Shown: piece by piece, positions 1-64,000 of the stretch | Layout: each line of letters begins with the position of its first letter | How positions within the stretch are numbered: position 1 is the stretch's first letter | Assembly (NCBI GenBank): GCA_019163375.1 | Contig: JAFLKK010000004.1 | Location: 682,001 to 746,000, forward strand | DNA: 64,000 nt | Source: Paludibacter sp. | GTDB taxonomy: Bacteria; Bacteroidota; Bacteroidia; Bacteroidales; Paludibacteraceae | Direction of reading: 5' to 3' | Translations under genes and position numbers: made by a program | Notes under the pieces: generated by a model | Told to the model about the DNA's origin: nothing | Databases searched by the model: none | Seen by the model: only the letters and a program-made list of their open reading frames with translations

Positions 1-635
1 TAAGGTTTGCCTACCAGCGCCATTCCCATATATTGCATGGCCACCAAAAGCGTGTCGTACGTAATTAGTTTGTTGATAAAACCCTTCTTTTTGAAGTAGG
101 CACCGTAACCGAGCACAAACTCCGTTTCGGGTGTAAAGTTACGCGCCATGCTTGCTATCCATGTTTTGTCTTCGGGCATGCAATCGGCATCTGTAAAGAG
201 CAACCAATCGTTTTTCGCCGCTTTGATACCCAAGGTCAGTCCAAGCTTCTTGGTGCTGATAATGTTGGCACCCACGGGTACAAAGGTGGTGCGTAGGTTC
301 GAATATTCCTTACACAGGTCTTTGAGCAATTCATCCGTTGCGTCGGTAGAGCCGTCGTTGATAACAATCACCTCGAAGTCGGGATACTCCTGCGAAAGCA
401 CCAACGGGAGAAACTGACGCAAATTGTCAGACTCGTCCTTAGCACAAATAATGACCGAAACAGGCGGTTGTTCGTCGGTAAAATCAACGCTGTCATTTTT
501 GATTCTTGTTCGCTGGCGCAATATGCCGTTCAAAAATCGAAAATAATAAAACACCTGATGGATGAAAGCCAACAGCAGTACGCCGAAAACAATCAATTCT
601 GCCAGGGAAAATTCAAAACTGTAAAGTTCTACCAT
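1..635 (-). CDS. Family 2 glycosyltransferase, N-terminal part (runs off the window)
   Basis: The reverse strand is open from an ATG at 635 to the window edge, giving 211 residues of an unfinished protein that begins MVELYSFEFSLAELIVF. The first ~30 residues form a hydrophobic, probably membrane-spanning segment. The catalytic domain follows: PPVSVIICAKDESDNL (nucleotide-binding strand), VIINDGSTDATDELL and LLFTDADCMPED, the DxD-type metal/nucleotide motif. These are the GT-A fold signatures of GT2 enzymes, which move sugars from nucleotide donors onto glycans or lipids. The acceptor cannot be inferred. It lies downstream of lysA on the same strand, separated by a repeat. The C-terminal half is outside the window. 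Confidence 0.85.
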   Translation of the reverse strand, partial: MVELYSFEFSLAELIVFGVLLLAFIHQVFYYFRFLNGILRQRTRIKNDSVDFTDEQPPVSVIICAKDESDNLRQFLPLVLSQEYPDFEVIVINDGSTDATDELLKDLCKEYSNLRTTFVPVGANIISTKKLGLTLGIKAAKNDWLLFTDADCMPEDKTWIASMARNFTPETEFVLGYGAYFKKKGFINKLITYDTLLVAMQYMGMALVGKP

Positions 636-680
636 ATATTAATTATCAAGCTCTAAGCCATGGAAAGAAAATTGGAGAAT

Positions 681-820
681 GAGGCTGTCTCAAAAAAAGA
701 AAGAACGCAAATTACGCAAATAAACGCGAATTTAAATAAGATATAAATTATTATTGTTCAAAACATACAAGCGGGTAGCAAAATATGATTTGTGAAAATT
801 TGCGTAATTTGCGTTCAAAA
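681..820. repeat. Imperfect inverted repeat, relative of the 53-kb MITE-like elements
   Basis: The left arm starts GAGGCTGTCTCAAAAA and continues into GAACGCAAATTACGCAAA. The right arm is TTTGCGTAATTTGCGTTC. The same arms occur twice near 53 kb, where the outer end is GAGGGTGTC. This copy lacks the matching outer end on the right, so it looks like a decayed element. It fills the gap between lysA and the glycosyltransferase gene. Confidence 0.7.
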
Positions 821-825
821 GTAGG

Positions 826-1986
826 TTATTTCAATTGATCAGAAGTATAACCTTTTGGCAATTTGCGAAGGTTATATTGCGAAGCCATAATTTCGCCATA
901 AGCACCTGCCGAACGGATAGCAATGATGTCGCCGCGTTTGGTTTGGTTCAGGTTGAACTCTTTGGCAAAGGTATCCGACGATTCGCAGATAGGCCCTACA
1001 ATATCGTAAGGCTCTATGGCTGCATCTGAACTTAAGTTTTCGATAAGGTGATATGCCTGGTACAAAGCCGGACGGATCAAATCGGTGAAACCGGCATCAA
1101 GAATGGCGAATTTCTTCGAAGTACCTTCTTTTATGTACAATACTTTAGAGATAAGACTGCCGCATTGTGCTACCACTGCACGTCCTAATTCGAAGTGTAG
1201 GGTTTGGTTGGGACGAAGCACCAAATGATCGCGGAAGATTTTGAAATAAGCTTCGAAATCAGGAATAGGGAAATGATTCGGGTGTTCGTAGTTAATACCC
1301 AATCCACCACCTACATTGATATGCTGAAGTGAAATGTTGCGGGCAACAAAATAGTCCTGAATTTCATTCACACGCACACACAAGCCCTGAAAAGAAGTCA
1401 TGTCGGTGATTTGAGATCCAATGTGGAAATGAATACCAATCAATTGTACGTTAGCAAGCGTTGGGAAAAGATCCACCACTTTGTCCAACTCCGACATATT
1501 GATACCAAACTTGTTTTCGCTTAGTCCGGTAGTGATATAATGGTGCGTATTGGCACTTACATTTGGGTTGATACGCAACGCCACTTTGGCTACTTTGCCT
1601 TTGGCAGCTGCCAGTTCGTTGATCACTTCCAATTCGGGGATAGACTCCACGTTGAAACAGAAAATATCATTGTCCAGTCCTAAGTTGATTTCCCAGTCGG
1701 CTTTACCCACACCGGCAAAAACTACTTTCGAAGGTGCGATACCTGCTTTGATAGCTGCTTCTACTTCGCCACCGCTTACGCAGTCGGCTCCTAAGCCTGC
1801 CTCTTTAATTACGGCCAATACACTTTCGTTTACATTTGCTTTCATGGCATAATGCACGTGAAAGTCCGATTTTTTCGATTGCAGATTTACCTCATCAAGG
1901 GTGGTGCGCAATACGTCTAAATCATAATAATAAAAAGGAGTTTGAATATCCTGAAATTTATCTGTTGGGTAGTTTGCTTTAATCAT
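826..1986 (-). CDS. lysA: Diaminopimelate decarboxylase
   Basis: This 386-residue protein matches PLP-dependent group IV decarboxylases, which remove CO2 from meso-diaminopimelate to make L-lysine in the cytoplasm. Visible landmarks are the PLP-lysine region DFHVHYAMKANVNESVL (Lys near residue 49), the GIHFHIGSQI segment, the glycine-rich INVGGGLGINYE loop and the C-terminal GPICESSDTFAKE motif whose Cys joins the partner active site in the dimer. Length is normal for a single-domain LysA. It is the second gene after lysC, 67 bp downstream on the same strand, with a hairpin between them. The ATG at 1986 is the natural start. Confidence 0.96.
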   Translation of the reverse strand: MIKANYPTDKFQDIQTPFYYYDLDVLRTTLDEVNLQSKKSDFHVHYAMKANVNESVLAVIKEAGLGADCVSGGEVEAAIKAGIAPSKVVFAGVGKADWEINLGLDNDIFCFNVESIPELEVINELAAAKGKVAKVALRINPNVSANTHHYITTGLSENKFGINMSELDKVVDLFPTLANVQLIGIHFHIGSQITDMTSFQGLCVRVNEIQDYFVARNISLQHINVGGGLGINYEHPNHFPIPDFEAYFKIFRDHLVLRPNQTLHFELGRAVVAQCGSLISKVLYIKEGTSKKFAILDAGFTDLIRPALYQAYHLIENLSSDAAIEPYDIVGPICESSDTFAKEFNLNQTKRGDIIAIRSAGAYGEIMASQYNLRKLPKGYTSDQLK

Positions 1987-2008
1987 GTTGTTTTTGATAT
2001 ATAATAAG

Positions 2009-2038
2009 AACCGATGCCAGTGTTTACTAGCATCGGTT
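2009..2038 (-). terminator. Hairpin between lysC and lysA
   Basis: A perfect 9-bp inverted repeat (AACCGATGC / GCATCGGTT) with a 12-nt loop lies in the lysC-lysA gap. On the minus strand it is followed by an AT-rich stretch but not a clean T-run. It could be a weak terminator or an mRNA processing/stability element setting the lysC:lysA ratio. Confidence 0.5.
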
Positions 2039-2053
2039 TCTCAAGTTATTTTT

Positions 2054-3367
2054 TTAGTTGAATAACGATTCGCTCAATGCATTCAATGCTCGTTTCTTGT
2101 CAGTAGCATTTATCAGGAAGGAGATATTGTAGTTACTTCCACCGTACGAAACCATTCTGACAGGAATATCTTTCAATGCGTTCACCACTCTAGCCTGGAA
2201 ACCTACGTTTTCGTAAGGCATATCGCCTACTACGCAAATAATCACCATGTCCTTGTCAACAGTAACGGTACCAAATTTCTTCAGGTCGTTTACAATCTCG
2301 TCCAGACGTTTGGCATTGTCGATAGAAACCGAAACACCTACTTCGGAAGTAGTCACCATATCGATAGATGTTTGATAGGATTCAAATATTTCGAATACCT
2401 TGCGCAAAAATCCGTGTGCTAACAGCATACGTCCCGATTTGATTTTGATAGCAGTGATACCATCTTTTGCTGCCACAGCTTCAATCTTACCTCTGTTTAT
2501 CTGAGTAGAAATGAGTGTTCCGGCTGCTTTAGGTTCCATGGTGTTCAGCAATCGAACAGGGATGTTATTCAATTTTGCAGGAAGAATACAAGTTGGGTGA
2601 AGGATTTTTGCTCCAAAATAAGCCAACTCGGCAGCTTCTTCGAAATGCAACACCGGAACCGGTTTTGTGCCTTCCACAATACGAGGATCGTTATTGTGCA
2701 TACCGTCAATATCCGTCCATATCTGAATTTCATCGGCAAGTACCGCTGCACCAACAAGCGAAGCAGAGTAATCGCTACCACCACGTTGCAGGTTATCTAT
2801 TTCGCCATAGATATTACGGCAAATAAATCCTTGTGTAATATAAATTGTTTTATCGGGTTGCGCTTCAAGTTGAAGAGCCAAATTCTCAGCGATATAATTG
2901 GTGTCCGGTTCTGCGTTTTTATCAATACGCATATAGTCCAACGCAGGAAGCAACGCGCTGTTTTCGCCTTTTTCCTTCAAGTACAATTGAAAAATGGTGG
3001 TCGATAACAATTCGCCTTCGGCCAAAATTGCTTTTTCTTCGAACAAGGTGAATACCGCTTTCGAAAACGAACGAAGATACTCGAAGTGTGATTTCAACAC
3101 CTGTTTACCTTCTGCTTTGTATTCGGCTGTGCTGTATAACTCATCAATTACATCGAAATACTTTTGTTCCAATGCATTAATACGTTCCAACGCACCTGCC
3201 CTGTTGTTTTTATATAGGTAATCCGAGATTTCAACCAAGCTGTTGGTAGTTCCGGACATCGCAGATAAAACCACAATTTTTTGTTCGCCATCACAAATCA
3301 ATTTTGCAACATCTTTCATGCGAGCGGCTGAACCTACGGATGTTCCACCGAATTTTAATACTTTCAT
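2054..3367 (-). CDS. lysC: Aspartate kinase (lysine-type, monofunctional)
   Basis: This 437-residue protein phosphorylates L-aspartate, the first step toward lysine, diaminopimelate, threonine and methionine. It opens with MKVLKFGGTSVGSA, the KFGGTS nucleotide-binding signature, and holds GGSDYSASLVGA (substrate site) and IWTDIDGMHNNDPR, the aspartokinase TDxDG region. Two C-terminal ACT domains (about residues 300-437, e.g. TSEVGVSVSIDN) should bind the feedback effector. No homoserine dehydrogenase domain is fused. lysA follows on the same strand, which supports a role in lysine/peptidoglycan precursor supply. A TAnnTTTG box sits about 45 bp upstream. Confidence 0.96.
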   Translation of the reverse strand: MKVLKFGGTSVGSAARMKDVAKLICDGEQKIVVLSAMSGTTNSLVEISDYLYKNNRAGALERINALEQKYFDVIDELYSTAEYKAEGKQVLKSHFEYLRSFSKAVFTLFEEKAILAEGELLSTTIFQLYLKEKGENSALLPALDYMRIDKNAEPDTNYIAENLALQLEAQPDKTIYITQGFICRNIYGEIDNLQRGGSDYSASLVGAAVLADEIQIWTDIDGMHNNDPRIVEGTKPVPVLHFEEAAELAYFGAKILHPTCILPAKLNNIPVRLLNTMEPKAAGTLISTQINRGKIEAVAAKDGITAIKIKSGRMLLAHGFLRKVFEIFESYQTSIDMVTTSEVGVSVSIDNAKRLDEIVNDLKKFGTVTVDKDMVIICVVGDMPYENVGFQARVVNALKDIPVRMVSYGGSNYNISFLINATDKKRALNALSESLFN

Positions 3368-3410
3368 TTCTTAGGTGTTATATTGTAATTAAACTATATA
3401 TAATTGAGCA

Positions 3411-3418
3411 CAAAAGTA
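3411..3418 (-). promoter_or_regulatory. -7 box (TACTTTTG) for lysC
   Basis: Read on the minus strand this is TACTTTTG, matching the Bacteroidota TAnnTTTG -7 consensus, 44-51 bp before the lysC ATG. No convincing -33 TTTG at the proper spacing was found. Confidence 0.45.
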
Positions 3419-3465
3419 ATATTATTTTCTCAATAATTTCCATCCGCTATTTCGATAATTTGTTT

Positions 3466-3473
3466 TACATTTG
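3466..3473 (+). promoter_or_regulatory. -7 box (TACATTTG) for the GH9 gene
   Basis: TACATTTG matches the TAnnTTTG consensus. Transcription would start near 3480, so the first ATG (3481) would have almost no leader; this favours the in-frame ATG at 3493. Confidence 0.5.
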
Positions 3474-3492
3474 CAAATAAATGCGCTTACAC

Positions 3493-6114
3493 ATGATAAA
3501 AAGAATAGTTTTTGTATTCTTATCAATTTTCTGCTTCTCGGTCTACGCTTATAGCATAGATGCGTGGATTCGGATTAACCAACTGGGTTACTTGCCGAAT
3601 GCACCCAAGAAAGCTGTATTCATGAGCGAAAGTGCACAAAGCGTCACTCAGTTTTCCATTTACGACGCACTGACAAATAAAGAGTTAGCTACACTGCCTA
3701 CTATCACTAAGTGGGGGCGGTTTCAATCTTTCAAAAGCACTTACATTCTCGATTTTTCTTCTTTCAAACTTCAGGGAGCCTTTTACATCAAGGCGGGATT
3801 GATCTATTCGCCTACAATTTACATAAATAATAATATTTATTTGGGTAGTGCCGATTTCTTGCTGAATTACATGCGCGAGCAGCGGTGTGGGTACAATCCG
3901 ACCCTTAAAGTAAGCTGCCATCAGGGCGAAAGCTACGAAATATCTGAAGAAGTAAAACAGGCGGAGCCTGTCAGCCAGCCTGCCACCGGTATCCGATTAT
4001 CCCGAAGGACGACGACCGTGTCATCTCAGGAACCTTCCATTAGGCAGGTAGATGTACGAGGTGGATGGCACAATGCTTCCGATTATTTGCAATATGGTTC
4101 TACCTCGGCTACTGCCGTATATCAACTGTTGTTTGCCTACCAAATGAACCCAACCGCCTTTGCCGATAAGCACGATGCAGAAGGTAATCCGACGAAAAAC
4201 GGCATCCCTGATATTCTGGATGAGGCCAAATGGGGCCTGAACTGGCTGCTGAAAATGTATCCTCAAAAGGATGTGCTGTATCACCAGATATCCGACGATA
4301 GGGATCGATTGTCTTTCCAATTATCGGCTAAGGATATGGATAAAAACGACAAACTAAATACGGCTCGTCCGGTATTCCGCGCCACCGGTAAGCCGCAGGG
4401 CTTGTTCAATATCAAAAACAGAAGTACTGGTATTGCCTCCATTGCAGGGAAATATTCATCTGCTTTCGGGTTAGGGGCGGAACTGCTGCGAAAACAGTTT
4501 CCTGCTTTTGCCGATAGCCTGAATGCCAAAGCCGTTGAGGTGTATCAATTTGGGAGAAAGCATCCCGGCGTAACTCAATCGGTGCCGGGCGTTATGGCAA
4601 ACTTTATCGAAGAAGATAACTGGGCTGATGATATGGAACTGGCCGCAACACAACTTTACCGACTGAGTTATGATGGTGAATACCTGAAACAGGCAGCCGA
4701 TTATGGACGAATGGAACCCATCACTCCCTGGATGTGCTCCGATACGGCCCGCAATTTTCAATGGTATCCCTTTGTCAATATCGGACACTATATGTTGGCA
4801 AATGTAGAAAATCCACGCTACCAACAGGAATACTTACAAAACATGCTCAACGGCATTCAGCGGGTGAAAGTGCGAGCCGACGAAAATCCGTTCAATATGG
4901 GTGTACCCATGATCTGGGGCTCGAACAATATGGTGGCAGCCTTTGCTACGCAATGTAAATTGTACCGCACCATCACCAACGATACCAGCTTTGTAAACAT
5001 GGAAACTTCGCTTGTTGATTGGCTGTTTGGTTGCAATCCATGGGGGACAAGCATGGTGATAGGGTTGCCCAAAACAGGCGATACGCCGGGAAGTCCGTAT
5101 GCTTACACCTGGCGCAACACCACTAAAACACTTGCTGGCGGAGTAGTTGATGGGCCGGTGAGTAAAGATGCCTACATTAATTTGCCGGGCATGAATTTGC
5201 AGAATGCGGATGGGTATTTGCGCTTTCAAACCGATTGGGCGGTGTACCACGATGATCCTGCCGATTATTCTACCAACGAGCCGACCATCGATGGCACGGC
5301 TGCGCTCACCTATTTGTTGGGTAGCAAGCAACTGGAGGGAACTCCCGGCAAAACAGCCGACAATAACGAATACAAATACGGCGGAATAATACGTGCCGAC
5401 TCCACCAAAAAGCAGATTAGCCTTGTTTTTACAGGAAATGAATTTGCCGAAGGCTATGAAACCATTAGTTCCGTGCTGAAAAAACTAAACATAAGAGCTT
5501 CGTTCTTTTTTACCGGAGATTTTTATCGCAATAAGAATTTTGCAGAAGTGATAAAAGGGTTGGTAGCCGATAATCAATACGTAGGAGCGCATTCTGACAA
5601 AAATCTGCTTTATTGCTCGTTCCAAAACCGCGACTCGTTAATGGTGAACAAAGAAGAGTTTCTGAATGATTTGAGGGCGAACTATGCCGAGATGCAGAAA
5701 TTTGGAATTGATAAAAATCAGACGCCTTTTTTTCTGCCGTCCTACGAATGGTACAACGACAGCATTAGCTCCTGGTGCAAAGAAGTGGGCATTACGCTGG
5801 TGAATGGAACCCCGGGAACGTATACTACCGGTGATTACACTACACCCGACATGCGCGACAAGTACTTTTCGAGCAACGAGATTTACAAACGCATTTTGAA
5901 AGTGGAATCAACAAAAGGATTGAATGGATATATTCTGCAATTTAATATAGGTACCGATAAACGCAGACAAGATAAGTTTTATAAACAATTGTACTCGCTG
6001 TTGATCGACTTGTCGAGATTGGGATACGACTTTGTGGATTTGTATAAAGCAACAGACACAATAGCCCGAAATGAGATAGTGCTGACGGATAAAAAACAAA
6101 AAAGGAAGAACTAA
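3493..6114 (+). CDS. Secreted GH9 glucanase fused to a degenerate NodB (polysaccharide deacetylase) domain
   Basis: From the ATG at 3493 this is 873 residues with a signal peptide (MIKRIVFVFLSIFCFSVYAYS). An N-terminal cellulase Ig-like domain (about 25-120, starting IRINQLGYLPNAPKKAV) precedes the GH9 (alpha/alpha)6 catalytic domain (about 165-610), with GGWHNASDYLQY and DYSTNEPTID holding the likely acid Glu. Residues ~635-860 resemble NodB/CE4 deacetylases. Two oddities stand out. The usual GGWxDAxD motif has Asn for the first Asp. The NodB metal motifs are altered: LVFTGNEFAEG replaces TFDDG, and HSDKN replaces HSxxH. The GH9 part may keep activity on beta-1,4-glucans since the second Asp and the Glu remain; the NodB part may only bind. 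It is monocistronic with its own promoter and terminator, far from the xyloglucan locus. Confidence 0.85.
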   Translation: MIKRIVFVFLSIFCFSVYAYSIDAWIRINQLGYLPNAPKKAVFMSESAQSVTQFSIYDALTNKELATLPTITKWGRFQSFKSTYILDFSSFKLQGAFYIKAGLIYSPTIYINNNIYLGSADFLLNYMREQRCGYNPTLKVSCHQGESYEISEEVKQAEPVSQPATGIRLSRRTTTVSSQEPSIRQVDVRGGWHNASDYLQYGSTSATAVYQLLFAYQMNPTAFADKHDAEGNPTKNGIPDILDEAKWGLNWLLKMYPQKDVLYHQISDDRDRLSFQLSAKDMDKNDKLNTARPVFRATGKPQGLFNIKNRSTGIASIAGKYSSAFGLGAELLRKQFPAFADSLNAKAVEVYQFGRKHPGVTQSVPGVMANFIEEDNWADDMELAATQLYRLSYDGEYLKQAADYGRMEPITPWMCSDTARNFQWYPFVNIGHYMLANVENPRYQQEYLQNMLNGIQRVKVRADENPFNMGVPMIWGSNNMVAAFATQCKLYRTITNDTSFVNMETSLVDWLFGCNPWGTSMVIGLPKTGDTPGSPYAYTWRNTTKTLAGGVVDGPVSKDAYINLPGMNLQNADGYLRFQTDWAVYHDDPADYSTNEPTIDGTAALTYLLGSKQLEGTPGKTADNNEYKYGGIIRADSTKKQISLVFTGNEFAEGYETISSVLKKLNIRASFFFTGDFYRNKNFAEVIKGLVADNQYVGAHSDKNLLYCSFQNRDSLMVNKEEFLNDLRANYAEMQKFGIDKNQTPFFLPSYEWYNDSISSWCKEVGITLVNGTPGTYTTGDYTTPDMRDKYFSSNEIYKRILKVESTKGLNGYILQFNIGTDKRRQDKFYKQLYSLLIDLSRLGYDFVDLYKATDTIARNEIVLTDKKQKRKN

Positions 6115-6130
6115 TTAGCTCTTCCTTTTT
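6098..6130 (+). terminator. Terminator overlapping the end of the GH9 gene
   Basis: AAAAAGGAAGA pairs with TCTTCCTTTTT around the loop that contains the stop codon. The run of T follows directly, so the stem-loop ends GH9 transcription and separates it from the convergent tRNA-His. Confidence 0.65.
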
Positions 6131-6146
6131 ATGGGCTTTTAAATAA

Positions 6147-6222
6147 GGGTGGGAGACGGGGCTCGAACCCGCGACTTTCGGAACCACAAACCGACGCTCT
6201 AACCAACTGAGCTACAACCACC
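6147..6222 (-). tRNA. tRNA-His (GTG)
   Basis: On the minus strand the cloverleaf reads GGTGGTTGTAGCTCAG..., with D-loop GTTGGTT, anticodon loop TTTGTGG (anticodon GTG, His), T-loop GGGTTCGAGCCC and 3' end CTCCCACC with the discriminator C typical of tRNA-His. The encoded extra 5' G (position -1) is present. No CCA is encoded. Two acceptor positions (5:68 and 6:67) read as pyrimidine mismatches, which is unusual but may be conserved in this group. Confidence 0.93.
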
Positions 6223-6337
6223 GTGTTTAGCGAGTGCAAAGATAATACAGCAATTGATTATGTGCAACTATTTATTTGAAAAAAATGAAGCAAATATTGC
6301 AAGGGCTTAACTACCAACGAATAAAAATGAAAAGAAA

Positions 6338-7024
6338 ATGAAGTATTGCCTTATAACACCCGTATTAGAAGCCGAAATTGCCGAGATAAGACGCAAAATC
6401 ATGCTTTCGATGAATGGAATTACGTCCGAAAAGATGACTCAAAGCGGCGTGGTTTACAAAAAAAACTACGGTGTAGCCATTCCCCGCATAAAAGAAATTG
6501 CCTCGTTTTACAGCCCTAATTCCGAATTGGCACAACGGCTTTGGATAATTGGCATTCGCGAAACAATGATCATAGCAACTTTGTTACAACCCGTGAATCG
6601 GTTTACGCCCGAAATGGCCAACGAATGGGTAGATGCTATTCAGCAAGTAGAAATGGTGGAACAAACCTGCATGAACCTGTTCTCTAAATTGCCATTTGCC
6701 AATGAACTTTGTTTACAATGGGTGGACTCGGGTAACTTATGGAAACAAATTACAGGGTTTGTACTGGCTGCAAGAGTTTACGATCGATTGACAAAGGACG
6801 AAGCACTCCGGTTGATTGAGAAAATAATGAAACTGTCTACCACAACAGAGTTTCATTTGTATAAAGCATTGAGTCTTTGTCTGTGCAGGCTGGCCCGAAA
6901 AGACAAGGAAACAGCAACTTACATTTCGAAAGAAATAGAAAGCATTTCGGATACAAATAGTATTGGTCAACAATATATTTCTTCCGAAGTGAAACAAGAA
7001 TTGTTATATTTAGATATTCTATAG
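6338..7024 (+). CDS. DNA alkylation repair protein (AlkD-like HEAT repeat)
   Basis: This 228-residue, helix-rich cytosolic protein matches the AlkD/DNA-alkylation-repair family, whose HEAT-like helical repeats cradle DNA and release N3/N7-alkylated purines. The landmark is YGVAIPRIKEIASFY followed by LAQRLWIIGIRETMIIATLL, equivalent to the family pattern of a YGV-x-P-x-(I/L) segment, a LA-x-x-LW helix and a (H/R)E-x-(R/M) helix. The length is typical for AlkD. There is no signal peptide. It stands alone, 50 bp before the Fur gene but with a separate promoter box between them. The specific catalytic Asp/Trp residues could not be placed by eye. Confidence 0.72.
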   Translation: MKYCLITPVLEAEIAEIRRKIMLSMNGITSEKMTQSGVVYKKNYGVAIPRIKEIASFYSPNSELAQRLWIIGIRETMIIATLLQPVNRFTPEMANEWVDAIQQVEMVEQTCMNLFSKLPFANELCLQWVDSGNLWKQITGFVLAARVYDRLTKDEALRLIEKIMKLSTTTEFHLYKALSLCLCRLARKDKETATYISKEIESISDTNSIGQQYISSEVKQELLYLDIL

Positions 7025-7046
7025 TCATAAATTGCATAAAACGTTG

Positions 7047-7054
7047 TACTTTTG
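7047..7054 (+). promoter_or_regulatory. -7 box (TACTTTTG) for the Fur-family gene
   Basis: TACTTTTG fits TAnnTTTG and lies 19 bp before the start codon of the Fur-family regulator, giving a short leader. Confidence 0.5.
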
Positions 7055-7073
7055 TTGGTCACATTTTTGAAGA

Positions 7074-7532
7074 ATGAAAGAAGAAGAATCATACCCACAG
7101 ATACGAGGGATATTCACCGAATATCTGAAAGCACACAAGCATCGTAAAACTCCTGAGCGGTACGCTATTCTGGAGCAAATATACGATTATAACGGTCACT
7201 TTAACGCTGATATTTTATTCTCGATAATGCAGGGCAAATACCGTGTAAGTCTTGCCACTATTTACAATACACTGGAACTATTGATAGATTCCAAGTTGAT
7301 CATCAAGCATCAACTGGGGGGGCAGTTTGCGCAATATGAAAAAGCTTTTGGAAATGCCACTCATCACCATTTAGTGTGCACGCAGTGTGGAAAAGTGAAA
7401 GAGTTTTCGGACAAACAAATCCGTACAGCTATTCAGACACGTGAATTTGCTCATTTTGAAATGTCGCATTATTCATTGTATTTATTTGGAACGTGCGCCA
7501 AATGCAAAGAAACTCCTGTGGTGGAGAAATAA
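7074..7532 (+). CDS. Fur-family transcriptional regulator
   Basis: This 152-residue protein has the Fur layout: an N-terminal winged helix (about 15-90, with RKTPERYAILEQIYDYNGHFNAD and the recognition region VSLATIYNTLELL) and a C-terminal dimer/metal domain. Metal ligands are visible: HHHLVCTQCGK (Cys-x2-Cys) and CAKCKE (second Cys-x2-Cys), which form the structural Zn site, plus His residues for the sensing site. Fur, Zur and PerR cannot be separated by eye. The gene lies 45 bp upstream of purA on the same strand, an arrangement common in Bacteroidales. Confidence 0.93.
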   Translation: MKEEESYPQIRGIFTEYLKAHKHRKTPERYAILEQIYDYNGHFNADILFSIMQGKYRVSLATIYNTLELLIDSKLIIKHQLGGQFAQYEKAFGNATHHHLVCTQCGKVKEFSDKQIRTAIQTREFAHFEMSHYSLYLFGTCAKCKETPVVEK

Positions 7533-7576
7533 AAAAGTAAAAAATAAACTCATATAAATATATTATTTTGGAATCG

Positions 7577-8845
7577 ATGAAAGTAGATGTATTGTTAGGT
7601 CTCCAATGGGGTGACGAAGGTAAAGGAAAAGTGGTAGACGTACTTACCCCGAATTATGATCTTATCACACGTTTTCAGGGTGGCCCCAATGCAGGACACA
7701 CCCTTGAGTTTGAAGGAAAAAAGTTCGTGCTTCGTTCTATTCCTTCAGGAATTTTTCAAGGTGATAAAGTAAACATTATTGGTAATGGTGTAGTTCTTGA
7801 CCCTGCCTTGTTCAAGGCTGAAGTTGATGCTTTGGAAGCTTCGGGACATCCACTTACCGAACGCCTGAAAATCTCGAAGAAAGCGCACCTTATTCTTCCT
7901 ACACACCGCTTGTTGGATGCTGCATACGAATCGGCGAAGGGCAATTCTAAGATTGGTACTACCGGAAAAGGTATCGGCCCGACATATACCGACAAAGTAA
8001 GCCGTAATGGCGTGCGTGTTGGCGATATTCTTCATAACTTCGAAGAAAAATATACTGTAGCTGTTGCCCGTCATAAAGAATTATTGGCACAATATGATTT
8101 TGAGTATGATTTGCCGGAATTAGAAAAAGCATGGTTTGAAGGTATCGAGTGCATCAAAAAATTCGATTTAATTGATAGCGAACATTATGTAAACGGTGCT
8201 TTGAAATCTGACAAGAGAGTATTGGCCGAAGGTGCACAAGGCACTATGCTCGACATTGATTTCGGGTCGTATCCATTTGTTACTTCTTCGAACACCATTT
8301 GTGCCGGAGCTTGTACCGGACTTGGCATTGCTCCGGGTAATATCGGACAGGTATTTGGTATTTTTAAAGCATATTGCACCCGTGTAGGTAGCGGTCCGTT
8401 TCCTACCGAATTGTTTGATGCAACCGGTGACGATATGCGTAAGATTGGTTTCGAGTTCGGCTCGGTTACCGGTCGTCCACGCCGTTGCGGATGGGTGGAT
8501 TTGGTAGCTTTGAAATATGCCGTTATGATTAATGGTGTTACGCAGCTTATCATGATGAAAAGCGATGTGATGGACGGTTTTGAAACCATCAAAGCTTGCG
8601 TGGCTTATAAAATCGACGGAAAAGAAGTGGAGCAATTCCCTTACGACTTAAACGATGGAGCCGAACCGGTGTATGTAGAATTACCGGGTTGGAAAACCGA
8701 TATGACAAAAATGCAGAACGAGGACGAATTCCCGGAAGAGTTTAATGCCTACATCAGCTTTTTGGAAGAAGAACTGGAAGTGCCTATCAAAATTGTATCG
8801 GTAGGACCGGATCGTGATCAAACCATTATTCGTTACGAAGAGTAG
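7577..8845 (+). CDS. purA: Adenylosuccinate synthetase
   Basis: PurA joins IMP and aspartate with GTP to form adenylosuccinate, the first committed step to AMP. The start chosen is the ATG at 7577, giving MKVDVLLGLQWGDEGKGKVVDVL; a TTG three codons earlier is in frame but unneeded. Family signatures are the GDEGKGK P-loop, QGGPNAGHT, GTTGKGIGPTYTDK and the C-terminal GVGPDRDQT-like end (SVGPDRDQTI). At 422 residues the length is normal. It probably shares a transcript with the fur-like gene 45 bp upstream. Confidence 0.98.
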   Translation: MKVDVLLGLQWGDEGKGKVVDVLTPNYDLITRFQGGPNAGHTLEFEGKKFVLRSIPSGIFQGDKVNIIGNGVVLDPALFKAEVDALEASGHPLTERLKISKKAHLILPTHRLLDAAYESAKGNSKIGTTGKGIGPTYTDKVSRNGVRVGDILHNFEEKYTVAVARHKELLAQYDFEYDLPELEKAWFEGIECIKKFDLIDSEHYVNGALKSDKRVLAEGAQGTMLDIDFGSYPFVTSSNTICAGACTGLGIAPGNIGQVFGIFKAYCTRVGSGPFPTELFDATGDDMRKIGFEFGSVTGRPRRCGWVDLVALKYAVMINGVTQLIMMKSDVMDGFETIKACVAYKIDGKEVEQFPYDLNDGAEPVYVELPGWKTDMTKMQNEDEFPEEFNAYISFLEEELEVPIKIVSVGPDRDQTIIRYEE

Positions 8846-9001
8846 GATTTGAATGCTGAAGGGTAAATTATAAATGATCAATTGTAAATTATTAAAATAA
8901 ATATTGACATTTACTAATAACTGTTTACTCGTAACTGACAAAATGTCTTCTGGCAAGAATTTTGATGCTCAAATTACACAAACAATTTAAAATTAGAAAT
9001 T

Positions 9002-9685
9002 ATGTTTATTGGGTATATTATTTTTGGAGTTGTAGCTTTGGTAAGCTGGCTTATTCAACGCAGCCTGAAATCTAAATTCGAACGCTACTCGAAAATTCCT
9101 ATTCCACGTGGAATGACAGGAAAAGATGTAGCGCAGAAAATGTTACGTGACAATGGTATTTATGATGTAACGGTGACGTCGACCAACGGACATCTTACCG
9201 ACCATTATAATCCGACGAATAAAACGGTAAATCTGAGCGAAAATGTATACGGTTCAAACAGCGTAGCTGCCGCCGCCATTGCCGCTCACGAGTGCGGGCA
9301 CGCGGTGCAACATGCCACTGCCTACGCGCCGTTACAGTTACGTTCAAAGTTGGTGCCGGTGGTTAACTTTGCGTCTAACTGGATGCAATGGGTATTATTG
9401 GCGGGTATTTTGATGGTTCAGAGTTTCCCTCAGCTATTATTGGCCGGGATCGTTTTATTTGCCATTACCACCCTGTTCAGCTTCGTCACCTTACCCGTGG
9501 AAATTGACGCCAGCCGACGCGCATTGGTTTGGTTGAACGGTGCAGGGATAACCGGTTACGACACACACGATCAGGCTAAGGATGCCCTGAAAACAGCTGC
9601 ATACACCTATGTTGTTGCTGCTCTTGGCTCGTTGGCTACTTTGGTATATTACATTATGATTTTTACCAGCGGAAACCGGAGATAA
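9002..9685 (+). CDS. Membrane zinc metallopeptidase (YugP-like)
   Basis: This 227-residue protein starts with a membrane segment (MFIGYIIFGVVALVSWLIQ), carries the zincin motif HECGHAVQH (HExxH) near residue 97, and has two or three more hydrophobic segments (LLAGILMVQSFPQLLLAGIVLFAITTLF and a C-terminal VVAALGSLATLVYYIMIFT). ALPVEIDASRRAL-type wording (LPVEIDASRRALVWL) after the HExxH supplies the downstream Glu ligand. This matches the neutral zinc peptidase family PF04298 typified by B. subtilis YugP. The substrate is unknown; a membrane-protein quality control role is an inference. It is monocistronic with a terminator at 9712. Confidence 0.88.
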   Translation: MFIGYIIFGVVALVSWLIQRSLKSKFERYSKIPIPRGMTGKDVAQKMLRDNGIYDVTVTSTNGHLTDHYNPTNKTVNLSENVYGSNSVAAAAIAAHECGHAVQHATAYAPLQLRSKLVPVVNFASNWMQWVLLAGILMVQSFPQLLLAGIVLFAITTLFSFVTLPVEIDASRRALVWLNGAGITGYDTHDQAKDALKTAAYTYVVAALGSLATLVYYIMIFTSGNRR

Positions 9686-9711
9686 CGTTCACTATATATT
9701 TTTAATATGAG

Positions 9712-9745
9712 AATGAGGAGATAAGAAATTATTTCCTCATTTTTA
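9712..9745 (+). terminator. Terminator after the zinc peptidase gene
   Basis: AATGAGGA pairs with TCCTCATT around a 14-nt loop and is followed by a T-rich stretch. Confidence 0.65.
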
Positions 9746-9798
9746 TTTTATTTACCCTATCAGGCTCTGACAGGCTTTTCATAATACGAATAATTTGC

Positions 9799-9806
9799 TA
9801 CCTTTG
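9799..9806 (+). promoter_or_regulatory. -7 box (TACCTTTG) for tRNA-Arg
   Basis: TACCTTTG fits TAnnTTTG and lies 13 bp before the first base of the mature tRNA. Confidence 0.55.
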
Positions 9807-9819
9807 CAGGCGCAAAAAA

Positions 9820-9893
9820 GGCTCCGTAGTTCAGCTGTATAGAATATCAGATTCCGGTTCTGAAGGTCATGGGTTAGAATCCCATCGGGGTCA
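9820..9893 (+). tRNA. tRNA-Arg (CCG)
   Basis: The cloverleaf runs from acceptor GGCTCCG to CGGGGTC plus discriminator A. The D-arm is AGTTCAGCTGTATAGAAT, the anticodon stem-loop TCAGA-TTCCGGT-TCTGA gives anticodon CCG (Arg, codon CGG), and the T-arm contains GGGTTAGAATCCC. No CCA is encoded. A factor-independent terminator follows 7 bp downstream. Confidence 0.95.
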
Positions 9894-9900
9894 CTTATTA

Positions 9901-9939
9901 AAAACGCAATTGTCAACGATTTGGCAATTGCGTTTTTTT
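9901..9939. terminator. Terminator after tRNA-Arg (also faces the antiporter gene)
   Basis: AAAACGCAATTG pairs with CAATTGCGTTTT and runs into seven T. The stem is symmetrical enough to serve both the tRNA (plus) and the convergent antiporter gene (minus). Confidence 0.8.
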
Positions 9940-9990
9940 GTTATTCACATAGTGGTAGTGCGACTTCAAGTCGTACCCCACTAACATCCA

Positions 9991-12270
9991 TCATTCTTTC
10001 TCGGCAATAATGAGCGTCGACGGAATGTTGGTAAGCCAGTCGCTCTTGGTTTCGATAAGGTATTTCCAGCTCTCTACACTTATCAGCATTAAGTCTTGTT
10101 GTTTGATAAAATCAGCATTAATCCCTCCTTCATTCAGCAAACTTACATGATTCGGTGCTATTTGCTCAATGGCACGAATTGATTCTTTCAGTGCGGAGTT
10201 TTTATTGATGTGATTGTTTACATCTATAAATGATATTTGTGAACCGGAGAAGTTGATCAGCTTCTGTGCAAAACCAATTAGAAATGCATCGTTGGGACTG
10301 ATAACCGGAATACAAATCTCATCGGTTTTTGTAAATCCTTTGTCAATCAATACGCCCACGGTGACTTTGCTTTTAGAAATGATTGCACGGGTTCTTTCAT
10401 CGAAAGGGGAGTTCTCAAAAAGGCTTTCTTTACCCGTTACCTGACTCAGCAATCGGTCGGGATTGATAATTCGGGTGGTAAAACCAAGGATTTTACCCAG
10501 CAAACTACCTTCAAAGATAGACTGTCCGATGCCTATCAGCAACAAATCATATTCTCCTTTGTTGGCCACTTCTGCAATATCCGATTCAATATCGTTGGTC
10601 ACTTTAAATAGGGTAGTGATTTTGTGATTTAAAGTCTTCGACTCTTCTAATATCGGAGCAAAACTTTCATTTTCATATTCGTCTAAGTTGTAATAGTGCG
10701 ACTTTGCACTTGGAAACAAATGCATTGCTGTAATAGCCGAGCTGCCGTTAGTGTTCTTTATCAAACAATTGGCCAACCGAACCAAAGGCTTGCTATTATC
10801 CGGATTGCCGAACGATACAAGTATCTTAAATTTATTAATCTTACTTATTTCATTGATTTTATCTTCTGCTTTCGATTTGAAAAGTCGGTTGATCAAATCT
10901 AATGTCGGCCCTGTCATGAAGGTAGTTACCAAAGCCATTATCACCATCATGGCAAATACTTTAGGCGTTAATATGCCCAGATCGTACCCGATATTCAACA
11001 CCACCAGTTCCATCAACCCACGCGTATTCATCAACGCCCCAATCGTCAGACTGTCTTTCCAACTTTGACCAACAAATTTTGCGGCCAGGGCGCTGCCTAT
11101 AAATTTTCCTGTTATGGCAACTAAAATAATTAAGCCGGTAATTTTCCATAGATAAACATCGTTCAGCAGCCCAATTTCAGTTCGAAGACCTGTAAAAACG
11201 AAAAATAAGGGAAGTAAAAGCACCAGAGCAATATCCTCTACTTTTTCAATAAATATATTTCTGAACTTTTGGTTAGCCGGCATAATTGCTCCGGCCATAA
11301 AAGCCCCAAACAGCGCGTGAATTCCAATTATCTCGGTAGCCCACGCCGACAAAATAAGCGTTACAAAAAATATAGCCACAATGGATTTACTCATATTCAC
11401 ACCCGATGAATACAATTCGCCAACACGTTTCAGAAACGGTCGAACAATCTTTATCATCAGCAATACATACGCAAGTGCCAGCAAAATAGTGTAGAGCGAA
11501 CTGATAAACGAACCCGCTTTGGCAATGGCAATGACGGCGGCAAGAATGCTCCAGCCCGTAATATCATCGGCTGCGGCACAGGTAATAACTATCGTTCCCA
11601 ATCGCGTTTTATGAATTCCCCTCTCCTGAACAATGCGTGCCAAAACGGGGAAAGCGGTTATACTCATAGCTATCCCAACAAACAGCCCGAAGGAAGTAAA
11701 CGACACTCCGGCAGGAGCAAACGACTGATAAATAAAGTACGCCAATCCCATTCCCAGAGAGAAAGGCACGATAATACTGGCATGACTTATCACCACAGCA
11801 TCGTGCGCTTTGTTTTTCAGCACATTCATGTCAATCTCCATTCCTACGATAAACATAAATAGAATCAGCCCTATCTGACTCAAGAACTGGAGATTCCCCA
11901 ATGATGCAACAGGAAACAGAAAATTTGAAAATTCGGGTAAATACATTCCTACTAATGATGGTCCCAACACAATACCGGCTAGAATCTCACCGATAACGCT
12001 TGGTTGCCCTATCTTTTTACATATCCACCCGAACAAACGCGCCACCAATATGATGGTTACAATCTGTGCCAACAGGATAGCCAACGGATGTCCGATATTC
12101 TGCAATAACGAATTTAGAAATACCATCCAATGCGTTTTTCCGGTACTGGGTAGAATTATTTTAGAGGCTACTTCTTGTTTTGAACCCATAAAATCAATCC
12201 AATACATCAAGGCCGAAAAACTTCCGATAATCAGCACATAGAAAAATACGTTTCTAAATCTTTTAAACAT
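9991..12270 (-). CDS. Cation:proton antiporter (CPA2/Kef-NapA type) with a C-terminal USP-like domain
   Basis: From the ATG at 12270 this is 759 residues; an in-frame ATG at 12297 is also possible. The N-terminal ~460 residues form about 12 membrane helices of the Na+/H+ exchanger fold: QPSVIGEILAGIVLGPSLVG, LFMFIVGMEID, MSITAFPVLARI, and AADDITGWSILA with the Asp pair expected in the ion site. The ~290-residue cytoplasmic tail resembles tandem universal-stress-protein domains (e.g. DLLLIGIGQSIFEGSLLGKILGF). Such proteins exchange K+ or Na+ for H+ at the inner membrane. A well-formed promoter lies upstream. The ion is not predictable from the sequence. Confidence 0.88.
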   Translation of the reverse strand: MFKRFRNVFFYVLIIGSFSALMYWIDFMGSKQEVASKIILPSTGKTHWMVFLNSLLQNIGHPLAILLAQIVTIILVARLFGWICKKIGQPSVIGEILAGIVLGPSLVGMYLPEFSNFLFPVASLGNLQFLSQIGLILFMFIVGMEIDMNVLKNKAHDAVVISHASIIVPFSLGMGLAYFIYQSFAPAGVSFTSFGLFVGIAMSITAFPVLARIVQERGIHKTRLGTIVITCAAADDITGWSILAAVIAIAKAGSFISSLYTILLALAYVLLMIKIVRPFLKRVGELYSSGVNMSKSIVAIFFVTLILSAWATEIIGIHALFGAFMAGAIMPANQKFRNIFIEKVEDIALVLLLPLFFVFTGLRTEIGLLNDVYLWKITGLIILVAITGKFIGSALAAKFVGQSWKDSLTIGALMNTRGLMELVVLNIGYDLGILTPKVFAMMVIMALVTTFMTGPTLDLINRLFKSKAEDKINEISKINKFKILVSFGNPDNSKPLVRLANCLIKNTNGSSAITAMHLFPSAKSHYYNLDEYENESFAPILEESKTLNHKITTLFKVTNDIESDIAEVANKGEYDLLLIGIGQSIFEGSLLGKILGFTTRIINPDRLLSQVTGKESLFENSPFDERTRAIISKSKVTVGVLIDKGFTKTDEICIPVISPNDAFLIGFAQKLINFSGSQISFIDVNNHINKNSALKESIRAIEQIAPNHVSLLNEGGINADFIKQQDLMLISVESWKYLIETKSDWLTNIPSTLIIAEKE

Positions 12271-12344
12271 AAATGTAGGGGTTTTAGGGTAAAACAAAAA
12301 CCAGAAAATGGAGTATTCCCCACCGACAGGGTCTTAACAAGAGA

Positions 12345-12375
12345 CAAAGATATTATCAAAAAGTAACAAAACAAA
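12345..12375 (-). promoter_or_regulatory. Promoter for the antiporter gene
   Basis: On the minus strand, TTTG (12372-12375), 19 bp, then TATCTTTG (12345-12352). This matches the Bacteroidota -33/-7 consensus and spacing; transcription would start about 40 bp before the first ATG. Confidence 0.7.
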
Positions 12376-12432
12376 TAGCTCCGGAGCAAATCGGGTCTAT
12401 TCTGCAGCAAGGCTGAAAAAAACTGTAACAAA

Positions 12433-13152
12433 TCAGATTTTTACTTTCTCGAGGAAGGCATTGCGGTATACTTCGCTTAGATAAAACATCAGGGGTTTGT
12501 TTTGTTCATTCAGAAGATTGGACGTAATTTGGTCGAAAGAGAAATGCAGCACACTATCAATAGCGATTATTTCTTGCTTATTGATACGGCAAAACATTGT
12601 TGGCGGGAGTATACTTTGTAGTTTTTCGAAAGAGATATTTTTCAGCAGAATCGTTGAACCATCTTTAAGGAGCACATCTTTATCCCGGCTATCGATAGCA
12701 GATGCTTTCAGGTAAAAAATACGGTCAAAGTAAATGAGCGATTTTCCCTGATTGGTATTCATATAAACAAATTTTTTGCTGTGTTTGGTATTGGCTATCT
12801 GTTTGATGGCTTTTTGAACAGCTTTTTGAAGTCGCTCCAGTTCAATAGGCTTACGCACAAAATCCACAGCGTCCAGGTCGAAAGCTTCGGCGGCATATTC
12901 CTTGTGAGCAGTAGTAAAAATCACCGGTTTCCCCTTGAGCAGATGAGCTACTTCAATACCATTTATTTGAGGCATTTCAATGTCCAGGATACAAAGATCA
13001 AAATCAAGGTGAGCTGTCTCGGCAAGAAACAAATCGGGGCGGTTGAAAGCTTTTACCACTTCCAACTCCGGAATTTGTTCGCAGAGCATTTTCAGATACG
13101 TTAGCCCCGGCAATTCATCATCGAGCAGCAAGCACTTTAATTTTGTATTCAA
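12433..13152 (-). CDS. LytTR-family response regulator
   Basis: This 239-residue protein has an N-terminal receiver (about 5-120) with LLLDDELPG (acidic pair), the phospho-acceptor Asp in CILDIEMPQINGIE, IFTTAHKEYA and the conserved Lys in FVRKPIEL. A C-terminal LytTR DNA-binding domain (about 135-239, e.g. FYLKASAIDSRDKDVLLKDG and FCRINKQEIIAID) follows. LytTR regulators bind direct repeats upstream of their targets. The start overlaps the end of the kinase gene by 35 bp in another frame, so the two are translationally coupled. Targets are not evident nearby. Confidence 0.93.
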   Translation of the reverse strand: MNTKLKCLLLDDELPGLTYLKMLCEQIPELEVVKAFNRPDLFLAETAHLDFDLCILDIEMPQINGIEVAHLLKGKPVIFTTAHKEYAAEAFDLDAVDFVRKPIELERLQKAVQKAIKQIANTKHSKKFVYMNTNQGKSLIYFDRIFYLKASAIDSRDKDVLLKDGSTILLKNISFEKLQSILPPTMFCRINKQEIIAIDSVLHFSFDQITSNLLNEQNKPLMFYLSEVYRNAFLEKVKI

Positions 13153-13870
13153 AGAGGTCTATATTTAAATGAGCTACAAATACATGGTCTTCGGTATAGT
13201 AGTCGAGTTTGAAACTATCTTCGTAAATTATTTTCAACCGCTGTTCAAGGGTTTTGAGTCCGATGCCTCCTTTAGCTTTCTTCATGGGCGGTTTTGCCGA
13301 AATTTTGTTGGCAACCGTAAGTCCAAAATGATTATCCTTAAACTCCAGCGTGATGGCTATAAATGCATCCGGGCTCTGAATATCGGCATGTTTAAATGCA
13401 TTTTCAATCAGATCGATGGAGATAAGTGGCGCCAAGAGCTTTTGTTCATACAACGGTTCCGCTTCATTTATCCGCGTTTTCACCTTCAGGTCAAACAGCG
13501 GACTCACCTTGATTTTATTAATCTCTATCAGGTTTAAGGCAAAGTCTATTTCCTCTTTAGGAGTAACAAATTTCTTGCGACTTTCGTACAAAATATAGTC
13601 CAGCACATTGGCCAGTTTATCTACAGCAAAGTAGGTTTGATAAGCATGCGACTGAATGGAGTTCAATATATTCTTAAACAGATGCGGGTTTAGTTTCGCT
13701 TCCAACGCTTCGAGCTGCAAAGGCTGCACCCTACTGTTCAGTTCCCTAAACCGGACATCCAACTCCTGCTGCCGCGCTTCGGACGTGCGAAGTCGCATAA
13801 ACAGATAGACAGCCAACCCTGCAACGGCCAACAGTATAAGTATAGCTATAAGTAGTAAAATGGATAGCAT
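13118..13870 (-). CDS. LytS-like sensor histidine kinase (His_kinase family)
   Basis: This 250-residue kinase has one N-terminal membrane segment (MLSILLLIAILILLAVAGLAVYLFM), a short coiled stretch, the PF06580 phospho-acceptor region EAKLNPHLFKNILNSIQSHA (His near residue 63) and an HATPase domain with IENAFKHAD (N box) and KGGIGLKTLEQRL (G box). It has no extracytoplasmic sensor domain, so it probably senses through the membrane segment or a partner. The NPHLFKN variant of NPHFLFN is common in Bacteroidota. It is the first gene of a two-gene operon with the LytTR regulator. Confidence 0.92.
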   Translation of the reverse strand: MLSILLLIAILILLAVAGLAVYLFMRLRTSEARQQELDVRFRELNSRVQPLQLEALEAKLNPHLFKNILNSIQSHAYQTYFAVDKLANVLDYILYESRKKFVTPKEEIDFALNLIEINKIKVSPLFDLKVKTRINEAEPLYEQKLLAPLISIDLIENAFKHADIQSPDAFIAITLEFKDNHFGLTVANKISAKPPMKKAKGGIGLKTLEQRLKIIYEDSFKLDYYTEDHVFVAHLNIDLFEYKIKVLAAR

Positions 13871-13903
13871 GATCTATTCGAAGGTGAATGATTATTTATG
13901 TTT

Positions 13904-13934
13904 CAAAATTAGTCATTTTCATTAGATAGACAAA
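13904..13934 (-). promoter_or_regulatory. Promoter for the LytS/LytTR operon
   Basis: Minus strand: TTTG (13931-13934), 19 bp, TAATTTTG (13904-13911), ending 34 bp before the kinase start. It is a close match to the -33/-7 consensus. Confidence 0.7.
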
Positions 13935-14096
13935 ATCTTGCAAAATTTAGTTAAGTGTTGGCTTTAATTGAAGTGAAGCCACCGCCAAGTGGGAGGGCGA
14001 CTTTAATTTTCCTATTGGTAGCATGACTTCAAGTCGTACTAACACTACTCCAACAGTGAACGAACATACTTCCTCAAGAATAATTCAAGCATTACG

Positions 14097-14126
14097 TTGT
14101 GAATAAATAACTATTCTGTATATTTG
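14097..14126 (+). promoter_or_regulatory. Promoter for the 14.2-kb unknown gene pair
   Basis: TTG (14097-14099), 19 bp, TATATTTG (14119-14126). The ATG of the first gene is 47 bp further on. Confidence 0.65.
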
Positions 14127-14172
14127 TGGAACTTAAATAGACGCTTCATATTCCTCACTTAAAAACAGGGCA

Positions 14173-14604
14173 ATGAGTATCAATTCAGATTTCAAAAAGA
14201 CGAATAGTTCGGGTGCTTCCATAACCATGCAGCATTACATTTTTGCTTTTGTTCAGGACGTTATTAATCAGCCCGACAATTTAAAAAGAAGTGAGCAATG
14301 GCTAAAAGAGTATTGCGAAAAGGAGAATGTGAATTATTTCGAATTGAACCGACAGCTGAGTTCATTCTTTGAATTGCTCGAAGCGTATCGTAAAACAAAC
14401 ACCTTAGTTCTATACCGTTTCCTTCAGCTTCAGGCACAAGCTTGTTTTATTGATGAAGAACGATTTGCGTTATTGAGAATTCAACCAGCCAACTATGAAT
14501 TTCCACGTATAACTGCAGATATGGGGACTAGCTGTTCTGATAAAAATACAATCACGTCGTCGCACAACGGTGGTCTCGTTGGCGGTCATCTCATCGGCTT
14601 ATAA
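14173..14604 (+). CDS. Hypothetical protein
   Basis: This is a 143-residue cytosolic protein that I do not recognise. The first ~115 residues look helical and charged (e.g. DNLKRSEQWLKEYCEKENVN, FELLEAYRKTNTLVLYRFLQ). The last ~30 residues are low-complexity Ser/Thr/Gly and read less like a folded domain, so a frameshift near the 3' end is possible. A good promoter precedes it. The next gene starts 7 bp after the stop, implying a two-gene operon. Confidence 0.6.
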   Translation: MSINSDFKKTNSSGASITMQHYIFAFVQDVINQPDNLKRSEQWLKEYCEKENVNYFELNRQLSSFFELLEAYRKTNTLVLYRFLQLQAQACFIDEERFALLRIQPANYEFPRITADMGTSCSDKNTITSSHNGGLVGGHLIGL

Positions 14605-14611
14605 AATCCAA

Positions 14612-15466
14612 ATGCAACAGCCTGCCATCCCAGCTTTTCACGTTTTATGGACGAAGCCCGTTACGACAGGTGGTAAGCACTTTAGCATGAATAATGCCGA
14701 AATACTCACCATGGTGGTTTCGGCATTGATGTGGCAAAAGCACAACGGCAGCATCAAATTGTATACGGATAAGGCCGGATATGCATTTATCCGAAGCAGG
14801 AAGTTGTCGGCACTCTGGGACGGAGGCATCGATACCGAACTGCTCGAAAACAACAACTATCCCATCGACCCCGAAATATTCTGGGCAGCAGGCAAGCTGA
14901 TAGCCCTGGAAGCACAGGCCTGTCCGTGCGTAATGCTCGACACCGATCTTATCGTCACACTGCCTATTCAGCATTTACTGAAACCCACTACCATCACCGC
15001 ACTGCATTCCGAAGCGTTACAACCCGAAGTGTATCTGCCTCCTTCCTTATTGAAAAAACCATCAGGGTTCAGCTTCCCTGATGATTACAATTGGAATACT
15101 TTACCTTCGAACACGGCTTTTTTATATATCAGAGATAAATCATTTAAAAGCTTCTATCTGAATGAATCGAAACGGTTTATGTTTCGGAATATGGAAAAAC
15201 CCACCGAAATGGTTTCGCAAATGGTTTTTGCGGAACAACGATTACTGTCGATATGCGCTGACCGTCAACATCTATCAATCAATTATCTTTTATCCGATCC
15301 ATTCTCATTGTCGAACAGCAGTGTTATTCATCTTTGGGGATTTAAACATCTATTGCGACAAAACGAAAATGTGCGGGCTATTTACTCAAAGCAACTCATC
15401 GAAAAGTTTGGAGAAGTGCTCTCGGCATATCCATTATTCATTCCTTATGATGAGAAATATATGTAG
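14612..15466 (+). CDS. Hypothetical protein, glycosyltransferase-like
   Basis: The ATG at 14612 gives a 284-residue protein beginning MQQPAIPAFHVLWTKP; an earlier in-frame GTG at 14570 would overlap the upstream gene and is less likely. Segments such as SALMWQKHNGSIKLYTD, ACPCVMLDTDLIVT (a DxD-like DTD) and NTAFLYIRD resemble GT-A glycosyltransferase-like proteins of Bacteroidota annotated with DUF6734. The assignment rests on that pattern only. No signal peptide is present, so it should act in the cytoplasm. It is probably co-transcribed with the preceding gene. Confidence 0.6.
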   Translation: MQQPAIPAFHVLWTKPVTTGGKHFSMNNAEILTMVVSALMWQKHNGSIKLYTDKAGYAFIRSRKLSALWDGGIDTELLENNNYPIDPEIFWAAGKLIALEAQACPCVMLDTDLIVTLPIQHLLKPTTITALHSEALQPEVYLPPSLLKKPSGFSFPDDYNWNTLPSNTAFLYIRDKSFKSFYLNESKRFMFRNMEKPTEMVSQMVFAEQRLLSICADRQHLSINYLLSDPFSLSNSSVIHLWGFKHLLRQNENVRAIYSKQLIEKFGEVLSAYPLFIPYDEKYM

Positions 15467-15629
15467 TGTAAACGAAAGATAATCAATGAACTAAAAGCGT
15501 TGATTTGAAAAAGTGTTGAGGGCAAATAAACTTTTTCGAACCTGAGACTGTTTAAAGATTACAACAAAAAACAAAAACACATATTTGGGGATTGCCATAA
15601 TCCTTTTTTAGTAGTTAGGTAATTTAAAA

Positions 15630-15657
15630 GCAGGCCGGTTCGTGAGAATCGGCCTGC
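15630..15657. terminator. GNRA-capped terminator hairpin, copy 1
   Basis: GCAGGCCGGTTC, loop GTGA, GAATCGGCCTGC: a 12-bp stem (one G-T pair) with a GNRA-type tetraloop, then TTGCTTTTC. It would end the operon at 14.2-15.5 kb. Confidence 0.7.
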
Positions 15658-15945
15658 TTGCTTTTCGGAGCCTTCTGTCGTTGTTTTATTTTCTACTCAC
15701 CAACCCGCATTTAAATGTATATTCTTCTAATTTGAAAGCATTACCAACGAAAAATGCATAAAAGTATCATCAATGGATAAAAAAATATGCACTTCTGTAA
15801 TCGTTATGGCCTATTTTTGAGAACTATAATGCTTGGTTCTAATCTTCGCCTGATAGGTGAGGAATCGCTATAAAGCAAGATGTGTATTACTCAACAAAAT
15901 TAAAATTTTGCGTGATTTTTTTAATTGGTTGAATAGTTGAGAAAA

Positions 15946-15973
15946 ACAGGCCGGTTCGGGAGAATCGGCCTGT
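15946..15973. terminator. GNRA-capped terminator hairpin, copy 2
   Basis: ACAGGCCGGTTC, loop GGGA, GAATCGGCCTGT. It is nearly identical to the hairpin at 15630. It lies 35 bp past the anti-sigma stop codon and has T-rich flanks on both strands, so it can serve the minus-strand sigma operon. Confidence 0.7.
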
Positions 15974-16008
15974 TTGTTTTTGGGTTAGCAACTGAGCATG
16001 GTCTGTTA

Positions 16009-16386
16009 TTACTTGTTTTTTCTCATCATCCATTTATGTCGCAAATAATGGTCTAACCCGATAAGAATTAACGAGAGCGCGGCAATATAGATGCTGAATC
16101 CGGAAATAGATTTAGACTCCGCTGAGAACTCCATTTTCGGGAATCGGGGAAGTTGAATGCTTAAATCGAATGAAAAATAGGTGTAGAACACATAAACCGC
16201 CATGCCTATCAATGCCAATGAAACTCCCGAAACAAGGCACAGACTAAGAATATACGCCCGTTTTTTCTTTCGTTCTACGGCGCGATACACTTCTGCCATC
16301 ATGCGCGAATTGAAATCGGCAGAAAGTCGGGGGCTTTCGGTCGATTGTAATGCTTTTATTATTGCTTTATCGTTGTTCATCTTCAT
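16009..16386 (-). CDS. Probable membrane anti-sigma factor
   Basis: This 125-residue protein has a soluble N-terminus (~40 residues, charged, ending AVERKKKR) and two membrane segments (AYILSLCLVSGVSLALIGMAVYVFY and ISGFSIYIAALSLILIGLDHY). Its ATG overlaps the stop of the ECF sigma gene (ATGA), the usual layout for a sigma/anti-sigma pair, and that context is the main basis for the call. I see no clear zinc anti-sigma HxxxCxxC motif, so it could belong to a different class of regulator. A hairpin at 15946 ends the operon. Confidence 0.65.
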   Translation of the reverse strand: MKMNNDKAIIKALQSTESPRLSADFNSRMMAEVYRAVERKKKRAYILSLCLVSGVSLALIGMAVYVFYTYFSFDLSIQLPRFPKMEFSAESKSISGFSIYIAALSLILIGLDHYLRHKWMMRKNK

Positions 16387-16928
16387 TTCGTCATTAAAAC
16401 ATATAATTTCTTTCTCACTCTGTAAAGTTTCACCTTTACATTCTCATTCGTGAGGTCTAACACCTTTGCTAGTTCCGCCACCGATTTGTCTTCGGTGTAA
16501 AATAGCGTTATCAGCGTTTTTTCTTCTACATTTAGTTTGGTTATGGCTTCCTCCAGCTTTTGTAATCTTATTTCATTTTCATCCTGATCGAAAAAAGTTT
16601 CTATTGCCTCGTCGGGAACGCTTTCCATCATTGCTTCATCCACCATAGGGAACTCCATTTTTCGCTTTCGGGTGGCTGAAATGGCGGTGTTATACGCTAT
16701 CCGAAACAGCCAGGTGGAGAAACTGCAATCGCCGTTAAATGTATCCAGCTTTTTGAATGCTTTCAGAAAACTATCCTGCGTCAGTTCCTCGGCATCTTCA
16801 TTTGTCAGTACTATACGAACAATCAAGGAGTAGATAGAGTTGCTGTACGAGTTGACGAAATACGAATATAAATTCGTTTCGCCGGCAAGTATGCGCTCTA
16901 TGTAGTTTAACTCGTCCTGATTATTCAT
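16383..16928 (-). CDS. ECF RNA polymerase sigma factor
   Basis: From the ATG at 16928 this is 181 residues; an ATG six codons earlier is possible. Region 2 is visible as VLTNEDAEELTQDSFLKAFK followed by FSTWLFRIAYNTAIS, and region 4 as LNVEEKTLITLFYTEDKSVA with the helix-turn-helix LDLTNENVKVKLYRVRKKL. It should direct core polymerase to a small regulon in response to an envelope signal. The overlapping downstream membrane protein is probably its anti-sigma factor. The small membrane protein transcribed divergently at 17073 is a candidate target. Confidence 0.93.
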   Translation of the reverse strand: MNNQDELNYIERILAGETNLYSYFVNSYSNSIYSLIVRIVLTNEDAEELTQDSFLKAFKKLDTFNGDCSFSTWLFRIAYNTAISATRKRKMEFPMVDEAMMESVPDEAIETFFDQDENEIRLQKLEEAITKLNVEEKTLITLFYTEDKSVAELAKVLDLTNENVKVKLYRVRKKLYVLMTK

Positions 16929-17072
16929 ATATTGTATAAGACGCACATGTTCCGTTTTGGTTACACTTTTTTAAAGAAGAAGTAAAAAATGAGGGGAGAT
17001 GTGTAACCATTTACAAGTTGCTGCGTCAAAACAGTACAAAGAACGAAATTATTTATTTAAAAACAAAAAATT

Positions 17073-17492
17073 ATGATGGACTTTATTTCTATTCCATTGG
17101 TTGTTGGAATTATAACCCTTGGTATTTACAAATTGTTTGACTTGTTCGTACGCAAAAAAGAGCGTCTGGCTATTATTGAAAAGATTGGAGATAAGTTTGA
17201 TTCTTCGATGATTGAGAACAAGTTTTCATTTCCAATGAAATTTGAAGTTGGAGGATTTGGTACACTTAAAGCAGGTTGTTTACTTCTTGGTGTAGGACTG
17301 GGATTACTTGTAGGATTCTTTATTTGTCAGGCTTATGTTTATGGGTCTATCCCTAAAATAGATGTAAGCCACGATGCTTATGAGATTTCAGGTGTAATTT
17401 ATGGTGCATCAACCTTATTATTTGGTGGTTTAGGTTTATTGATTGCCTTTCTTATCGAAATGAAATATCGAAATGATAAAAAAGCAGAATGA
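17073..17492 (+). CDS. Small membrane protein (DUF6249-like)
   Basis: This 139-residue protein has an N-terminal membrane helix (FISIPLVVGIITLGIYKLFDLFV), a cytosolic stretch with KKERLAIIEKIGDKFD, and two later helices (GCLLLGVGLGLLVGFFICQAY and GASTLLFGGLGLLIAFLIEM). This matches small Bacteroidota proteins grouped as DUF6249, usually encoded beside ECF sigma/anti-sigma genes. It is divergent from the sigma gene here, 144 bp apart, which suggests shared control. The function is unknown. A strong terminator follows. Confidence 0.75.
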   Translation: MMDFISIPLVVGIITLGIYKLFDLFVRKKERLAIIEKIGDKFDSSMIENKFSFPMKFEVGGFGTLKAGCLLLGVGLGLLVGFFICQAYVYGSIPKIDVSHDAYEISGVIYGASTLLFGGLGLLIAFLIEMKYRNDKKAE

Positions 17493-17504
17493 AACTCTTA
17501 TTAA

Positions 17505-17552
17505 AAAAACAAATAGCCCGAAAGCAGTAAAGCTTTCGGGCTATTTGTTTTT
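17505..17552. terminator. Bidirectional terminator between the DUF6249 and GH3 genes
   Basis: AAATAGCCCGAAAGC pairs with GCTTTCGGGCTATTT around a 6-nt loop, with A-run and T-run flanks. It lies between convergent genes and can stop both. Confidence 0.85.
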
Positions 17553-17557
17553 CAACT

Positions 17558-17590
17558 ATTCGGAGCGCGACTTGAAGTCGCACTCCGAAT
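17558..17590. repeat. GACTTGAAGTC palindromic repeat, copy at 17.6 kb
   Basis: ATTCGGAG, then GCGACTTGAAGTCGC, then CTCCGAAT: an almost perfect 33-bp palindrome. It is one of at least seven related copies in this window. Confidence 0.8.
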
Positions 17591-17614
17591 AAATACACTC
17601 CGAATAAGAAGGTT

Positions 17615-19819
17615 TTATTTTATCTGAATGCTGACACTGCTTTTTACATCTGCCGCAGAGGCTGCATTGCGCAATACAAATTCTCCCGGTTCAACTGTCC
17701 ACGACATGGTTTTTTCGTTGTAGAAAGCCATATCTTTTACTTTCACTTCCAATGACACGGTTTGGGTTTCGCCCGCTTTGAGGAATACTTTTTGGAATGC
17801 TTTCAACTCCTTAGCCGGACGCATTACCGACGCTTTGGGTTGCGATGCATATACCTGAACAGCTTCGGCACCATCCACCTTACCGGTATTTTTCAACGTG
17901 AAGGATATTTTGATGGTTTCATCGGCTTTGTAAGCCGGTTTGTCAGTCGCTATTTTACCATATTCAAAGCTTGTATACGACAGTCCGTAACCGAAGGCAA
18001 ACTGTGGAGCTATCTTTTTGGTATCGAACCAGCGGTAACCGACCAGAATATCTTCTTTGTAATATTGATTGATGCTATCGCCCGGATATGAAAGTCGACC
18101 AAATGAATGAGCTGCATTGTCTTCCAGTTTTTTAGGGAAAGAGAACGGCAATTTGCCCGATGGATTTACGGCTCCGCTAAGTACATTGGCAATGGCGTTT
18201 CCGCCTTCGGAACCCAGGTACCAACTTTGTACAATGGCAGGTACTGCTTTCTCCCATGGCATAGCCACGGCATTTCCGCTAATAAGGATTACCGCCACAT
18301 TTTTATTTACTTTCAGAATGGCTTCAATCAATTTGTCCTGTTCGAAAGGCAAGTTGTACGTTTTGCGATCTCCACCTTCAGCATCCTGAAAATGATTTTT
18401 GTTTAATCCGCCAACAAAGTAAACTACGTCTGCATTTTTAGCTGTCTCAACTGCTGCCTTAAACAACGAATCTGTATTCAATTTCGAAGGCTCTTCACGG
18501 TCGTACAACGAAGGACCGGAGGCATAACCCTGTGCATATACCACGTGGTCTTTACCGTATTTAGCTATCAAACCTTGGAGTGGAGAAACTTCGTATTTCA
18601 CTTTCAGAGTAGAAGAACCACCGCCTTCGGTTACGCTGCGGGTTGCATTTTCTCCAACCACTACGATTCTCTGATATTTACCTACAGGAGCAGGAAAAAA
18701 CTGTTTGTCGTTTTTCAACAATACAATACCTTCTTCGGCTACCTTGCGGGCAGTTTCGCTGTGGTCGGCACATACAAAACGGCCATAAGGGCGATTCGGA
18801 GTCATAGCGGTGCGGAAAATTAAACGCAACACACGACGGGCTTTGTCATCAACAACTGAAACAGGTGCTTCTCCTTTTTTCAGCATATCCAAAAATGGAC
18901 GAGCCAGAAAATAATCTTCGTATCCAAAGGTTGCTTTAGAGCTTAGTCCGTTTGTGTAACTTCCCATTTCAATGTCAAGCCCATTCAATGCAGCTTGTTT
19001 AGTGTCGTGTGCACCGCCCCAGTCGGTAACCACCGCTCCATCAAATTTCCAGTCGGTTTTCAGAATTTTATTCAACAAAAGATCGTTATGACAGCAATGT
19101 TGTCCGCGCAATTGATTGTACGAACCCATGATAGACCACACTTGTCCTTCTTCCACAGCCGCTTTAAAAGCAGGCAAATAGATTTCATACAGGGCGCGAT
19201 CGCTCAGGTTGACGTTGATATGTCCGCGCCATTCTTCCTGATTGTTCAGTGCATAATGTTTTACGCATGCCGCCACTCCGCTTTGTTGCACTCCTTTGAT
19301 ATAAGGTACCACCATAATGGACGCCAGGTAAGGATCTTCGCCCATATATTCGAAGTTACGACCATTCATGGGTGTGCGATAGATATTCACTCCGGGTCCC
19401 AGCAGAATATCTTTTCTGCGGTAGCGCGCTTCCTCACCAATAGCAACACCATAGGCAAGTGAAAGCGACGGGTTAAAGGTAGCCGCCAAACAAGTCAGAG
19501 CCGGGTAGGCGGTACAGGAATCGTTAGTAAAACCGGCATTTCCCCACGAATCCCATTGTATTTCTTCGCGCACACCGTGCGGACCGTCGCTCATCCATAT
19601 TTCCGGAATGCCCAGACGTGGCACACCGTGTGAGCTAAACTTGGATTGTGCATGGCACAAGGCCACTTTTTCTTCTAATGTCATAAGTGAAAGAGCACTT
19701 TCTACTCTTTGTTCGATGGACATTCTGTCGTCAAGGTAAACCGGCTTTTTGCTCTGAGCATTTACCTGAAGTCCCGCTCCTACCAATAAACAAAGCAGGG
19801 CTGTTTTGAATCTTTTCAT
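17615..19819 (-). CDS. GH3 beta-glucosidase (secreted)
   Basis: This 734-residue protein has a signal peptide (MKRFKTALLCLLVGAGLQVNAQ). The N-terminal GH3 barrel holds GPGVNIYRTPMNGRNFEYMG, VKHYALNNQE and the nucleophile Asp in GAVVTDWGGAHD (near residue 265). The C-terminal alpha/beta domain follows (VVGENATRSVTEGGGSSTLK), then a fibronectin-III-like domain (about 620-734, VDGAEAVQVYASQPKASVMR). The architecture fits beta-glucosidases that remove terminal glucose from xylogluco-oligosaccharides. It is last in the minus arm of the locus, 33 bp after a DUF3795 gene. Aryl- or other beta-glycosidase specificities cannot be excluded. Confidence 0.93.
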   Translation of the reverse strand: MKRFKTALLCLLVGAGLQVNAQSKKPVYLDDRMSIEQRVESALSLMTLEEKVALCHAQSKFSSHGVPRLGIPEIWMSDGPHGVREEIQWDSWGNAGFTNDSCTAYPALTCLAATFNPSLSLAYGVAIGEEARYRRKDILLGPGVNIYRTPMNGRNFEYMGEDPYLASIMVVPYIKGVQQSGVAACVKHYALNNQEEWRGHINVNLSDRALYEIYLPAFKAAVEEGQVWSIMGSYNQLRGQHCCHNDLLLNKILKTDWKFDGAVVTDWGGAHDTKQAALNGLDIEMGSYTNGLSSKATFGYEDYFLARPFLDMLKKGEAPVSVVDDKARRVLRLIFRTAMTPNRPYGRFVCADHSETARKVAEEGIVLLKNDKQFFPAPVGKYQRIVVVGENATRSVTEGGGSSTLKVKYEVSPLQGLIAKYGKDHVVYAQGYASGPSLYDREEPSKLNTDSLFKAAVETAKNADVVYFVGGLNKNHFQDAEGGDRKTYNLPFEQDKLIEAILKVNKNVAVILISGNAVAMPWEKAVPAIVQSWYLGSEGGNAIANVLSGAVNPSGKLPFSFPKKLEDNAAHSFGRLSYPGDSINQYYKEDILVGYRWFDTKKIAPQFAFGYGLSYTSFEYGKIATDKPAYKADETIKISFTLKNTGKVDGAEAVQVYASQPKASVMRPAKELKAFQKVFLKAGETQTVSLEVKVKDMAFYNEKTMSWTVEPGEFVLRNAASAADVKSSVSIQIK

Positions 19820-19852
19820 TGTTTTTCTATGTAATTATTTGATTATTTCTTA

Positions 19853-20191
19853 TTAATTCTTAAGCGACTGTAAATTTGCTATTGTTTCAGGTGCATATTG
19901 ATGAACCGCTTCAACTTTCTTACAAGAACTCATTTCAGTACAGTCGCCACAGGTTTCGAATGCTTTTTCCTTCACACAATTCCTTATCTCGCAGATATCA
20001 CAATAACCAAAATGGACACCAGTCGTGCGACAACCATTGCAATTTATCATTTCAGCGGTAATGATTGCCTTGTTCATGGCAGACCATTCTTCGGCAGTTT
20101 TTCTTCGCAAATCATTATCATTCGTATCAGTTGCAATTTTTGCATTGCAGGTGGCACATTCTAAGCCACAACATGAAATTAATTTTTCCAT
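19853..20191 (-). CDS. DUF3795 cysteine-rich protein
   Basis: This 112-residue cytosolic protein has 13 cysteines in paired motifs: LISCCGLECATCNAK, NCNGCRTTG, YCDICEIRNCVKEK, FETCGDCTEMSSCKK. These match the DUF3795 family, presumed to bind zinc or another metal, with no established function. It sits between GH95 (79 bp upstream) and GH3 (33 bp downstream) on the same strand, so it is probably co-transcribed with carbohydrate enzymes. A role in sugar metabolism is not indicated by its sequence. Confidence 0.85.
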   Translation of the reverse strand: MEKLISCCGLECATCNAKIATDTNDNDLRRKTAEEWSAMNKAIITAEMINCNGCRTTGVHFGYCDICEIRNCVKEKAFETCGDCTEMSSCKKVEAVHQYAPETIANLQSLKN

Positions 20192-20269
20192 TTTGTTTAT
20201 TTAATAGATTCCTGTTTCTATAACTCAGGGCTAAATTATCATATAGTGGTGTAAAACTGGTTTACAATA

Positions 20270-22660
20270 TTACCATTTTAGTGTCATTTTCCGACCCTTG
20301 GGCAGTGTTATCGTTTTTTGTTTATTCCCACAAACCAAAGTTATTTTTCCACCTGTTTTGGATGAAATGGTTACTGTCTTTGGTATTTTGTTTGCCCAAT
20401 TCATCGATACTACAAAACCACCACGCGCACAGATGCCACTCACCGAACCTTCGCTCCAGGCATCCGACAAAGCCGGCAACAGTGTAATTCGCTTGTCGGT
20501 GGACTGCACCAACATTTCGGCTACTGCTGCCGCACCACCAAAGTTTCCATCAATCTGGAACGGCGGATGCGCATCGAACAGGTTTGGATATGTTCCACCA
20601 CCGCGGTGTTTACTGTCTTTTACACCATCCGGGTCAACATATCTCAATAATTCGCGATACATTTTATAGGCACGATTCCCGTCGCCGAGACGCGCCCATA
20701 GATTGATGCGCCAGCCTTTCGACCAACCTGTTGTTTCGTCGCCTTTAATTTCGAGGGCTTTGCGACAAGCGTTGGCTAACTCGGGGGTAGTGGCAGGGGT
20801 GATATGATCGCCAGGGAATAATCCGAACAAGTGTGATTGATGACGATGCTGTGGATCCTGATCGTCCCAGTCGTAATACCATTCTTGCAAATTTCCTTTT
20901 TTGCCAATTTTATAGGGGTGCAAGCGAGCCAATGTACTTTCGGCTTTTGCACGAAATTCCGCATCGACATTCAACAGCTTGGATGCTTCGATGATCTGCA
21001 TCAAACAAGCACGAATCATGGCCAAATCGGCTGTTCCGCCATAAAAAGTTGCACCCTGGTATCCTGAAGGCGAAATAAATTTATTTTCGGGCGAAGTAGA
21101 CGGCGAGGTAATCAGTTTGCCCTCTTTATCTTCGACCAACCATTCGATGCAAAACTCAGCTGCACCGCGCATAATGCTATAAGCTTCGTTTTTTAGATAG
21201 TTTTTGTCTTGTGTAAACAAGAAATGTTCCCAAAGATGCGTACTTAACCACGCACCGCCCATGTTCCAGCACGCCCATACCGGATCGTCGTGACCAAAGT
21301 TACCCACAGGGTTACTCATGGCCCAGATGTCGCTGTTGTGGCATGCCACCCAACCGTTAGCGCCATAAAATGTTTTGGCAGTAACTTTGCCGGTCTCCGA
21401 TACATTTTTGATAAAGCTCAGCAGCGGAAGATGCATTTCCGAAAGGTTGGTGTTTTCGGCCAGCCAGTAATTTTCCTCGGCATTGATATTGGTAGTATAG
21501 TTACTGCTCCATGGCGGACGCAGGTATGGGTTCCAAATTCCCTGCAGGTTAGCCGGAACACCAAGTGTACGCGAACTGCTAATCAATAAATAACGTCCGT
21601 ATTGGAAGTATAATATCTCCAGAGTTTTGTCTTCTTTGCCTTCGGCATAGCGTCTCAGACGCTCGTCGGTAGGCAGACTCGGTGCTGTGCTTGCTCCCAG
21701 GTTTAAACTTACACGATTGAAGAATTTTTGATAATCCTGCAGGTGAGCATTCTTTAGTTGAAAGAATTGTTTTGGCAATGCTTTCTCCATTTGGTCGTTG
21801 GCAATTTCGGCATCGTTCAACCCTTCGGTGGCCGGATTTTTATTAAATCCATTAAAACTGGTGGCAACAGAAACAAAAACAATTGCTTCTGTTCCATTTC
21901 TCAATACCAGCGTGCTATCCGTCACTTTCACAGCTCCATCTGTGCTTTGTATTTGCATCAAAGAAGAAAAGCGGGTACCTCTTGTTTCATCAAAAATAAC
22001 AGTATTGTCTACATAGTTAGGTTTAGCCACTACAGGAGCATAGCCTTTTGCAGTTAGCATCTTACCTACTGCATACATCTTGTTTTTCAGCAAACTTTCA
22101 AACTTTACATCAAAATTCAATGATCCCTTTTTGCTGCTGGTAAGTCTGATTACCATTATCTTGTCGGGGTTGGATATAAAATACTCGCGGGTATATTTCA
22201 CGCCGTTGATTTCGTAAGACACTTTCGAAATGGCATTTGAGATGTTTAATTCGCGGTAATATTTTGTGGGTGTTCCACTGTTTTTAAAGTTCAAAAACAG
22301 GGTGCCCAGTGGTGCATAGGAGTTTGAATAGGTTCCCTGAAGTTTACGGTTCAGCTGATCGGCCAGCTTATAATCTTCATTTTTAAGAGCTTCTCTGATG
22401 GCCGGCAAGTTTTTATACCCTTCGGGAAGCATGTTGGCATTCACCGGTTCGCCCGCCCAGAGTGTGGCGTCGTTCAAATAGATTTGGTCGGAGTTGACAC
22501 CTCCAAAAACAGATGCTCCCATTTTACCATTTCCAAGCACCAAACTTTCCTCAAAATACTGAGCCGGTTTATTGTACCATAAAATCTGATTGGATTGTGC
22601 CTGCAAATAGCTTCCCAGCAAGAGGAAGAAGCAAATGACGGTTAAAGTTGTTTTTTTCAT
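20270..22660 (-). CDS. GH95 alpha-L-fucosidase (or alpha-L-galactosidase), secreted
   Basis: This 796-residue protein has a signal peptide (MKKTTLTVICFFLLLGSYLQAQ). The N-terminal beta-sandwich begins ILWYNKPAQYFEESLVLGNG followed by GKMGASVFGG and LNDATLWAGEP, the hallmark opening of GH95. The (alpha/alpha)6 barrel holds NINAEENYWLAENTNLSEMH, HRHQSHLFGLFPGDHITPA and FQIDGNFGGAAAVAEML, with the Asn/Asp/Glu catalytic set expected there. GH95 enzymes invert alpha-1,2-linked fucose, the cap on xyloglucan side chains, which fits this locus. The alternative alpha-L-galactosidase activity depends on one active-site residue that I cannot assign. It is preceded by a small unknown gene, 50 bp away. 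Confidence 0.93.
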   Translation of the reverse strand: MKKTTLTVICFFLLLGSYLQAQSNQILWYNKPAQYFEESLVLGNGKMGASVFGGVNSDQIYLNDATLWAGEPVNANMLPEGYKNLPAIREALKNEDYKLADQLNRKLQGTYSNSYAPLGTLFLNFKNSGTPTKYYRELNISNAISKVSYEINGVKYTREYFISNPDKIMVIRLTSSKKGSLNFDVKFESLLKNKMYAVGKMLTAKGYAPVVAKPNYVDNTVIFDETRGTRFSSLMQIQSTDGAVKVTDSTLVLRNGTEAIVFVSVATSFNGFNKNPATEGLNDAEIANDQMEKALPKQFFQLKNAHLQDYQKFFNRVSLNLGASTAPSLPTDERLRRYAEGKEDKTLEILYFQYGRYLLISSSRTLGVPANLQGIWNPYLRPPWSSNYTTNINAEENYWLAENTNLSEMHLPLLSFIKNVSETGKVTAKTFYGANGWVACHNSDIWAMSNPVGNFGHDDPVWACWNMGGAWLSTHLWEHFLFTQDKNYLKNEAYSIMRGAAEFCIEWLVEDKEGKLITSPSTSPENKFISPSGYQGATFYGGTADLAMIRACLMQIIEASKLLNVDAEFRAKAESTLARLHPYKIGKKGNLQEWYYDWDDQDPQHRHQSHLFGLFPGDHITPATTPELANACRKALEIKGDETTGWSKGWRINLWARLGDGNRAYKMYRELLRYVDPDGVKDSKHRGGGTYPNLFDAHPPFQIDGNFGGAAAVAEMLVQSTDKRITLLPALSDAWSEGSVSGICARGGFVVSMNWANKIPKTVTISSKTGGKITLVCGNKQKTITLPKGRKMTLKW

Positions 22661-22710
22661 TGAATAAAATTTATCTGGTTTTCCGAATAATGTTCTTATT
22701 GTTTCTAAAA

Positions 22711-23043
22711 TTACTTCAAAAATGTATCAATAGATTGTTGAAGTGGAGTGTTCAGTTTTGCGTCCGAAGGCATTACATCCAATAGAAATTCCTCATTTTC
22801 TAAATTCAGAAGTGCTCCCAGCTTATTGAAAGCGACCTGTTCCTGTTCGAATATCCGCAATTCGGTATCTCCATCCGAATGCATCGACACAAAATTAAGT
22901 TTCTTCAACTTTGCTTCCGGCTTGTCGAACAACAGCCAAAAGAAAAGCTTAGACTTGTCTGTTTCGTTCGGCAGCAATCTTTTTATCTCAATGAGCGAAA
23001 GCAAGTCCGATTCGAAGTAATAAAGTATTTTGAAATTTGTCAT
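22711..23043 (-). CDS. Hypothetical protein
   Basis: This 110-residue cytosolic protein is not recognised. The sequence is well composed and lacks low complexity: KILYYFESDLLSLIEIKRLL, SKLFFWLLFDKPEAKLKKLN, FLLDVMPSDAKLNTPLQQ. No signal peptide or membrane segment is seen. It precedes GH95 by 50 bp on the same strand and follows the 21-bp tandem array, so it may be the first gene of the operon GH95-DUF3795-GH3. Confidence 0.6.
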   Translation of the reverse strand: MTNFKILYYFESDLLSLIEIKRLLPNETDKSKLFFWLLFDKPEAKLKKLNFVSMHSDGDTELRIFEQEQVAFNKLGALLNLENEEFLLDVMPSDAKLNTPLQQSIDTFLK

Positions 23044-23074
23044 TTTTTCTATAGTTATTCTTGTTCTAATCCCT

Positions 23075-23107
23075 TCGTGGCGCTACATCGAGTCGCACTC
23101 CAAATAA
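23075..23107. repeat. Decayed GACTTGAAGTC-type repeat left of the tandem array
   Basis: GTGGCGCTACATCGAGTC then GCACTCCAAATAA is a degraded version of the GGGGCGCGACTTGAAGTC ... CTCCGAAT palindrome found elsewhere. It directly precedes the tandem array. Confidence 0.5.
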
Positions 23108-23138
23108 TAACCGATTACCACTAATAAGCTGCCTCGTT

Positions 23139-23454
23139 GCGCTACATAAAGTTACTAATGCGATGCATCCAATGCCTCATGCGGTACATGAAGTTGCTCG
23201 TGCGGTACTGCAAATGCCTTATGCGGTATACAAATTGTCAAATGCGCTACATAAAAGTTGCTCGCGCGGCACATTCTTTTAACAGCGCGGTGCATCCAAT
23301 GCCTCATACGGTACATCCATTTGCAAATACGCTGCTTCCAATGGCTTCCACGGTGCTTCCAGTTGCTTCCACGGTACGTCCAATTGCTTCCACGGTGCTT
23401 CCAGTGGCAAATACGGTACATCCAATGGCAAATACGAGGCTTCCACAGCCAATA
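23139..23454. repeat. 21-bp tandem repeat array, ~15 units
   Basis: Fifteen consecutive units of 21 bp (one of 22) share the core RCGGTACATCCAATTGC plus four variable bases. Examples start GCGGTACATGAAGTTGC (23181), GCGGTGCATCCAATGCC (23287), ACGGTGCTTCCAGTTGC (23350) and ACGGTACATCCAATGGC (23413). Because 21 is a multiple of three, several frames on both strands stay open, but the encoded heptads have no signs of a real gene. Left-hand units resemble the adjacent palindromic repeat (GCG...ACATGAAGT.GC versus GCG..GACTTGAAGTCGC), suggesting how the array arose. Confidence 0.85.
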
Positions 23455-23461
23455 TGTCTCC

Positions 23462-23494
23462 ATTCGGAGTGCGACTTAAAGCCGCACTCCGAAT
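23462..23494. repeat. GACTTGAAGTC palindromic repeat, right of the tandem array
   Basis: ATTCGGAGTGCGACTTAAAG continuing into CCGCACTCCGAAT: arms ATTCGGAGTGCG / CGCACTCCGAAT pair perfectly. It lies between the array and the GH31 stop codon and may also act as the terminator of that gene. Confidence 0.75.
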
Positions 23495-23520
23495 AAAGGC
23501 AGGATTACATCCCAAAAGTA

Positions 23521-25884
23521 TTATTTTATTTGATATTTCACTCCAGCAATAATCCCTTTTTCCACTTGATAGGTAGCACCTTTTTTGCTCAGTTGCACTT
23601 CCACCAATTTATTGTCCAAAGGTAAGCAAATTAGTCCTTTTGCAAAAGACTGATTGCCATAAACTTTTAGGTCAATGGTCGACCAATCAATCTTATCCGT
23701 CGACTGTGCAAGCTTGGCGTGTGGAATGACAGCACCATCGCGAACGAGGATGATACAAGGGATTTCTCCTGCCTCGATATCGTTCCAACCACGGTCGTAG
23801 GTTTTACCGCTTTGATAGTCGATCCATCTACCACCCGGCAAATATACCTGACGGCCTTTGGTATTTTCCATCAATGGAGCCACATAAATATCAGAGCCAA
23901 AAAGATAGGCATCATCCACTGTCCATGCACCGGGATCGTTAGGGAATTCCACAAAAAGTGCGCGTACCATTGGCAACCCTTTTTCGGTACATTCTTTAGC
24001 TTGCGCGTACACGTAAGGCATGAGTTTGTACTTCATTTCGGCAGCACCACGGAAGGCTTTCATGAAACCTGCATCGTACAACCATGGCTCTTTGGGAGGT
24101 GCTCCATGTGCACGACTGTGCGACGTAAGGAAACCGAACGGTAACCAGCGACGGTACAATGCTTCGGGCGAAGATTGAACGAAGCCGCCAATATCGTGAC
24201 TCCAAAATGAGAATCCGCTCAAGCCAAAGGACAAACCACCACGCAATTCCGATTCCATGGCAATGTCTTTGTTGGCAGCATCACCGCCCCAATGCAAGGG
24301 ATAACGTTGACTGCCGGCCCACGCGCTGCGCGCCCAGATAATGTTTTCGTTGTTGGTAGCTTTGGTAATATCTGCCACTGCTTTGTTGTAGCGCAATGGG
24401 TAGAGATTATGTTCGTACCAGCCACCACGCCCCGAAGCGTAAACGCCTTCCAGCGGAGCTGCCTCGCCAAAGTCGACCTTGATAGCTCCAACGCCCATTT
24501 TGAGCAATCCGGCCAGCTTGTCCTGGTACCATTTCACGGTGTTGGTATTCGAGAAATCAAGCACGGCATCCTCGTAGGACATTTCACCTTTCGTATTCTT
24601 TACATGCAGATTTTTATCAATAATTTCCGGAAAAAATTTATTTTTTGGTGTGAAATATGTCAGCTGCCACAACGAAATATGGAAACCATCCTTTTTCAAA
24701 TCGTTGATCATCTTCTGAGGATCGGAGAAGCGGGAAGGTGCAAATTTGTAATCGCACTGCCAATCGGTTTCGAACCAACCGGTATCGAAGTGAATCACAT
24801 CCGAAGGGATTTTATTTTCACGCAATTTAGCCGCCACCTCATAGCCTTCTTTTTGTGCAAAATAGGTAATGCGGCTCATCCATGTTCCGAACGACCAAAG
24901 CGGAGGCATTTGTGCTTTTCCGGTAATCTCGGTATATTCATTTAAAATATCTTTTGGCTCTCCCACAAAAACAAATAAATCCAAAGTTTCGTCGCCCATA
25001 AACAGTTTATTGGCACCCACATAGGTGTTCCCAAAATCGCAGGTAACAGGTGCAGAAGTATGCATAAACATACCGTAACCACGACTGCTCATAAAAAATG
25101 GAATGGGTTTGTACATCGCATCCGTTTCAGGACCTTGTGGATCGGTAACGAACAGGTTTACCTTTTGTCCGCGTTTATCCAGCTTGGTGAATGACTCACC
25201 GCAACCAAAAATCTTTTCGTTGGGAGACAATGAAAATACCGGATTTATCTCGCGACTGTTATCTACACCTTTTTTGATAAAATTGAAAGGCAATATTTTT
25301 ACCTGCGACGAATCGTTATCATTCCAGCGCCATGTGTCGGTCAGGCGGTTGCCTCTGGCATCCATCAGCACAATGCGGAACGGATTTTCTTCTATCAGCA
25401 ATTTTCCAAACGCACTGGTATAGGCATGTCCGGTTTTCGTTTTAGCATATTTCCACGAACTGTCCTTGCCCGGCTCTTTCACCAACATAGGCGAGTCGAA
25501 AGGCTTTGGTTCCACGGGGGTTGTCAGCATACGAATGCGCAAGGTACGGGGAGTAATAAAATCGACCGTGAAGCCCAGTTCGGGGTTTTGCTGATAGGCG
25601 TCGCCAGGGAAATCGAGCATTTTCAAATCCTGCGGTAAAATAGTGGTAGCATTGAAGGCCTGACGGGTGTAAAGCGACGAGCGTTTCCAACTAATCTTTC
25701 CTTTGGCAGTAGCCGGATCGAAACTGGCCAACTTATCGGCAAAGAAAAAGGTGTTGTGAAAATCCTTAAAGTCGAGGCTCATATCCACGGGGTCGCCGAG
25801 GAGTCGTGTCTGTGGCTGCGCCATAAGTGGCTGCAAACAACTGCAAGCCAGCAAAAGGAAAGCGGAAATAATTTGTTTTTTCAT
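23521..25884 (-). CDS. GH31 alpha-xylosidase/alpha-glucosidase (secreted)
   Basis: The ATG at 25884 gives a 787-residue protein with a signal peptide (MKKQIISAFLLLACSCLQPL). An upstream extension to 25974 reads as AT-rich leader. The N-terminal beta-sandwich (GCGESFTKLDKRGQKVNLF) leads into the GH31 barrel with DVIHFDTGWFETDWQCDYKF, the nucleophile Asp in GAIKVDFGEAAP (~470) and the acid/base Asp in LHWGGDAANKD (~533). The FDTGWFE..CDYKF pattern resembles YicI-type alpha-xylosidases. In this locus it would remove alpha-1,6-xylose from xyloglucan oligosaccharides. A second GH31 with a PA14 insert is at 32.9 kb, so the two may split substrates. Confidence 0.92.
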   Translation of the reverse strand: MKKQIISAFLLLACSCLQPLMAQPQTRLLGDPVDMSLDFKDFHNTFFFADKLASFDPATAKGKISWKRSSLYTRQAFNATTILPQDLKMLDFPGDAYQQNPELGFTVDFITPRTLRIRMLTTPVEPKPFDSPMLVKEPGKDSSWKYAKTKTGHAYTSAFGKLLIEENPFRIVLMDARGNRLTDTWRWNDNDSSQVKILPFNFIKKGVDNSREINPVFSLSPNEKIFGCGESFTKLDKRGQKVNLFVTDPQGPETDAMYKPIPFFMSSRGYGMFMHTSAPVTCDFGNTYVGANKLFMGDETLDLFVFVGEPKDILNEYTEITGKAQMPPLWSFGTWMSRITYFAQKEGYEVAAKLRENKIPSDVIHFDTGWFETDWQCDYKFAPSRFSDPQKMINDLKKDGFHISLWQLTYFTPKNKFFPEIIDKNLHVKNTKGEMSYEDAVLDFSNTNTVKWYQDKLAGLLKMGVGAIKVDFGEAAPLEGVYASGRGGWYEHNLYPLRYNKAVADITKATNNENIIWARSAWAGSQRYPLHWGGDAANKDIAMESELRGGLSFGLSGFSFWSHDIGGFVQSSPEALYRRWLPFGFLTSHSRAHGAPPKEPWLYDAGFMKAFRGAAEMKYKLMPYVYAQAKECTEKGLPMVRALFVEFPNDPGAWTVDDAYLFGSDIYVAPLMENTKGRQVYLPGGRWIDYQSGKTYDRGWNDIEAGEIPCIILVRDGAVIPHAKLAQSTDKIDWSTIDLKVYGNQSFAKGLICLPLDNKLVEVQLSKKGATYQVEKGIIAGVKYQIK

Positions 25885-25989
25885 GGAATTATATGTTTTT
25901 TTTGTTATTGTTGAGAAGATAAGTAAGTGACAATTATTATTAATATATTTGTTAAATCTGTATCTATGAATCATTTTTGCTAATTTTGA

Positions 25990-26110
25990 CCTCTATCCCT
26001 AACCCTTTCTCCCAAGGAGAAAGGGGACACAGCATCTCAAATTTAGAGACTCTGCTATTAATTTTCACTCAGCAAAGTCCCTCTCCTCGGGAGAGGGATT
26101 TAGGGAGAGG
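25990..26110. repeat. Inverted-repeat element between GH31 and GH3
   Basis: The left arm CCTCTATCCCTAACCCTTTC and right arm GAGAGGGATTTAGGGAGAGG are imperfect reverse complements, each followed inward by its own small hairpin (CTCCCAAGGAGAAAGGGGAC; GTCCCTCTCCTCGGGAGAGG). The ~50-bp centre is AT-rich and noncoding. A similar arrangement with CCCCTGAAGGGG arms is at 62.15 kb. An (ATT)n tract of about seven units follows at 26138-26157. Confidence 0.7.
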
Positions 26111-26152
26111 TTGAAATCAAAAAACATATCATAATATTTATTATTATTATTA

Positions 26153-28324
26153 TTATTCTACATTCATCAGCATTGTTTGCTTTATATCTGCCGATGAACT
26201 TCCAATCATCAACTTAAGCTTCCCATTTTCAGTCACAAAAGCATGCTTTTCGACGTTCCAGTATGCTACATCCGATGCTTTTAATGGAATTTGAATTGTT
26301 TCGGTTTTGCCGGCGGCGATAAATACACGCTTGAACCCTTTGAGTTGTTTGAGTGGTCGCTCCACTTTGGAGTCAGGATAAGAAACATAAAGTTGAACCA
26401 CTTCATCGCCATCGCGACTGCCGGTATTTCGTACATTTACCGATACAAGCACTGAATCGGTAAGCGTAGGCTTTGATGTTTTTATACCCGAATACTCAAA
26501 CGTTGTGTAACTCAACCCGAACCCAAACGGATAGAGTGCTTTGCCTTTAAAATATTGATAGGTTCTGCCATTTCGAATATCGTAGTCCATCATTGGTGGC
26601 AGGTCGGTAATGCTTTTTACCCAGGTCTGATTGGTACGCCCCGCAGGATTGACAAGGCCAAAAACTACATCCGCCAAGCCATTTCCCAACTCCTGACTGT
26701 TGTTGGTCAGGTGTACAATAGCCGGCACATTTTCTTGCGACCAATTGATAGCAAACGGGAAATTGCTCATCAATACCATCACTGTTTTGGGATTAGCCTG
26801 TATTACGACCTTTACCAAATCTTCCTGTTCCAATGTTATAGCTTTACGGTCGACAGCTTCGCGCCCATCGCTCGGTACCGGCGAAACCATCCAACGGGCA
26901 TCGGTTCCGTAAGGGTGATTCCCTACGCAAACAATTGCCACATCAGCTTTTCGGGCAGCCTGCGTTGCTTTGTCCATTTGGTTGGAAGGAGCATAAAATA
27001 CCTCTACGTCTTTCCCAACCGCATTTTTTATACCTTGCAAAATACTTACCGCATAGGGTGGTGTGCCACTGTACCAATCGAGCAGTACCTCATTGGCACG
27101 CGGCCCGATAACAGCTATGGACTTTAGTTTCGATTTGTTTAATGGCAATAGCTGATTTGAATTTTTCAGCAACACCACCGCTTTGGCAGTTACCTCACGC
27201 ACAAAAGCCTTCACCTCCGGTTTATTCCAGGGCGAAACAGTATCGGTTACGCCAATACCGGCATACGGCACCATTGATTGATCAGCATCCAACAATCCAA
27301 GTTTCAATGCCACCTGAAAATTTCCACGGATGGCATCGTCAATGTTTTTTTCGGTTAGCAAGCCTTTTTTCAAAGCCTCGTATATGTAGGGTCTGAAATT
27401 ATCAAGAAACTGACCTACCGAAGCTTTCACCACGGCTGCTGCACCTTCAGTCATTGTTGGAAAAGCTTTGTGCGCATTTACCAGCAACGAAAGCGCACCA
27501 CCATCAGTACAAATAATGCCGTTGTTGCCCCATTCATTGCGGGTAATGGTTTTGAGAATCGGATGAATAGTCATTGGCACGCCATTCCATGCGTTGTACG
27601 AAGCCATAAATGCCCGTGAGCCCCCTTCGGTAATGCCTTTATAAAATGGGAAAGAATAATACTCGCGGAAAAGGCGCTCGTCGAAGTCAGATGAAGTGGA
27701 ATCGCGCCCATCTTCATTGCTGTTGGCCAGAAAATGCTTCATGAGCGAGGCCGACTTCCAGTATTTCGGATTGTTGCCCTGTAAGCCTTTCACAAAAGCC
27801 ACGGTGAGTCGCGAAACCAAAAATGCATCTTCACCGTAACTCTCTTCGGTGCGTCCCCAGCGGGGATCACGAGCTAAATCGGCATTGGGAGCCCGCATCA
27901 CCAATCCTCCCTTTTGCAGGTTGGCGTTCTGAGTGTAAAAACGAATCTCATTTGCTTCAATGTCGGCAACTTTTTGAATCAATTCAGTATCCCAGGTTTC
28001 GCCTAATCCGTAAGCCTGTGGGAAAGTAGTGGTAGGGTAAGTTTTAATCACAGCTCTTTCCGAACCACCCCAATTTCCGGGTCCACCGAGCGCCATACCG
28101 TGCAGCCCTTCGGAATGTCCGGTATTGCGAATACCCAGTCGGGGAATACCCAGATTGGTCGACAGTGCATTCACTTTTTCGTCAAGTGTCATCAACGAAA
28201 GTAAATTATCAACACGCTTACTATCGGATAAAGAAGTATTTTGAAAAAGGAAAGTTGTTTGAGCTAAAAATGTAAAAGGAAGTATAAGGAAGAACGAAAG
28301 TAGTGGAATGGATTTTTTATTCAT
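26153..28324 (-). CDS. GH3 beta-glycosidase (secreted; beta-xylosidase/beta-glucosidase type)
   Basis: From the ATG at 28324 (three codons after an alternative at 28333) this is 723 residues with a signal peptide (MNKKSIPLLSFFLILPFTFLAQ). It has a GH3 barrel with GLHGMALGGPGNWGGSERAV, RDPRWGRTEESYGED (a motif of the xylosidase/glucosidase branch), LMKHFLANSNE and the nucleophile Asp in NNGIICTDGGALS (~275). The C-terminal alpha/beta domain starts IAVIGPRANEVLLDWYSG, and a fibronectin-III-like domain ends the protein. It differs clearly from the GH3 at 17.6 kb, so the locus has two non-redundant GH3 enzymes. Beta-glucosidase in xyloglucan breakdown is inferred from context. Confidence 0.92.
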   Translation of the reverse strand: MNKKSIPLLSFFLILPFTFLAQTTFLFQNTSLSDSKRVDNLLSLMTLDEKVNALSTNLGIPRLGIRNTGHSEGLHGMALGGPGNWGGSERAVIKTYPTTTFPQAYGLGETWDTELIQKVADIEANEIRFYTQNANLQKGGLVMRAPNADLARDPRWGRTEESYGEDAFLVSRLTVAFVKGLQGNNPKYWKSASLMKHFLANSNEDGRDSTSSDFDERLFREYYSFPFYKGITEGGSRAFMASYNAWNGVPMTIHPILKTITRNEWGNNGIICTDGGALSLLVNAHKAFPTMTEGAAAVVKASVGQFLDNFRPYIYEALKKGLLTEKNIDDAIRGNFQVALKLGLLDADQSMVPYAGIGVTDTVSPWNKPEVKAFVREVTAKAVVLLKNSNQLLPLNKSKLKSIAVIGPRANEVLLDWYSGTPPYAVSILQGIKNAVGKDVEVFYAPSNQMDKATQAARKADVAIVCVGNHPYGTDARWMVSPVPSDGREAVDRKAITLEQEDLVKVVIQANPKTVMVLMSNFPFAINWSQENVPAIVHLTNNSQELGNGLADVVFGLVNPAGRTNQTWVKSITDLPPMMDYDIRNGRTYQYFKGKALYPFGFGLSYTTFEYSGIKTSKPTLTDSVLVSVNVRNTGSRDGDEVVQLYVSYPDSKVERPLKQLKGFKRVFIAAGKTETIQIPLKASDVAYWNVEKHAFVTENGKLKLMIGSSSADIKQTMLMNVE

Positions 28325-28349
28325 GGCGCGCATAGATTTTTAAGTCCTG

Positions 28350-28357
28350 CAAATATA
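28350..28357 (-). promoter_or_regulatory. -7 box (TATATTTG) for GH3
   Basis: Minus strand TATATTTG, 17-26 bp before the candidate ATGs of the 26.2-kb GH3 gene. No good -33 at the usual distance. Confidence 0.45.
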
Positions 28358-28477
28358 GTACTATTCAAAAAGAACAATACTACCTAAATGTTTCCGAAAG
28401 GGTAGGTAAATGTAATGCAACGAGATGGGTAGTGATTGATTACATGATGTGAGTTAGGAGGGAAGGATAAAAAAAAG

Positions 28478-28514
28478 AATTGGCTGTCTGAATCTGATTT
28501 CCGGACAGCCAATT
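28478..28514 (-). terminator. Terminator after the HTCS gene
   Basis: AATTGGCTGTC pairs perfectly with GACAGCCAATT around a 15-nt loop. On the minus strand the stem is followed by TTCTTTTTTTTATCC. Confidence 0.85.
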
Positions 28515-28524
28515 GCATTTTACA

Positions 28525-31500
28525 TCAATTTACAAACTTCTTTTTATACTCATTCGGACTGACCCCGTATTCGTCTTTGAAGTATTTACGGAAGTATTTT
28601 GGATCGTTGAATCCTACCTGGTACGCCACTTCGTTTACAAACATCTGACTCTTTTCCAATAAATCGGCAGCATGCTTGAGACGAATAAAACGGATAAACT
28701 CTGATGGCGTTTTGTCGGTGAGAGCCAATATCTTTTTGTAGAAATATACACGACTCATTCCCATTTCGCGACAAAGATCTTCCACCAGAAATTCGCTGCT
28801 GGCAATATTGGCTTCGACCAATGCAACTGCTTTCTTGACAAATTTCTCGTCCATCGATGTGATCTCCACATCTTCGGTGGTAATATCCACTTTTCGTTTA
28901 AATTGTTCCCGCGTTTTCTTTTGCCTTTCAATGATTCGCGATACCTTTAGCGAAAGCATTTCCATGTTAAAGGGTTTGGCAATATAATCTTCGGCGCCGG
29001 CTTCCAGTCCGCGGTATTTATTTTCCTCGCCAGCTTTTGCAGTAAGCAGGATAATAGGGATGTGCGACACGCGAATATCTTTCTTCAGCAGTCTGCAAAG
29101 TTCCAATCCATCCATTTTGGGCATCATCACGTCACAGATAATAATGTCGGGCATCTTTTCCAAAATTGTTTTGTGAGCAACTTCCCCGTCCTCTGCTTTT
29201 AGAATCCGGTAGGTGTCGGAAAATAAGGCTGAAATATAATCTCTAAAATCCTCGTTATCGTCCACTACCAACATTAGCGGCAACTTATTTTTAGCTTCGA
29301 TAGAAACAGCTTCCTCTTCCGGAGTTAGAACTTCCTCCGGTAAAATATCCTCCACCTTGTTCTTCGATATCAACTCTTCGTGAACAACCTGAACTGCCGG
29401 GATTAGAACCGAGAAGATGGAGCCTTTGCCAAGCACACTCTCCACACCAATGTCGCCCGAGTGCAGTTTTACATACTCGCTCACCATGTGTAACCCAACA
29501 CCCGTGCCGGTCTGGTTACCATTCTCCGCATTTTCCACTCTGTAAAAACGTTCAAAAATGCGCTCCAAATCTTTTGCCGGAATACCGATACCGGTATCCG
29601 ATACGGTCATTTTAAACAGTTTTTTATCATCGTTCAACTGTTGTATCAAACTCAGAGTTACATCTATCTTTCCATCATTAGGGGTGAACTTAAAGGCGTT
29701 AGAAAGTAGGTTGGACACAATCTTTCGCAACTTTTCAGGATCAAACTCCATTCGAAGTTCAGAGATAGACGTTGAAAAGGAGAACTTTATGAGTTTGCTG
29801 TCGGCCAGTTCGGTAAAAGAGTAGCAAATGTCTTTTACAAAGCCAACCACATCGCCCACCGATTTATTCAAAGTGTCTTTTTGTACATCCAGTTTTCGGA
29901 AATCGAGCAATTGATTTACTAATTCCAGTAAGCCATTGGCGTTGCGATGAATAATGGAAAGCATCGTTTGGTGTTCGTCCGATTTTAATTCGCGCAGCAA
30001 CTTCTCCACAGGCCCGATTATAAGCGTCAGTGGGGTGCGAAACTCATGACTGATATTGGTAAAGAAACGGAATTTCATCTCATCCATTTCATGCACCTGT
30101 TTTGCCTTGCTAATGCGTTGAGCATTCTCAAATTCCTCCTGCTGTTTTCGGAAATTGTAATCGAGTACATACCACAATAAGGTTAAACCAAGTATCAAAT
30201 AAATAGTTACAGCCCACCACGATAGCCAATAAGGTGGTCGGATAACGATTTCCATCTCCAATGGTTTCGTGCTCCAAACATTATCATTATTGCTGGCATA
30301 TACAATTAAGCGATAGGTTCCCTGATTCAGATTTGAATAGCTTGCCGCTCCAATTCCATTTTTTGTTTCTGTCCACTCTTCATCCAATCCCACCAGCTTA
30401 TACCGGTATCTGTTCTTTTCGGGATGAATATAACTCATCGCAGAAAATTTCACAACAAAATTCTTTTCGTCGTAATTCAGTTCAATTTTCTTTCTTAATG
30501 AAATAGACTTATGTAGAATAATTCTATTTTTATACTTTACATCGGGCGATATAACATCATTACTGATCAGAAGCTCTGTAAATCGTGGTTGAGGCACCAA
30601 ACGATTAAACCGGATATTCTTTGGATTAAACACCGTGTAGCCTTTAGTGCATCCCAGATAAATATTTCCTTCTTTGTTTTTGTAAATTGCATTTTGATTA
30701 AAAATTGAACTTAGCAACCCATCATTTTCGTCGAACGATGCAACAGAGTATCTTATTTGATTTGTTTCGGGGTTTCTTTTGCAATAGATACAAGCCAATC
30801 CGTTACGCGTTCCGGCCCAGATATTCCCGTTATTATCCTCGATCAACGAAACCACCTGATCGCTGGGCAAACCATTGACTTTATTTATATAGGTTATAGA
30901 CTTATTGACAGGATTATATACATTTATTCCATTGTCGGTGGCAATCCACAGCTGATTTCGGTTATCTACAATAGTATTATAAATAATCAAATCGGAAAGT
31001 TTATTGAGTTGAGCACGTGTTTTAAATACCGGAGTAAACGTATTGGAGCGGGCGTTTAAGATATAAATGCCAATAGGCGTGCTCAAGTATATTAAGTTCG
31101 AATCTTTCGTGTAAATGGATAGTATTGAACCGGAGGCAGTTGCAGCTTTCGGATCGACAGTAAGGTGACTGAACTTCTGACGGGTGGGATCAAGCTTATT
31201 CACTCCGCCACCGAGCGTACCCATCCATATATTTTGCTGGGCATCTTCCACCATTCCATAAATACTTTTATTAGATAGGGAATTAGGATTATTTACCTCG
31301 GGCATATAATTGATAAATCTTTCGCCCACCATCTGATTCAACCCGCCTAAATAAGTTCCAAACCACATTATGCCTTTTTTGTCTTGTAGTATTGAAACGA
31401 TGATGTCGGATGATATGCTCCCGGGATCCTCTTTTCTATTTCTATAGAGTTTGAAATCCTGACTCACTTTATCATATTTCAACAACCCACCTCCATTGGT

Positions 31501-32679
31501 ACCTATCCAGAGATTACCCGCTCTGTCTTCGTAAAATTTATTGCAATCTTTTGTCTCCGACTCAGGATTATGATAAAAATACAGTGGCGACTTTTCAAAT
31601 TTAAACATTCCCTGGTGGTAATAAGCAGCACCGTTTTTATAAGTGCCTACCCACATTATTCCAGTGTCGTCACAATATAAACTTATGGGGGAGTTTTGAC
31701 TGAGTGAACTTGGGTTTGCCGGATCATTGAGTAATATGGTGACTTGTGAAGACTTTTTATCGTAAATATTCAATCCACCATGGTCGGCAGCCATCCATAT
31801 TTTTCCACTTTGATCCTGGTTAACGTCACGCACAAAGTTAGAGGCTATATATCGATCGTTTGGCCCCCGAAAATCTCTTTTGTCGTTGCCAAAGTAAACC
31901 CAGCGCGACTTCTGCAAATCATATTGCAGAGCACCTTTGTCTGCTAATCCGGGATAAATCCATGGGCAACCATTGGCATCAATAAATAAACTTTTATTCA
32001 ATGATGCACCTTGAGAATTTTCCAATACATAGGTGTTTCTGAAATCCACGCGATTGGCTTTCTCACTAAAACGCTCCAATAGTCCGTTTTGAAAAAGTGC
32101 CCAGAAATGTCCTTTGTCAAATTTTATAGCCGCAATTGTTCCTTTTGACAAGGTATTACCATCGGTCGTCTGAACAAAATGTCTTAATTTTTTGGTGGTG
32201 ACGTTGTATTTATAAATGCCCACAGTGGGGTTGTAAAAAAAATAATTTTTTTGCTGATCGATTTCTACTATGCTTGGTATGAATTTAATCCCTATTGTCG
32301 AAAGGAATGGTAACAAAGAGTGAATAAACTTTTCCTTTTTTATGTCGTATACAACATAACCACCGGTGCCACTATTTGTCCACAAATTTCCATTTATCCA
32401 CAAATTACCGGTTACATCTTCCTGAATTCGGGAAATAGAATTGAAAGGTAGGCTTGTCGTGTCATTTTTAATCGATTTGTACACTTTTATATTATAACCA
32501 TCATACCTGTTTAACCCATAGTTGGAGCCAAACCAAACAAACCCCCTGCTATCTTTAAAAGTACAGGTTATCTGATTGTTCGACAAGCCCCGCGAATTGT
32601 CAAGCCGTGTAAAATTATAAGTCTCTGCACATACACAAAAACTCAGCAGCAAAACAAGAAGTGAAAGGGATTTTCTCAT
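28525..32679 (-). CDS. Hybrid two-component system regulator (HTCS) of the polysaccharide locus
   Basis: This is a single 1384-residue polypeptide. A signal peptide (MRKSLSLLVLLLSFCVCAE) leads to a periplasmic double beta-propeller of Reg_prop repeats (to ~730, e.g. DSRGFVWFGSNYGLNRYDG, GIMWFGTYLGGLNQM). Then come a Y_Y_Y domain, a membrane segment (~820, WWAVTIYLILGLTLLWYVL), HisKA with RFFTNISHEFRTPLTLI (His ~878), HATPase (NLLSNAFKFTP, DTGIGIPA), a receiver with MLVVDDNEDF and IIICDVMMPKMDG (Asp ~1187), and an AraC domain (~1300-1384). HTCS proteins bind a specific oligosaccharide in the periplasm and switch on their PUL. It is divergent from the GH31-SusCD arm, as expected for the local regulator. 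Confidence 0.97.
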   Translation of the reverse strand: MRKSLSLLVLLLSFCVCAETYNFTRLDNSRGLSNNQITCTFKDSRGFVWFGSNYGLNRYDGYNIKVYKSIKNDTTSLPFNSISRIQEDVTGNLWINGNLWTNSGTGGYVVYDIKKEKFIHSLLPFLSTIGIKFIPSIVEIDQQKNYFFYNPTVGIYKYNVTTKKLRHFVQTTDGNTLSKGTIAAIKFDKGHFWALFQNGLLERFSEKANRVDFRNTYVLENSQGASLNKSLFIDANGCPWIYPGLADKGALQYDLQKSRWVYFGNDKRDFRGPNDRYIASNFVRDVNQDQSGKIWMAADHGGLNIYDKKSSQVTILLNDPANPSSLSQNSPISLYCDDTGIMWVGTYKNGAAYYHQGMFKFEKSPLYFYHNPESETKDCNKFYEDRAGNLWIGTNGGGLLKYDKVSQDFKLYRNRKEDPGSISSDIIVSILQDKKGIMWFGTYLGGLNQMVGERFINYMPEVNNPNSLSNKSIYGMVEDAQQNIWMGTLGGGVNKLDPTRQKFSHLTVDPKAATASGSILSIYTKDSNLIYLSTPIGIYILNARSNTFTPVFKTRAQLNKLSDLIIYNTIVDNRNQLWIATDNGINVYNPVNKSITYINKVNGLPSDQVVSLIEDNNGNIWAGTRNGLACIYCKRNPETNQIRYSVASFDENDGLLSSIFNQNAIYKNKEGNIYLGCTKGYTVFNPKNIRFNRLVPQPRFTELLISNDVISPDVKYKNRIILHKSISLRKKIELNYDEKNFVVKFSAMSYIHPEKNRYRYKLVGLDEEWTETKNGIGAASYSNLNQGTYRLIVYASNNDNVWSTKPLEMEIVIRPPYWLSWWAVTIYLILGLTLLWYVLDYNFRKQQEEFENAQRISKAKQVHEMDEMKFRFFTNISHEFRTPLTLIIGPVEKLLRELKSDEHQTMLSIIHRNANGLLELVNQLLDFRKLDVQKDTLNKSVGDVVGFVKDICYSFTELADSKLIKFSFSTSISELRMEFDPEKLRKIVSNLLSNAFKFTPNDGKIDVTLSLIQQLNDDKKLFKMTVSDTGIGIPAKDLERIFERFYRVENAENGNQTGTGVGLHMVSEYVKLHSGDIGVESVLGKGSIFSVLIPAVQVVHEELISKNKVEDILPEEVLTPEEEAVSIEAKNKLPLMLVVDDNEDFRDYISALFSDTYRILKAEDGEVAHKTILEKMPDIIICDVMMPKMDGLELCRLLKKDIRVSHIPIILLTAKAGEENKYRGLEAGAEDYIAKPFNMEMLSLKVSRIIERQKKTREQFKRKVDITTEDVEITSMDEKFVKKAVALVEANIASSEFLVEDLCREMGMSRVYFYKKILALTDKTPSEFIRFIRLKHAADLLEKSQMFVNEVAYQVGFNDPKYFRKYFKDEYGVSPNEYKKKFVN

Positions 32680-32706
32680 ATCGTTCATTCATCGATTTAT
32701 AAAGTA

Positions 32707-32714
32707 CAAATGTA
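32707..32714 (-). promoter_or_regulatory. -7 box (TACATTTG) for the HTCS gene
   Basis: Minus strand TACATTTG, about 28-35 bp before the chosen HTCS start. Confidence 0.5.
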
Positions 32715-32853
32715 TGAAAATATTATCTGCTATTGGATGATATTGACATTCGTTATCAATTTGCACCTATTTAGTTTACATTATAGCCCTGCTTGTTATC
32801 AAATGTATATACCTATGAAAACATTCTTCCCTAGTTTAGCAGCTGCAGCGTCG

Positions 32854-32861
32854 TATATTTG
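32854..32861 (+). promoter_or_regulatory. -7 box (TATATTTG) for the PA14-GH31 gene
   Basis: TATATTTG fits TAnnTTTG. Transcription would begin near 32868, making the ATG at 32872 practically leaderless and favouring the ATG at 32911. Confidence 0.55.
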
Positions 32862-32910
32862 TGAACCTTAAATGCGGAATTTTCTCATCCCAAAATATAC
32901 TATTAGAATT

Positions 32911-35760
32911 ATGATTAGGTACAAATTAATTGTGTTGTTATGTTTTCTCGTTTCGTTAACGGCTTTTTGCGGTACTACCTACCGAAAAACGGTTGATGGA
33001 ATTCAAATTTCGTTAAATCAAAAATCAACCGGAGCCACAAAAACGATACGACTCCAGGTAATCACCGACAAAATCATTCGAGTAACAGCTACTCCTGCCT
33101 CACAACTTCCTCCCACTGCCAGTTTGATTACCACCTACGCCACCACACAACAAAAAGGCTGGACGGCAACCCAAAGCGACGACTATGTAATTTTAAAAAC
33201 AGCCTCCATCAAAGCAATTGTTTCTACCAAAACAGGTGAAATAAAATTTACAGATCTAAACGGAAAAACCATTCTGCAGGAACAAAAAAACGGAGGAAAA
33301 ACATTCAGTCCTATCACTGTTGAAGGTACAAAGGGTTACACGTTTCGTCAGGTTTTCGAATCGCCGGCCGACGAAGCTTTCTACGGTTTAGGGCAGCATC
33401 AATCCGACGAATTTAATTACAAAGGTAAAAACGAAGAATTATTTCAATATAACACCAAAGTTTCAATCCCATTTGTCGTATCCAACAAAAACTACGGAAT
33501 CCTTTGGGACAACTACTCCATGAGTCGTTTTGGCGATCCTCGACCCTACACAAATTTAGATCAATTCAAACTTTTTGATAAAGCCGGAAAAGAAGGTGGC
33601 CTTACTGCCACGTATATGACCGACAAAAATACCAAAACCGTTTCGGTTGAAAGAACTGAGTCGACAGTGGATTATGAAAATATCCAAACAATAAAAAACT
33701 TCCCAAAAGATTTTTCATTTATCAACGCAGCGGTAACCTGGGAAGGTAAAATTCAGCCCAAAGAGAGCGGAATCTTCCGTTTTATACTTTACTATGCAGG
33801 TTACACCAAAGTTTTTATCGACGATAGTCTGGTAGTGTCCGAACGTTGGCGTACAGCATGGAATCCCAATAGCTACAAGTTTTCCGCAAATCTTGATTCC
33901 AAAAAACAACATAAACTGCGTATCGAATGGTTGCCAGATGGCAACATCTCGTATATCGGCCTCAAAGCATTGAGTCCGGTGACAGAAAAAGAACAAGCTA
34001 AATTGTCCTTCTGGTCGGAAATGGGGCAACAGATGGATTACTATTTTATACGTGGAAATAATGCCGACGATGTAATAAGCGGCTACCGTAAGATTACCGG
34101 TAAAGCATCCATTATGCCTAAATGGGCCATGGGTTTCTGGCAAAGTCGTGAACGTTACAAAACACAAGACGAAATTGTAGGTGCGCTGAAAGAATTCCGT
34201 CAACGTCAGATTCCGATTGACAATATCGTTCTCGACTGGAATTACTGGCCGGAAACCGAATGGGGAAGTCATGAGTTTGACAAAGCCCGTTTCCCCGATC
34301 CTAAAGGAATGGTGGATTCTATCCACGCGTTGAATGCCCGCATCATGATTTCCGTATGGCCTAAGTTCTACCACAATACCGGTCACTTCAAAGAATTTGA
34401 CAGCAAAGGTTGGATGTACCAACAGGCCATCAAAGATAGTATCAAAGACTGGGTAGGTCCGGGCTATGTAGGGTCATTCTACGATGCCTATTCGGCTGAT
34501 GCGCGCAAACTTTTCTGGAAACAAATGAAAGAGCATCTTTATTCATTAGGAATGGATGCATGGTGGATGGATGCCAGCGAACCCAATGTGCGCGACTGCA
34601 CCGACATGCCTTATCGCAAAGCCCTTTGTGGACCGACTGCTTTAGGTACTTCAACTGAATATTTCAATGCCTATGCTTTGATGAATGCCGAAGCCATTTA
34701 TGATGGACAACGCAGCACCGATAATAATAAACGCGTGTTCTTGCTTACCCGCTCAGGTTTTGCAGGATTGCAACGCTACTCAACCGCAACATGGAGTGGT
34801 GATATTGCTACCCGTTGGGAAGATATGAAATCACAGATTTCGGCCGGTCTGAACTTCTCTATGAGTGGTGTACCCTACTGGACAATGGATAATGGTGGTT
34901 TCTGCGTGGAAAAAAGGTACGAAAACGCACCCGAAGGTTCGATAGACCGTGATGAATGGCGCGAATTAAATGTACGCTGGCATCAGTTTGGCGCCTTTGT
35001 GCCTTTGTTCCGTACCCACGGACAATTCCCATTCCGCGAATTGTGGAACATTGCCCCCGAAACGCACCCTGCATACAAAACCATGCTGTATTATACGCAA
35101 TTACGCTATCGCTTGATGCCATACATTTATTCACTGGCAGGAAAATGTTACTTCGACGATTTTACCATGATGCGTGGATTGATGATGGACTTTGGAGTTG
35201 ACAAAAATGTGTTGAACATCTCCGACCAGTATATGTTTGGAACAAATCTTATGATTTGCCCAATTAGTACCTTTAAAGAACGTACACGCGAGGTTTATTT
35301 CCCTCAGGGCAGCGGTTGGTATAATTTGTACACCGGATCCTTTGTTGCGGGAGGCAACAAACAAATGGTAGATGCACCTTACGAGCGTATGCCTATATTT
35401 GTAAAAGCAGGAAGTATCTTGCCAATGGGCGAGCTTATTCAAAATACCAATCAGGCACAAACCGATCTGACATTGTACGTTTATGCCGGAAAAAATGGTA
35501 CGTTTACGTTGTATGAAGATGAAAATGTGAACTATAATTACGAAAAAGGAGCTTTCTCTACTATCGATTTCACCTACAACGATTTAAACAAAACACTTAG
35601 TGTGAGCAACAGAAAAGGAGATTTCAACGGTATGGTGAAAGATCGTACCTTTAAAGTAGTGCTTATTGAGCCGGGAAAACCAATGGGAATTGATGGAGAT
35701 AATTCAAAAAGTGTAAGATTATTACATTATAATGGCTTGAAAATGATAACAAGTTTATAG
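32911..35760 (+). CDS. GH31 alpha-xylosidase with inserted PA14 domain (secreted)
   Basis: The ATG at 32911 gives 949 residues and an immediate signal peptide (MIRYKLIVLLCFLVSLTAFC). The order is N-terminal beta-sandwich (AFYGLGQHQSDEFNYKGKNE), PA14 insert (~260-355, TWEGKIQPKESGIFRFILYY and VFIDDSLVVSERWR), then the GH31 barrel with VLDWNYWPETEWGSHEFD, nucleophile Asp in WWMDASEPNV (~554), acid/base Asp in ATWSGDIATRW (~630), and C-terminal beta-domains. The PA14-GH31 layout and length match characterised xyloglucan alpha-xylosidases such as those of Cellvibrio and Bacteroides ovatus. The PA14 domain extends the active-site cleft for longer oligosaccharides. It opens the plus arm, ~770 bp before susC. 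Confidence 0.95.
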   Translation: MIRYKLIVLLCFLVSLTAFCGTTYRKTVDGIQISLNQKSTGATKTIRLQVITDKIIRVTATPASQLPPTASLITTYATTQQKGWTATQSDDYVILKTASIKAIVSTKTGEIKFTDLNGKTILQEQKNGGKTFSPITVEGTKGYTFRQVFESPADEAFYGLGQHQSDEFNYKGKNEELFQYNTKVSIPFVVSNKNYGILWDNYSMSRFGDPRPYTNLDQFKLFDKAGKEGGLTATYMTDKNTKTVSVERTESTVDYENIQTIKNFPKDFSFINAAVTWEGKIQPKESGIFRFILYYAGYTKVFIDDSLVVSERWRTAWNPNSYKFSANLDSKKQHKLRIEWLPDGNISYIGLKALSPVTEKEQAKLSFWSEMGQQMDYYFIRGNNADDVISGYRKITGKASIMPKWAMGFWQSRERYKTQDEIVGALKEFRQRQIPIDNIVLDWNYWPETEWGSHEFDKARFPDPKGMVDSIHALNARIMISVWPKFYHNTGHFKEFDSKGWMYQQAIKDSIKDWVGPGYVGSFYDAYSADARKLFWKQMKEHLYSLGMDAWWMDASEPNVRDCTDMPYRKALCGPTALGTSTEYFNAYALMNAEAIYDGQRSTDNNKRVFLLTRSGFAGLQRYSTATWSGDIATRWEDMKSQISAGLNFSMSGVPYWTMDNGGFCVEKRYENAPEGSIDRDEWRELNVRWHQFGAFVPLFRTHGQFPFRELWNIAPETHPAYKTMLYYTQLRYRLMPYIYSLAGKCYFDDFTMMRGLMMDFGVDKNVLNISDQYMFGTNLMICPISTFKERTREVYFPQGSGWYNLYTGSFVAGGNKQMVDAPYERMPIFVKAGSILPMGELIQNTNQAQTDLTLYVYAGKNGTFTLYEDENVNYNYEKGAFSTIDFTYNDLNKTLSVSNRKGDFNGMVKDRTFKVVLIEPGKPMGIDGDNSKSVRLLHYNGLKMITSL

Positions 35761-36527
35761 AAAAAGTTCAAACAGTAAACAGAAATTTAGCCGGTATCCA
35801 ACTAAAACATTTATTAAAAAAGAAACTTTATGCAAAAATGTTACTAAATGCTATATTTTGTCATAAAATTATAAAGCGATGTAACGAACAGACAACAATA
35901 TGATATTTTTTAGTAGTATATTTACCAATTATAATCGTATGTTTGTGCCGATTATTCAATGAATATAAATAAGTTACACCTGAGTCAATTTAAACAGTCG
36001 ATAAAATGTATTATTTCGATGAAAATACGGGAGGTTTATAAAAATATGTAGCATTTATGTTTTTATTGTTTTCATAAATCATATTTTCAATGTTTTCCAG
36101 ACGTGGGAAGTCAAAATATACACAAAAGAACATGTATTCATTTTGTGATTGAACAATGTTTCTGTACAAACTAATTAGTAAGTTTTCATGATTCTTGACG
36201 AGGTAAAGCAAGTTATTGGCAACAGTAGATTTAGAACCGATTATCAAAGAAAAAATTAAATGATTCATAGTTGTTTCTCATGCTTAATTATGGTATCACT
36301 TATGTTTTATTTAATTTCAAACAACAACAAATAAACAACAACCATTTTCTAACTTTAAATTAATGTACATTATGAATGAAAAATCACGTGATTCAATGAG
36401 TTCGAAAAGCATTAAATTGCTTTATGAACAAGTATCTAATCCTCACAGAAATGCCATATAGTTAACGGGCATAATCGGAATTATTAATTCCAGACAACAA
36501 TTAATCTTAAATAATAAATTTAATTTC
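35761..36527 (+). other. 767-bp leader/intergenic region before susC
   Basis: No confident gene lies here. A TATGTTTG box (35938-35945) could start a ~580-nt susC leader. A 29-codon frame (36372-36461, MNEKSRDSMSSKSIKLLYEQ...) sits in that leader. A 15-bp palindrome GGAATTATTAATTCC (36477-36491) lies just before susC. An 85-codon minus-strand frame (36011-36268) has plausible composition but no known motif or promoter, so I do not call it a gene. Confidence 0.4.
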
Positions 36528-39500
36528 ATGAAAAGAAAAATCAATTTTTTATTGGCATTGCTTCTATTTGGAGTAAGCCTTGTTTCTGCTCAGCAGAATC
36601 TTTCTGTTTCGGGAGTTGTTACTGATTCAGGTGATGGAAGTCCACTCGTTGGAGTTTCAGTCCTTGTAAAAGGTACGTCAACAGGAACAATTACAGACAT
36701 GAACGGTAAGTACACTTTGAAATCCGCTCAAGGTTCAACACTTGTTTTCTCTTACATTGGTATGGAGACACAACAAGTAGCAGTTAAATCAAATATCATC
36801 AACGTAAAATTGACCTCAGATTCAAAAATGCTTAATGAGGTAGTAGCTGTCGGCTACGGTAGTTCAAGGAAAAAAGACATTTCAGGATCTGTTGCTTCGG
36901 TTAACAGAGAAGAAATGATGAGAAAAAGTCCTACGAACATTCTTGAAGGTTTAAAAGGTGCAGCTGCGGGTGTAATGGTAACATCACAAGATGGTGCTCC
37001 TGAAGCAAATGCAACCGTTCGTATTCGTGGTGTTGCAACTATTAATGGTAGTGCAAGTCCTCTATATGTAGTAGATGGTGTACAGGTAGGAACAAATGCC
37101 AATTTTCTTGCTCCTAGTGATATCGAAAGCATAGAAATATTGAAAGATGCTTCAGCTACTGCTATCTATGGTTCTCTCGGTGCAAATGGTGTTATCATGA
37201 TTACAACTAAACATGGTAAGTCCGGTACTACTCGCATTACGTTTTCTGCAGACTACGGTATTCAAACACTGGCTTCAACACTGAAAGTGGGTAATGCAGA
37301 TCAGTTTGCAGCAAATTTACGTACAGGCCGTGCAAACGATAACGCAAATTTAATCAATGATATTTTCTCTACTAATTATGATGGAAAAAGGAAAAGCATT
37401 GACTGGCAAAAAGAAATGACTGCCCCATCACTTAAGCAACAATATAACCTTTCTGCATCGGGTGGTACCGATAAAACTCAATCGAACTTCTCATTGAGCT
37501 ATTTAAACAACGATGGTATTGTTATCAATACAAATTACAATCGTTTGACAGCTCGTGCTAATGTGGTAACTAAAGTTGCAGATTTTATCGAGATTGGTGG
37601 TGATATCAATTATGTTCACTCTGAACATCACGGAAGTAACGCGACTTTTGGTAATAATGGTAACCTTTCTTCGCTTCGTGACTTCGCTTTCATGTGCCCC
37701 ACTATGGATTATATAACAGCTCCTGTAAATGGTGTTTATGTGAGCCCTAATGTTAGAAATGCAAACGGTACTTATGGTACTTCTATGCAAACTACAACAG
37801 GATACGATGGAGGTACAAGCGATAATATGTATGCTGTACAGATGGAAAACAATGGATTAAATAAAGATAATCAGGTGTTTACCAGTGCTTATCTTAATGT
37901 TAAGCTACTAAAAGGGTTGACTTTCAAAACAGTTGCCTCTTATAATCTTTACGCAGGTGACTTTCAAAACTTCTGGGGTAACAAACAACGTTATGAAGCA
38001 GATGGTGTAACGAAAGTAGCCTTGCTTAATTACGATGCCCGTGAACAGTTGACTATCAGTAATTCTCAAAGTATTACTAAAGCAATTGAAAGCTACTTAA
38101 CTTACAACTGGAAAAACGACGTTCATAACCTAACTTTAATGGCAGGTAATTCTGTTAGCAAAAGTGCAGGAAGTTGGAGTTCTGCTAATGCTATAGATTT
38201 CCCGGGCTCTAATATCCGTGATATCGGTTTATCTAACGATCCAACTACAAGAACAGGTGGTGGAGCTTATAACATGGAATCTCGTACTATATCTTACTTT
38301 GGTCGTGCTATGTACAGTATGATGGATCGTTATATTTTGACAGCTACTATACGTCGTGATGGTTCTTCAAACTTCGCTTCTGCCAACAGATTTGGTACTT
38401 TCCCATCTGCTGCTGCTGCATGGCGCATTTCAGAAGAAAGTTTCATGAAAGAAATTCCTACTATTAGCAATTTGAAACTTCGTTTAGGTTGGGGACAAAC
38501 TGGTAATGCAGGAAATATGGCAGGTAAAGCTGTTTCAGCATTAACTTCAAATACTATTGCTTATTATTATTATAGTCAAAATGGCGTTTCAGGTTTAGGT
38601 TCAACAGCTCAAACAGCCAATGGATATGTAAATACATTGGTAGATACCAACTTGAAATGGGAAACGAATGAACAAACCAATATTGGTATTGACTTAGGTC
38701 TTTTCAATAACAGTTTGAATATTACAGCAGATTATTTCACTCGTACATCTAAAGATTTATTGTTAGATCAGTCTATACGTCCATCGGCAGGTTATTCAAG
38801 TGTATATACTAACTATGGTTCGATACAAAATAAAGGTATTGAATTAAGCATAAACTACAAAAAACAAATTAATAAAGATTGGAACATCGGCGCAACATTG
38901 ACTGGCTCAAGTTTGAAAAACAAGGTTATAAAAATGGGAGCTGACTTGTTAAGTGAAAACTCATCATGGGCTAATGGAAGTCCTGACGGTTCCAATCAGG
39001 CTGCAGTAGCAGCTTCTTCAGGTGTACACTGGAATGGACACTCTATCTGTCGCGAAGGTTATGCTGTAGGTTCATTCTATGGTTACGTAGTAGAAGGTGT
39101 ATTCCAATCTCAAGCCGAAGTGGATGCGGCTAATGCTGCATCAAAAGCTGCCGGTCACACTGCTCCATACCAATTGGATAAAACTTCTGCCGGTGACTTT
39201 AAGTACAAAGACATTAACAAAGATGGCTTTATCGATCAAACTGATATGACTATCTTAGGCAATGGTTTTCCAAAAGTAAATTACGGTTTGACATTAAACG
39301 CTTCGTACAAAAATTGGGATTTCTCAGTTTACGCTTATGGAGTACTTGGTCAACAAATCTACTCGTATTCAGCAATGACATTATCGACCATTTATGGAAC
39401 TGATAACGGTACTATCCCGAATATTTTAAAATCTTCTTCAGCAGAAGCATGGACTCCCCAAAATCACAGCACGACTCTTTCTAAGTTGACGATTTTGGAT

Positions 39501-39785
39501 AATAACCAAAATATGCGCGGATCTTCAGCATGGGTTAAAAATGGTGATTTCTTGAAGATCAACAATGTTCAGGTTGGCTATAGCTTCCCTAGAAACATGT
39601 TAAAGCCATTACACATTGAAAGTGCTCGTTTAAGCCTTGCTGTTCAAAACTTATTCTGCATCTCTAGTTACAACAAATATGGTGACCCAGAAGTAGGACA
39701 AGGTAGTGTACTCTTTACAGGTTTGGATACAGGTCGTTACCCTAATCCACGTGTTTATTCAGTAGGTTTGAATATTCAATTATAA
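36528..39785 (+). CDS. SusC-family TonB-dependent outer membrane transporter
   Basis: This 1085-residue protein begins with a signal peptide (MKRKINFLLALLLFGVSLVSAQ). It has a carboxypeptidase-D-like N-terminal domain (VSGVVTDSGDGSPLVGVSV), the Bacteroidota TonB box/plug region (ILEGLKGAAAGVMVTSQDGA, SPLYVVDGVQV, DIESIEILKDASATAIYGS) and a 22-strand beta-barrel ending in NPRVYSVGLNIQL with the terminal aromatic pattern of barrels. SusC imports oligosaccharides across the outer membrane using TonB energy and pairs with the SusD lipoprotein encoded 28 bp downstream. The position in this locus suggests xyloglucan oligosaccharides as cargo. Confidence 0.98.
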   Translation: MKRKINFLLALLLFGVSLVSAQQNLSVSGVVTDSGDGSPLVGVSVLVKGTSTGTITDMNGKYTLKSAQGSTLVFSYIGMETQQVAVKSNIINVKLTSDSKMLNEVVAVGYGSSRKKDISGSVASVNREEMMRKSPTNILEGLKGAAAGVMVTSQDGAPEANATVRIRGVATINGSASPLYVVDGVQVGTNANFLAPSDIESIEILKDASATAIYGSLGANGVIMITTKHGKSGTTRITFSADYGIQTLASTLKVGNADQFAANLRTGRANDNANLINDIFSTNYDGKRKSIDWQKEMTAPSLKQQYNLSASGGTDKTQSNFSLSYLNNDGIVINTNYNRLTARANVVTKVADFIEIGGDINYVHSEHHGSNATFGNNGNLSSLRDFAFMCPTMDYITAPVNGVYVSPNVRNANGTYGTSMQTTTGYDGGTSDNMYAVQMENNGLNKDNQVFTSAYLNVKLLKGLTFKTVASYNLYAGDFQNFWGNKQRYEADGVTKVALLNYDAREQLTISNSQSITKAIESYLTYNWKNDVHNLTLMAGNSVSKSAGSWSSANAIDFPGSNIRDIGLSNDPTTRTGGGAYNMESRTISYFGRAMYSMMDRYILTATIRRDGSSNFASANRFGTFPSAAAAWRISEESFMKEIPTISNLKLRLGWGQTGNAGNMAGKAVSALTSNTIAYYYYSQNGVSGLGSTAQTANGYVNTLVDTNLKWETNEQTNIGIDLGLFNNSLNITADYFTRTSKDLLLDQSIRPSAGYSSVYTNYGSIQNKGIELSINYKKQINKDWNIGATLTGSSLKNKVIKMGADLLSENSSWANGSPDGSNQAAVAASSGVHWNGHSICREGYAVGSFYGYVVEGVFQSQAEVDAANAASKAAGHTAPYQLDKTSAGDFKYKDINKDGFIDQTDMTILGNGFPKVNYGLTLNASYKNWDFSVYAYGVLGQQIYSYSAMTLSTIYGTDNGTIPNILKSSSAEAWTPQNHSTTLSKLTILDNNQNMRGSSAWVKNGDFLKINNVQVGYSFPRNMLKPLHIESARLSLAVQNLFCISSYNKYGDPEVGQGSVLFTGLDTGRYPNPRVYSVGLNIQL

Positions 39786-39813
39786 TTGTTCCACAAATAC
39801 ATATATTAATATT

Positions 39814-41625
39814 ATGAAAAACAAATTGAAAATAATATTTGCACTTGTTAGTGGGTTATCCCTTTTTGGCATAACCTCCTGCAATGACAAGGAATTTTTA
39901 ACCGTAGAGAATTATTCTATTTTGCCTGCCGATCAGATGTTTAAAACTGATGTGGATGCAAAAGCTGGTCTTGTTGGTTGCTACGATATGATGCTTCCGG
40001 TTGCTGAAACAAATGGTGACTGGGGTTTTAAACCTAACTTGTTTGTAGGTGGTCACCCTACAATGGATACTCAGGCAACTGGTTGGGATAAAAACTGGAA
40101 TACTCAACACTGGGATGCAGGTACCCCGGAATTATTGAGCGGTTGGAAACATGCTTATAAGGCAATTACACGTTGTAACGACTTTCTAGCCGGTCTTGAT
40201 GCAGCAACGAAAATTACTCCTGCTTTAAAAACGTCATTGGACGGACAGGCAAGAAGTGTTCGCGCTTTCTTCTATATGTGGTTGGCTAAAACGTTTGGTC
40301 GTGTACCAATGCTGGCAACCGGTGAAAATTATATCAATACACCGGCAAAAGCCCGCGCAGCTACCTACGCAGAAATGTGGGACTTTATCATTGAAGACTT
40401 GAAAGTAGCGTCTACGGAACTCGACTGGGATCCATTGGCTGGAGAGTACGGACGTTGCACCAAAGGTTTTGCTCTTTCATACCTGGGCGAAGCATATATG
40501 TGGAAAGCATACCGTGTTCCTGCTGAAGCTGCAGCAAACTACACATTAGCAGCAGCGGCTTTAAAACAAGTGGTTGAAAGTGGAAAATACGAATTAAACC
40601 CTTCTTTCACTACTTTGTGGGATGCAGGAGCAGTTTGGACAAAAGAATGTGTTTGGGAAGAAGTTCTCGATCAAGGTTCAAAATGGAATGGCTGGTCAAA
40701 TTTAACAGATGCGCATAACTGGACAACTTATTTTTCAGCTTGTCCGGCAGTCGGTGGATGGGGTTCACTGTATCTTTCTTGGGAATGGTGGAGTTCTTAC
40801 GAACAAGGCGATAAACGTCGTGATGCTTCTGGTGTTCAAGGTGCTGTACCGGGATTAGACCCAGCATTGAAATCTGCTACTAATTATGGTTACAATCCAT
40901 ATTTACAACAAAGTATTTCAGGTGATGCTAAAACAAAACACTTCAATTTTGACAATGGTGGATATGCTCCTTCTATCTGGAGTTTGAAATTATGGCGTTC
41001 ATGTCGTGCAGACTGGGCTGCAATGTGGGGACCACAACAGCTTTATTACAAACGTTATACGAATGTATTGTTTGATTATGCTGAATGTTTGTTCCATTTA
41101 AATGGTGCAAGCGATGCAACAGCATGGGGCTTTATCAATCAAATTCGTAACCGTGCGTTTGGTAACTTGGAAGTTGGAAAGAAAGCAGCTTTGACTGCAA
41201 CTTATCTGCCTTATTATCAACAATTGGCAACCTTCTATAAGGCTCCTGCACTTACTGAATACCCTATTCCATTTAATGAAACAGCTGTAACTGTTCCAGA
41301 TGCACAGACTTATTATACTCAGGTAAAAACTGCTAAAAATTTTACTTCTCCGGTATGGTTGGTTGCCCTTGGTCAGGAACGTCGTAAGGAATTTAGTGCT
41401 GAATTTGGTCTTGCACAAGATTTGATACGCTCAGGATTTATGGAAGATCATATTATCCACAATTATCCAAAAGGTGTTGGGTATCCAAGTGATAACAAAT
41501 TGCAACAAGATGTAATGGGAACTTACCGTGACTTTGATTACGTTCCTGCTAAGATGGATATGCCTATTCCAACTGAAGAGTTGTTGAAGAATAAATTGTG
41601 TGATCAAAATGAAGCTTACAAATAA
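39814..41625 (+). CDS. SusD-family surface glycan-binding lipoprotein
   Basis: This 603-residue lipoprotein has the lipobox GITSCNDKEF (Cys ~23). SusD-fold TPR helices are evident: ARSVRAFFYMWLAKTFGRVP, YAEMWDFIIEDLKVASTELD and GFALSYLGEAYMWKAYR. The C-terminal RagB/SusD end includes WLVALGQERRKEFSAEFGLA and MPIPTEELLKN. SusD caps the SusC barrel and delivers bound oligosaccharide. Several aromatic-rich stretches (WEWWSSYEQ, GWSNLTDAHNW) are candidates for the glycan platform. A terminator follows, so the downstream GH5 probably has separate control. No separate SGBP-B gene follows, unlike the B. ovatus xyloglucan locus. Confidence 0.97.
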   Translation: MKNKLKIIFALVSGLSLFGITSCNDKEFLTVENYSILPADQMFKTDVDAKAGLVGCYDMMLPVAETNGDWGFKPNLFVGGHPTMDTQATGWDKNWNTQHWDAGTPELLSGWKHAYKAITRCNDFLAGLDAATKITPALKTSLDGQARSVRAFFYMWLAKTFGRVPMLATGENYINTPAKARAATYAEMWDFIIEDLKVASTELDWDPLAGEYGRCTKGFALSYLGEAYMWKAYRVPAEAAANYTLAAAALKQVVESGKYELNPSFTTLWDAGAVWTKECVWEEVLDQGSKWNGWSNLTDAHNWTTYFSACPAVGGWGSLYLSWEWWSSYEQGDKRRDASGVQGAVPGLDPALKSATNYGYNPYLQQSISGDAKTKHFNFDNGGYAPSIWSLKLWRSCRADWAAMWGPQQLYYKRYTNVLFDYAECLFHLNGASDATAWGFINQIRNRAFGNLEVGKKAALTATYLPYYQQLATFYKAPALTEYPIPFNETAVTVPDAQTYYTQVKTAKNFTSPVWLVALGQERRKEFSAEFGLAQDLIRSGFMEDHIIHNYPKGVGYPSDNKLQQDVMGTYRDFDYVPAKMDMPIPTEELLKNKLCDQNEAYK

Positions 41626-41751
41626 TGCAGAAGTTGCAATTGCTTCTTAATGCTGCAATTACAATCTCACATTATTTAAAATGAGAATTGGGAATCACAG
41701 TTGGTAATCAGAATGCTGGTTACCAACTGTACTCTTCAAAATCTAAATTAA

Positions 41752-41790
41752 AAAATACAGAAATCAATTCTTTTGGTTTCTGTATTTTAT
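41752..41790 (+). terminator. Terminator after susD
   Basis: AATACAGAAA pairs with TTTCTGTATT, followed by TTATT. An earlier hairpin (TTGGTAATCA / CTGGTTACCAA, ~41700-41726) also lies in this gap. Confidence 0.7.
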
Positions 41791-41899
41791 TATATGCATA
41801 CTTAAATCAATAAAAATCCTTCCCGGATAAACCGATATTTTTCAATCTTAGATTAACTCTGACTCGGTAAAAATTCACTTTTTTGAAAGATACTATTAA

Positions 41900-43357
41900 A
41901 TGAAAAAACGCATTTCCCTATTTACATTAATGCTTTGTATTTTGATGCTTCCTGCGTCTTGCAAAGACGCTAATTCTGATGTCAGTGTACCACTATTCAC
42001 CACTTCCTCCGATTTGCTTACATTCACTAATAGTGGCGGAAGCAGCTTATTAAAGGTAACCATGAACGGTAGTAGTTGGAGTGCATCATCAGATCAATCA
42101 TGGTGTGCAATCTCATCAAGCAGTTCTACAAAAACAAACACTCAAGTAACCATAATAGCAGAGGCAAATGCTGATACTAAGGTCCGTACAGCTAAATTTA
42201 CGTTCGTTATGGATCAAAAAACAACTATATACGTCAATGTATCTCAAGCGGCTAAAGTTGAACTTTACCCAAGTTATAAAGATTCAATTGCTCCCGATGC
42301 CACAGGCATGATCAGTACGGCTACCGAGCTTGCAAAAAAAATTAAAGTAGGACTGAATATTGGGAATACCCTGGAAGCTACCGGTGGGGAAACAGCCTGG
42401 GGCAATCCGTTGATTACAAACGACCTGATTAAAGCAATAAAACAGAATGGTTTCAACGCCATCCGGTTGCCGGTTGCATGGAACCAAAATGCCGACCAGA
42501 CCACTGCTGCAATAAATGCTACCTGGTTAAACCGAGTGAAACAAGTAGTTCAATATTGTGTTGACAACGATATGTATGTGATTGTAAACACCCACTGGGA
42601 TGGCGGTTGGCTCGAAAACAACTGCACGGAAGCAAAAAAGGTGGCGAACAACGCTAAACAAAAAGCGTTTTGGGAGCAAATTGCTGTAACGCTTCGGGGT
42701 TTTGATGAGCGCGTACTTTTTGCAAGTGCTAACGAGCCGAATGTAGACGACGCAACACAAATGGGTGTTTTGCTCTCCTATCATCAAACGTTTATTAACG
42801 CAGTACGCTCCACAGGAGGGAAGAATGCGTATCGGGTGGTAGTTGTTCAGGGTCCAAGCACTGATATTGAAAAAACGAATAAATTAATGAATACCTTGCC
42901 AACCGATAAAGTAGCTAACCGCATGATGGCCGAAGTGCACTACTATACACCCTGGAATTTTTGTGGAATGTCAAAGGATGAAACCTGGGGTAATATGGCA
43001 TACTATTGGGGTACAGGCAATCACTCAACCACCGACGCAGCTCATAATGCCGCTTGGGGTGAAGAAGCCACTGTAGATGCAAATTTCGCTCTGATGAAAA
43101 AGCAGTTCGTAGATAAAGGCATTCCGGTTATAATTGGTGAGTATGGCGCTTCTCGACGTGATAACCTGACCGGCGATGCATTAAAATTGCATTTGGCCTC
43201 AAGGGCATATTACTTTAAATACGTTACAAAACAAGCTATTGCCAACGGATTTTTACCATTTTTCTGGGATACCGGCGGATTAATCAATAGAAATAATTAC
43301 ACCGTAGCCGATCAGCAGGCATTAGATGGGCTGATACAAGGTGCAAACGGATTGTAA
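41900..43357 (+). CDS. BACON-GH5 endo-glucanase lipoprotein (GH5_4-like endo-xyloglucanase)
   Basis: This 485-residue lipoprotein has signal and lipobox MLPASCKDAN. A BACON domain (~30-115, DLLTFTNSGGSSLLKVTMNG, WSASSDQSWCAIS) precedes the GH5 (beta/alpha)8 barrel: KIKVGLNIGNTLEATGG, NGFNAIRLPVAWNQ, MYVIVNTHWDGGW, acid/base Glu in FASANEPNV (~278), EVHYYTPWNF, and nucleophile Glu in PVIIGEYGAS (~413). GH5_4 enzymes with a BACON spacer, such as the B. ovatus vanguard endo-xyloglucanase, cut the backbone at the cell surface. Subfamily 4 is inferred from these motifs and the context. It stands alone between two terminators. Confidence 0.92.
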   Translation: MKKRISLFTLMLCILMLPASCKDANSDVSVPLFTTSSDLLTFTNSGGSSLLKVTMNGSSWSASSDQSWCAISSSSSTKTNTQVTIIAEANADTKVRTAKFTFVMDQKTTIYVNVSQAAKVELYPSYKDSIAPDATGMISTATELAKKIKVGLNIGNTLEATGGETAWGNPLITNDLIKAIKQNGFNAIRLPVAWNQNADQTTAAINATWLNRVKQVVQYCVDNDMYVIVNTHWDGGWLENNCTEAKKVANNAKQKAFWEQIAVTLRGFDERVLFASANEPNVDDATQMGVLLSYHQTFINAVRSTGGKNAYRVVVVQGPSTDIEKTNKLMNTLPTDKVANRMMAEVHYYTPWNFCGMSKDETWGNMAYYWGTGNHSTTDAAHNAAWGEEATVDANFALMKKQFVDKGIPVIIGEYGASRRDNLTGDALKLHLASRAYYFKYVTKQAIANGFLPFFWDTGGLINRNNYTVADQQALDGLIQGANGL

Positions 43358-43453
43358 GCAACATTCAAATTTATTATAATCTCCGTAAGGATATAAATTA
43401 TACAAGTACATTTTAGTTGGTTTTCCTTAGGTTTGTTTTTTTTAAGGTTCCCT

Positions 43454-43488
43454 GAATAGCCCGATTGACATTGTCATTTGGGCTATTC
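43454..43488 (+). terminator. Terminator after GH5
   Basis: GAATAGCCC pairs with GGGCTATTC with an inner TGACATTGTCA palindrome, then TCCTTTTAT. The outer stem resembles the terminator at 17505. Confidence 0.8.
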
Positions 43489-43756
43489 TCCTTTTATACC
43501 AACTGTACATATAAAATGGCTCAAAGTCATTTTTATGTCTACTGTTGTTAATGCCGATGTCTACAAACAAATAGAACAATGAGACTTTGTCGAAATTGGG
43601 CTATATTGTTTGTACAATCGGTATTATACGAATTCTATGTTATTTTTTGGGGATATTTAAACAAAAGACTCTATTTATATTCAAAAACAAAATAATAAAT
43701 ACGTATTCGCCCCAGTCAACAGACATTTAAGCACTATGGATATAAATTTTAATATG

Positions 43757-43764
43757 TATTTTTG
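43757..43764 (+). promoter_or_regulatory. -7 box (TATTTTTG) for the BNR gene
   Basis: TATTTTTG fits TAnnTTTG, 47 bp before the ATG at 43811. It suggests separate transcription from GH5. Confidence 0.45.
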
Positions 43765-43810
43765 CAGGGAATTCAATCAACAATCTACAACTGTCTAATA
43801 ATAAAATTGC

Positions 43811-45106
43811 ATGAAGTACCTCTGTCTCTTACTCTGTTTTCTCACCTTCGGATTTTCATCCGCCCAAGCGCAGAGTAAAACTGTTCCTGTGTCCAAAGCC
43901 TGGGCAGGGAACTCGGTCAATGCAGTAGTTTTTCGGAAAAACTCATTGGTTACTTACAAAAACGTTCAGTTTATAGCTTTCTACAATCAAAAAGGAAAGC
44001 TAACCCTCGGCAAACGGAAACTCAACTCTTCGAAATGGGAAATAGTAGAAACAGTTTTCAGTGGTAATATTCACGATGCGCACAACTGCATTAGCATCAT
44101 GGTGGACGGAGACGGGTTTTTGCATGTTTCGTGGGATCATCATGGCAACCCGCTGAACTATGCGCATTCGGTGGCACCTCTCTCGTTACAGTTGACGGAT
44201 AAATTACCTATGACCGGGTTGAATGAAACCAACGCAACTTACCCCGAATTCTACAAGATGCCCAATGGCAATCTGATTTTTTTGTATCGCGACGGACGAT
44301 CGGGGAAAGGAAACCTGGTGATGAACCGCTATGATGTAAAATCAAAAGCATGGACACAATTGCACACTAATCTTATCGATGGTGAAGGTCGTCAGAATGC
44401 TTATTGGCAAGCCTGTGTGGATAAAAAAGGAACATTTAATATGTCGTGGGTATGGCGTGGCTCTCCCGATGTGGCCAGTAATCACGACATGCTTTTTGCG
44501 CGCTCCACCGATGGAGGAATCAGTTGGGAGAAATCTACGGGCGAGAAATACATGTTGCCCATCAACGAAGCTAATGCTGAATTGGCATGCAGCATTCCCC
44601 GAAACAGCGAACTTATTAATCAAACATCAATGACTACCGATGACAATGGGAATCCGTTTATCGCCTCCTACTGGCGAAGTGCCAACAGCACAGTTCCACA
44701 GTATCACATAGTCTACAATACGGGCAACAAGTGGAAAGAGCTGAATCTCGGATTCCGTACTACTCCTTTTTCGTTGAGTGGAGTTGGTACCAAACGAATT
44801 CCGATTTCCCGTCCGCAAGTGCTGGCGAGTGGTAAAGGCGATAAAGCTTCTATACGGTTGTTTTTCCGCGATAGTGAACGCAACGATAAAGTATCGGTAG
44901 CTGTTTGTAATGATATTGCTCAAAACCAATGGAAGATTTCGGACTTAACTAACTTTGCAGTTGGCTCCTGGGAACCGACTTACGACACCGAGTTATGGAA
45001 GGATAAGAAAAGTCTGCATCTGTTCGTACAAAATGTACAACAGGTAGATGGCGAAGGTGTAGCCGAAGCACAACCGGAAATGGTGAATGTATTGGAAGTG
45101 AAATAA
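43811..45106 (+). CDS. Secreted BNR-repeat (BNR_4-like) protein
   Basis: This 431-residue protein has a signal peptide (MKYLCLLLCFLTFGFSSAQAQ). The rest is a predicted beta-propeller with repeated aromatic/Asp-box-like blades: IHDAHNCISIMVDGDGFLHV, WDHHGNPLNYAHS, NATYPEFYKMPNGNLIFLYR, MLFARSTDGGISWEKSTGE (an Asp-box SxDGGxxW). This resembles the BNR_4 family, which includes ulvan and rhamnogalacturonan-type lyases (PL24/PL25 relatives) and uncharacterised PUL proteins. The role in a xyloglucan locus is unclear: it may bind glycan, or act on a side chain or a co-occurring pectin. Co-transcription with GH2, 57 bp downstream, is likely. Confidence 0.8.
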   Translation: MKYLCLLLCFLTFGFSSAQAQSKTVPVSKAWAGNSVNAVVFRKNSLVTYKNVQFIAFYNQKGKLTLGKRKLNSSKWEIVETVFSGNIHDAHNCISIMVDGDGFLHVSWDHHGNPLNYAHSVAPLSLQLTDKLPMTGLNETNATYPEFYKMPNGNLIFLYRDGRSGKGNLVMNRYDVKSKAWTQLHTNLIDGEGRQNAYWQACVDKKGTFNMSWVWRGSPDVASNHDMLFARSTDGGISWEKSTGEKYMLPINEANAELACSIPRNSELINQTSMTTDDNGNPFIASYWRSANSTVPQYHIVYNTGNKWKELNLGFRTTPFSLSGVGTKRIPISRPQVLASGKGDKASIRLFFRDSERNDKVSVAVCNDIAQNQWKISDLTNFAVGSWEPTYDTELWKDKKSLHLFVQNVQQVDGEGVAEAQPEMVNVLEVK

Positions 45107-45163
45107 CCCTCAAATAACTGCATAAATACTAATTCAACAAATTATATCGACAAACAAGAAATC

Positions 45164-47674
45164 ATGAAAACAACGAAACTAATTCTGTTATTGTTGGTCA
45201 GCACCTGCATAAGCTTTGCTGCCAACAAAAGCACCACGCCAAGGGTTCAGAACTTTACGCAAAGTTGGAAATTCACCCTCGCCGATAGTACTACGAATGC
45301 CTCGGCATCTACATTCGACGACAGCAAATGGCGTATGCTCAATTTGCCTCACGACTGGAGCATTGAATCCGATTTCGGCAAAGACTTTCCTGCCTCACCG
45401 GGTGGTGGTGCTTTACCCGGCGGACTGGGGTGGTACCGCAAGACCTTTACCGTACCGCTTACCGACAAAGACAAGCGTATCTATATCGACTTCGATGGTG
45501 TGTATCGCAACAGTGAGGTATGGATTAATGGTACTTCGGTGGGCAAGCGTCCTTACGGCTATTCTTCGTTTCGTTATGAACTGACACACTACATCCGTTT
45601 TGGGAGTACCAACGTTATTTCTGTAAAGGTTGACAACTCCAGGGAACCCAACTCCCGTTGGTATTCAGGTTCGGGAATCTATCGCAATGTGTGGTTGGTA
45701 ACTACCAATTCTGTTCATGTTGATCAGTGGGGAACGTATGTTACTACGCCTAATATCACTGCCGACAGCGCCGAAGTAGCCATCCAAACGACCATCAAGA
45801 ACGATGAATCAAAACAAAAAACCGTAAAAGTAGAACAATCGCTTTACGATGCCAATGGTAAATTGGTAAGTACTGTTTTCGGATATTTGTATGTTGGTGC
45901 AAACAGAGCGCATCAGTACCTTCAAAAGTTAGTGGTAAAGAAACCAACGCTCTGGAACATAGAGAATCCATATTTATACAAACTGGTTACTCGTACTTAT
46001 TCGGTAGGTAGGTTGACAGATGAATATAGTACCAATGTGGGTATTCGCTCGTTCACTTTCGACGTGAAAAAAGGATTTATACTGAATGGAAAGCGCGTGA
46101 AGATAAACGGTGTGTGTAATCATCACGACTTAGGTGCGTTAGGCGCTGCTGTAAATACGCGTGCCATCGAACGTCAGTTGCAGATATTGAAAGAAATGGG
46201 CTGTAACGGTATTCGTACCTCGCACAATCCTCCTGCTCCCGAATTGCTCGACCTCTGCGACAAAATGGGCTTTATCGTGATGGACGAAGCCTTTGATATG
46301 TGGTTGAAAAAGAAAACGACTTACGATTACTCGAAAGATTTTGCAGAATGGCATGTGCGCGATTTGACCGACATGATTACCCGCGACCGCAATCACCCGT
46401 CTATTTTTATCTGGAGCATTGGCAATGAGGTAGCCGAACAGTGGGGTGAGGACAAATCCCTGGAAAATATGGATTTGCAACAAGCCAACGTATTGCTGAA
46501 CAACCGAAAAACCAATAGTGCCGAAGAACTGGTGAACGGCACCATGGGAAAGTACGCTTTGCTTACCAAACATTTGGTAGATGTAACCAAAGTGGTGGAT
46601 CCTACCCGTCCTGTATCGGCAGCTTGCAATGGAACTGATGCCAATAACCCATTGTTGAAATCGGAAGCACTGGATTTAATCGGTTTTAATTATCACGAAA
46701 CCGAATATGCCGGTATCACCGAACGCTACCCTAAACAAGGATTTCTTAGTACCGAGTCGGTGTCGTCATTGCAGACACGCGGATTTTACCTGATGCCTTC
46801 GGACAGCATGAACATCTGGCCCGAACGTTGGGATAAACCTTTCTTCAATCCGCTTCAAAAATGTTCGGCCTACGACAACAGTCATGCACCATGGGGATCG
46901 ACTCACGAAACTACATGGAAACTGGTGAAGAAATACGACCATATTGCCGGACAATATATCTGGACCGGATTCGATTATCTGGGCGAACCAACCCCTTACT
47001 GGTGGCCGTCGCGGAGTTCGTATTTCGGTATTGTCGACCTTGCCGGATTTCCGAAAGATGTGTATTACATGTACCAAAGCGAGTGGACAAGCAAGGATGT
47101 GTTGTATATTTTTCCGCATTGGAACTGGGAAGCCGGGAAAACGGTGGATGTGTGGGCGTATTATAATAATGCCGACGAAGTGGAATTGTATCTCAACGGA
47201 CAATCGCTCGGCAAACGCAGCAAAGTAGGAGAGGACCTGCACGTGATGTGGCGCGTAGCGTATACTCCCGGCACTATCAAAGCCGTTTCGCGCAAAGCGG
47301 GTAAAGAAGTACTGACCAAAGAGATCAAAACCGTAGGGCAAACGGTAAACATACGCCTGAAAGCCGACCGCTCTACGATTACTGCCGATGGGCAGGATCT
47401 GTCATTTGTTACCGTTGAATTGCTCGACAAAGACGGCAATGCTTCTCCTGTAGCCGATCAGTTGGTGAAATTCACCGTTGAAGGCGAAGGTGCCATTGTA
47501 GGAACCGATAACGGCGACCAGAACGATCACGTATCGCTCAAGAAACCCGAACGTCATTTGTTTTTTGGTAAATGTTTAGCCATTGTACAAACCAACGGCA
47601 AAGCCGGAAGCATTACCCTGAAAGCGTCAGTAGAAGGTATGCCAACGCAACAAGTGGTGATTACAAGCAAATAG
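45164..47674 (+). CDS. GH2 beta-galactosidase (secreted)
   Basis: This 836-residue protein has a signal peptide (MKTTKLILLLLVSTCISFAA). The sugar-binding domain (LNLPHDWSIESDFG, GLGWYRKTFTVP, GVYRNSEVWINGTSVGKRPY) leads through an Ig-like domain to the TIM barrel: KINGVCNHHDLGALGAAVN, NGIRTSHNPPAPELLDLCD, acid/base Glu in IFIWSIGNEVAEQ (~421) and nucleophile Glu in GFLSTESVSS (~530). C-terminal DUF4982-like and Big/Ig-like domains follow (VELYLNGQSLGKRSK). This is the standard architecture of Bacteroidota GH2 beta-galactosidases. In the locus it would remove beta-galactose from xyloglucan side chains after GH95 has taken the fucose. Confidence 0.94.
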   Translation: MKTTKLILLLLVSTCISFAANKSTTPRVQNFTQSWKFTLADSTTNASASTFDDSKWRMLNLPHDWSIESDFGKDFPASPGGGALPGGLGWYRKTFTVPLTDKDKRIYIDFDGVYRNSEVWINGTSVGKRPYGYSSFRYELTHYIRFGSTNVISVKVDNSREPNSRWYSGSGIYRNVWLVTTNSVHVDQWGTYVTTPNITADSAEVAIQTTIKNDESKQKTVKVEQSLYDANGKLVSTVFGYLYVGANRAHQYLQKLVVKKPTLWNIENPYLYKLVTRTYSVGRLTDEYSTNVGIRSFTFDVKKGFILNGKRVKINGVCNHHDLGALGAAVNTRAIERQLQILKEMGCNGIRTSHNPPAPELLDLCDKMGFIVMDEAFDMWLKKKTTYDYSKDFAEWHVRDLTDMITRDRNHPSIFIWSIGNEVAEQWGEDKSLENMDLQQANVLLNNRKTNSAEELVNGTMGKYALLTKHLVDVTKVVDPTRPVSAACNGTDANNPLLKSEALDLIGFNYHETEYAGITERYPKQGFLSTESVSSLQTRGFYLMPSDSMNIWPERWDKPFFNPLQKCSAYDNSHAPWGSTHETTWKLVKKYDHIAGQYIWTGFDYLGEPTPYWWPSRSSYFGIVDLAGFPKDVYYMYQSEWTSKDVLYIFPHWNWEAGKTVDVWAYYNNADEVELYLNGQSLGKRSKVGEDLHVMWRVAYTPGTIKAVSRKAGKEVLTKEIKTVGQTVNIRLKADRSTITADGQDLSFVTVELLDKDGNASPVADQLVKFTVEGEGAIVGTDNGDQNDHVSLKKPERHLFFGKCLAIVQTNGKAGSITLKASVEGMPTQQVVITSK

Positions 47675-47712
47675 GGGAACGGATTTCCAAATCCGCTTAA
47701 ACCTAAAAAGGA

Positions 47713-47744
47713 AAACAGACCGATTCTCCCGAACTAGTCTGTTT
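47713..47744. terminator. Terminator after GH2, divergent copy of the GNRA-type hairpin
   Basis: AAACAGACCGATTC, loop TCCC, GAACTAGTCTGTTT, then CCCTTTTTTT. It is the inverse of the 15630/15946 hairpins with two mismatches; on the minus strand the loop reads GGGA. Confidence 0.75.
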
Positions 47745-47892
47745 CCCTTTTTTTATGTCTAATTATAAACCCAAAATTTAATTTATGGTATTGCAAATAT
47801 AATGACATTTTTTGTAATGACTACTATCTGAGATGCTTATTTTTAAACTGTCTGCTTTTGGACCGATTTAAAGTTACTCTCCGAATAAATAG

Positions 47893-47924
47893 ACTCCCCT
47901 TATGCCGATTGGTGTAAGGGGAGT
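47893..47924. terminator. Second stem-loop before the DoxX-like gene
   Basis: ACTCCCCTTA pairs with TAAGGGGAGT around 12 nt, followed by TTATTG. It may be a back-up terminator or a leader structure. Confidence 0.55.
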
Positions 47925-48011
47925 TTATTGTTTAAATAACTCCGTAAAAGTTTCCTGCAAACAAATTTATCACCAAACTGTTACATAAAAAACAAATAAA
48001 CAAATCAGCTT

Positions 48012-48389
48012 ATGAAAAAAGAAAGGATAATGTTTTGGACTGCAACAATATTAATTGCATTGTTCGAAGGTGTAATGCCGGCGCTAACCTGGCAAACAGA
48101 AATGGCAAAAGAAGGTATCAGACACTTAGGTTACCCCGAATATTTTGGAAATGCATTAGTTGTTTTTAAAATAGCAGGAGTGTTGGCATTGCTCATTCCA
48201 CAAGTACCAAAACGAATAAAAGAATGGGCGTATGCAGGTTTTGCTTTCGACTTTATTTTTGCAACAATAAGTCATGCAGCCGTCGACGGCATTAATGGAC
48301 AAGCCTTTTTCCCGTTAGTTGTATTAGCTGTTTTGGCAGTTTCGTATATTTATTACCACAAACTAAATTCAACCCCGAAACGAACCTAA
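48012..48389 (+). CDS. DoxX-like small membrane protein
   Basis: This 125-residue protein has four membrane helices: MFWTATILIALFEGVMPAL, LVVFKIAGVLALLIPQVP, WAYAGFAFDFIFATISHAA and FFPLVVLAVLAVSYIYYH. The order and the GHxxYPxYFG-like segment (RHLGYPEYFGNALVVFKI) match the DoxX-like family PF13564. The function in this family is poorly defined (redox/quinone-related in distant members). It is monocistronic; flanking terminators lie at 47893 and 48582. Confidence 0.82.
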   Translation: MKKERIMFWTATILIALFEGVMPALTWQTEMAKEGIRHLGYPEYFGNALVVFKIAGVLALLIPQVPKRIKEWAYAGFAFDFIFATISHAAVDGINGQAFFPLVVLAVLAVSYIYYHKLNSTPKRT

Positions 48390-48519
48390 GTCATTCGAAT
48401 AAACCGGAGAGCAATTTCCCAGTCCGAACGGCCGCTTGAAGCGTATGTGGGGTAGGAGCACGGAATATACAGAATCTTGTGGACAATAATGATTTATCTA
48501 TTAATTGAACTTTTCGCAT

Positions 48520-48552
48520 ATTCGGGGCGCTACTTCAAGTCGCACTCCGGAT
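48520..48552. repeat. GACTTCAAGTC palindromic repeat, copy at 48.5 kb
   Basis: ATTCGGGGCGCTACTTCAAG followed by TCGCACTCCGGAT. The flanks match those of the copy at 53268 (shared CGCATATTCGGGGCGC), so these two are paralogous over ~110 bp. Confidence 0.75.
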
Positions 48553-48581
48553 AAGCCGGGTGAACGGAATTTCCTTCTTTT

Positions 48582-48614
48582 ACTCCTCCAATGACTTCAG
48601 GTCATCGGAGGAGT
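48582..48614 (+). terminator. Palindromic terminator (ATGACTTCAGGTCAT core)
   Basis: ACTCCTCC and GGAGGAGT close a stem around AATGACTTCAGGTCATC, with TTTGTTTTTTTT following. It is related to the palindrome at 53708. Confidence 0.7.
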
Positions 48615-48762
48615 TTGTTTTTTTTCAACCTTCCGAATGCTCTTTGCTGCGAATCCAATAAGAAAGAGTGCTTTGCAGCAGGATAAAACTAAATACGATG
48701 CTCAAAATTTATAAATTACAAGAAATAAAGTCCAAAATTCGTTTAACGTAAAGGAGAAGAAT

Positions 48763-48770
48763 TATCTTTG
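48763..48770 (+). promoter_or_regulatory. -7 box (TATCTTTG) for the PAS kinase gene
   Basis: TATCTTTG fits TAnnTTTG, with TTTA 18 bp upstream as a weak -33. Transcription near 48778 supports the ATG at 48802 over the upstream TTG. Confidence 0.55.
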
Positions 48771-48801
48771 TTGTTTGGTTGTATTTACTAACACGACATG
48801 T

Positions 48802-50949
48802 ATGGATAATAACATTGATACTGCATCTGAAATAAGAAAAGAAGCCGAGGAATTTTTGCAATCAAGATCAGCAATAGCCGATACTGATGGGGCGGAGTCG
48901 AAAAGCCTGCAACTAATTCGGGAACTTCTGGCCCATCAGACGCTGTTAGAACAACAAAACAGAGAACAAGCCCGTTCACAGGCAGCACTGAAGCAGGAAT
49001 ATGAATTTTATCAGGATATTATCAATAATCAGCCGGTAGGTATTTATCGTATTCATGTATTCCCGCTAAAGGAATGGCGCGAAAATGCCTGGAATAGTTC
49101 CGAACACCCTCCCTATAAAATGGAGTTGGCAAGTGATCGGTTTTGCGAAATCCTGGGAGTAACCCGACAGGAGTTTAAAGCAAATCCCTATCTTATTGTT
49201 GACTTGATATGTGCTAATGATAAAGCCGATTTTATCAAAAGAAATGAAGAAGCAAATAAAAACCTGACGCCATTCGACTGGCAAGGTCGTTTAGTGGTTC
49301 ATCAGCAACTGGTGTGGGTGCGTTTGGAGTCGCGTCCACGATTGCTTGACGGCGGTGATATTCTATGGACAGGTTTGCTCTATGATATTACCGAAAGAAA
49401 AAGAACGGAAGAGGCTTTAATTGCCACCCGATTAAAACTCGATGGTATTGTAGAAGCAGTGCATGTAGGCATTGTGGATTTAAATTTAGAAACCGACGAA
49501 TTAATTTTCAATCAGGCATATCCTAAAATGCTAGGATATACTTTTGATGAAATCGCAAAACGATTAAAAGAATCTGTACCGGGTGGGTGGAAAGGACTGA
49601 TACACCCCGACGACTTGCAAACAACTATGGAGGCGCAGGCTCGTTATCTAAAAAGCAATATGCCTTATTCCGAATATGAATACCGGCTAAAACATAAAGA
49701 TGGTCATTGGGTGTGGATGCATCAACGCGCCAGTATTACCGGTAGAACTCCCGAAGGTAAACCGCTGCTTATGTCGGGCATTCATACCGATATTTCGCAA
49801 CGAAAACAATTGGAAAAAGAGTTGAATGAATTGAACGAAGAACTCGAAAAGCGCATTGCTGAACGTACCGCCGAGTTGGAGCAACTGAATGCGTCGTTGC
49901 AACTTACCGAGGACAAATTTCGTACAATTGCCGATTTTACCTACGATTGGGAATACTGGAAAAGTCCGGGACATGAAATCATTTACATGTCGCCATCAGT
50001 AGAAAGAATTACCGGTTACAAAGTTCAGGAGTTTATCGATAATCCGACATTATTAGACCAACTTATTTACAGGAACGACCTTACCACCTGGCAACAGCAC
50101 AAAGAAGACCGAAGAAATCACAGAACAAACGAAAATAGCACCGAACTAAATTTCAGAATTAAAAGAAAAGACGGTCAGATACGTTGGATTGCTCATGTAT
50201 GCCGAAGCATAAGCATAGATGGGAACTATCTGGGAGTGCGGGTTTCAAATCGCGACATAACCGAGAAGGTAGAAGCCGAAAATGAGCTATTGCAAGTAGC
50301 GATAAAGGTAGAAGAACGGGAGCGTAGCCGATTCTCGAGCGAGTTACACGATGGAATGGGACCGTTGCTTTCCATTATCAAGTTATATTTCCAATGGCTT
50401 TCGGAAACTACCGATGTTGAAAAGATAAAAATCATTACCCAAAAAGGAAATGAAAGTATCGAAAGCGCCATACAATCTGCCCGTGAGTTGGCGCGCGGAT
50501 TAAGTTCTCAGTTATTGATTAAGTCGGGCTATGTAAATGCCCTGATGCATTTTACGGAGCTAATAAACGAAACAAAAAAGATACGCATCAATTTTAGTTT
50601 TAATACTACCGATCGGTTTAGTCGCTTTATGGAGATGGCTCTTTACCGCATTAGCACCGAGTTGATAAAAAACACCCTGACTTACGCCCATGCCGCTACT
50701 ATTGAGATTACATTCAATTTTGATAAAGATAAAAATACGATTACCTTTGTATACAAAGACGATGGTATTGGGTTCGATTGGTTGGAAGTAGAGAAAACCG
50801 GTGCCGGTTTGGGGTTAATGAACATTCAGGATCGGGTACAACTGATGAAAGCCGTGCTCACCATTGATTCCAGTCCCGGAAAGGGCATGAAAGCATTTCT
50901 GGAATGTCATCTCGACGAACATCCTGATGCGAATCTGTTTAAAGAATAG
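48802..50949 (+). CDS. PAS-domain sensor histidine kinase (NarX/DesK-type HisKA_3)
   Basis: From the ATG at 48802 this is a 715-residue cytosolic kinase with no signal peptide or membrane helix. It has an N-terminal coiled region, then three PAS/PAC domains (~70-205, ~210-340, ~375-500; e.g. YSEYEYRLKHKDGHWVWMHQ, ILWTGLLYDITERKRTEEAL, RIKRKDGQIRWIAHVCRSI) with a coiled coil between the second and third. The dimerisation motif is ERERSRFSSELHDGMGPLLS (phospho-His ~528), with an HATPase domain ending GAGLGLMNIQDRVQLMKA. HisKA_3 kinases pair with LuxR-type regulators; one lies 353 bp downstream. The ligand is unknown; intracellular redox or small-molecule sensing is plausible for PAS. Confidence 0.93.
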   Translation: MDNNIDTASEIRKEAEEFLQSRSAIADTDGAESKSLQLIRELLAHQTLLEQQNREQARSQAALKQEYEFYQDIINNQPVGIYRIHVFPLKEWRENAWNSSEHPPYKMELASDRFCEILGVTRQEFKANPYLIVDLICANDKADFIKRNEEANKNLTPFDWQGRLVVHQQLVWVRLESRPRLLDGGDILWTGLLYDITERKRTEEALIATRLKLDGIVEAVHVGIVDLNLETDELIFNQAYPKMLGYTFDEIAKRLKESVPGGWKGLIHPDDLQTTMEAQARYLKSNMPYSEYEYRLKHKDGHWVWMHQRASITGRTPEGKPLLMSGIHTDISQRKQLEKELNELNEELEKRIAERTAELEQLNASLQLTEDKFRTIADFTYDWEYWKSPGHEIIYMSPSVERITGYKVQEFIDNPTLLDQLIYRNDLTTWQQHKEDRRNHRTNENSTELNFRIKRKDGQIRWIAHVCRSISIDGNYLGVRVSNRDITEKVEAENELLQVAIKVEERERSRFSSELHDGMGPLLSIIKLYFQWLSETTDVEKIKIITQKGNESIESAIQSARELARGLSSQLLIKSGYVNALMHFTELINETKKIRINFSFNTTDRFSRFMEMALYRISTELIKNTLTYAHAATIEITFNFDKDKNTITFVYKDDGIGFDWLEVEKTGAGLGLMNIQDRVQLMKAVLTIDSSPGKGMKAFLECHLDEHPDANLFKE

Positions 50950-51004
50950 GATTTGTAGTTGTTATGTTAGGTTTGTTTCGACGATAGGTATCAATTGCCG
51001 CCCC

Positions 51005-51225
51005 AGCAATTTATTCCGATTAATCGGAATCCTGAAAGGATTCAATTTTAATAGCCACGGGTGTAAACCCGTGGAATAAGTATAAGGTAATTAGAACCCC
51101 GAATGGGGTTCAATATATAAATATGTGTTATTGAACCCCATTCGGGGTTCTCAGTCATATTCTCTTTTGTCCACCGGTTTCACCGATGGCTATTCACATT
51201 CAAGTCCTTCGGACTTAAAAGATAA
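51005..51225. repeat. Nested inverted repeats between kinase and regulator genes
   Basis: Outer arms AATAGCCACGGGTGTAAACC (~51040) and CCACCGGTTTCACCGATGGC (~51170) surround inner arms GAACCCCGAATGGGGTTCAA and TTGAACCCCATTCGGGGTTC (about 51091-51150), each itself a small palindrome. Flanking hairpins GAATCCTGAAAGGATTC and AAGTCCTTCGGACTT complete a ~220-bp structure. Similar sequences are scattered in Bacteroidota genomes. No coding frame is present. Confidence 0.75.
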
Positions 51226-51302
51226 AGTTGTTGAGATACGATGAGCTTATATCGAACTCACGTTAACCTATCTTTTTGCCTTACAATAAAAACCATTGAG
51301 TT

Positions 51303-51956
51303 ATGGAAAAAATTATACTTGTTGATGACCATGCTTTGTTTCGTGAAGGGCTGAAATTGCTTATTGAAACAGAGGGTATAGGTGTGGTGGTAGCCGAAGC
51401 TGAAAATGGAAAGGTATTTATCGACTTGTTGGCCGGGCATACTCCCGACCTAGTCATTCTGGATATTGAAATGCCCGTAATGGGAGGTTTGGAAGCAATG
51501 CGGGAAGCAAAGAAGCTTCAACCCAATATAAAAATACTAATCCTTACCATGCTTAGCGAAAGAGCAAACTACTTCGACATGGTAAGTGCCGGAGCTATGG
51601 GCTTTGTGCTAAAAACAGCCGGCAAAAAAGACCTCGAAAAAGCCATAAAAACATTGATTGGTGGTGAATGCTTTTTCTCCAACGAATTGTTACGTCAGAT
51701 AATTGTAAATGTAAATACGCAACAACAGATCAAACCCAAGCTATCGACCGTAACCGATCATGGACTCACAAATAACGAGATGGAAGTACTTCGCTATCTT
51801 TGCCAGGGTCTTACCGTGTCGCAAATTGCCGAAAAGATTTTCCGCTCTGTAAAGGCCGTGGAAGCCCGCCGCTCTTTGTTGCTAAAAAAAACAAATACCC
51901 CCGATACTATTAATCTTATCTTGTTTGCCATTAAAAATGGATTAGTAGATATTTGA
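51303..51956 (+). CDS. LuxR/NarL-family response regulator
   Basis: This 217-residue protein has a receiver (~1-120) with ILVDDHALFREGLKLLI, the phospho-acceptor Asp in LVILDIEMPVMGGLEAM, LTMLSERANYF and the Lys of FVLKTAGKKDL. A LuxR helix-turn-helix follows (~150-217, LTNNEMEVLRYLCQGLTVSQ, IAEKIFRSVKAVEARRSLLL). It is the obvious partner of the PAS kinase upstream. The recognition helix reads SVKAVEARRSLLLKK, close to the usual SxxTVexHrxnim. Its targets are not evident. Confidence 0.94.
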   Translation: MEKIILVDDHALFREGLKLLIETEGIGVVVAEAENGKVFIDLLAGHTPDLVILDIEMPVMGGLEAMREAKKLQPNIKILILTMLSERANYFDMVSAGAMGFVLKTAGKKDLEKAIKTLIGGECFFSNELLRQIIVNVNTQQQIKPKLSTVTDHGLTNNEMEVLRYLCQGLTVSQIAEKIFRSVKAVEARRSLLLKKTNTPDTINLILFAIKNGLVDI

Positions 51957-51998
51957 ATCCTACGGCACTAAAAATGATTCGCTTTAATAACTCTTCTA

Positions 51999-52032
51999 CG
52001 CCCCAACATTCTTTCTAAAGACTGTTGGGGCG
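51999..52032 (+). terminator. Terminator after the LuxR-type regulator
   Basis: CGCCCCAACA pairs perfectly with TGTTGGGGCG around a 14-nt loop, followed by TTGTTG. Confidence 0.8.
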
Positions 52033-52422
52033 TTGTTGCCATCTGCATTTCATCATTTTTCATTACCATCAATTAGGGTTTACACTAATTCTATTAGGGT
52101 TATTGCTGCGTATACCTATATGTTTTTTCAATTACCTTTGTTCCCATACTGTTCCGCAATAGGCCGACAGCTTAGAAGTACACAAATACATAGCCGCAAC
52201 CCCGTATTCCGTGAGCGCACGGCAAAAGAGTTACACCAAAGGCTAACCCGCTAATTACTCCGTTCACTTGTTTGATACTCAGCTAATGAAGTATCATGTC
52301 TCTGTTCAAACAGGGCGAAGTCGGTAAACGGTTTACACCGATCGAATAGATAAAGCGTCGTAACATGGGGCGCTCGTCATATAATATCGTATCTACATCC
52401 CGGCAACGGGTTAGAAAAGTTG

Positions 52423-52430
52423 TAGATTTG
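52423..52430 (+). promoter_or_regulatory. -7 box (TAGATTTG) of a possible small transcript
   Basis: TAGATTTG fits TAnnTTTG. It precedes a 14-codon frame and a terminator-like hairpin, together spanning only ~125 bp. Confidence 0.4.
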
Positions 52431-52456
52431 CCTGCAGGTTAGCCTAAAGTGTAAAT

Positions 52457-52501
52457 ATGAACAACGAAGTGATAAATTTATTTTTAGAGAGTACACCTTA
52501 A
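52457..52501 (+). CDS. Possible 14-residue peptide
   Basis: ATG to TAA encodes MNNEVINLFLESTP. It is positioned between a -7 box (52423) and a strong hairpin (52519-52548), which is the only support. It could equally be a noncoding RNA, or the leader of the T9SS-tail-like gene at 52638. Confidence 0.2.
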   Translation: MNNEVINLFLESTP

Positions 52502-52518
52502 TTATCAAGTTTTCTGAA

Positions 52519-52548
52519 ATGGCGGCAAAGCACCTGTTTTGCCGCCAT
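52519..52548 (+). terminator. Strong hairpin before the T9SS-tail-like gene
   Basis: ATGGCGGCAAA pairs with TTTGCCGCCAT around ACCTG-type loop sequence. It is GC-rich and symmetrical; the T-run after it is poor (AATTGTATTATT), so it may be an attenuator rather than a strong terminator. Confidence 0.55.
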
Positions 52549-52637
52549 AATTGTATTATTGAATGCAGAAATCAACTGCACAAAGCAGAAAAATAATCTG
52601 CTATCGGACATAAAAACCACAACTTATATAAACTTCT

Positions 52638-52910
52638 ATGACAAATACTACCGAAATGCCTGTACTTATCCAACCACCAACACTATCTGTTTTAAAACTT
52701 GTGCAAAATGACGAAAGCAATGACTTTTACATTGTGGGTATAGAAGATACCGCCCTGCTGGTAGTGAGTGATCTCCACTGCAAGGTAATGCTCAAGCAGC
52801 AAGTCACCAATAATGAACTCGTTTCAATAAGCTCATTCCGAAAAGGCATATACATAGCCAAGATTATTACCGAAACCGCTATGGTGGAAAAGAAATTGGT
52901 GAAGAAATAA
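52638..52910 (+). CDS. Stand-alone T9SS type A sorting-domain-like protein
   Basis: This 90-residue protein has no signal peptide. Its last ~55 residues follow the Por-secretion tail pattern: ALLVVSDLHCKVMLKQQ (usual: xVxVYDxxGKxVxxxx), LVSISSFRKGIYIAKI (usual: IDLSxLxxGVYxVKI) and a terminal EKKLVKK. Such tails normally end large secreted proteins and direct them through the type IX system. Here there is no cargo and no export signal, so it may be a remnant of a larger gene, a regulator that borrows the fold, or a decoy. It lies directly upstream of the duplicated repeat block. Confidence 0.65.
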   Translation: MTNTTEMPVLIQPPTLSVLKLVQNDESNDFYIVGIEDTALLVVSDLHCKVMLKQQVTNNELVSISSFRKGIYIAKIITETAMVEKKLVKK

Positions 52911-52912
52911 TG

Positions 52913-53226
52913 CCTAACCGAACGGCCGCTACAAGCGGCCGTTCGGTTAAACACACAGGTTAAGCACACAAATACTACCTATTCTCTTCTTTGAGGGTGT
53001 CCAATAAGTGTTTTTTTGAACGCAAATTACGCAAATAGCACAAATTTTCGCAAATCTCATTTTTATAAATACAAATATATCAGCAATTTATATTTTGTGT
53101 CGATTTGCGGTTTTTGCGTAATTTGCGTTCTTTTTTCTTTTTAGACACCCTCTTTAGTTTTTCCAACCCCACCGAACGACAGCTATTGTTATAAGCACAC
53201 AGAATGCACCGAATAATCGGATTTTC
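52913..53226. repeat. Duplicated block, copy A
   Basis: This block and 53372-53706 are near-identical: each starts CCTAACCGAACGGCCGCT, passes CACAAATACTACCTATTCTC, holds a MITE-like element and ends GAATAA.CGGATTTTC. The first 35 bp of copy A form a palindrome (AACCGAACGGCCGCT / AGCGGCCGTTCGGTT) that may terminate the upstream gene. A partial third unit (CTGCTACAAGCG ... CACAAATACTACC) lies between the copies at ~53325-53371. Confidence 0.85.
52993..53152. mobile_element. MITE-like element, copy A (160 bp)
   Basis: The element starts GAGGGTGTC and ends GACACCCTC, with inner arms GAACGCAAATTACGCAAA and TTTGCGTAATTTGCGTTC, an AT-rich middle, and TTT on each side as a possible 3-bp target duplication. 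No transposase is encoded, so it is non-autonomous. The end sequence resembles termini of some Bacteroidota insertion sequences, which is an inference from pattern only. Confidence 0.65.
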
Positions 53227-53267
53227 ACAGACAATACTGATTTACCTTTTAATGGAGTTCTGCGCAT

Positions 53268-53300
53268 ATTCGGGGCGCGACTTGAAGTCGCACTCCGAAT
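53268..53300. repeat. GACTTGAAGTC palindromic repeat, copy at 53.3 kb
   Basis: ATTCGGGGCGCGACTTGAAG then TCGCACTCCGAAT. It shares ~110 bp of context with the 48.5-kb copy. Confidence 0.8.
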
Positions 53301-53371
53301 AACAGGGATAAACGAATTTCCTCACCAAACGGCTGCTACAAGCGTTTTATCAGATAAGCACACAAATACTA

Positions 53372-53706
53372 CCTAACCGAACGGCCGCTACAAGCGGCCT
53401 GTCGGTTTAGCACACAGGTTAAGTGCACAAATACTACCTATTCTCTTCTTTGAGGGTGTCCAATAAGTGTTTTTTTGAACGCAAATTACGCAAATAGCAC
53501 AAATTTTCGCAAATCTCATTTTTATAAATACAAATATATCAGCAATTTATATTTTGTGTCGATTTGCGGTTTTTGCGTAATCCGTCAGTGGACGGACAAG
53601 TTTTGCGTTCTTTTTTCTTTTTAGACCCCCTCTTTAGTTTTTCCAACCCCACCGAACTGCAGCTGTTGTTATAAGCACACGGAATGCACAGAATAAACGG
53701 ATTTTC
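53372..53706. repeat. Duplicated block, copy B
   Basis: A direct duplicate of 52913-53226, with a few substitutions and a 21-bp insertion inside its MITE-like element. Some symmetric positions of the palindromes have decayed (CGGCCTGTCGG instead of CGGCCGTTCGG). Confidence 0.85.
53452..53632. mobile_element. MITE-like element, copy B (181 bp) with a 21-bp hairpin insertion
   Basis: Same ends and arms as copy A (GAGGGTGTC ... GACCCCCTC). The right inner arm is interrupted after GCGTAAT by CCGTCAGTGGACGG plus seven bases, which is a small hairpin (TCCGTC, AGTG, GACGGA). The insertion length explains the 160 versus 181 bp difference exactly. Confidence 0.65.
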
Positions 53707-53707
53707 G

Positions 53708-53742
53708 CACTCATCCGATGACTTCAAGTCATCGGATGAGTG
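53708..53742. repeat. Perfect 35-bp palindrome
   Basis: CACTCATCCGATGACTT, one central C, AAGTCATCGGATGAGTG: 17-bp arms with no mismatch. It carries the same GACTTCAAGTC centre as the dispersed family but different arms. Confidence 0.85.
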
Positions 53743-54352
53743 TGCATAAGTGTGCGTTTATCCGTTAAATATTCACTCTTTTGCCCCTCTCTTAAAAGAT
53801 TTTTATGTAGTACTTTTATACCATGCTGCCGTTACGCCAATTCAATACATTACCCACCCCTCACTTCTCGTTTTTCTCAGTGTTTTTAAGTAAATAAGAG
53901 TCTTTCCCACCGAAAAGAATACTCGAAAACGGACACATCACTCCACTTAAGCAGTCGTTTTTTCACTTTCTTTTTCACCTTTTATGTAGTCTTTTTGTAG
54001 CTATATGTTAACTTGAAATTATCTTCAATCATTTGACTGTAAGTAAAGTGAAATTATTTTATATAAATTTGTTTCGTAGCTTTTATAGCTGAAAGACCTG
54101 TATTACTCCGTGATGGAGGGTTATTTCTTTCTTGATTTCTCCACTAGCTATACTTATACAGTCATTTGCACGATAGTGGTGCGTGTAATAAACCGCTTTT
54201 TATTCTTAGCAGGAGAAAACGAACGAAATCAGGTCTTTCTTTTTACAAGTGCAACAAACAAGCGCTCTTTGTTTATTGAAAAAAATATTCAGAATAAAAT
54301 AATGCGAAAAAAGTAGGTAGAAAAATTTAAAAAGAGATAGGAAACAGACTAT
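53743..54352. other. 610-bp gene-poor AT-rich stretch
   Basis: Little is visible except a TAAATTTG box (54064-54071), an inverted-repeat arm GCTGAAAGACCTGTATTAC (54088) and a 67-codon frame from ATG 54113 (MEGYFFLDFSTSYTYTVICT...). That frame has no match I recognise and low support. The sequence TTTTTATGTAG/TTTTATGTAGT recurs near 53800 and 53980. Confidence 0.4.
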
Positions 54353-54607
54353 TTCCATATTACAATAACTCATTTCCAACCGTAAATAAAATTTAAAACG
54401 GCTGAAATTTTTTTTCCAAGTTACAATGATTCATTTCCAACTGAAAAATTTTATTTCCAATTGTAAATAGCTTATTGTAAACAACTAATTAATTTCTCCA
54501 ACAGTAAATAACTCACTTTCATGTGTAAATGATTCACTTTTATATTACAATATTCTATTGTTAGTTATAAATAAGCCATTAGAATATAGAAATACAGGTC
54601 TTTTTAG
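54088..54607. repeat. ~520-bp segment bounded by inverted repeats
   Basis: The left arm GCTGAAAGACCTGTATTAC (54088) is mirrored by the right arm GAAATACAGGTCTTTTTAGC (54588-54607), and TTTATAGCT-type sequence extends the similarity outward on both sides. A partial arm (ATCAGGTCTTTCTTTTTA) lies at ~54229. Inside are a short open frame and the second 21-bp array. Confidence 0.5.
54353..54579. repeat. Second 21-bp tandem repeat array, ~11 degenerate units
   Basis: Units of mostly 21 bp (some 19-20) follow the pattern TTCCAANTGTAAATANCTCA plus T. Clear units start at 54353 (TTCCATATTACAATAACTCA), 54414, 54455 (TTCCAATTGTAAATAGCTTA), 54496, 54517, 54538 and 54559. It is AT-rich and noncoding. The TTCCAATTG core also appears in many units of the 23-kb array, which has the same period. 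Confidence 0.7.
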
Positions 54608-54701
54608 CACTCAATTTTAGCTTTTTATAGCTTTATAAGCATTATTGTTTGAAAATAAATATCTATCTGTCAAACACTTGAATCAATTAAAATGAAAAAT
54701 T

Positions 54702-55328
54702 ATGGGAATAGTTAAAGTAAAGATAGACTTTTCGTCTAAAAACTATAGCGACTCAGAACTTAGTGTACATAGCACTAATGTTTTGAATAATATGGAAGGA
54801 AATGCAAACTTCGCTAATCCAACCCCTTCTATTCAAGAGATAAGGGAAACCATTGCGGGCTACAATGCTTCTTTGGTAAAGGCGGAAAAGGGAAGTGCCG
54901 ACGACAGGATAATTAAGAACAACTGGCGAGCCAAGTTGGAAAGCCAAATGAGAGAATTAAGCCTGTATGTACAAATAATCAGCAAGGGTGATAATGTTAT
55001 CATTAGCAGCAGCGGGTTAAGCGTAAATAAGAAACCGGGTGCGGTAGGTCCATTGCCAAAACCGGATAAAGTAATGATTAAAATGGGCGATAACGCCGGT
55101 AGCGTATGGATAAGCTGTAGTGCTATCCCAGCTGCGAGTTTTTATGAATTCAAATATGCCGAAATTACAGCCGATGGCACGCTGAACTGGGTTCATAAAA
55201 CATCTACCAAACACAAAGTACTGATAGAAGGACTCACCAGTGGCAAGCAATACGCGTTTCGTATAGCAGCTGCAGCTTCCGATCCTTCGCGCGTATGGAG
55301 TGATCAGATTACCACTTTTGTAATTTGA
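54702..55328 (+). CDS. Fibronectin type III domain protein
   Basis: This 208-residue protein has a helical N-terminal part (~1-105, SIQEIRETIAGYNASLVKAE) and a C-terminal fibronectin type III domain (~115-208: PDKVMIKMGDNAGSVWISCS, ASFYEFKYAEI, EGLTSGKQYAFRIAAAASDP). No signal peptide is obvious, so location is uncertain. Similar small FN3 proteins occur across Bacteroidota without known function. The first real gene after ~1.8 kb of repeats, it has a good terminator behind it. Confidence 0.75.
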   Translation: MGIVKVKIDFSSKNYSDSELSVHSTNVLNNMEGNANFANPTPSIQEIRETIAGYNASLVKAEKGSADDRIIKNNWRAKLESQMRELSLYVQIISKGDNVIISSSGLSVNKKPGAVGPLPKPDKVMIKMGDNAGSVWISCSAIPAASFYEFKYAEITADGTLNWVHKTSTKHKVLIEGLTSGKQYAFRIAAAASDPSRVWSDQITTFVI

Positions 55329-55375
55329 TTTTACAGAGAGAATAATTACCCGACAGATAGATATTTATAACCCGA

Positions 55376-55410
55376 AACCGCCTCAACTGCAAAGTAGAGG
55401 CGGTTTTTTT
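55376..55410 (+). terminator. Terminator after the FN3 gene
   Basis: AACCGCCTC pairs perfectly with GAGGCGGTT around a 12-nt loop and runs into TTTTTT. Confidence 0.9.
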
Positions 55411-55471
55411 ATGCCCCAACCCTGCACGAATAAAGAATGTTTTAATTTCTTTAAAAATAACCTTAATTATT

Positions 55472-55503
55472 TTTGGTGGCGTTAAAAAGAGTTCGTATTT
55501 TTG
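55472..55503 (+). promoter_or_regulatory. Promoter for the PARIS-like operon
   Basis: TTTG (55472-55475), 20 bp, TATTTTTG (55496-55503): an excellent Bacteroidota -33/-7 match. The leader to the ATPase gene would be ~155 nt. A second TATTTTTG lies at 55468-55475. Confidence 0.7.
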
Positions 55504-55665
55504 GTGTGTGAAAACGAGAAAGGGCGATAATAATCGGCTATAAATGCGATATATATATCAAGTTAACTAGGATATCCAGCTAAAACAAGGAATAAAGTGA
55601 GTAGACTGGGTATATATGGGTGTTAAGCGTAAGTAAAAAAAAGAAATAAATATAAAAACAAACAT

Positions 55666-57099
55666 ATGAATATCGAAAACTTTAAAGTCTACGGACTTCA
55701 CGGAAAATTAAATTACGATATAAGATTTGAAAATAATTCTCTAATTCTTGTGGCCGAAAATGGCTCTGGTAAAACAACTTTGGTCAATATGTTTTATTAT
55801 TTTCTATCCAGACAATGGAGAAAATTAAATGAATATCAATTCGAGAAAATAACAATTCGAATTAATTCAAAAGACTTTTCATTTGACAAGAAAAATTTCA
55901 AAGAGATATTATTGAGAGATTCAAAAATGTCCAAAAGGTTTCCATCCCGTTATTCTAGAATTGCGGAGGAAATTATAAGCAAATATAATATTATTGAATT
56001 AAGAAGAAATCCTGAAGTTATGGAGAGAATTGCAAATCAGTATGATGTGCCATTAGGTCTAATTAATGAAATAATAATGATGTATAGAGATGAGGAACAT
56101 AGGATAGAAAAAGACAATCGAGTTCAACAACTAGAAGAATTACTTAATCTCGAATTCAAGAATACTCAAATTGTATACTTACCTACATATCGTAGGATTG
56201 AAAAGGACTTAAAAAACATATTTCCACACTTAGAGGAAAGTATGAAAGAATATGAATATAAAAAACGCAGAAGATCCTTAATCGCTGAAAGTCCTGACTA
56301 TGTTGAATTGGTTGAATTTGGAATGGATGATGTAAAGGAAAGAGTAGAGAGAAGATGCTCGGAACTGAAAGGATACTTTTACAATAATTTAAGTGGTAAA
56401 ATAACGGGGTCATATCTCGAAGATATATTAAATAAACGATATAAATCCTTTGATTCTGAAAAAATACAAAGTTTCAATGATGATGCTTTGATGTACTTAT
56501 TGAAAAGATTAGATGATAGTATAATCAGTACAGAAGGTAAGAACGAACTAAAGAAATTTGTTGAGAAAGTAAGGGAGGAGGGAGCAATTGGAGATGAAGA
56601 CAAAATAAATGCATATTTTGTTTGGAAACTTTTTCAGATTTACGAAGAACAACAAAATGCAGAATTAGATATAAATCGATTTGTCAACATATGCAATGAT
56701 TACATAAAAGAAGGGAAACATTTTCACTATGACAACGATACATTTAAAGTTGATATTTTTTTAGATGACGAATTAAAACAAACTATTATACCAGTTGAAA
56801 AAGACATCTTAGAAAAATTAAAAGAAGAAAAAGCCATGATTGAATATAAAGATTTATCATCTGGTGAAAAACAAATAGTTTCATTATTCAGTCACTTGAT
56901 TTTGAGCAAAAAAGATTATTTCATTATTATCGATGAACCCGAACTTTCTCTCTCTGTTCCGTGGCAAGAGAGACTGCTTCCAGATATTATAAATTCAGGT
57001 GGCTGTCAAGGAATTTTGGCTGTAACACATTCTCCTTTTATTTTTAAAAATGATATGAAACAGTATTCACATTCTCTAGAAGAATTTTTAATCAAATAA
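55666..57099 (+). CDS. AAA/ABC-type ATPase, AriA-like (PARIS defence)
   Basis: This 477-residue cytosolic ATPase begins MNIENFKVYGLHGKLNYDI. It holds a Walker A (VAENGSGKTTLVNMF, Lys 36), a long charged helical insertion (~110-330), an ABC-signature-like DLSSGEKQIVSLFSHLIL (~400), a Walker B (YFIIIDEPELSLSVPWQERL) and an H-loop (AVTHSPFIF). This is the RecF/OLD-like AAA_15/AAA_21 type. It is followed 3 bp later by a DUF4435 gene, the pairing that defines PARIS, in which the ATPase AriA senses phage anti-restriction proteins and releases the toxic TOPRIM partner AriB. Length matches AriA. The sequence is AT-rich compared with the PUL, consistent with transfer. Confidence 0.8.
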   Translation: MNIENFKVYGLHGKLNYDIRFENNSLILVAENGSGKTTLVNMFYYFLSRQWRKLNEYQFEKITIRINSKDFSFDKKNFKEILLRDSKMSKRFPSRYSRIAEEIISKYNIIELRRNPEVMERIANQYDVPLGLINEIIMMYRDEEHRIEKDNRVQQLEELLNLEFKNTQIVYLPTYRRIEKDLKNIFPHLEESMKEYEYKKRRRSLIAESPDYVELVEFGMDDVKERVERRCSELKGYFYNNLSGKITGSYLEDILNKRYKSFDSEKIQSFNDDALMYLLKRLDDSIISTEGKNELKKFVEKVREEGAIGDEDKINAYFVWKLFQIYEEQQNAELDINRFVNICNDYIKEGKHFHYDNDTFKVDIFLDDELKQTIIPVEKDILEKLKEEKAMIEYKDLSSGEKQIVSLFSHLILSKKDYFIIIDEPELSLSVPWQERLLPDIINSGGCQGILAVTHSPFIFKNDMKQYSHSLEEFLIK

Positions 57100-57102
57100 A
57101 GT

Positions 57103-58077
57103 ATGGCTTTTATTGACGTACTAGAAAAAGCTGGAGATTCATTTGAAGCTTCGTATATCAAATTTCTTCATCAATACAAGTTTAGAGATAAAACTCTTCA
57201 TTTCTTTTTTGAAGGACTTGATGACCAATCATTTTATGCAAATTATCTTGAAAGTACATTTCCAGATAATTATGAATTTAACTATTATGTTTGTAATGGA
57301 AAAGATAATGTATATAGTAATTACAAAAATATTAATTGGACAGTATACAATAAAAATAGAGTACTTTTTTTTACAGACAAAGACCTGGACGATATCATTG
57401 GTGTAACCAATGTCAAAGACGAGAACATATTTGAAACTCAATATTATTCAATAGAAAATTATTTGGTTACAGCAGAAGTATATGGTAGATTTTTAAGAGA
57501 AATTTGCTATATTACAGAAAGTGAAGTTATAAGTAAATTAAAAACTGAATTTATAAATCAATTAAGTTCTTATAGTGAAAAGATGACAAGTATTTCTGCT
57601 TGGGTAGTTTATTGCAGAAAAAATAACTTACCTGTAAATTTAAGTGATATTGATATTTCCAAAATATTTTCAATTTCAAAAGATTTCAAGATTAAAAGAG
57701 ATATTTCAAGTGGACACAATACACCATTTGAGTATATATGCTCAGTAACAAAGACGAATTATTATGATTTGAAAGAGATTAAAGAGATTTCAACAGCTTT
57801 ACAAGGGATTATACCTGCAAAAAATTTCATAAGAGGGAAATATGAATTGTGGTTTCTATACGCATTCTGCAAAAATACGATTGAAAACACAATTCCTTCT
57901 CTAAATGAAGAAATAAAGAAACATAATTCAACTAATCGAATAAAAAAGACTAAATGTAAAGTTACAATCTCATTAAAGCCAGAAAATATCATACAAATTA
58001 CTGCACCTAGAGCAAGAATCTCAAAAGATATTTCAGACTTTCTGAATCATAATTTAAATAAAATAACCAACGCCTAA
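57103..58077 (+). CDS. DUF4435 TOPRIM-like protein, AriB-like (PARIS effector)
   Basis: This 324-residue protein carries the DUF4435 pattern: LHFFFEGLDDQSFYANYLES (TOPRIM-type Glu ~38), RVLFFTDKDLDDI (acidic DxD-like cluster) and YYSIENYLVTAEVY. The rest is helical with no further known domain. In characterised PARIS, the DUF4435/TOPRIM protein is a nuclease that cleaves host tRNA and aborts infection once released by the ATPase. The tight spacing (3 bp) with the ATPase gene indicates co-regulated expression. A DUF4435 protein in another ATPase-linked defence module is the alternative reading. Confidence 0.8.
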   Translation: MAFIDVLEKAGDSFEASYIKFLHQYKFRDKTLHFFFEGLDDQSFYANYLESTFPDNYEFNYYVCNGKDNVYSNYKNINWTVYNKNRVLFFTDKDLDDIIGVTNVKDENIFETQYYSIENYLVTAEVYGRFLREICYITESEVISKLKTEFINQLSSYSEKMTSISAWVVYCRKNNLPVNLSDIDISKIFSISKDFKIKRDISSGHNTPFEYICSVTKTNYYDLKEIKEISTALQGIIPAKNFIRGKYELWFLYAFCKNTIENTIPSLNEEIKKHNSTNRIKKTKCKVTISLKPENIIQITAPRARISKDISDFLNHNLNKITNA

Positions 58078-58080
58078 CCC

Positions 58081-58205
58081 CCCGCTGGCGCGGTTCTGTG
58101 AACCGTGACAAGACAAGACAAAAGGGGAAGGGTGAATGGATTCTCCGCTTAGACTTGAACTATGCATATTGGTGTATTTTATAGACTTGGAGGAAGAAGG
58201 GACTA
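58081..58205. repeat. Divergent relative of the cassette repeats after the PARIS-like pair
   Basis: CGCTGGCGCGGTTCTGTGAA copies the start of the 59-62 kb repeats (CGCTGGCGCAAGTTTGTAAC) with its own hairpin GGTTC-TGT-GAACC. The second half (CTTAGACTTGAACTATGCAT) instead matches the element at 63.1 kb, so it looks like a hybrid of the two repeat types. Confidence 0.55.
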
Positions 58206-58241
58206 AGCAAATATTAGTATTTGTTGAATAGAATTCAATAT

Positions 58242-59198
58242 ATGAACCAAGCAAGAGACAAAAAGACAGGCGAGATTATAGATGCAGAGTCATTGAAACA
58301 TCTTTTTGAGGATGGCTTATCAGAGTATGAATGTATAGACGAGAAATGTAGAATTAAGTTATTACCATGTTCTTTTAAACCAAGTAATAAAATAAGACCA
58401 TATTTTAAATCATTAGGACTAGAAAACCATAGACAAACTTGCAAGTTTAGTGAGTATCTGAAGTTGTTAGAAAAGGCTAAAAATCGGCCTTTTACAGAAT
58501 TTGAACTTGAAGATATGCCATTTCCTACTAAATTAAAAAAAGTAAAATTAAATGATGGTAATGATACCACGTTTAAAACAAATATTATTGGAAATGAAGA
58601 ACCTGGAAAAGGAGGATTAAGAAGTAAAGCTTCTGGTGAGTTTATCGAAATATTAAACAAATCAAAAGTTGTTGCATCAATTTCCCCAATTGTTGATTTT
58701 TACATTAAGTGTCCATATAATAGACATATGGAGATTGAGATTGAGGATGTGAAGAAAATGTATATGTATTGGTTTAAAAGGATAGAAAAACCATTAGTTA
58801 CAGGTAACTATAAAGGACAGTGTATTTTTTTTGGAAGGTTGCATACTAATAAAGAAAAAATCATAGAAACAGAAGAAACCCTAGAGATTACTTTATTTGA
58901 AAGTGAAGACTGGGAAAAAAGTGACAAGGATAAGCCAGCCAAACAAATTAATCCATTTATTATCAGTATTAACAAAGCCCTAATTTCCAAGAATAAGGTA
59001 AGTAGAATTAAGAATGAAATTGATTATGCTATAGAAGAAAAAATAGAAGCCTTTAAAAGTAAGGTAGTTGATAAGAAAAAACATGCTTTTATATTCTTTC
59101 TGGGTGAAGCTCCGACAAAGAATGAACCATATAAATTTAAAGTTATAGATGGTTATCTGGTCGCCCGCTACACTCAAATTTTTCAAACAAAGCAATAG
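58242..59198 (+). CDS. Unknown protein with N-terminal Cys/His cluster
   Basis: The ATG at 58242 (in-frame TTGs lie upstream) gives a 318-residue protein that I do not recognise as a named family. Residues ~30-75 carry Cys/His positions typical of a small zinc site: YECIDEKCRIKLLPC, then PYFKSLGLENHRQTCKF. This recalls the zinc-ribbon-like N-termini of CoiA-type and some defence proteins. The rest is mixed alpha/beta (IVDFYIKCPYNRHMEIEIED, CIFFGRLHTNKEK, KKHAFIFFLGEAPTKNEPYK). No signal peptide. It follows the PARIS-like pair by ~165 bp and is the first of the repeat-separated genes. A defence role is only a guess from position. Confidence 0.6.
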   Translation: MNQARDKKTGEIIDAESLKHLFEDGLSEYECIDEKCRIKLLPCSFKPSNKIRPYFKSLGLENHRQTCKFSEYLKLLEKAKNRPFTEFELEDMPFPTKLKKVKLNDGNDTTFKTNIIGNEEPGKGGLRSKASGEFIEILNKSKVVASISPIVDFYIKCPYNRHMEIEIEDVKKMYMYWFKRIEKPLVTGNYKGQCIFFGRLHTNKEKIIETEETLEITLFESEDWEKSDKDKPAKQINPFIISINKALISKNKVSRIKNEIDYAIEEKIEAFKSKVVDKKKHAFIFFLGEAPTKNEPYKFKVIDGYLVARYTQIFQTKQ

Positions 59199-59208
59199 CC
59201 GAATTAGG

Positions 59209-59312
59209 TTGGCGCAAGTTTGTAGCTTGTGTCTTGTTTTGAAAAAACAATCTATTCTTCTTTTCTGCTCTACCGAACAACACACCGATTACAAATCGGC
59301 GCGAGCGTGTGG
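59209..59312. repeat. Cassette repeat R1
   Basis: Starts TTGGCGCAAGTTTGTAGCTT and ends ACAAATCGGCGCGAGCGTGT. The two ends pair imperfectly over ~27 bp; the loop contains two smaller hairpins (TTGTTTT/AAAACAA and TGCTC/GAACA-type). It begins 11 bp after a stop codon. Confidence 0.8.
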
Positions 59313-59474
59313 TAATATGCATTCAATAAAGGACAGGTCACGACTTATCTCAGCTGTAGTGTGATTTTTATGAAAGAATTTGTGATTATGATTTCAGCTG
59401 ATTAAAAAATATTTAAAGTTTATTTGACTTGCAGATGGAAGTAACAACATTGTATTCACTTTAAAAAAAACAAT

Positions 59475-59996
59475 ATGTCAAGGAAATTATTGTTGACGTT
59501 GTCATTATTTCTGATAACTATCAGCACCCTATTCGGGCAATCTAAATTTCAAAATGACTTGTACGGTTTTGGAGGGCAAGTGCCGGACGACTGGCACGTA
59601 TATGGTGAACTTAAAGATGACCTTACAAACAAAAGAGCAATCATTGACTGGGGATTACCTAAGGTTTATAGTGAACTCGAAAAGACATCAATTGAAAATT
59701 CCGTTTCAATAACAGCTTATAAGAGGCCAAGTTTAAAATCAATAGATGATTTGACAAAGTTTGAGTTTGGAAGAGTTGCAAATGTTCTCGTATCAAAAGA
59801 GCTAATTGATTCGACTTCTTATATTGTTTTTACAGTAAGAAATGGATTAAAATTCAAGAGCAAGCTAACATTTGTTTTCAAAAATGAAGTTGGGTATGTA
59901 TTGAACTTCACAGCAACTCCCGGGACATATGATATTAATCTTTCAAAGTTTGACAATTTCGTTAGGAGCTTACAAATCTTTAAACCAAAAGATTAG
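59475..59996 (+). CDS. Secreted protein of unknown function (PsbP/DUF1795-like shape)
   Basis: This 173-residue protein has a signal peptide (MSRKLLLTLSLFLITISTLFGQ). The mature part begins FQNDLYGFGGQVPDDWHVYG and ends YDINLSKFDNFVRSLQIF, similar in outline to PsbP/DUF1795-type proteins, which have an N-terminal folded PxxW strand and a C-terminal FxxIvxSlki helix. That comparison is by pattern only. It is alone between repeats R1 and R2. Confidence 0.65.
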   Translation: MSRKLLLTLSLFLITISTLFGQSKFQNDLYGFGGQVPDDWHVYGELKDDLTNKRAIIDWGLPKVYSELEKTSIENSVSITAYKRPSLKSIDDLTKFEFGRVANVLVSKELIDSTSYIVFTVRNGLKFKSKLTFVFKNEVGYVLNFTATPGTYDINLSKFDNFVRSLQIFKPKD

Positions 59997-60008
59997 TAAC
60001 TAGTCTAG

Positions 60009-60111
60009 GTCGGCGCAAGTTTATAACTTGTGTCTTGTTTTGAAAAAATAATCTCTTCTTCTTTTTGCTCTAAGAGCAATACACCGAGTATGAATCGGCG
60101 CGAGCGCGGGG
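60009..60111. repeat. Cassette repeat R2
   Basis: Starts TCGGCGCAAGTTTATAACTT and ends GAATCGGCGCGAGCGCGGGG. It is the most diverged of the five at its right arm. It begins 13 bp after a stop codon. Confidence 0.8.
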
Positions 60112-60136
60112 AGAATAATCATAAAAAAATAAAAGT

Positions 60137-60718
60137 ATGAAAAAAACAATGACAATCATTCTCGCAGCACTGTTGCTTTCAGGCTGCGGAGCATTACAAA
60201 ATTCGGTTCATGTCGAAAACGATCTCGTAATGAAAACAAGAAGGGTTTTGTATGAAACCAGTTTTTATGCAAATCAACGTTACGAACCCTATTATACTCA
60301 AAACATTACGATAGTAAAAGAAACGAATAATGACAATAAAACGACCTACTCTATTTATGACGTCATCTCTCTTCCTTCCGAGAGTTTTGAAATTGACGAA
60401 AATAAACTCTATTTAATCATTGATGAGGAGATTATTCCTTTCCCAACCGTTTTCAAAAGAGAATATAATAGTCGTAATATAAGTGAGAAAAAAGAAGATG
60501 TAATGAAATCCGATTCTACAAAAATATCCGTAGTTACGGGTTATGATGTTGTCAATAAAAAAAATATTCAAATGACTCATATTCTCTCTGAAGATATTAT
60601 TAGTAAAATCAGTAAGGCGAGTACCGTATATTTAAGATACTATCTGGGAGCGAGCTATATCAATACTGAAATTAAAGGTGGAAAACTGGAAAATGTAAAA
60701 AAACTGATAAGTGAGTAA
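60137..60718 (+). CDS. Lipoprotein of unknown function
   Basis: This 193-residue protein has a lipoprotein signal (MTIILAALLLSGCGALQN, Cys ~17). The mature region is rich in beta strands (YEPYYTQNITIVKETNNDNK, YSIYDVISLPSESFEIDENK, YLRYYLGASYINTEI). I know no named family. It would sit in the periplasm or outer membrane. It is alone between repeats R2 and R3, with its start only 25 bp after R2. Confidence 0.65.
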   Translation: MKKTMTIILAALLLSGCGALQNSVHVENDLVMKTRRVLYETSFYANQRYEPYYTQNITIVKETNNDNKTTYSIYDVISLPSESFEIDENKLYLIIDEEIIPFPTVFKREYNSRNISEKKEDVMKSDSTKISVVTGYDVVNKKNIQMTHILSEDIISKISKASTVYLRYYLGASYINTEIKGGKLENVKKLISE

Positions 60719-60725
60719 ATATCGT

Positions 60726-60832
60726 ACGCTGGTGCAAGTTTGTAACTTGTGTCTTGTTTTGAAAAAACAATCAATTCTTCTTTTTTGCTCTAACGAGCAA
60801 CACACCGATTACAAATCGGCGCGAGCGTGGGG
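60726..60832. repeat. Cassette repeat R3
   Basis: Starts ACGCTGGTGCAAGTTTGTAA and ends AAATCGGCGCGAGCGTGGGG. The arms ACGCT / AGCGT close the stem. It begins 7 bp after a stop codon. Confidence 0.85.
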
Positions 60833-60858
60833 CACATTATTAAAAAACAAAGCAGGAC

Positions 60859-62010
60859 ATGAAAGCATACTATCTAATTATAACGTTTTGCATTATGACT
60901 TCGCCAATTTGGGGACAATATGACGATGCACCAACTGTTACAATAAGTGGAAAAGTACGGAATTTTGATCCGAAAAATTTAGAGATATTATTTGTATTTT
61001 CAAGAGCTGGTTTCTTCCAAGAATCAGCAATACGAACAAATATGGATAAAAATGGGAATTTTAAAGCTAGCTTCAAAACATATATCCCAACTGAATTTGA
61101 AGTATGCTACAAGCTTGCTCCCATTTTTACCGCTTCTGTTTACCCAAAAGACAACATTTATATTAAAAGTTTTTCAAGCTATAAAGAGAATATGACAAAC
61201 CCGATTGGTGTTGTGTTTAAAGGGAGTTCTGCGAAGTTTAATAGCGAAATCTTTTTTTTCAAAAGACTTTGTTTTAATAGTAATATCAATCCTTACAAAC
61301 CACTACCAGTTCAATGGGTGCCTCTTGATAGATTTACACCAGTTGCTTATGCGAAGTATTTGAAAGACACTGTTCTTGTCAAATGCGACGATTTATTAAA
61401 GTGTTATGTTCAGAAATACAAGCCTAGTGTAGAAGCATTAGAGTGGTGTAAGTTTTATTATGAAGTTAATGAGTATTATGAACAATTAGCCCATTATCCT
61501 GGAGATTATTTTAGCAGTGAAGGATATTATAATGTAAAAGAAAGAGTTGAAAATTACATAAAGAAAAAAGACATTCCAGTTCCAGAAATATATTACAATC
61601 CTTTGACCAGCTCTCTTCCTTTAAAAAACTCAATGTTTTTAAATAGTATTGCATTAGCAGATTACATTAGGACGTTTTACAATTATATTATCAAAAAAAC
61701 AGTTTGTGAGCAGAATAGTGAATACTGCAACAAATATGAATGGCGAGGGCTTAAGACTAATTGTAACTTTGATTCTTTGAAAATTGCTGGCATTAGGAAA
61801 TATATAAAAGACCCATTATTAAAACAAATGTTGTTAGCCAATACTTTGGTGGATGGAATGTACTGCAAAGAAAAATTGATGAGTTTTAAGAAATATGAGT
61901 CATCTATTGTTAAACAGCAAATCAAAGAGCCATATTTGAAGAGCCATTTATATTATATGTACGAGAAAGCCAAGAAAGTAGTTGAAGAAAGGGAAAAAGA
62001 AAAAAAATAA
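60859..62010 (+). CDS. Secreted protein with a DUF4369/TlpA-N-terminal-like domain
   Basis: This 383-residue protein has a signal peptide (MKAYYLIITFCIMTSPIWGQ). Residues ~25-115 resemble the beta-rich N-terminal domain that precedes thioredoxin domains in Bacteroidota TlpA-like proteins (VTISGKVRNFDPKNLEILFV, TNMDKNGNFKASFKTYIPTE, VYPKDNIYIKSF). No CxxC thioredoxin domain follows; the remainder is helical and charged, ending in a Lys/Glu tail. The function is unknown. It is alone between repeats R3 and R4. Confidence 0.6.
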   Translation: MKAYYLIITFCIMTSPIWGQYDDAPTVTISGKVRNFDPKNLEILFVFSRAGFFQESAIRTNMDKNGNFKASFKTYIPTEFEVCYKLAPIFTASVYPKDNIYIKSFSSYKENMTNPIGVVFKGSSAKFNSEIFFFKRLCFNSNINPYKPLPVQWVPLDRFTPVAYAKYLKDTVLVKCDDLLKCYVQKYKPSVEALEWCKFYYEVNEYYEQLAHYPGDYFSSEGYYNVKERVENYIKKKDIPVPEIYYNPLTSSLPLKNSMFLNSIALADYIRTFYNYIIKKTVCEQNSEYCNKYEWRGLKTNCNFDSLKIAGIRKYIKDPLLKQMLLANTLVDGMYCKEKLMSFKKYESSIVKQQIKEPYLKSHLYYMYEKAKKVVEEREKEKK

Positions 62011-62032
62011 CGATGCTCTCAGTTAAGCTTAA

Positions 62033-62142
62033 CGCACGCTGGCGCAAGTTTGTAACTTGTATTTTGTTTTGAAAAAATAATCTATTCTTCTTTTTTGCTC
62101 TAACGAGTAACACACCGATTACAAATCGGCGTGAGCGTGGGG
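62033..62142. repeat. Cassette repeat R4
   Basis: Starts CGCACGCTGGCGCAAGTTTG and ends AATCGGCGTGAGCGTGGGG. The outer arms CACGCT / AGCGTG pair perfectly. It begins 22 bp after a stop codon. Confidence 0.85.
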
Positions 62143-62155
62143 ATAAGGCTAAAAC

Positions 62156-62325
62156 CACCCCAAACCCCTGAAGGGGCTTAAGAGTGGTTTTCGAGAAGGT
62201 TTACATTTAATCAAATGTGTTGATGAAGGCAAAGCTATTATAAATGCTACTTATTTAGGTAAAGCATCTGTAGGAGGCGGTTGTAATTACAAGTCCCCTT
62301 CAGGGGATTTAGGGGTGGATGAAGA
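62156..62325. mobile_element. Inverted-repeat-flanked ~170-bp insert between R4 and R5
   Basis: The left arm CCACCCCAAACCCCTGAAGG and the right arm CCTTCAGGGGATTTAGGGGT are imperfect reverse complements. The interior stays open in one frame (GFREGLHLIKCVDEGKAIIN followed by ATYLGKASVGGG) without a start codon, so it may be a gene fragment carried with the repeats. Confidence 0.45.
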
Positions 62326-62341
62326 AGAATCTGAAAAGCAC

Positions 62342-62453
62342 CACGCACACTTGTGCAAGTTTGTAACATGTGGCTTGTTTTGAAAAAACAATCTCTTCTT
62401 CTTTTTTGCTCTAACGAGCAACACACCGATTACAAATTGGCGCGAGTGTGTGG
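62342..62453. repeat. Cassette repeat R5
   Basis: Starts CACGCACACTTGTGCAAGTT and ends ACAAATTGGCGCGAGTGTGT. Compensating changes (CACACT on the left, AGTGTG on the right) keep the outer stem paired, which argues that the structure itself is selected. Confidence 0.85.
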
Positions 62454-62499
62454 AAATCGGTTTTCGACAGTTGGAAAAACAATGGTAAATTTAAATTGA

Positions 62500-63126
62500 A
62501 TGACAATTAAAGAATATTTCAAACTAACACAAAAAAGCAGTTCTAGTTTAATTAAAATAATTGGGGTGATTTACACATCGATGTTTGCGTTAATTCTTAT
62601 TGCTACGAATTACAACAAATCCCTAACCGATGTATTTAATAACTTTATAATTATTTTTTTAGTAGCAAATGGTTTTGCATTATTAATTTGGTCTCAAACA
62701 TTTTTTGTTTCATATTTTGATGTAAAGCGGATGATAGGTTTTTATGAATCATTCCAAAGACAAAAAGTGGATATGATTTTAACGTTGCATGAAGAGAAGG
62801 GGCGCAAATCAGATCTTCTAAAATTATTTGCCATAGGTATTTATTCTAATCAGATTTTTCGTTTTGTATTGGATAAGAATTATGTTTTTATCACATTGTA
62901 CCTTAATGTAAACAGCATTGAAAGATTTCCAAAAAGAGCAACTACAATTAGAAGAAAGTATACTAAGTTAAATATGGATCTAACTGGTTATGGTTTAATG
63001 AGACAAGTAAAATACAAAAACTGGAAAAGTTTTACTAGTGATGATATAATTTTACTTTTTGAAGAACTTGAAACTATTTCAATTAACGAAAATATACCAA
63101 TAATTGAGTACGTGCAAGAAACTTGA
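62500..63126 (+). CDS. Membrane protein of unknown function
   Basis: This 208-residue protein has two N-terminal membrane helices (IIGVIYTSMFALILIATNY and FNNFIIIFLVANGFALLIWS) and a ~130-residue soluble domain, probably cytoplasmic (VDMILTLHEEKGRKSDLLKL, NQIFRFVLDKNYVFITLYLN). I do not recognise the family. It is the last single-gene unit before a different type of inverted repeat at 63.1 kb. Confidence 0.65.
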   Translation: MTIKEYFKLTQKSSSSLIKIIGVIYTSMFALILIATNYNKSLTDVFNNFIIIFLVANGFALLIWSQTFFVSYFDVKRMIGFYESFQRQKVDMILTLHEEKGRKSDLLKLFAIGIYSNQIFRFVLDKNYVFITLYLNVNSIERFPKRATTIRRKYTKLNMDLTGYGLMRQVKYKNWKSFTSDDIILLFEELETISINENIPIIEYVQET

Positions 63127-63136
63127 TACTTGAAAA

Positions 63137-63230
63137 CTTCCAAATTGTCAGTTCAAGTTACGCTACGCTCAGACTTGAACTATGCAATGCGTAGTAATTA
63201 ATAAACTTGGACAAAGTAAAGATTTGGAAG
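63137..63230. repeat. Inverted repeat of a second type, 94 bp
   Basis: The outer arms CTTCCAAAT and ATTTGGAAG are perfect. An inner hairpin AGTTCAAGT / ACTTGAACT (63150-63181) sits on the left. Its AGACTTGAACTATGCA core also appears near 58152. It takes the place that an R repeat would occupy after the 62.5-kb gene. Confidence 0.7.
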
Positions 63231-63280
63231 ACGTAAAGAGAGAATAAATTAGGATCAACTCTATTTTAGGAGCTTAGATT

Positions 63281-64000
63281 ATGAAGAAAATCATTTTATT
63301 TATTTTGTACCTGAGTATTCACAGCGTTGTGTCGTGTCAGATTATCAGTGGAACTATACTGGATGCTAAAACACAATGCAAAATTAGTTCTGCTTCTGTT
63401 TATTTTAATGCTACATATGTAGGAACAAGGTCTGATAATGCCGGAAACTTCAAACTTGATATTTCTAAAAATAGTATGAGACCATTAACGATTAGTGCTG
63501 TCGGGTATTATTCTGTTACTCTGGTGAATTTTCAAATAACCCGACCATTGACAGTGCTACTGACACCCAAAATATACGATCTGCATGAAGTAAGTATAAA
63601 AGCCAAATCGCTTAAAAGTAAAAGAAAGCAGAATATGAACCTGTTTCGCGAAGAATTTTTTGGAACAGGTACGAATGCACATTATTGCTCCATCCTGAAC
63701 GAAAAGGATATCAGCTTTAATTATGAATCGGATGGTGATACGCTTAAAGTTTTTGCTCAAAAACCGATAATAGTTGATAATGATGCTTTGGGCTACAGGT
63801 TAACTTACTACCTGGATAAATTTGAATATTACAGAAATGCCCGGAGTACATTCTTTATGGGAAATATGATTTTTGAGGATAAAGTAGGTGCTGACAGCAT
63901 TCAGAAACAACATTATGACAAAATAAGAAAACAGACCTATCTGGGATCGAAAATGCATTTTTTTAGAACCTTGTGTGGTGATACATTAAAAACGAGATTT
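63281..64000 (+). CDS. Secreted carboxypeptidase-like regulatory domain protein (incomplete)
   Basis: An ATG at 63281 opens a frame that runs off the window (240 codons seen). A signal peptide (MKKIILFILYLSIHSVVSCQ) is followed by a CarboxypepD_reg-like domain (IISGTILDAKTQCKISSASV, GTRSDNAGNFKLDI, TISAVGYYSVTLVNF), ending with the VLLTPKIYDLHEVSI edge typical of such domains. The following region (LFREEFFGTGTNAHYCSILN) matches a common Bacteroidota layout of CarboxypepD_reg plus an unknown beta-rich domain. Whether a TonB-dependent receptor barrel follows cannot be seen here. Confidence 0.8.
   Translation, partial: MKKIILFILYLSIHSVVSCQIISGTILDAKTQCKISSASVYFNATYVGTRSDNAGNFKLDISKNSMRPLTISAVGYYSVTLVNFQITRPLTVLLTPKIYDLHEVSIKAKSLKSKRKQNMNLFREEFFGTGTNAHYCSILNEKDISFNYESDGDTLKVFAQKPIIVDNDALGYRLTYYLDKFEYYRNARSTFFMGNMIFEDKVGADSIQKQHYDKIRKQTYLGSKMHFFRTLCGDTLKTRF

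Follow-up and report, generated by a model that had tools for sequence, protein, structure and literature searches.

The gene and repeat array of the window

The DNA analysed here, referred to as the window, is a stretch of 64,000 nucleotides of a Paludibacter sp. genome. A preliminary description had reported five copies of a structured repeat, in a single orientation, between single genes. The array is real: five direct copies of about 113 nt (R1 to R5, starting at 59200, 60001, 60720, 62030 and 62341), 65-100% identical to the reference copy R3, all lie on the + strand, as do the genes in between. The features are listed below; the label REP doublet anticipates the interpretation that we consider probable.

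55666..58077, + strand: pair of genes immediately 5′ of the array, coding for an AriA-like ATPase and an AriB-like DUF4435 protein
58074..58168, no strand given: partial doublet-like element, left REP GCTGGCGC-GGTTCTGTGAACC-GTG only; weak match, 25.1-25.4 bits, E 0.009
58221..59198, + strand: 325-aa gene preceding R1; candidate for the PADLOC family PD-Lambda-4_B, E 1.6e-25
59200..59316, + strand: R1, REP doublet; 108.7 bits (model R2)
59475..59996, + strand: R1-R2 gene encoding 173 aa, without a Pfam family at E values up to 0.1
60001..60115, + strand: R2, REP doublet, most diverged copy, right REP CCGAGTATGAATCGG; 87.0 bits
60137..60718, + strand: R2-R3 gene, 193 aa; weak lipoprotein signal, below cut-off
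60720..60836, + strand: R3, REP doublet, reference copy; 120.7 bits
60726..60751, + strand: left REP of R3, ACGCTGGTGC-AAGTTTGTAACTT-GTG, from the sequence; hairpin with 10/10 pairs, wobbles counted
60803..60829, − strand: right REP of R3, inverted, reading CACGCTCGCGC-CGATTTGTAATCG-GTG on the − strand, from the sequence; core with 6/6 pairs
60859..62010, + strand: R3-R4 gene, 383 aa; no Pfam family
62030..62146, + strand: R4, REP doublet; 116.2 bits
62141..62339, no strand given: spacer between R4 and R5, formed by another kind of dispersed inverted-repeat element
62341..62457, + strand: R5, REP doublet, one compensated outer-arm pair; 105.4 bits
62500..63126, + strand: 208-aa gene following R5, without a Pfam family at E values up to 0.1

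The AriA-like/AriB-like pair is presumably a PARIS system. Most copies had been described as starting just after a stop codon. This holds for R1 to R4, whose cores begin 11, 13, 11 and 29 bp after the stop, but R5 is not directly preceded by a gene. The R4-R5 spacer, previously taken for a gene fragment, is instead another dispersed repeat; further copies lie on C5, C8, C9 and C12, and many relatives show short matches to its ends. The 383-aa product of the R3-R4 gene had 12 matches, itself counted, among 5.8 billion proteins searched. When the five array genes were searched at the DNA level in 35 relatives, with eight candidates per genome scored, no match exceeded 52 bp. The R1-R5 array lies within a stretch predicted to be an island of accessory genes. 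At gathering scores, Rfam returned nothing beyond two tRNAs in the whole window.

Each repeat is a pair of local hairpins

Each R is made of two local palindromic hairpins, mutually inverted, around a short spacer. The RNA fold of R3 was better than that of 200/200 dinucleotide shuffles (z -4.65) and its DNA fold better than that of 199/200. The compensating change noticed earlier in the outer arm of R5 is indeed present, as a G-C to A-T replacement at one pair. Among 20 copies, core pairing was complete (6/6) in 17 for the left hairpin and likewise in 17 for the right one.

The stems of R covary more locally than across the long arms used by attC. In the 20 copies, the local hairpins gave 42 both-side-changed cells versus 12.7 in shuffles (0/500 as high) and a covariation score of 0.357 versus 0.165. 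The attC-like cross-arm helix gave 26 both-side changes versus 13.6, with a score of 0.218 versus 0.159. It was thus also above its shuffles (0/500 on both measures), and the outer arms and loops pair above shuffles, yet below the local hairpins. Cross-arm pairs 27/91, 29/89 and 17/101 were unpaired in 19, 16 and 16 of the 20 copies, respectively. The two strands are not equivalent: a G-T wobble occupies columns 15/31 in all 20 copies, and the mirror position 87/103 is unpaired in 19.

A hairpin pattern with three stem positions left free was then scanned against 295 genomes, the listed places comprising 51 distinct sequences. In these, 128 of 153 free stem pairs were Watson-Crick, as compared to a permutation mean of 60.4 and a maximum of 81 (2000 permutations). 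The reversed pattern matched in 0/295 genomes. No GTAG/GGAG-type foot was seen by eye beside the hairpin in A5. Conservation of the right half and inner spacer of R equals or exceeds that of the left half. The left REPs of R1-R3 are terminator-like on the + strand; those of R4 and R5 are absent from the terminator list.

The same hairpin flanks RAYT genes in other Bacteroidales

The hairpin CGCTGGCGC-GGATTTGCAATCC-GTGCC, as found in R, flanks genes for RAYTs (REP-associated tyrosine transposases) in other Bacteroidales. The flank scan covered 49 loci, eight of which were dropped because no ORF was recognised by motif; the tree was built from 39 of the remaining 41, without L056 and L059 but with L162 added. 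At L132, CGCTGGCGCGGATTTGCAATCCGTGCC lies 5′ of the RAYT gene and its inverse 3′. A variant of the hairpin stands on both sides of the gene at L133. The family hairpin lies on the 3′ side at L134 and also at L135, where a pattern match (67333-67357) is found just 5′ of the gene. A broken RAYT copy, L155, has a GGTTCTGTGAACC variant 5′. Together with seven RAYTs bearing the sister hairpin CGCTG/ACCGC, these five loci make up one clade (support 98/98). With NF047646, the general RAYT family, L132 and L066 scored over the cut-off.

The RAYT fragment at L162 (NF047646 score 67.6, cut-off 80) carries the R-type hairpin yet falls outside this clade. In its genome, the RAYT unit and a short doublet agree at 72/81 aligned left-end columns, inner hairpin included; from this alignment, the two are likely a parent-derivative pair. 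The R-type hairpins at RAYT genes, together with this likeness, therefore argue for R being a REP doublet. R probably arose from a RAYT element by internal deletion, and the doublets were likely mobilised by a RAYT.

No cognate RAYT of R was found in the Paludibacter genome itself. Its two Y1_Tnp genes are an IS200-like one and a RAYT with GGTGGGATTTGCAATCCCACC hairpins, whose second hairpin, AGGATTTGTAATCCG, has only the core in common with the R family. The RAYT loci of this genome were thus rejected as the source of R since their hairpins differ.

In the passages of PMC6006769 on Bacteroidetes, RAYT subclass 2.6 (group 5 of Bertels) is described as flanked by 'atypical secondary structures', recognised by manual inspection, that are copied elsewhere in the genome, and as carrying the motifs NH[LIV]H and YIH[QN]NP. 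P0001 has NHVH and YIHNNP and is likened to this subclass, the assignment being by motif and phylum only. The same passages state that the GT[AG]G consensus is absent from the REPs of subclass 2.6 and class 3; the canonical foot is hence a mark of other subclasses.

Doublets form clusters between mostly unrelated genes

Same-orientation, gene-interleaved doublet arrays also occur elsewhere in the Paludibacter genome and in congeners. Array 2 (four close R copies) lies at C1:58657-62962, a single copy at C8:105233, and more distant relatives form clusters at C1:143564-146900 and C1:496976-497879. Dispersed extragenic doublets were found at 22 places in this genome and at 15 in the complete congener G016, where a 16th, weak one was left out of the clustering count. 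A neighbour within 2.5 kb was present for 12/15 doublets in G016 (0.29 expected) and for 16/22 in the Paludibacter genome (0.50 expected). Adjacent doublets lie on the same model strand in 22/24 pairs, with mostly unrelated genes between them. Identity of the inner spacers was 0.74 within clusters (41 pairs) versus 0.46 between clusters (245 pairs), a value reached in 0/2000 permutations.

The best spacer match lay outside the own cluster for 16/37 doublets. Moreover, R copies of the two main arrays and of C8 are near-identical across loci, and the C8 copy shows 0 differences from B3 at 80 columns. Local duplication alone is therefore insufficient for all copies.

For the position relative to genes, 34 elements out of the 52 listed were used; the other 18, being weak, partial or at an edge, were excluded. 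Of these 34, 20 lie no more than 40 bp 3′ of a stop (18.8% expected), B3 and B4 stemming from one duplication and thus not counting as independent. The corresponding count for positions up to 40 bp 5′ of a start is 5/34 (16.6% expected).

In array 2, a unit consisting of a gene and its 3′ doublet is tandemly duplicated (607/613 bases identical), with the junction at the doublet 3′ end, within a few bases. Two related MAGs differ in genes near doublets, HipBA being present in one and absent from the other; its boundary is some 220-310 bp off the doublet, and L045 is a MAG contig starting at the doublet. A comparison of the C8 copy with G016 matched 1/65 ORFs and gave no usable orthologous locus. 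A few gene pairs adjoining doublets are shared between loci (L116/L018, 65%; L009/L023, 87%), and clear gene shuffling among doublet loci was not seen. R3 had no match in plasmids, and of some 2.9 million viral contigs, 2 contained the hairpin pattern.

Comparison with integron cassettes

Sites of the attC type carry the cores R″ (RYYYAAC) and R′ (GTTRRRY). Read by eye, the R ends do not carry them consistently, in agreement with the preliminary description. In the window, a left core is present only in R4 (GCTTAAC) and in the 58074 element (GCCTAAC), and a right core in none. The window is also free of an integrase, as had been stated: Phage_integrase gave 0 matches there and 14 elsewhere in the genome. 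With the TIGR02249 profile, no IntI over cut-off was found in the Paludibacter genome (G000) or, counting this one, in 14/15 genomes with family hairpins.

Once the repeat arms are set aside, start/end complementarity is found in 0/6 array-1 units, and two array-1 genes reached 11-12 in the relaxed cassette test only via these arms. The strict GTT/AAC test at the loci of this genome had no array gene among its matches. The genes after R2 and R3 begin 26-27 bp past the repeat, too close for a second attC half to fit in between. Among array-2 genes, 1/7 showed cassette-type complementarity; the gene at L009 8983-9756 has the cassette ends TTAGCGGTAATTAT / ATAACTACCGCTAA with a score of 13.0, versus a null maximum of 11.5. 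The gene at L113 3815-4657 scored 13.5 while the null of its set reached 20.0, and was accepted for its GTT/AAC-like format and for the attC-like left half that it has in common with L009, not for its score. In G064, the strict test gives cassette-type ends for three genes and the relaxed test for one more. An attC carrying R inside its loop was considered, as attC-like halves flank doublets at L010, L009 and L113, and was rejected, array 1 having no such halves.

Discussion

We regard it as probable that R1-R5 are inverted REP pairs of the REPIN/BIME kind, moved in trans by a RAYT, and that the array grew by local duplication and recombination in a predicted island. Like REPINs, whose doublet is taken as the mobile unit in the parts of PMC3116915 and PMC6006769 considered here, R consists of two inverted palindromic REPs around a spacer, is extragenic and dispersed, and has the same hairpin at RAYT genes. 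The R arrays differ in being gene-interleaved and same-oriented, with 0.3-2.4 kb between copies, and R has no GTAG foot, a low copy number and no cognate RAYT found in its own genome. REP clustering as such is known already for GTAG-23 REPs. According to the section of PMC3116915 on Pseudomonas SBW25, REPINs do not depart from random beyond 200 bp and their clusters are tandem repeats; known REPIN behaviour, so described, thus does not predict these arrays. As a non-autonomous internal-deletion derivative (with L162 as a likely pair), R also resembles IS200/IS605-type MITEs, although its ends are RAYT-type REPs and not those of a mobile IS200.

The preliminary description had proposed an integron-like or other recombination-based cassette array. 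Gene-interleaved arrays do recur; the repeat itself is better described as a RAYT-type REP hairpin pair than as attC-like. That R is the attC of a decayed chromosomal integron, gene plus R being a cassette, appears very improbable. One gene with one structured repeat just 3′ of its stop, in one orientation, does recall cassettes or CALINs, cassette-type ends occur near doublets at L009, L113 and G064, the cross-arm helix exceeds its shuffles, and an excerpt of PMC8266576 likens REP recognition by TnpAREP to that of folded single-strand attC. However, the genome has no IntI over cut-off, R has no consistent R′/R″ cores, its hairpins appear local, not long, with stems covarying more within each hairpin than across the arms, the array-1 genes have neither complementarity beyond the repeat arms nor room after R2 and R3, and RAYT genes are flanked by R-type hairpins. 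Retention of R as an RNA 3′-end element (terminator or mRNA stabiliser), spread by ordinary duplication with mobility incidental, would suit the 20/34 copies close behind a stop and the terminator-like left REPs of R1-R3. The RAYT linkage of the hairpins, the conservation of the right half and spacer and the absence of the R4 and R5 left REPs from the terminator list make this reading quite improbable.

The earlier idea of a different recombination-based system lives on as the hypothesis of a gene-capture platform, in which a circle of gene plus doublet recombines with a resident doublet, homologously or through a RAYT, and leaves a direct doublet-gene-doublet arrangement; this is unlikely. 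Such capture would account for the common strand of adjacent doublets, the alike spacers within clusters around mostly unrelated genes, the tandem unit ending at the doublet 3′ end and the HipBA difference. Against it, neither a circle nor an empty/occupied site pair was seen, the HipBA boundary lies outside the doublet, the L045 contig begins at the doublet, R3 has no plasmid match and the hairpin pattern is nearly absent from viral contigs. It is doubtful that REP doublets serve as landing sites at which a gene and its 3′ doublet are excised, captured and stacked, as an integrase-free second cassette system. We hold it rather unlikely, too, that such sites build defence or accessory islands gene by gene, partly atop decayed integron cassettes.

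Under RAYT-driven spread of REP doublets, a RAYT would cleave the R hairpins as single strands and copy the doublets, the cognate enzyme having once been present in the cell or arriving from elsewhere. Copies may last 3′ of genes because these sites are harmless or because the hairpin ends or protects mRNA. Extra units may arise from unequal exchange between same-orientation doublets. The array layout is probably due to doublets being copied locally and recombining with one another in accessory or defence islands.

A search of CC-licensed PMC papers showed, among the papers listed, no report of gene-interleaved REPIN arrays. In the literature excerpts considered, REPINs are scattered or tandem and have no link to gene gain; here they stand in same-orientation clusters between mostly unrelated genes. 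On the ordinary reading too, the data give a sequence-level link of a REP family to its RAYT clade in Bacteroidota and account for a class of hairpin repeats mistakable for attC sites. If the arrays grow by units of gene plus doublet, accessory and defence islands would be driven by a domesticated single-strand transposase system.

A same-orientation array of structured repeats

Five copies of a repeat of about 113 nt (R1-R5, array 1) were located in the window, with 65-100% identity to the reference copy R3. The corresponding features are the following.

52905-53709: two adjoining repeated segments, 218 nt (96%) and 108 nt (93%), with several hairpins, mostly non-coding
55666-58077: AriA/AriB-like pair, directly 5′ of array 1
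59200, + strand: R1, 11 bp after a stop codon
60001, + strand: R2, 13 bp after a stop codon; next gene start 26 bp past the repeat
60720, + strand: R3, 11 bp after a stop codon; next gene start 27 bp past the repeat
62030, + strand: R4, 29 bp after a stop codon
62141-62339: R4-R5 spacer, ends CCACCCCAAACCCCTGAAGGGG / CCCCTTCAGGGGATTTAGGGGTGG
62341, + strand: R5

The array of same-orientation structured repeats reported in the preliminary description is therefore real. The accompanying claim of one gene per spacer holds for R1-R2, R2-R3 and R3-R4. R4-R5 contains no gene: the supposed gene fragment is a different dispersed inverted repeat. Further copies of this element were found on contigs C5, C8, C9 and C12, and short matches to its ends in many relatives, in a comparison where 8 candidates were scored per genome.

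A first search of the own genome (4.66 Mb, 29 contigs) returned 11 places: the five window copies, four minus-strand copies at C1:58661-62937 with a different left end (array 2, locus L009, copies B1-B4), one copy on C8 and one partial copy on C6. With a broader model, 22 distinct places were obtained at E up to 0.01, and further clusters appeared at C1:143564-146900 (three copies) and C1:496976-497879 (two copies). An ORF of at least 90 aa was present in 9 of the 10 intervals of the four clusters, R4-R5 being the exception; this count omits partial elements at window position 58074 and at C1:59902.

Homologue searches covered species representatives. Nine other contigs contain an exact match to the 28-nt core of the right half (three from Paludibacter sp. 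MAG, two from Paludibacteraceae MAG, two from Dysgonamonadaceae, one from Tannerella and one from an unplaced Bacteroidales MAG). With a covariance model built from six copies, relatives were detected in 6 of the 59 other genomes searched, and these six all belong to the genus. R3 matched no plasmid record; among about 2.9 million viral contigs, 2 carried the hairpin pattern.

The repeat has the layout of a REP doublet

Twenty copies from seven genomes were aligned. In each half of the repeat, a short hairpin keeps its pairing while the letters change. Cells changed on both sides numbered 42 for these local hairpins as compared to 12.7 in shuffles (0/500 as high). The cross-arm helix that would make the repeat attC-like also exceeded shuffles (26 as compared to 13.6; 0/500 as high), because the outer arms and loops match; between 16 and 19 of the 20 copies fail to pair at some of its stem positions. 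As an independent check, 295 Bacteroidales genomes were searched with a hairpin pattern in which three stem positions were left free. It matched 34 genomes, and the reversed control pattern none of the 295. Among the matches listed, 128 of 153 free pairs in 51 distinct sequences were Watson-Crick, as compared to at most 81 in 2000 permutations. One place of the left hairpin holds a G-T wobble in 20/20 copies, and the right hairpin holds the mirror mismatch in 19/20. Therefore, the hairpin in each half is strand-specific, and the right half amounts to an inverted version of the left. Such an arrangement, two inverted REP hairpins, is that of a REP doublet (REPIN/BIME).

Hairpins beside RAYT genes

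REP-associated tyrosine transposases (RAYTs) were sought in relatives and in the 295 Bacteroidales genomes, and their flanks were scanned for hairpins. The own genome contains two Y1_Tnp genes, one IS200-like with hairpins GGTGCTACGCACC, the other a RAYT (NF047646, 102.8 bits, cut-off 80) with hairpins GGTGGGATTTGCAATCCCACC and AGGATTTGTAATCCG; the full R hairpin is absent from both. It was found beside RAYTs of other genomes. The L132 gene has CGCTGGCGCGGATTTGCAATCCGTGCC on its 5′ side and the inverse of CGCTGGCGCGGATTTGCAATCCGTGCC on its 3′ side, and L133 has a variant on both flanks. L134 and L135 have the R-type hairpin at the 3′ flank, L135 with an additional pattern match just 5′ of the gene. 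A RAYT copy with a stop within the match (L155) has a GGTTCTGTGAACC variant also found at window position 58074. Seven close relatives carry a sister hairpin (CGCTG/ACCGC-hairpin-GTGG). A tree of 40 RAYTs placed the five RAYTs above and these seven in one clade (support 98/98). The RAYT subclass 2.6 label, taken from PMC6006769, was assigned by motif only.

In another Bacteroidales genome, G118, a RAYT gene begins directly after an R-type left hairpin, and a short doublet lies 2.3 kb from this unit. The left ends of the two agree in 72 of 81 aligned columns, inner hairpin included. This RAYT falls outside the 98/98 clade, and scores below the NF047646 cut-off because the gene is truncated at a contig end. 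From this one clear pair, we infer that the doublet probably derives from a RAYT unit by internal deletion.

A second REP-pair family (GGCGTAGTCTCCAGACTACGTC / GCAAGGCTCTTGCCTTGC) is present in and beside array 2 (L009 8890-8990 and 10680-10830). It resembles hairpins beside the RAYTs of genomes G004, G015 and G017.

Placement and clustering

Of the 34 copies used, 20 are at most 40 bp 3′ of a stop codon, where random intergenic placement predicts 18.8%, and five are at most 40 bp 5′ of a start, with 16.6% predicted. Doublets are also clustered. Among the 15 doublets of the complete congener G016, 12 have another inside 2.5 kb; random placement gave a mean of 0.29 and a maximum of 6 in 20,000 draws, and placement in 30 random 10-kb islands never reached 12 in 5000 draws. 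The model strand is the same in 22 of 24 adjacent pairs. In Pseudomonas SBW25, by contrast, next-neighbour distances above 200 bp are described as not deviating from random (PMC3116915).

Spacer identity was 0.74 within clusters as compared to 0.46 between them (0/2000 permutations as high), although the best spacer match came from the same cluster in just 21 of 37 doublets. The R-type copies of the own genome form a star: the C8 and B3 cores are identical over 80 columns, and a single base separates those of R3 and B1 from them. Therefore, copies passed between distant loci.

Integron cassettes and the formation of arrays

The preliminary description had read array 1 as an integron-like or other recombination-based cassette array. 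The integron reading is not supported: no integron integrase exceeds the cut-off (TIGR02249) in the own genome, and array 1 shows no cassette-type complementary ends outside the repeat arms, to which the relaxed-test scores of two units, 11 and 12, trace. Among the 15 genomes that carry family hairpins, an integrase above cut-off was encountered in G118 alone (C95:2689-3513, 314 bits). Cassette-type ends do occur near some doublets elsewhere. In G064, a strict test identified three genes near doublets with 10-base complementary ends, as compared to 0.25 expected, and a relaxed test added a fourth. The L009 gene at 8983-9756 scored 13.0 (null maximum 11.5), and that of L113 at 3815-4657 scored 13.5, inside the null range of its set; an attC-like left half is common to both. 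Decayed integron cassettes and REP doublets therefore seem, from these ends, to be co-resident in some islands. An integron-type cassette array with complementary cassette ends was observed at G064:C3:137-149 kb (L158), where four copies of a REP-headed segment of about 245 bp each lie directly 5′ of a cassette start.

Array 2 shows one step of array formation: a PD-(D/E)XK gene and its 3′ doublet are tandemly duplicated, with 607 of 613 bases identical, and the duplicated unit ends at the doublet 3′ end to within a few bases. At L009 5807-6208 and 6418-6819 (C1:58.8-59.8 kb), PDDEXK_3 genes of the GxxExxY type are flanked by 27-nt inverted repeats TGTCTGAATCAGAATT and may form with them a small mobile element of their own. 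In G022, an 87% relative was located at a distance of 257 bp from a doublet.

Genes in the vicinity of doublets look accessory. In the window they include AriA/AriB-like and PD-Lambda-4_B-like genes, and HipBA, SLATT and PD-(D/E)XK genes, as well as redoxins and hydrolases, neighbour doublets elsewhere. Two related MAGs that share about 93-96% DNA identity differ in the region beside hisA, though assembly error is possible because both are MAG contigs. Some 220-310 bp from a doublet, L045 carries HipBA at a point occupied by 12 bp in L113; L044 carries a doublet plus another gene at a position taken in L113 by the front part of a 397-aa gene. Regular gene capture would be a less probable alternative to the mechanism we propose, in which a RAYT would disperse doublets to safe sites 3′ of genes, with local duplication, and recombination between doublets of the same orientation, as the later steps.
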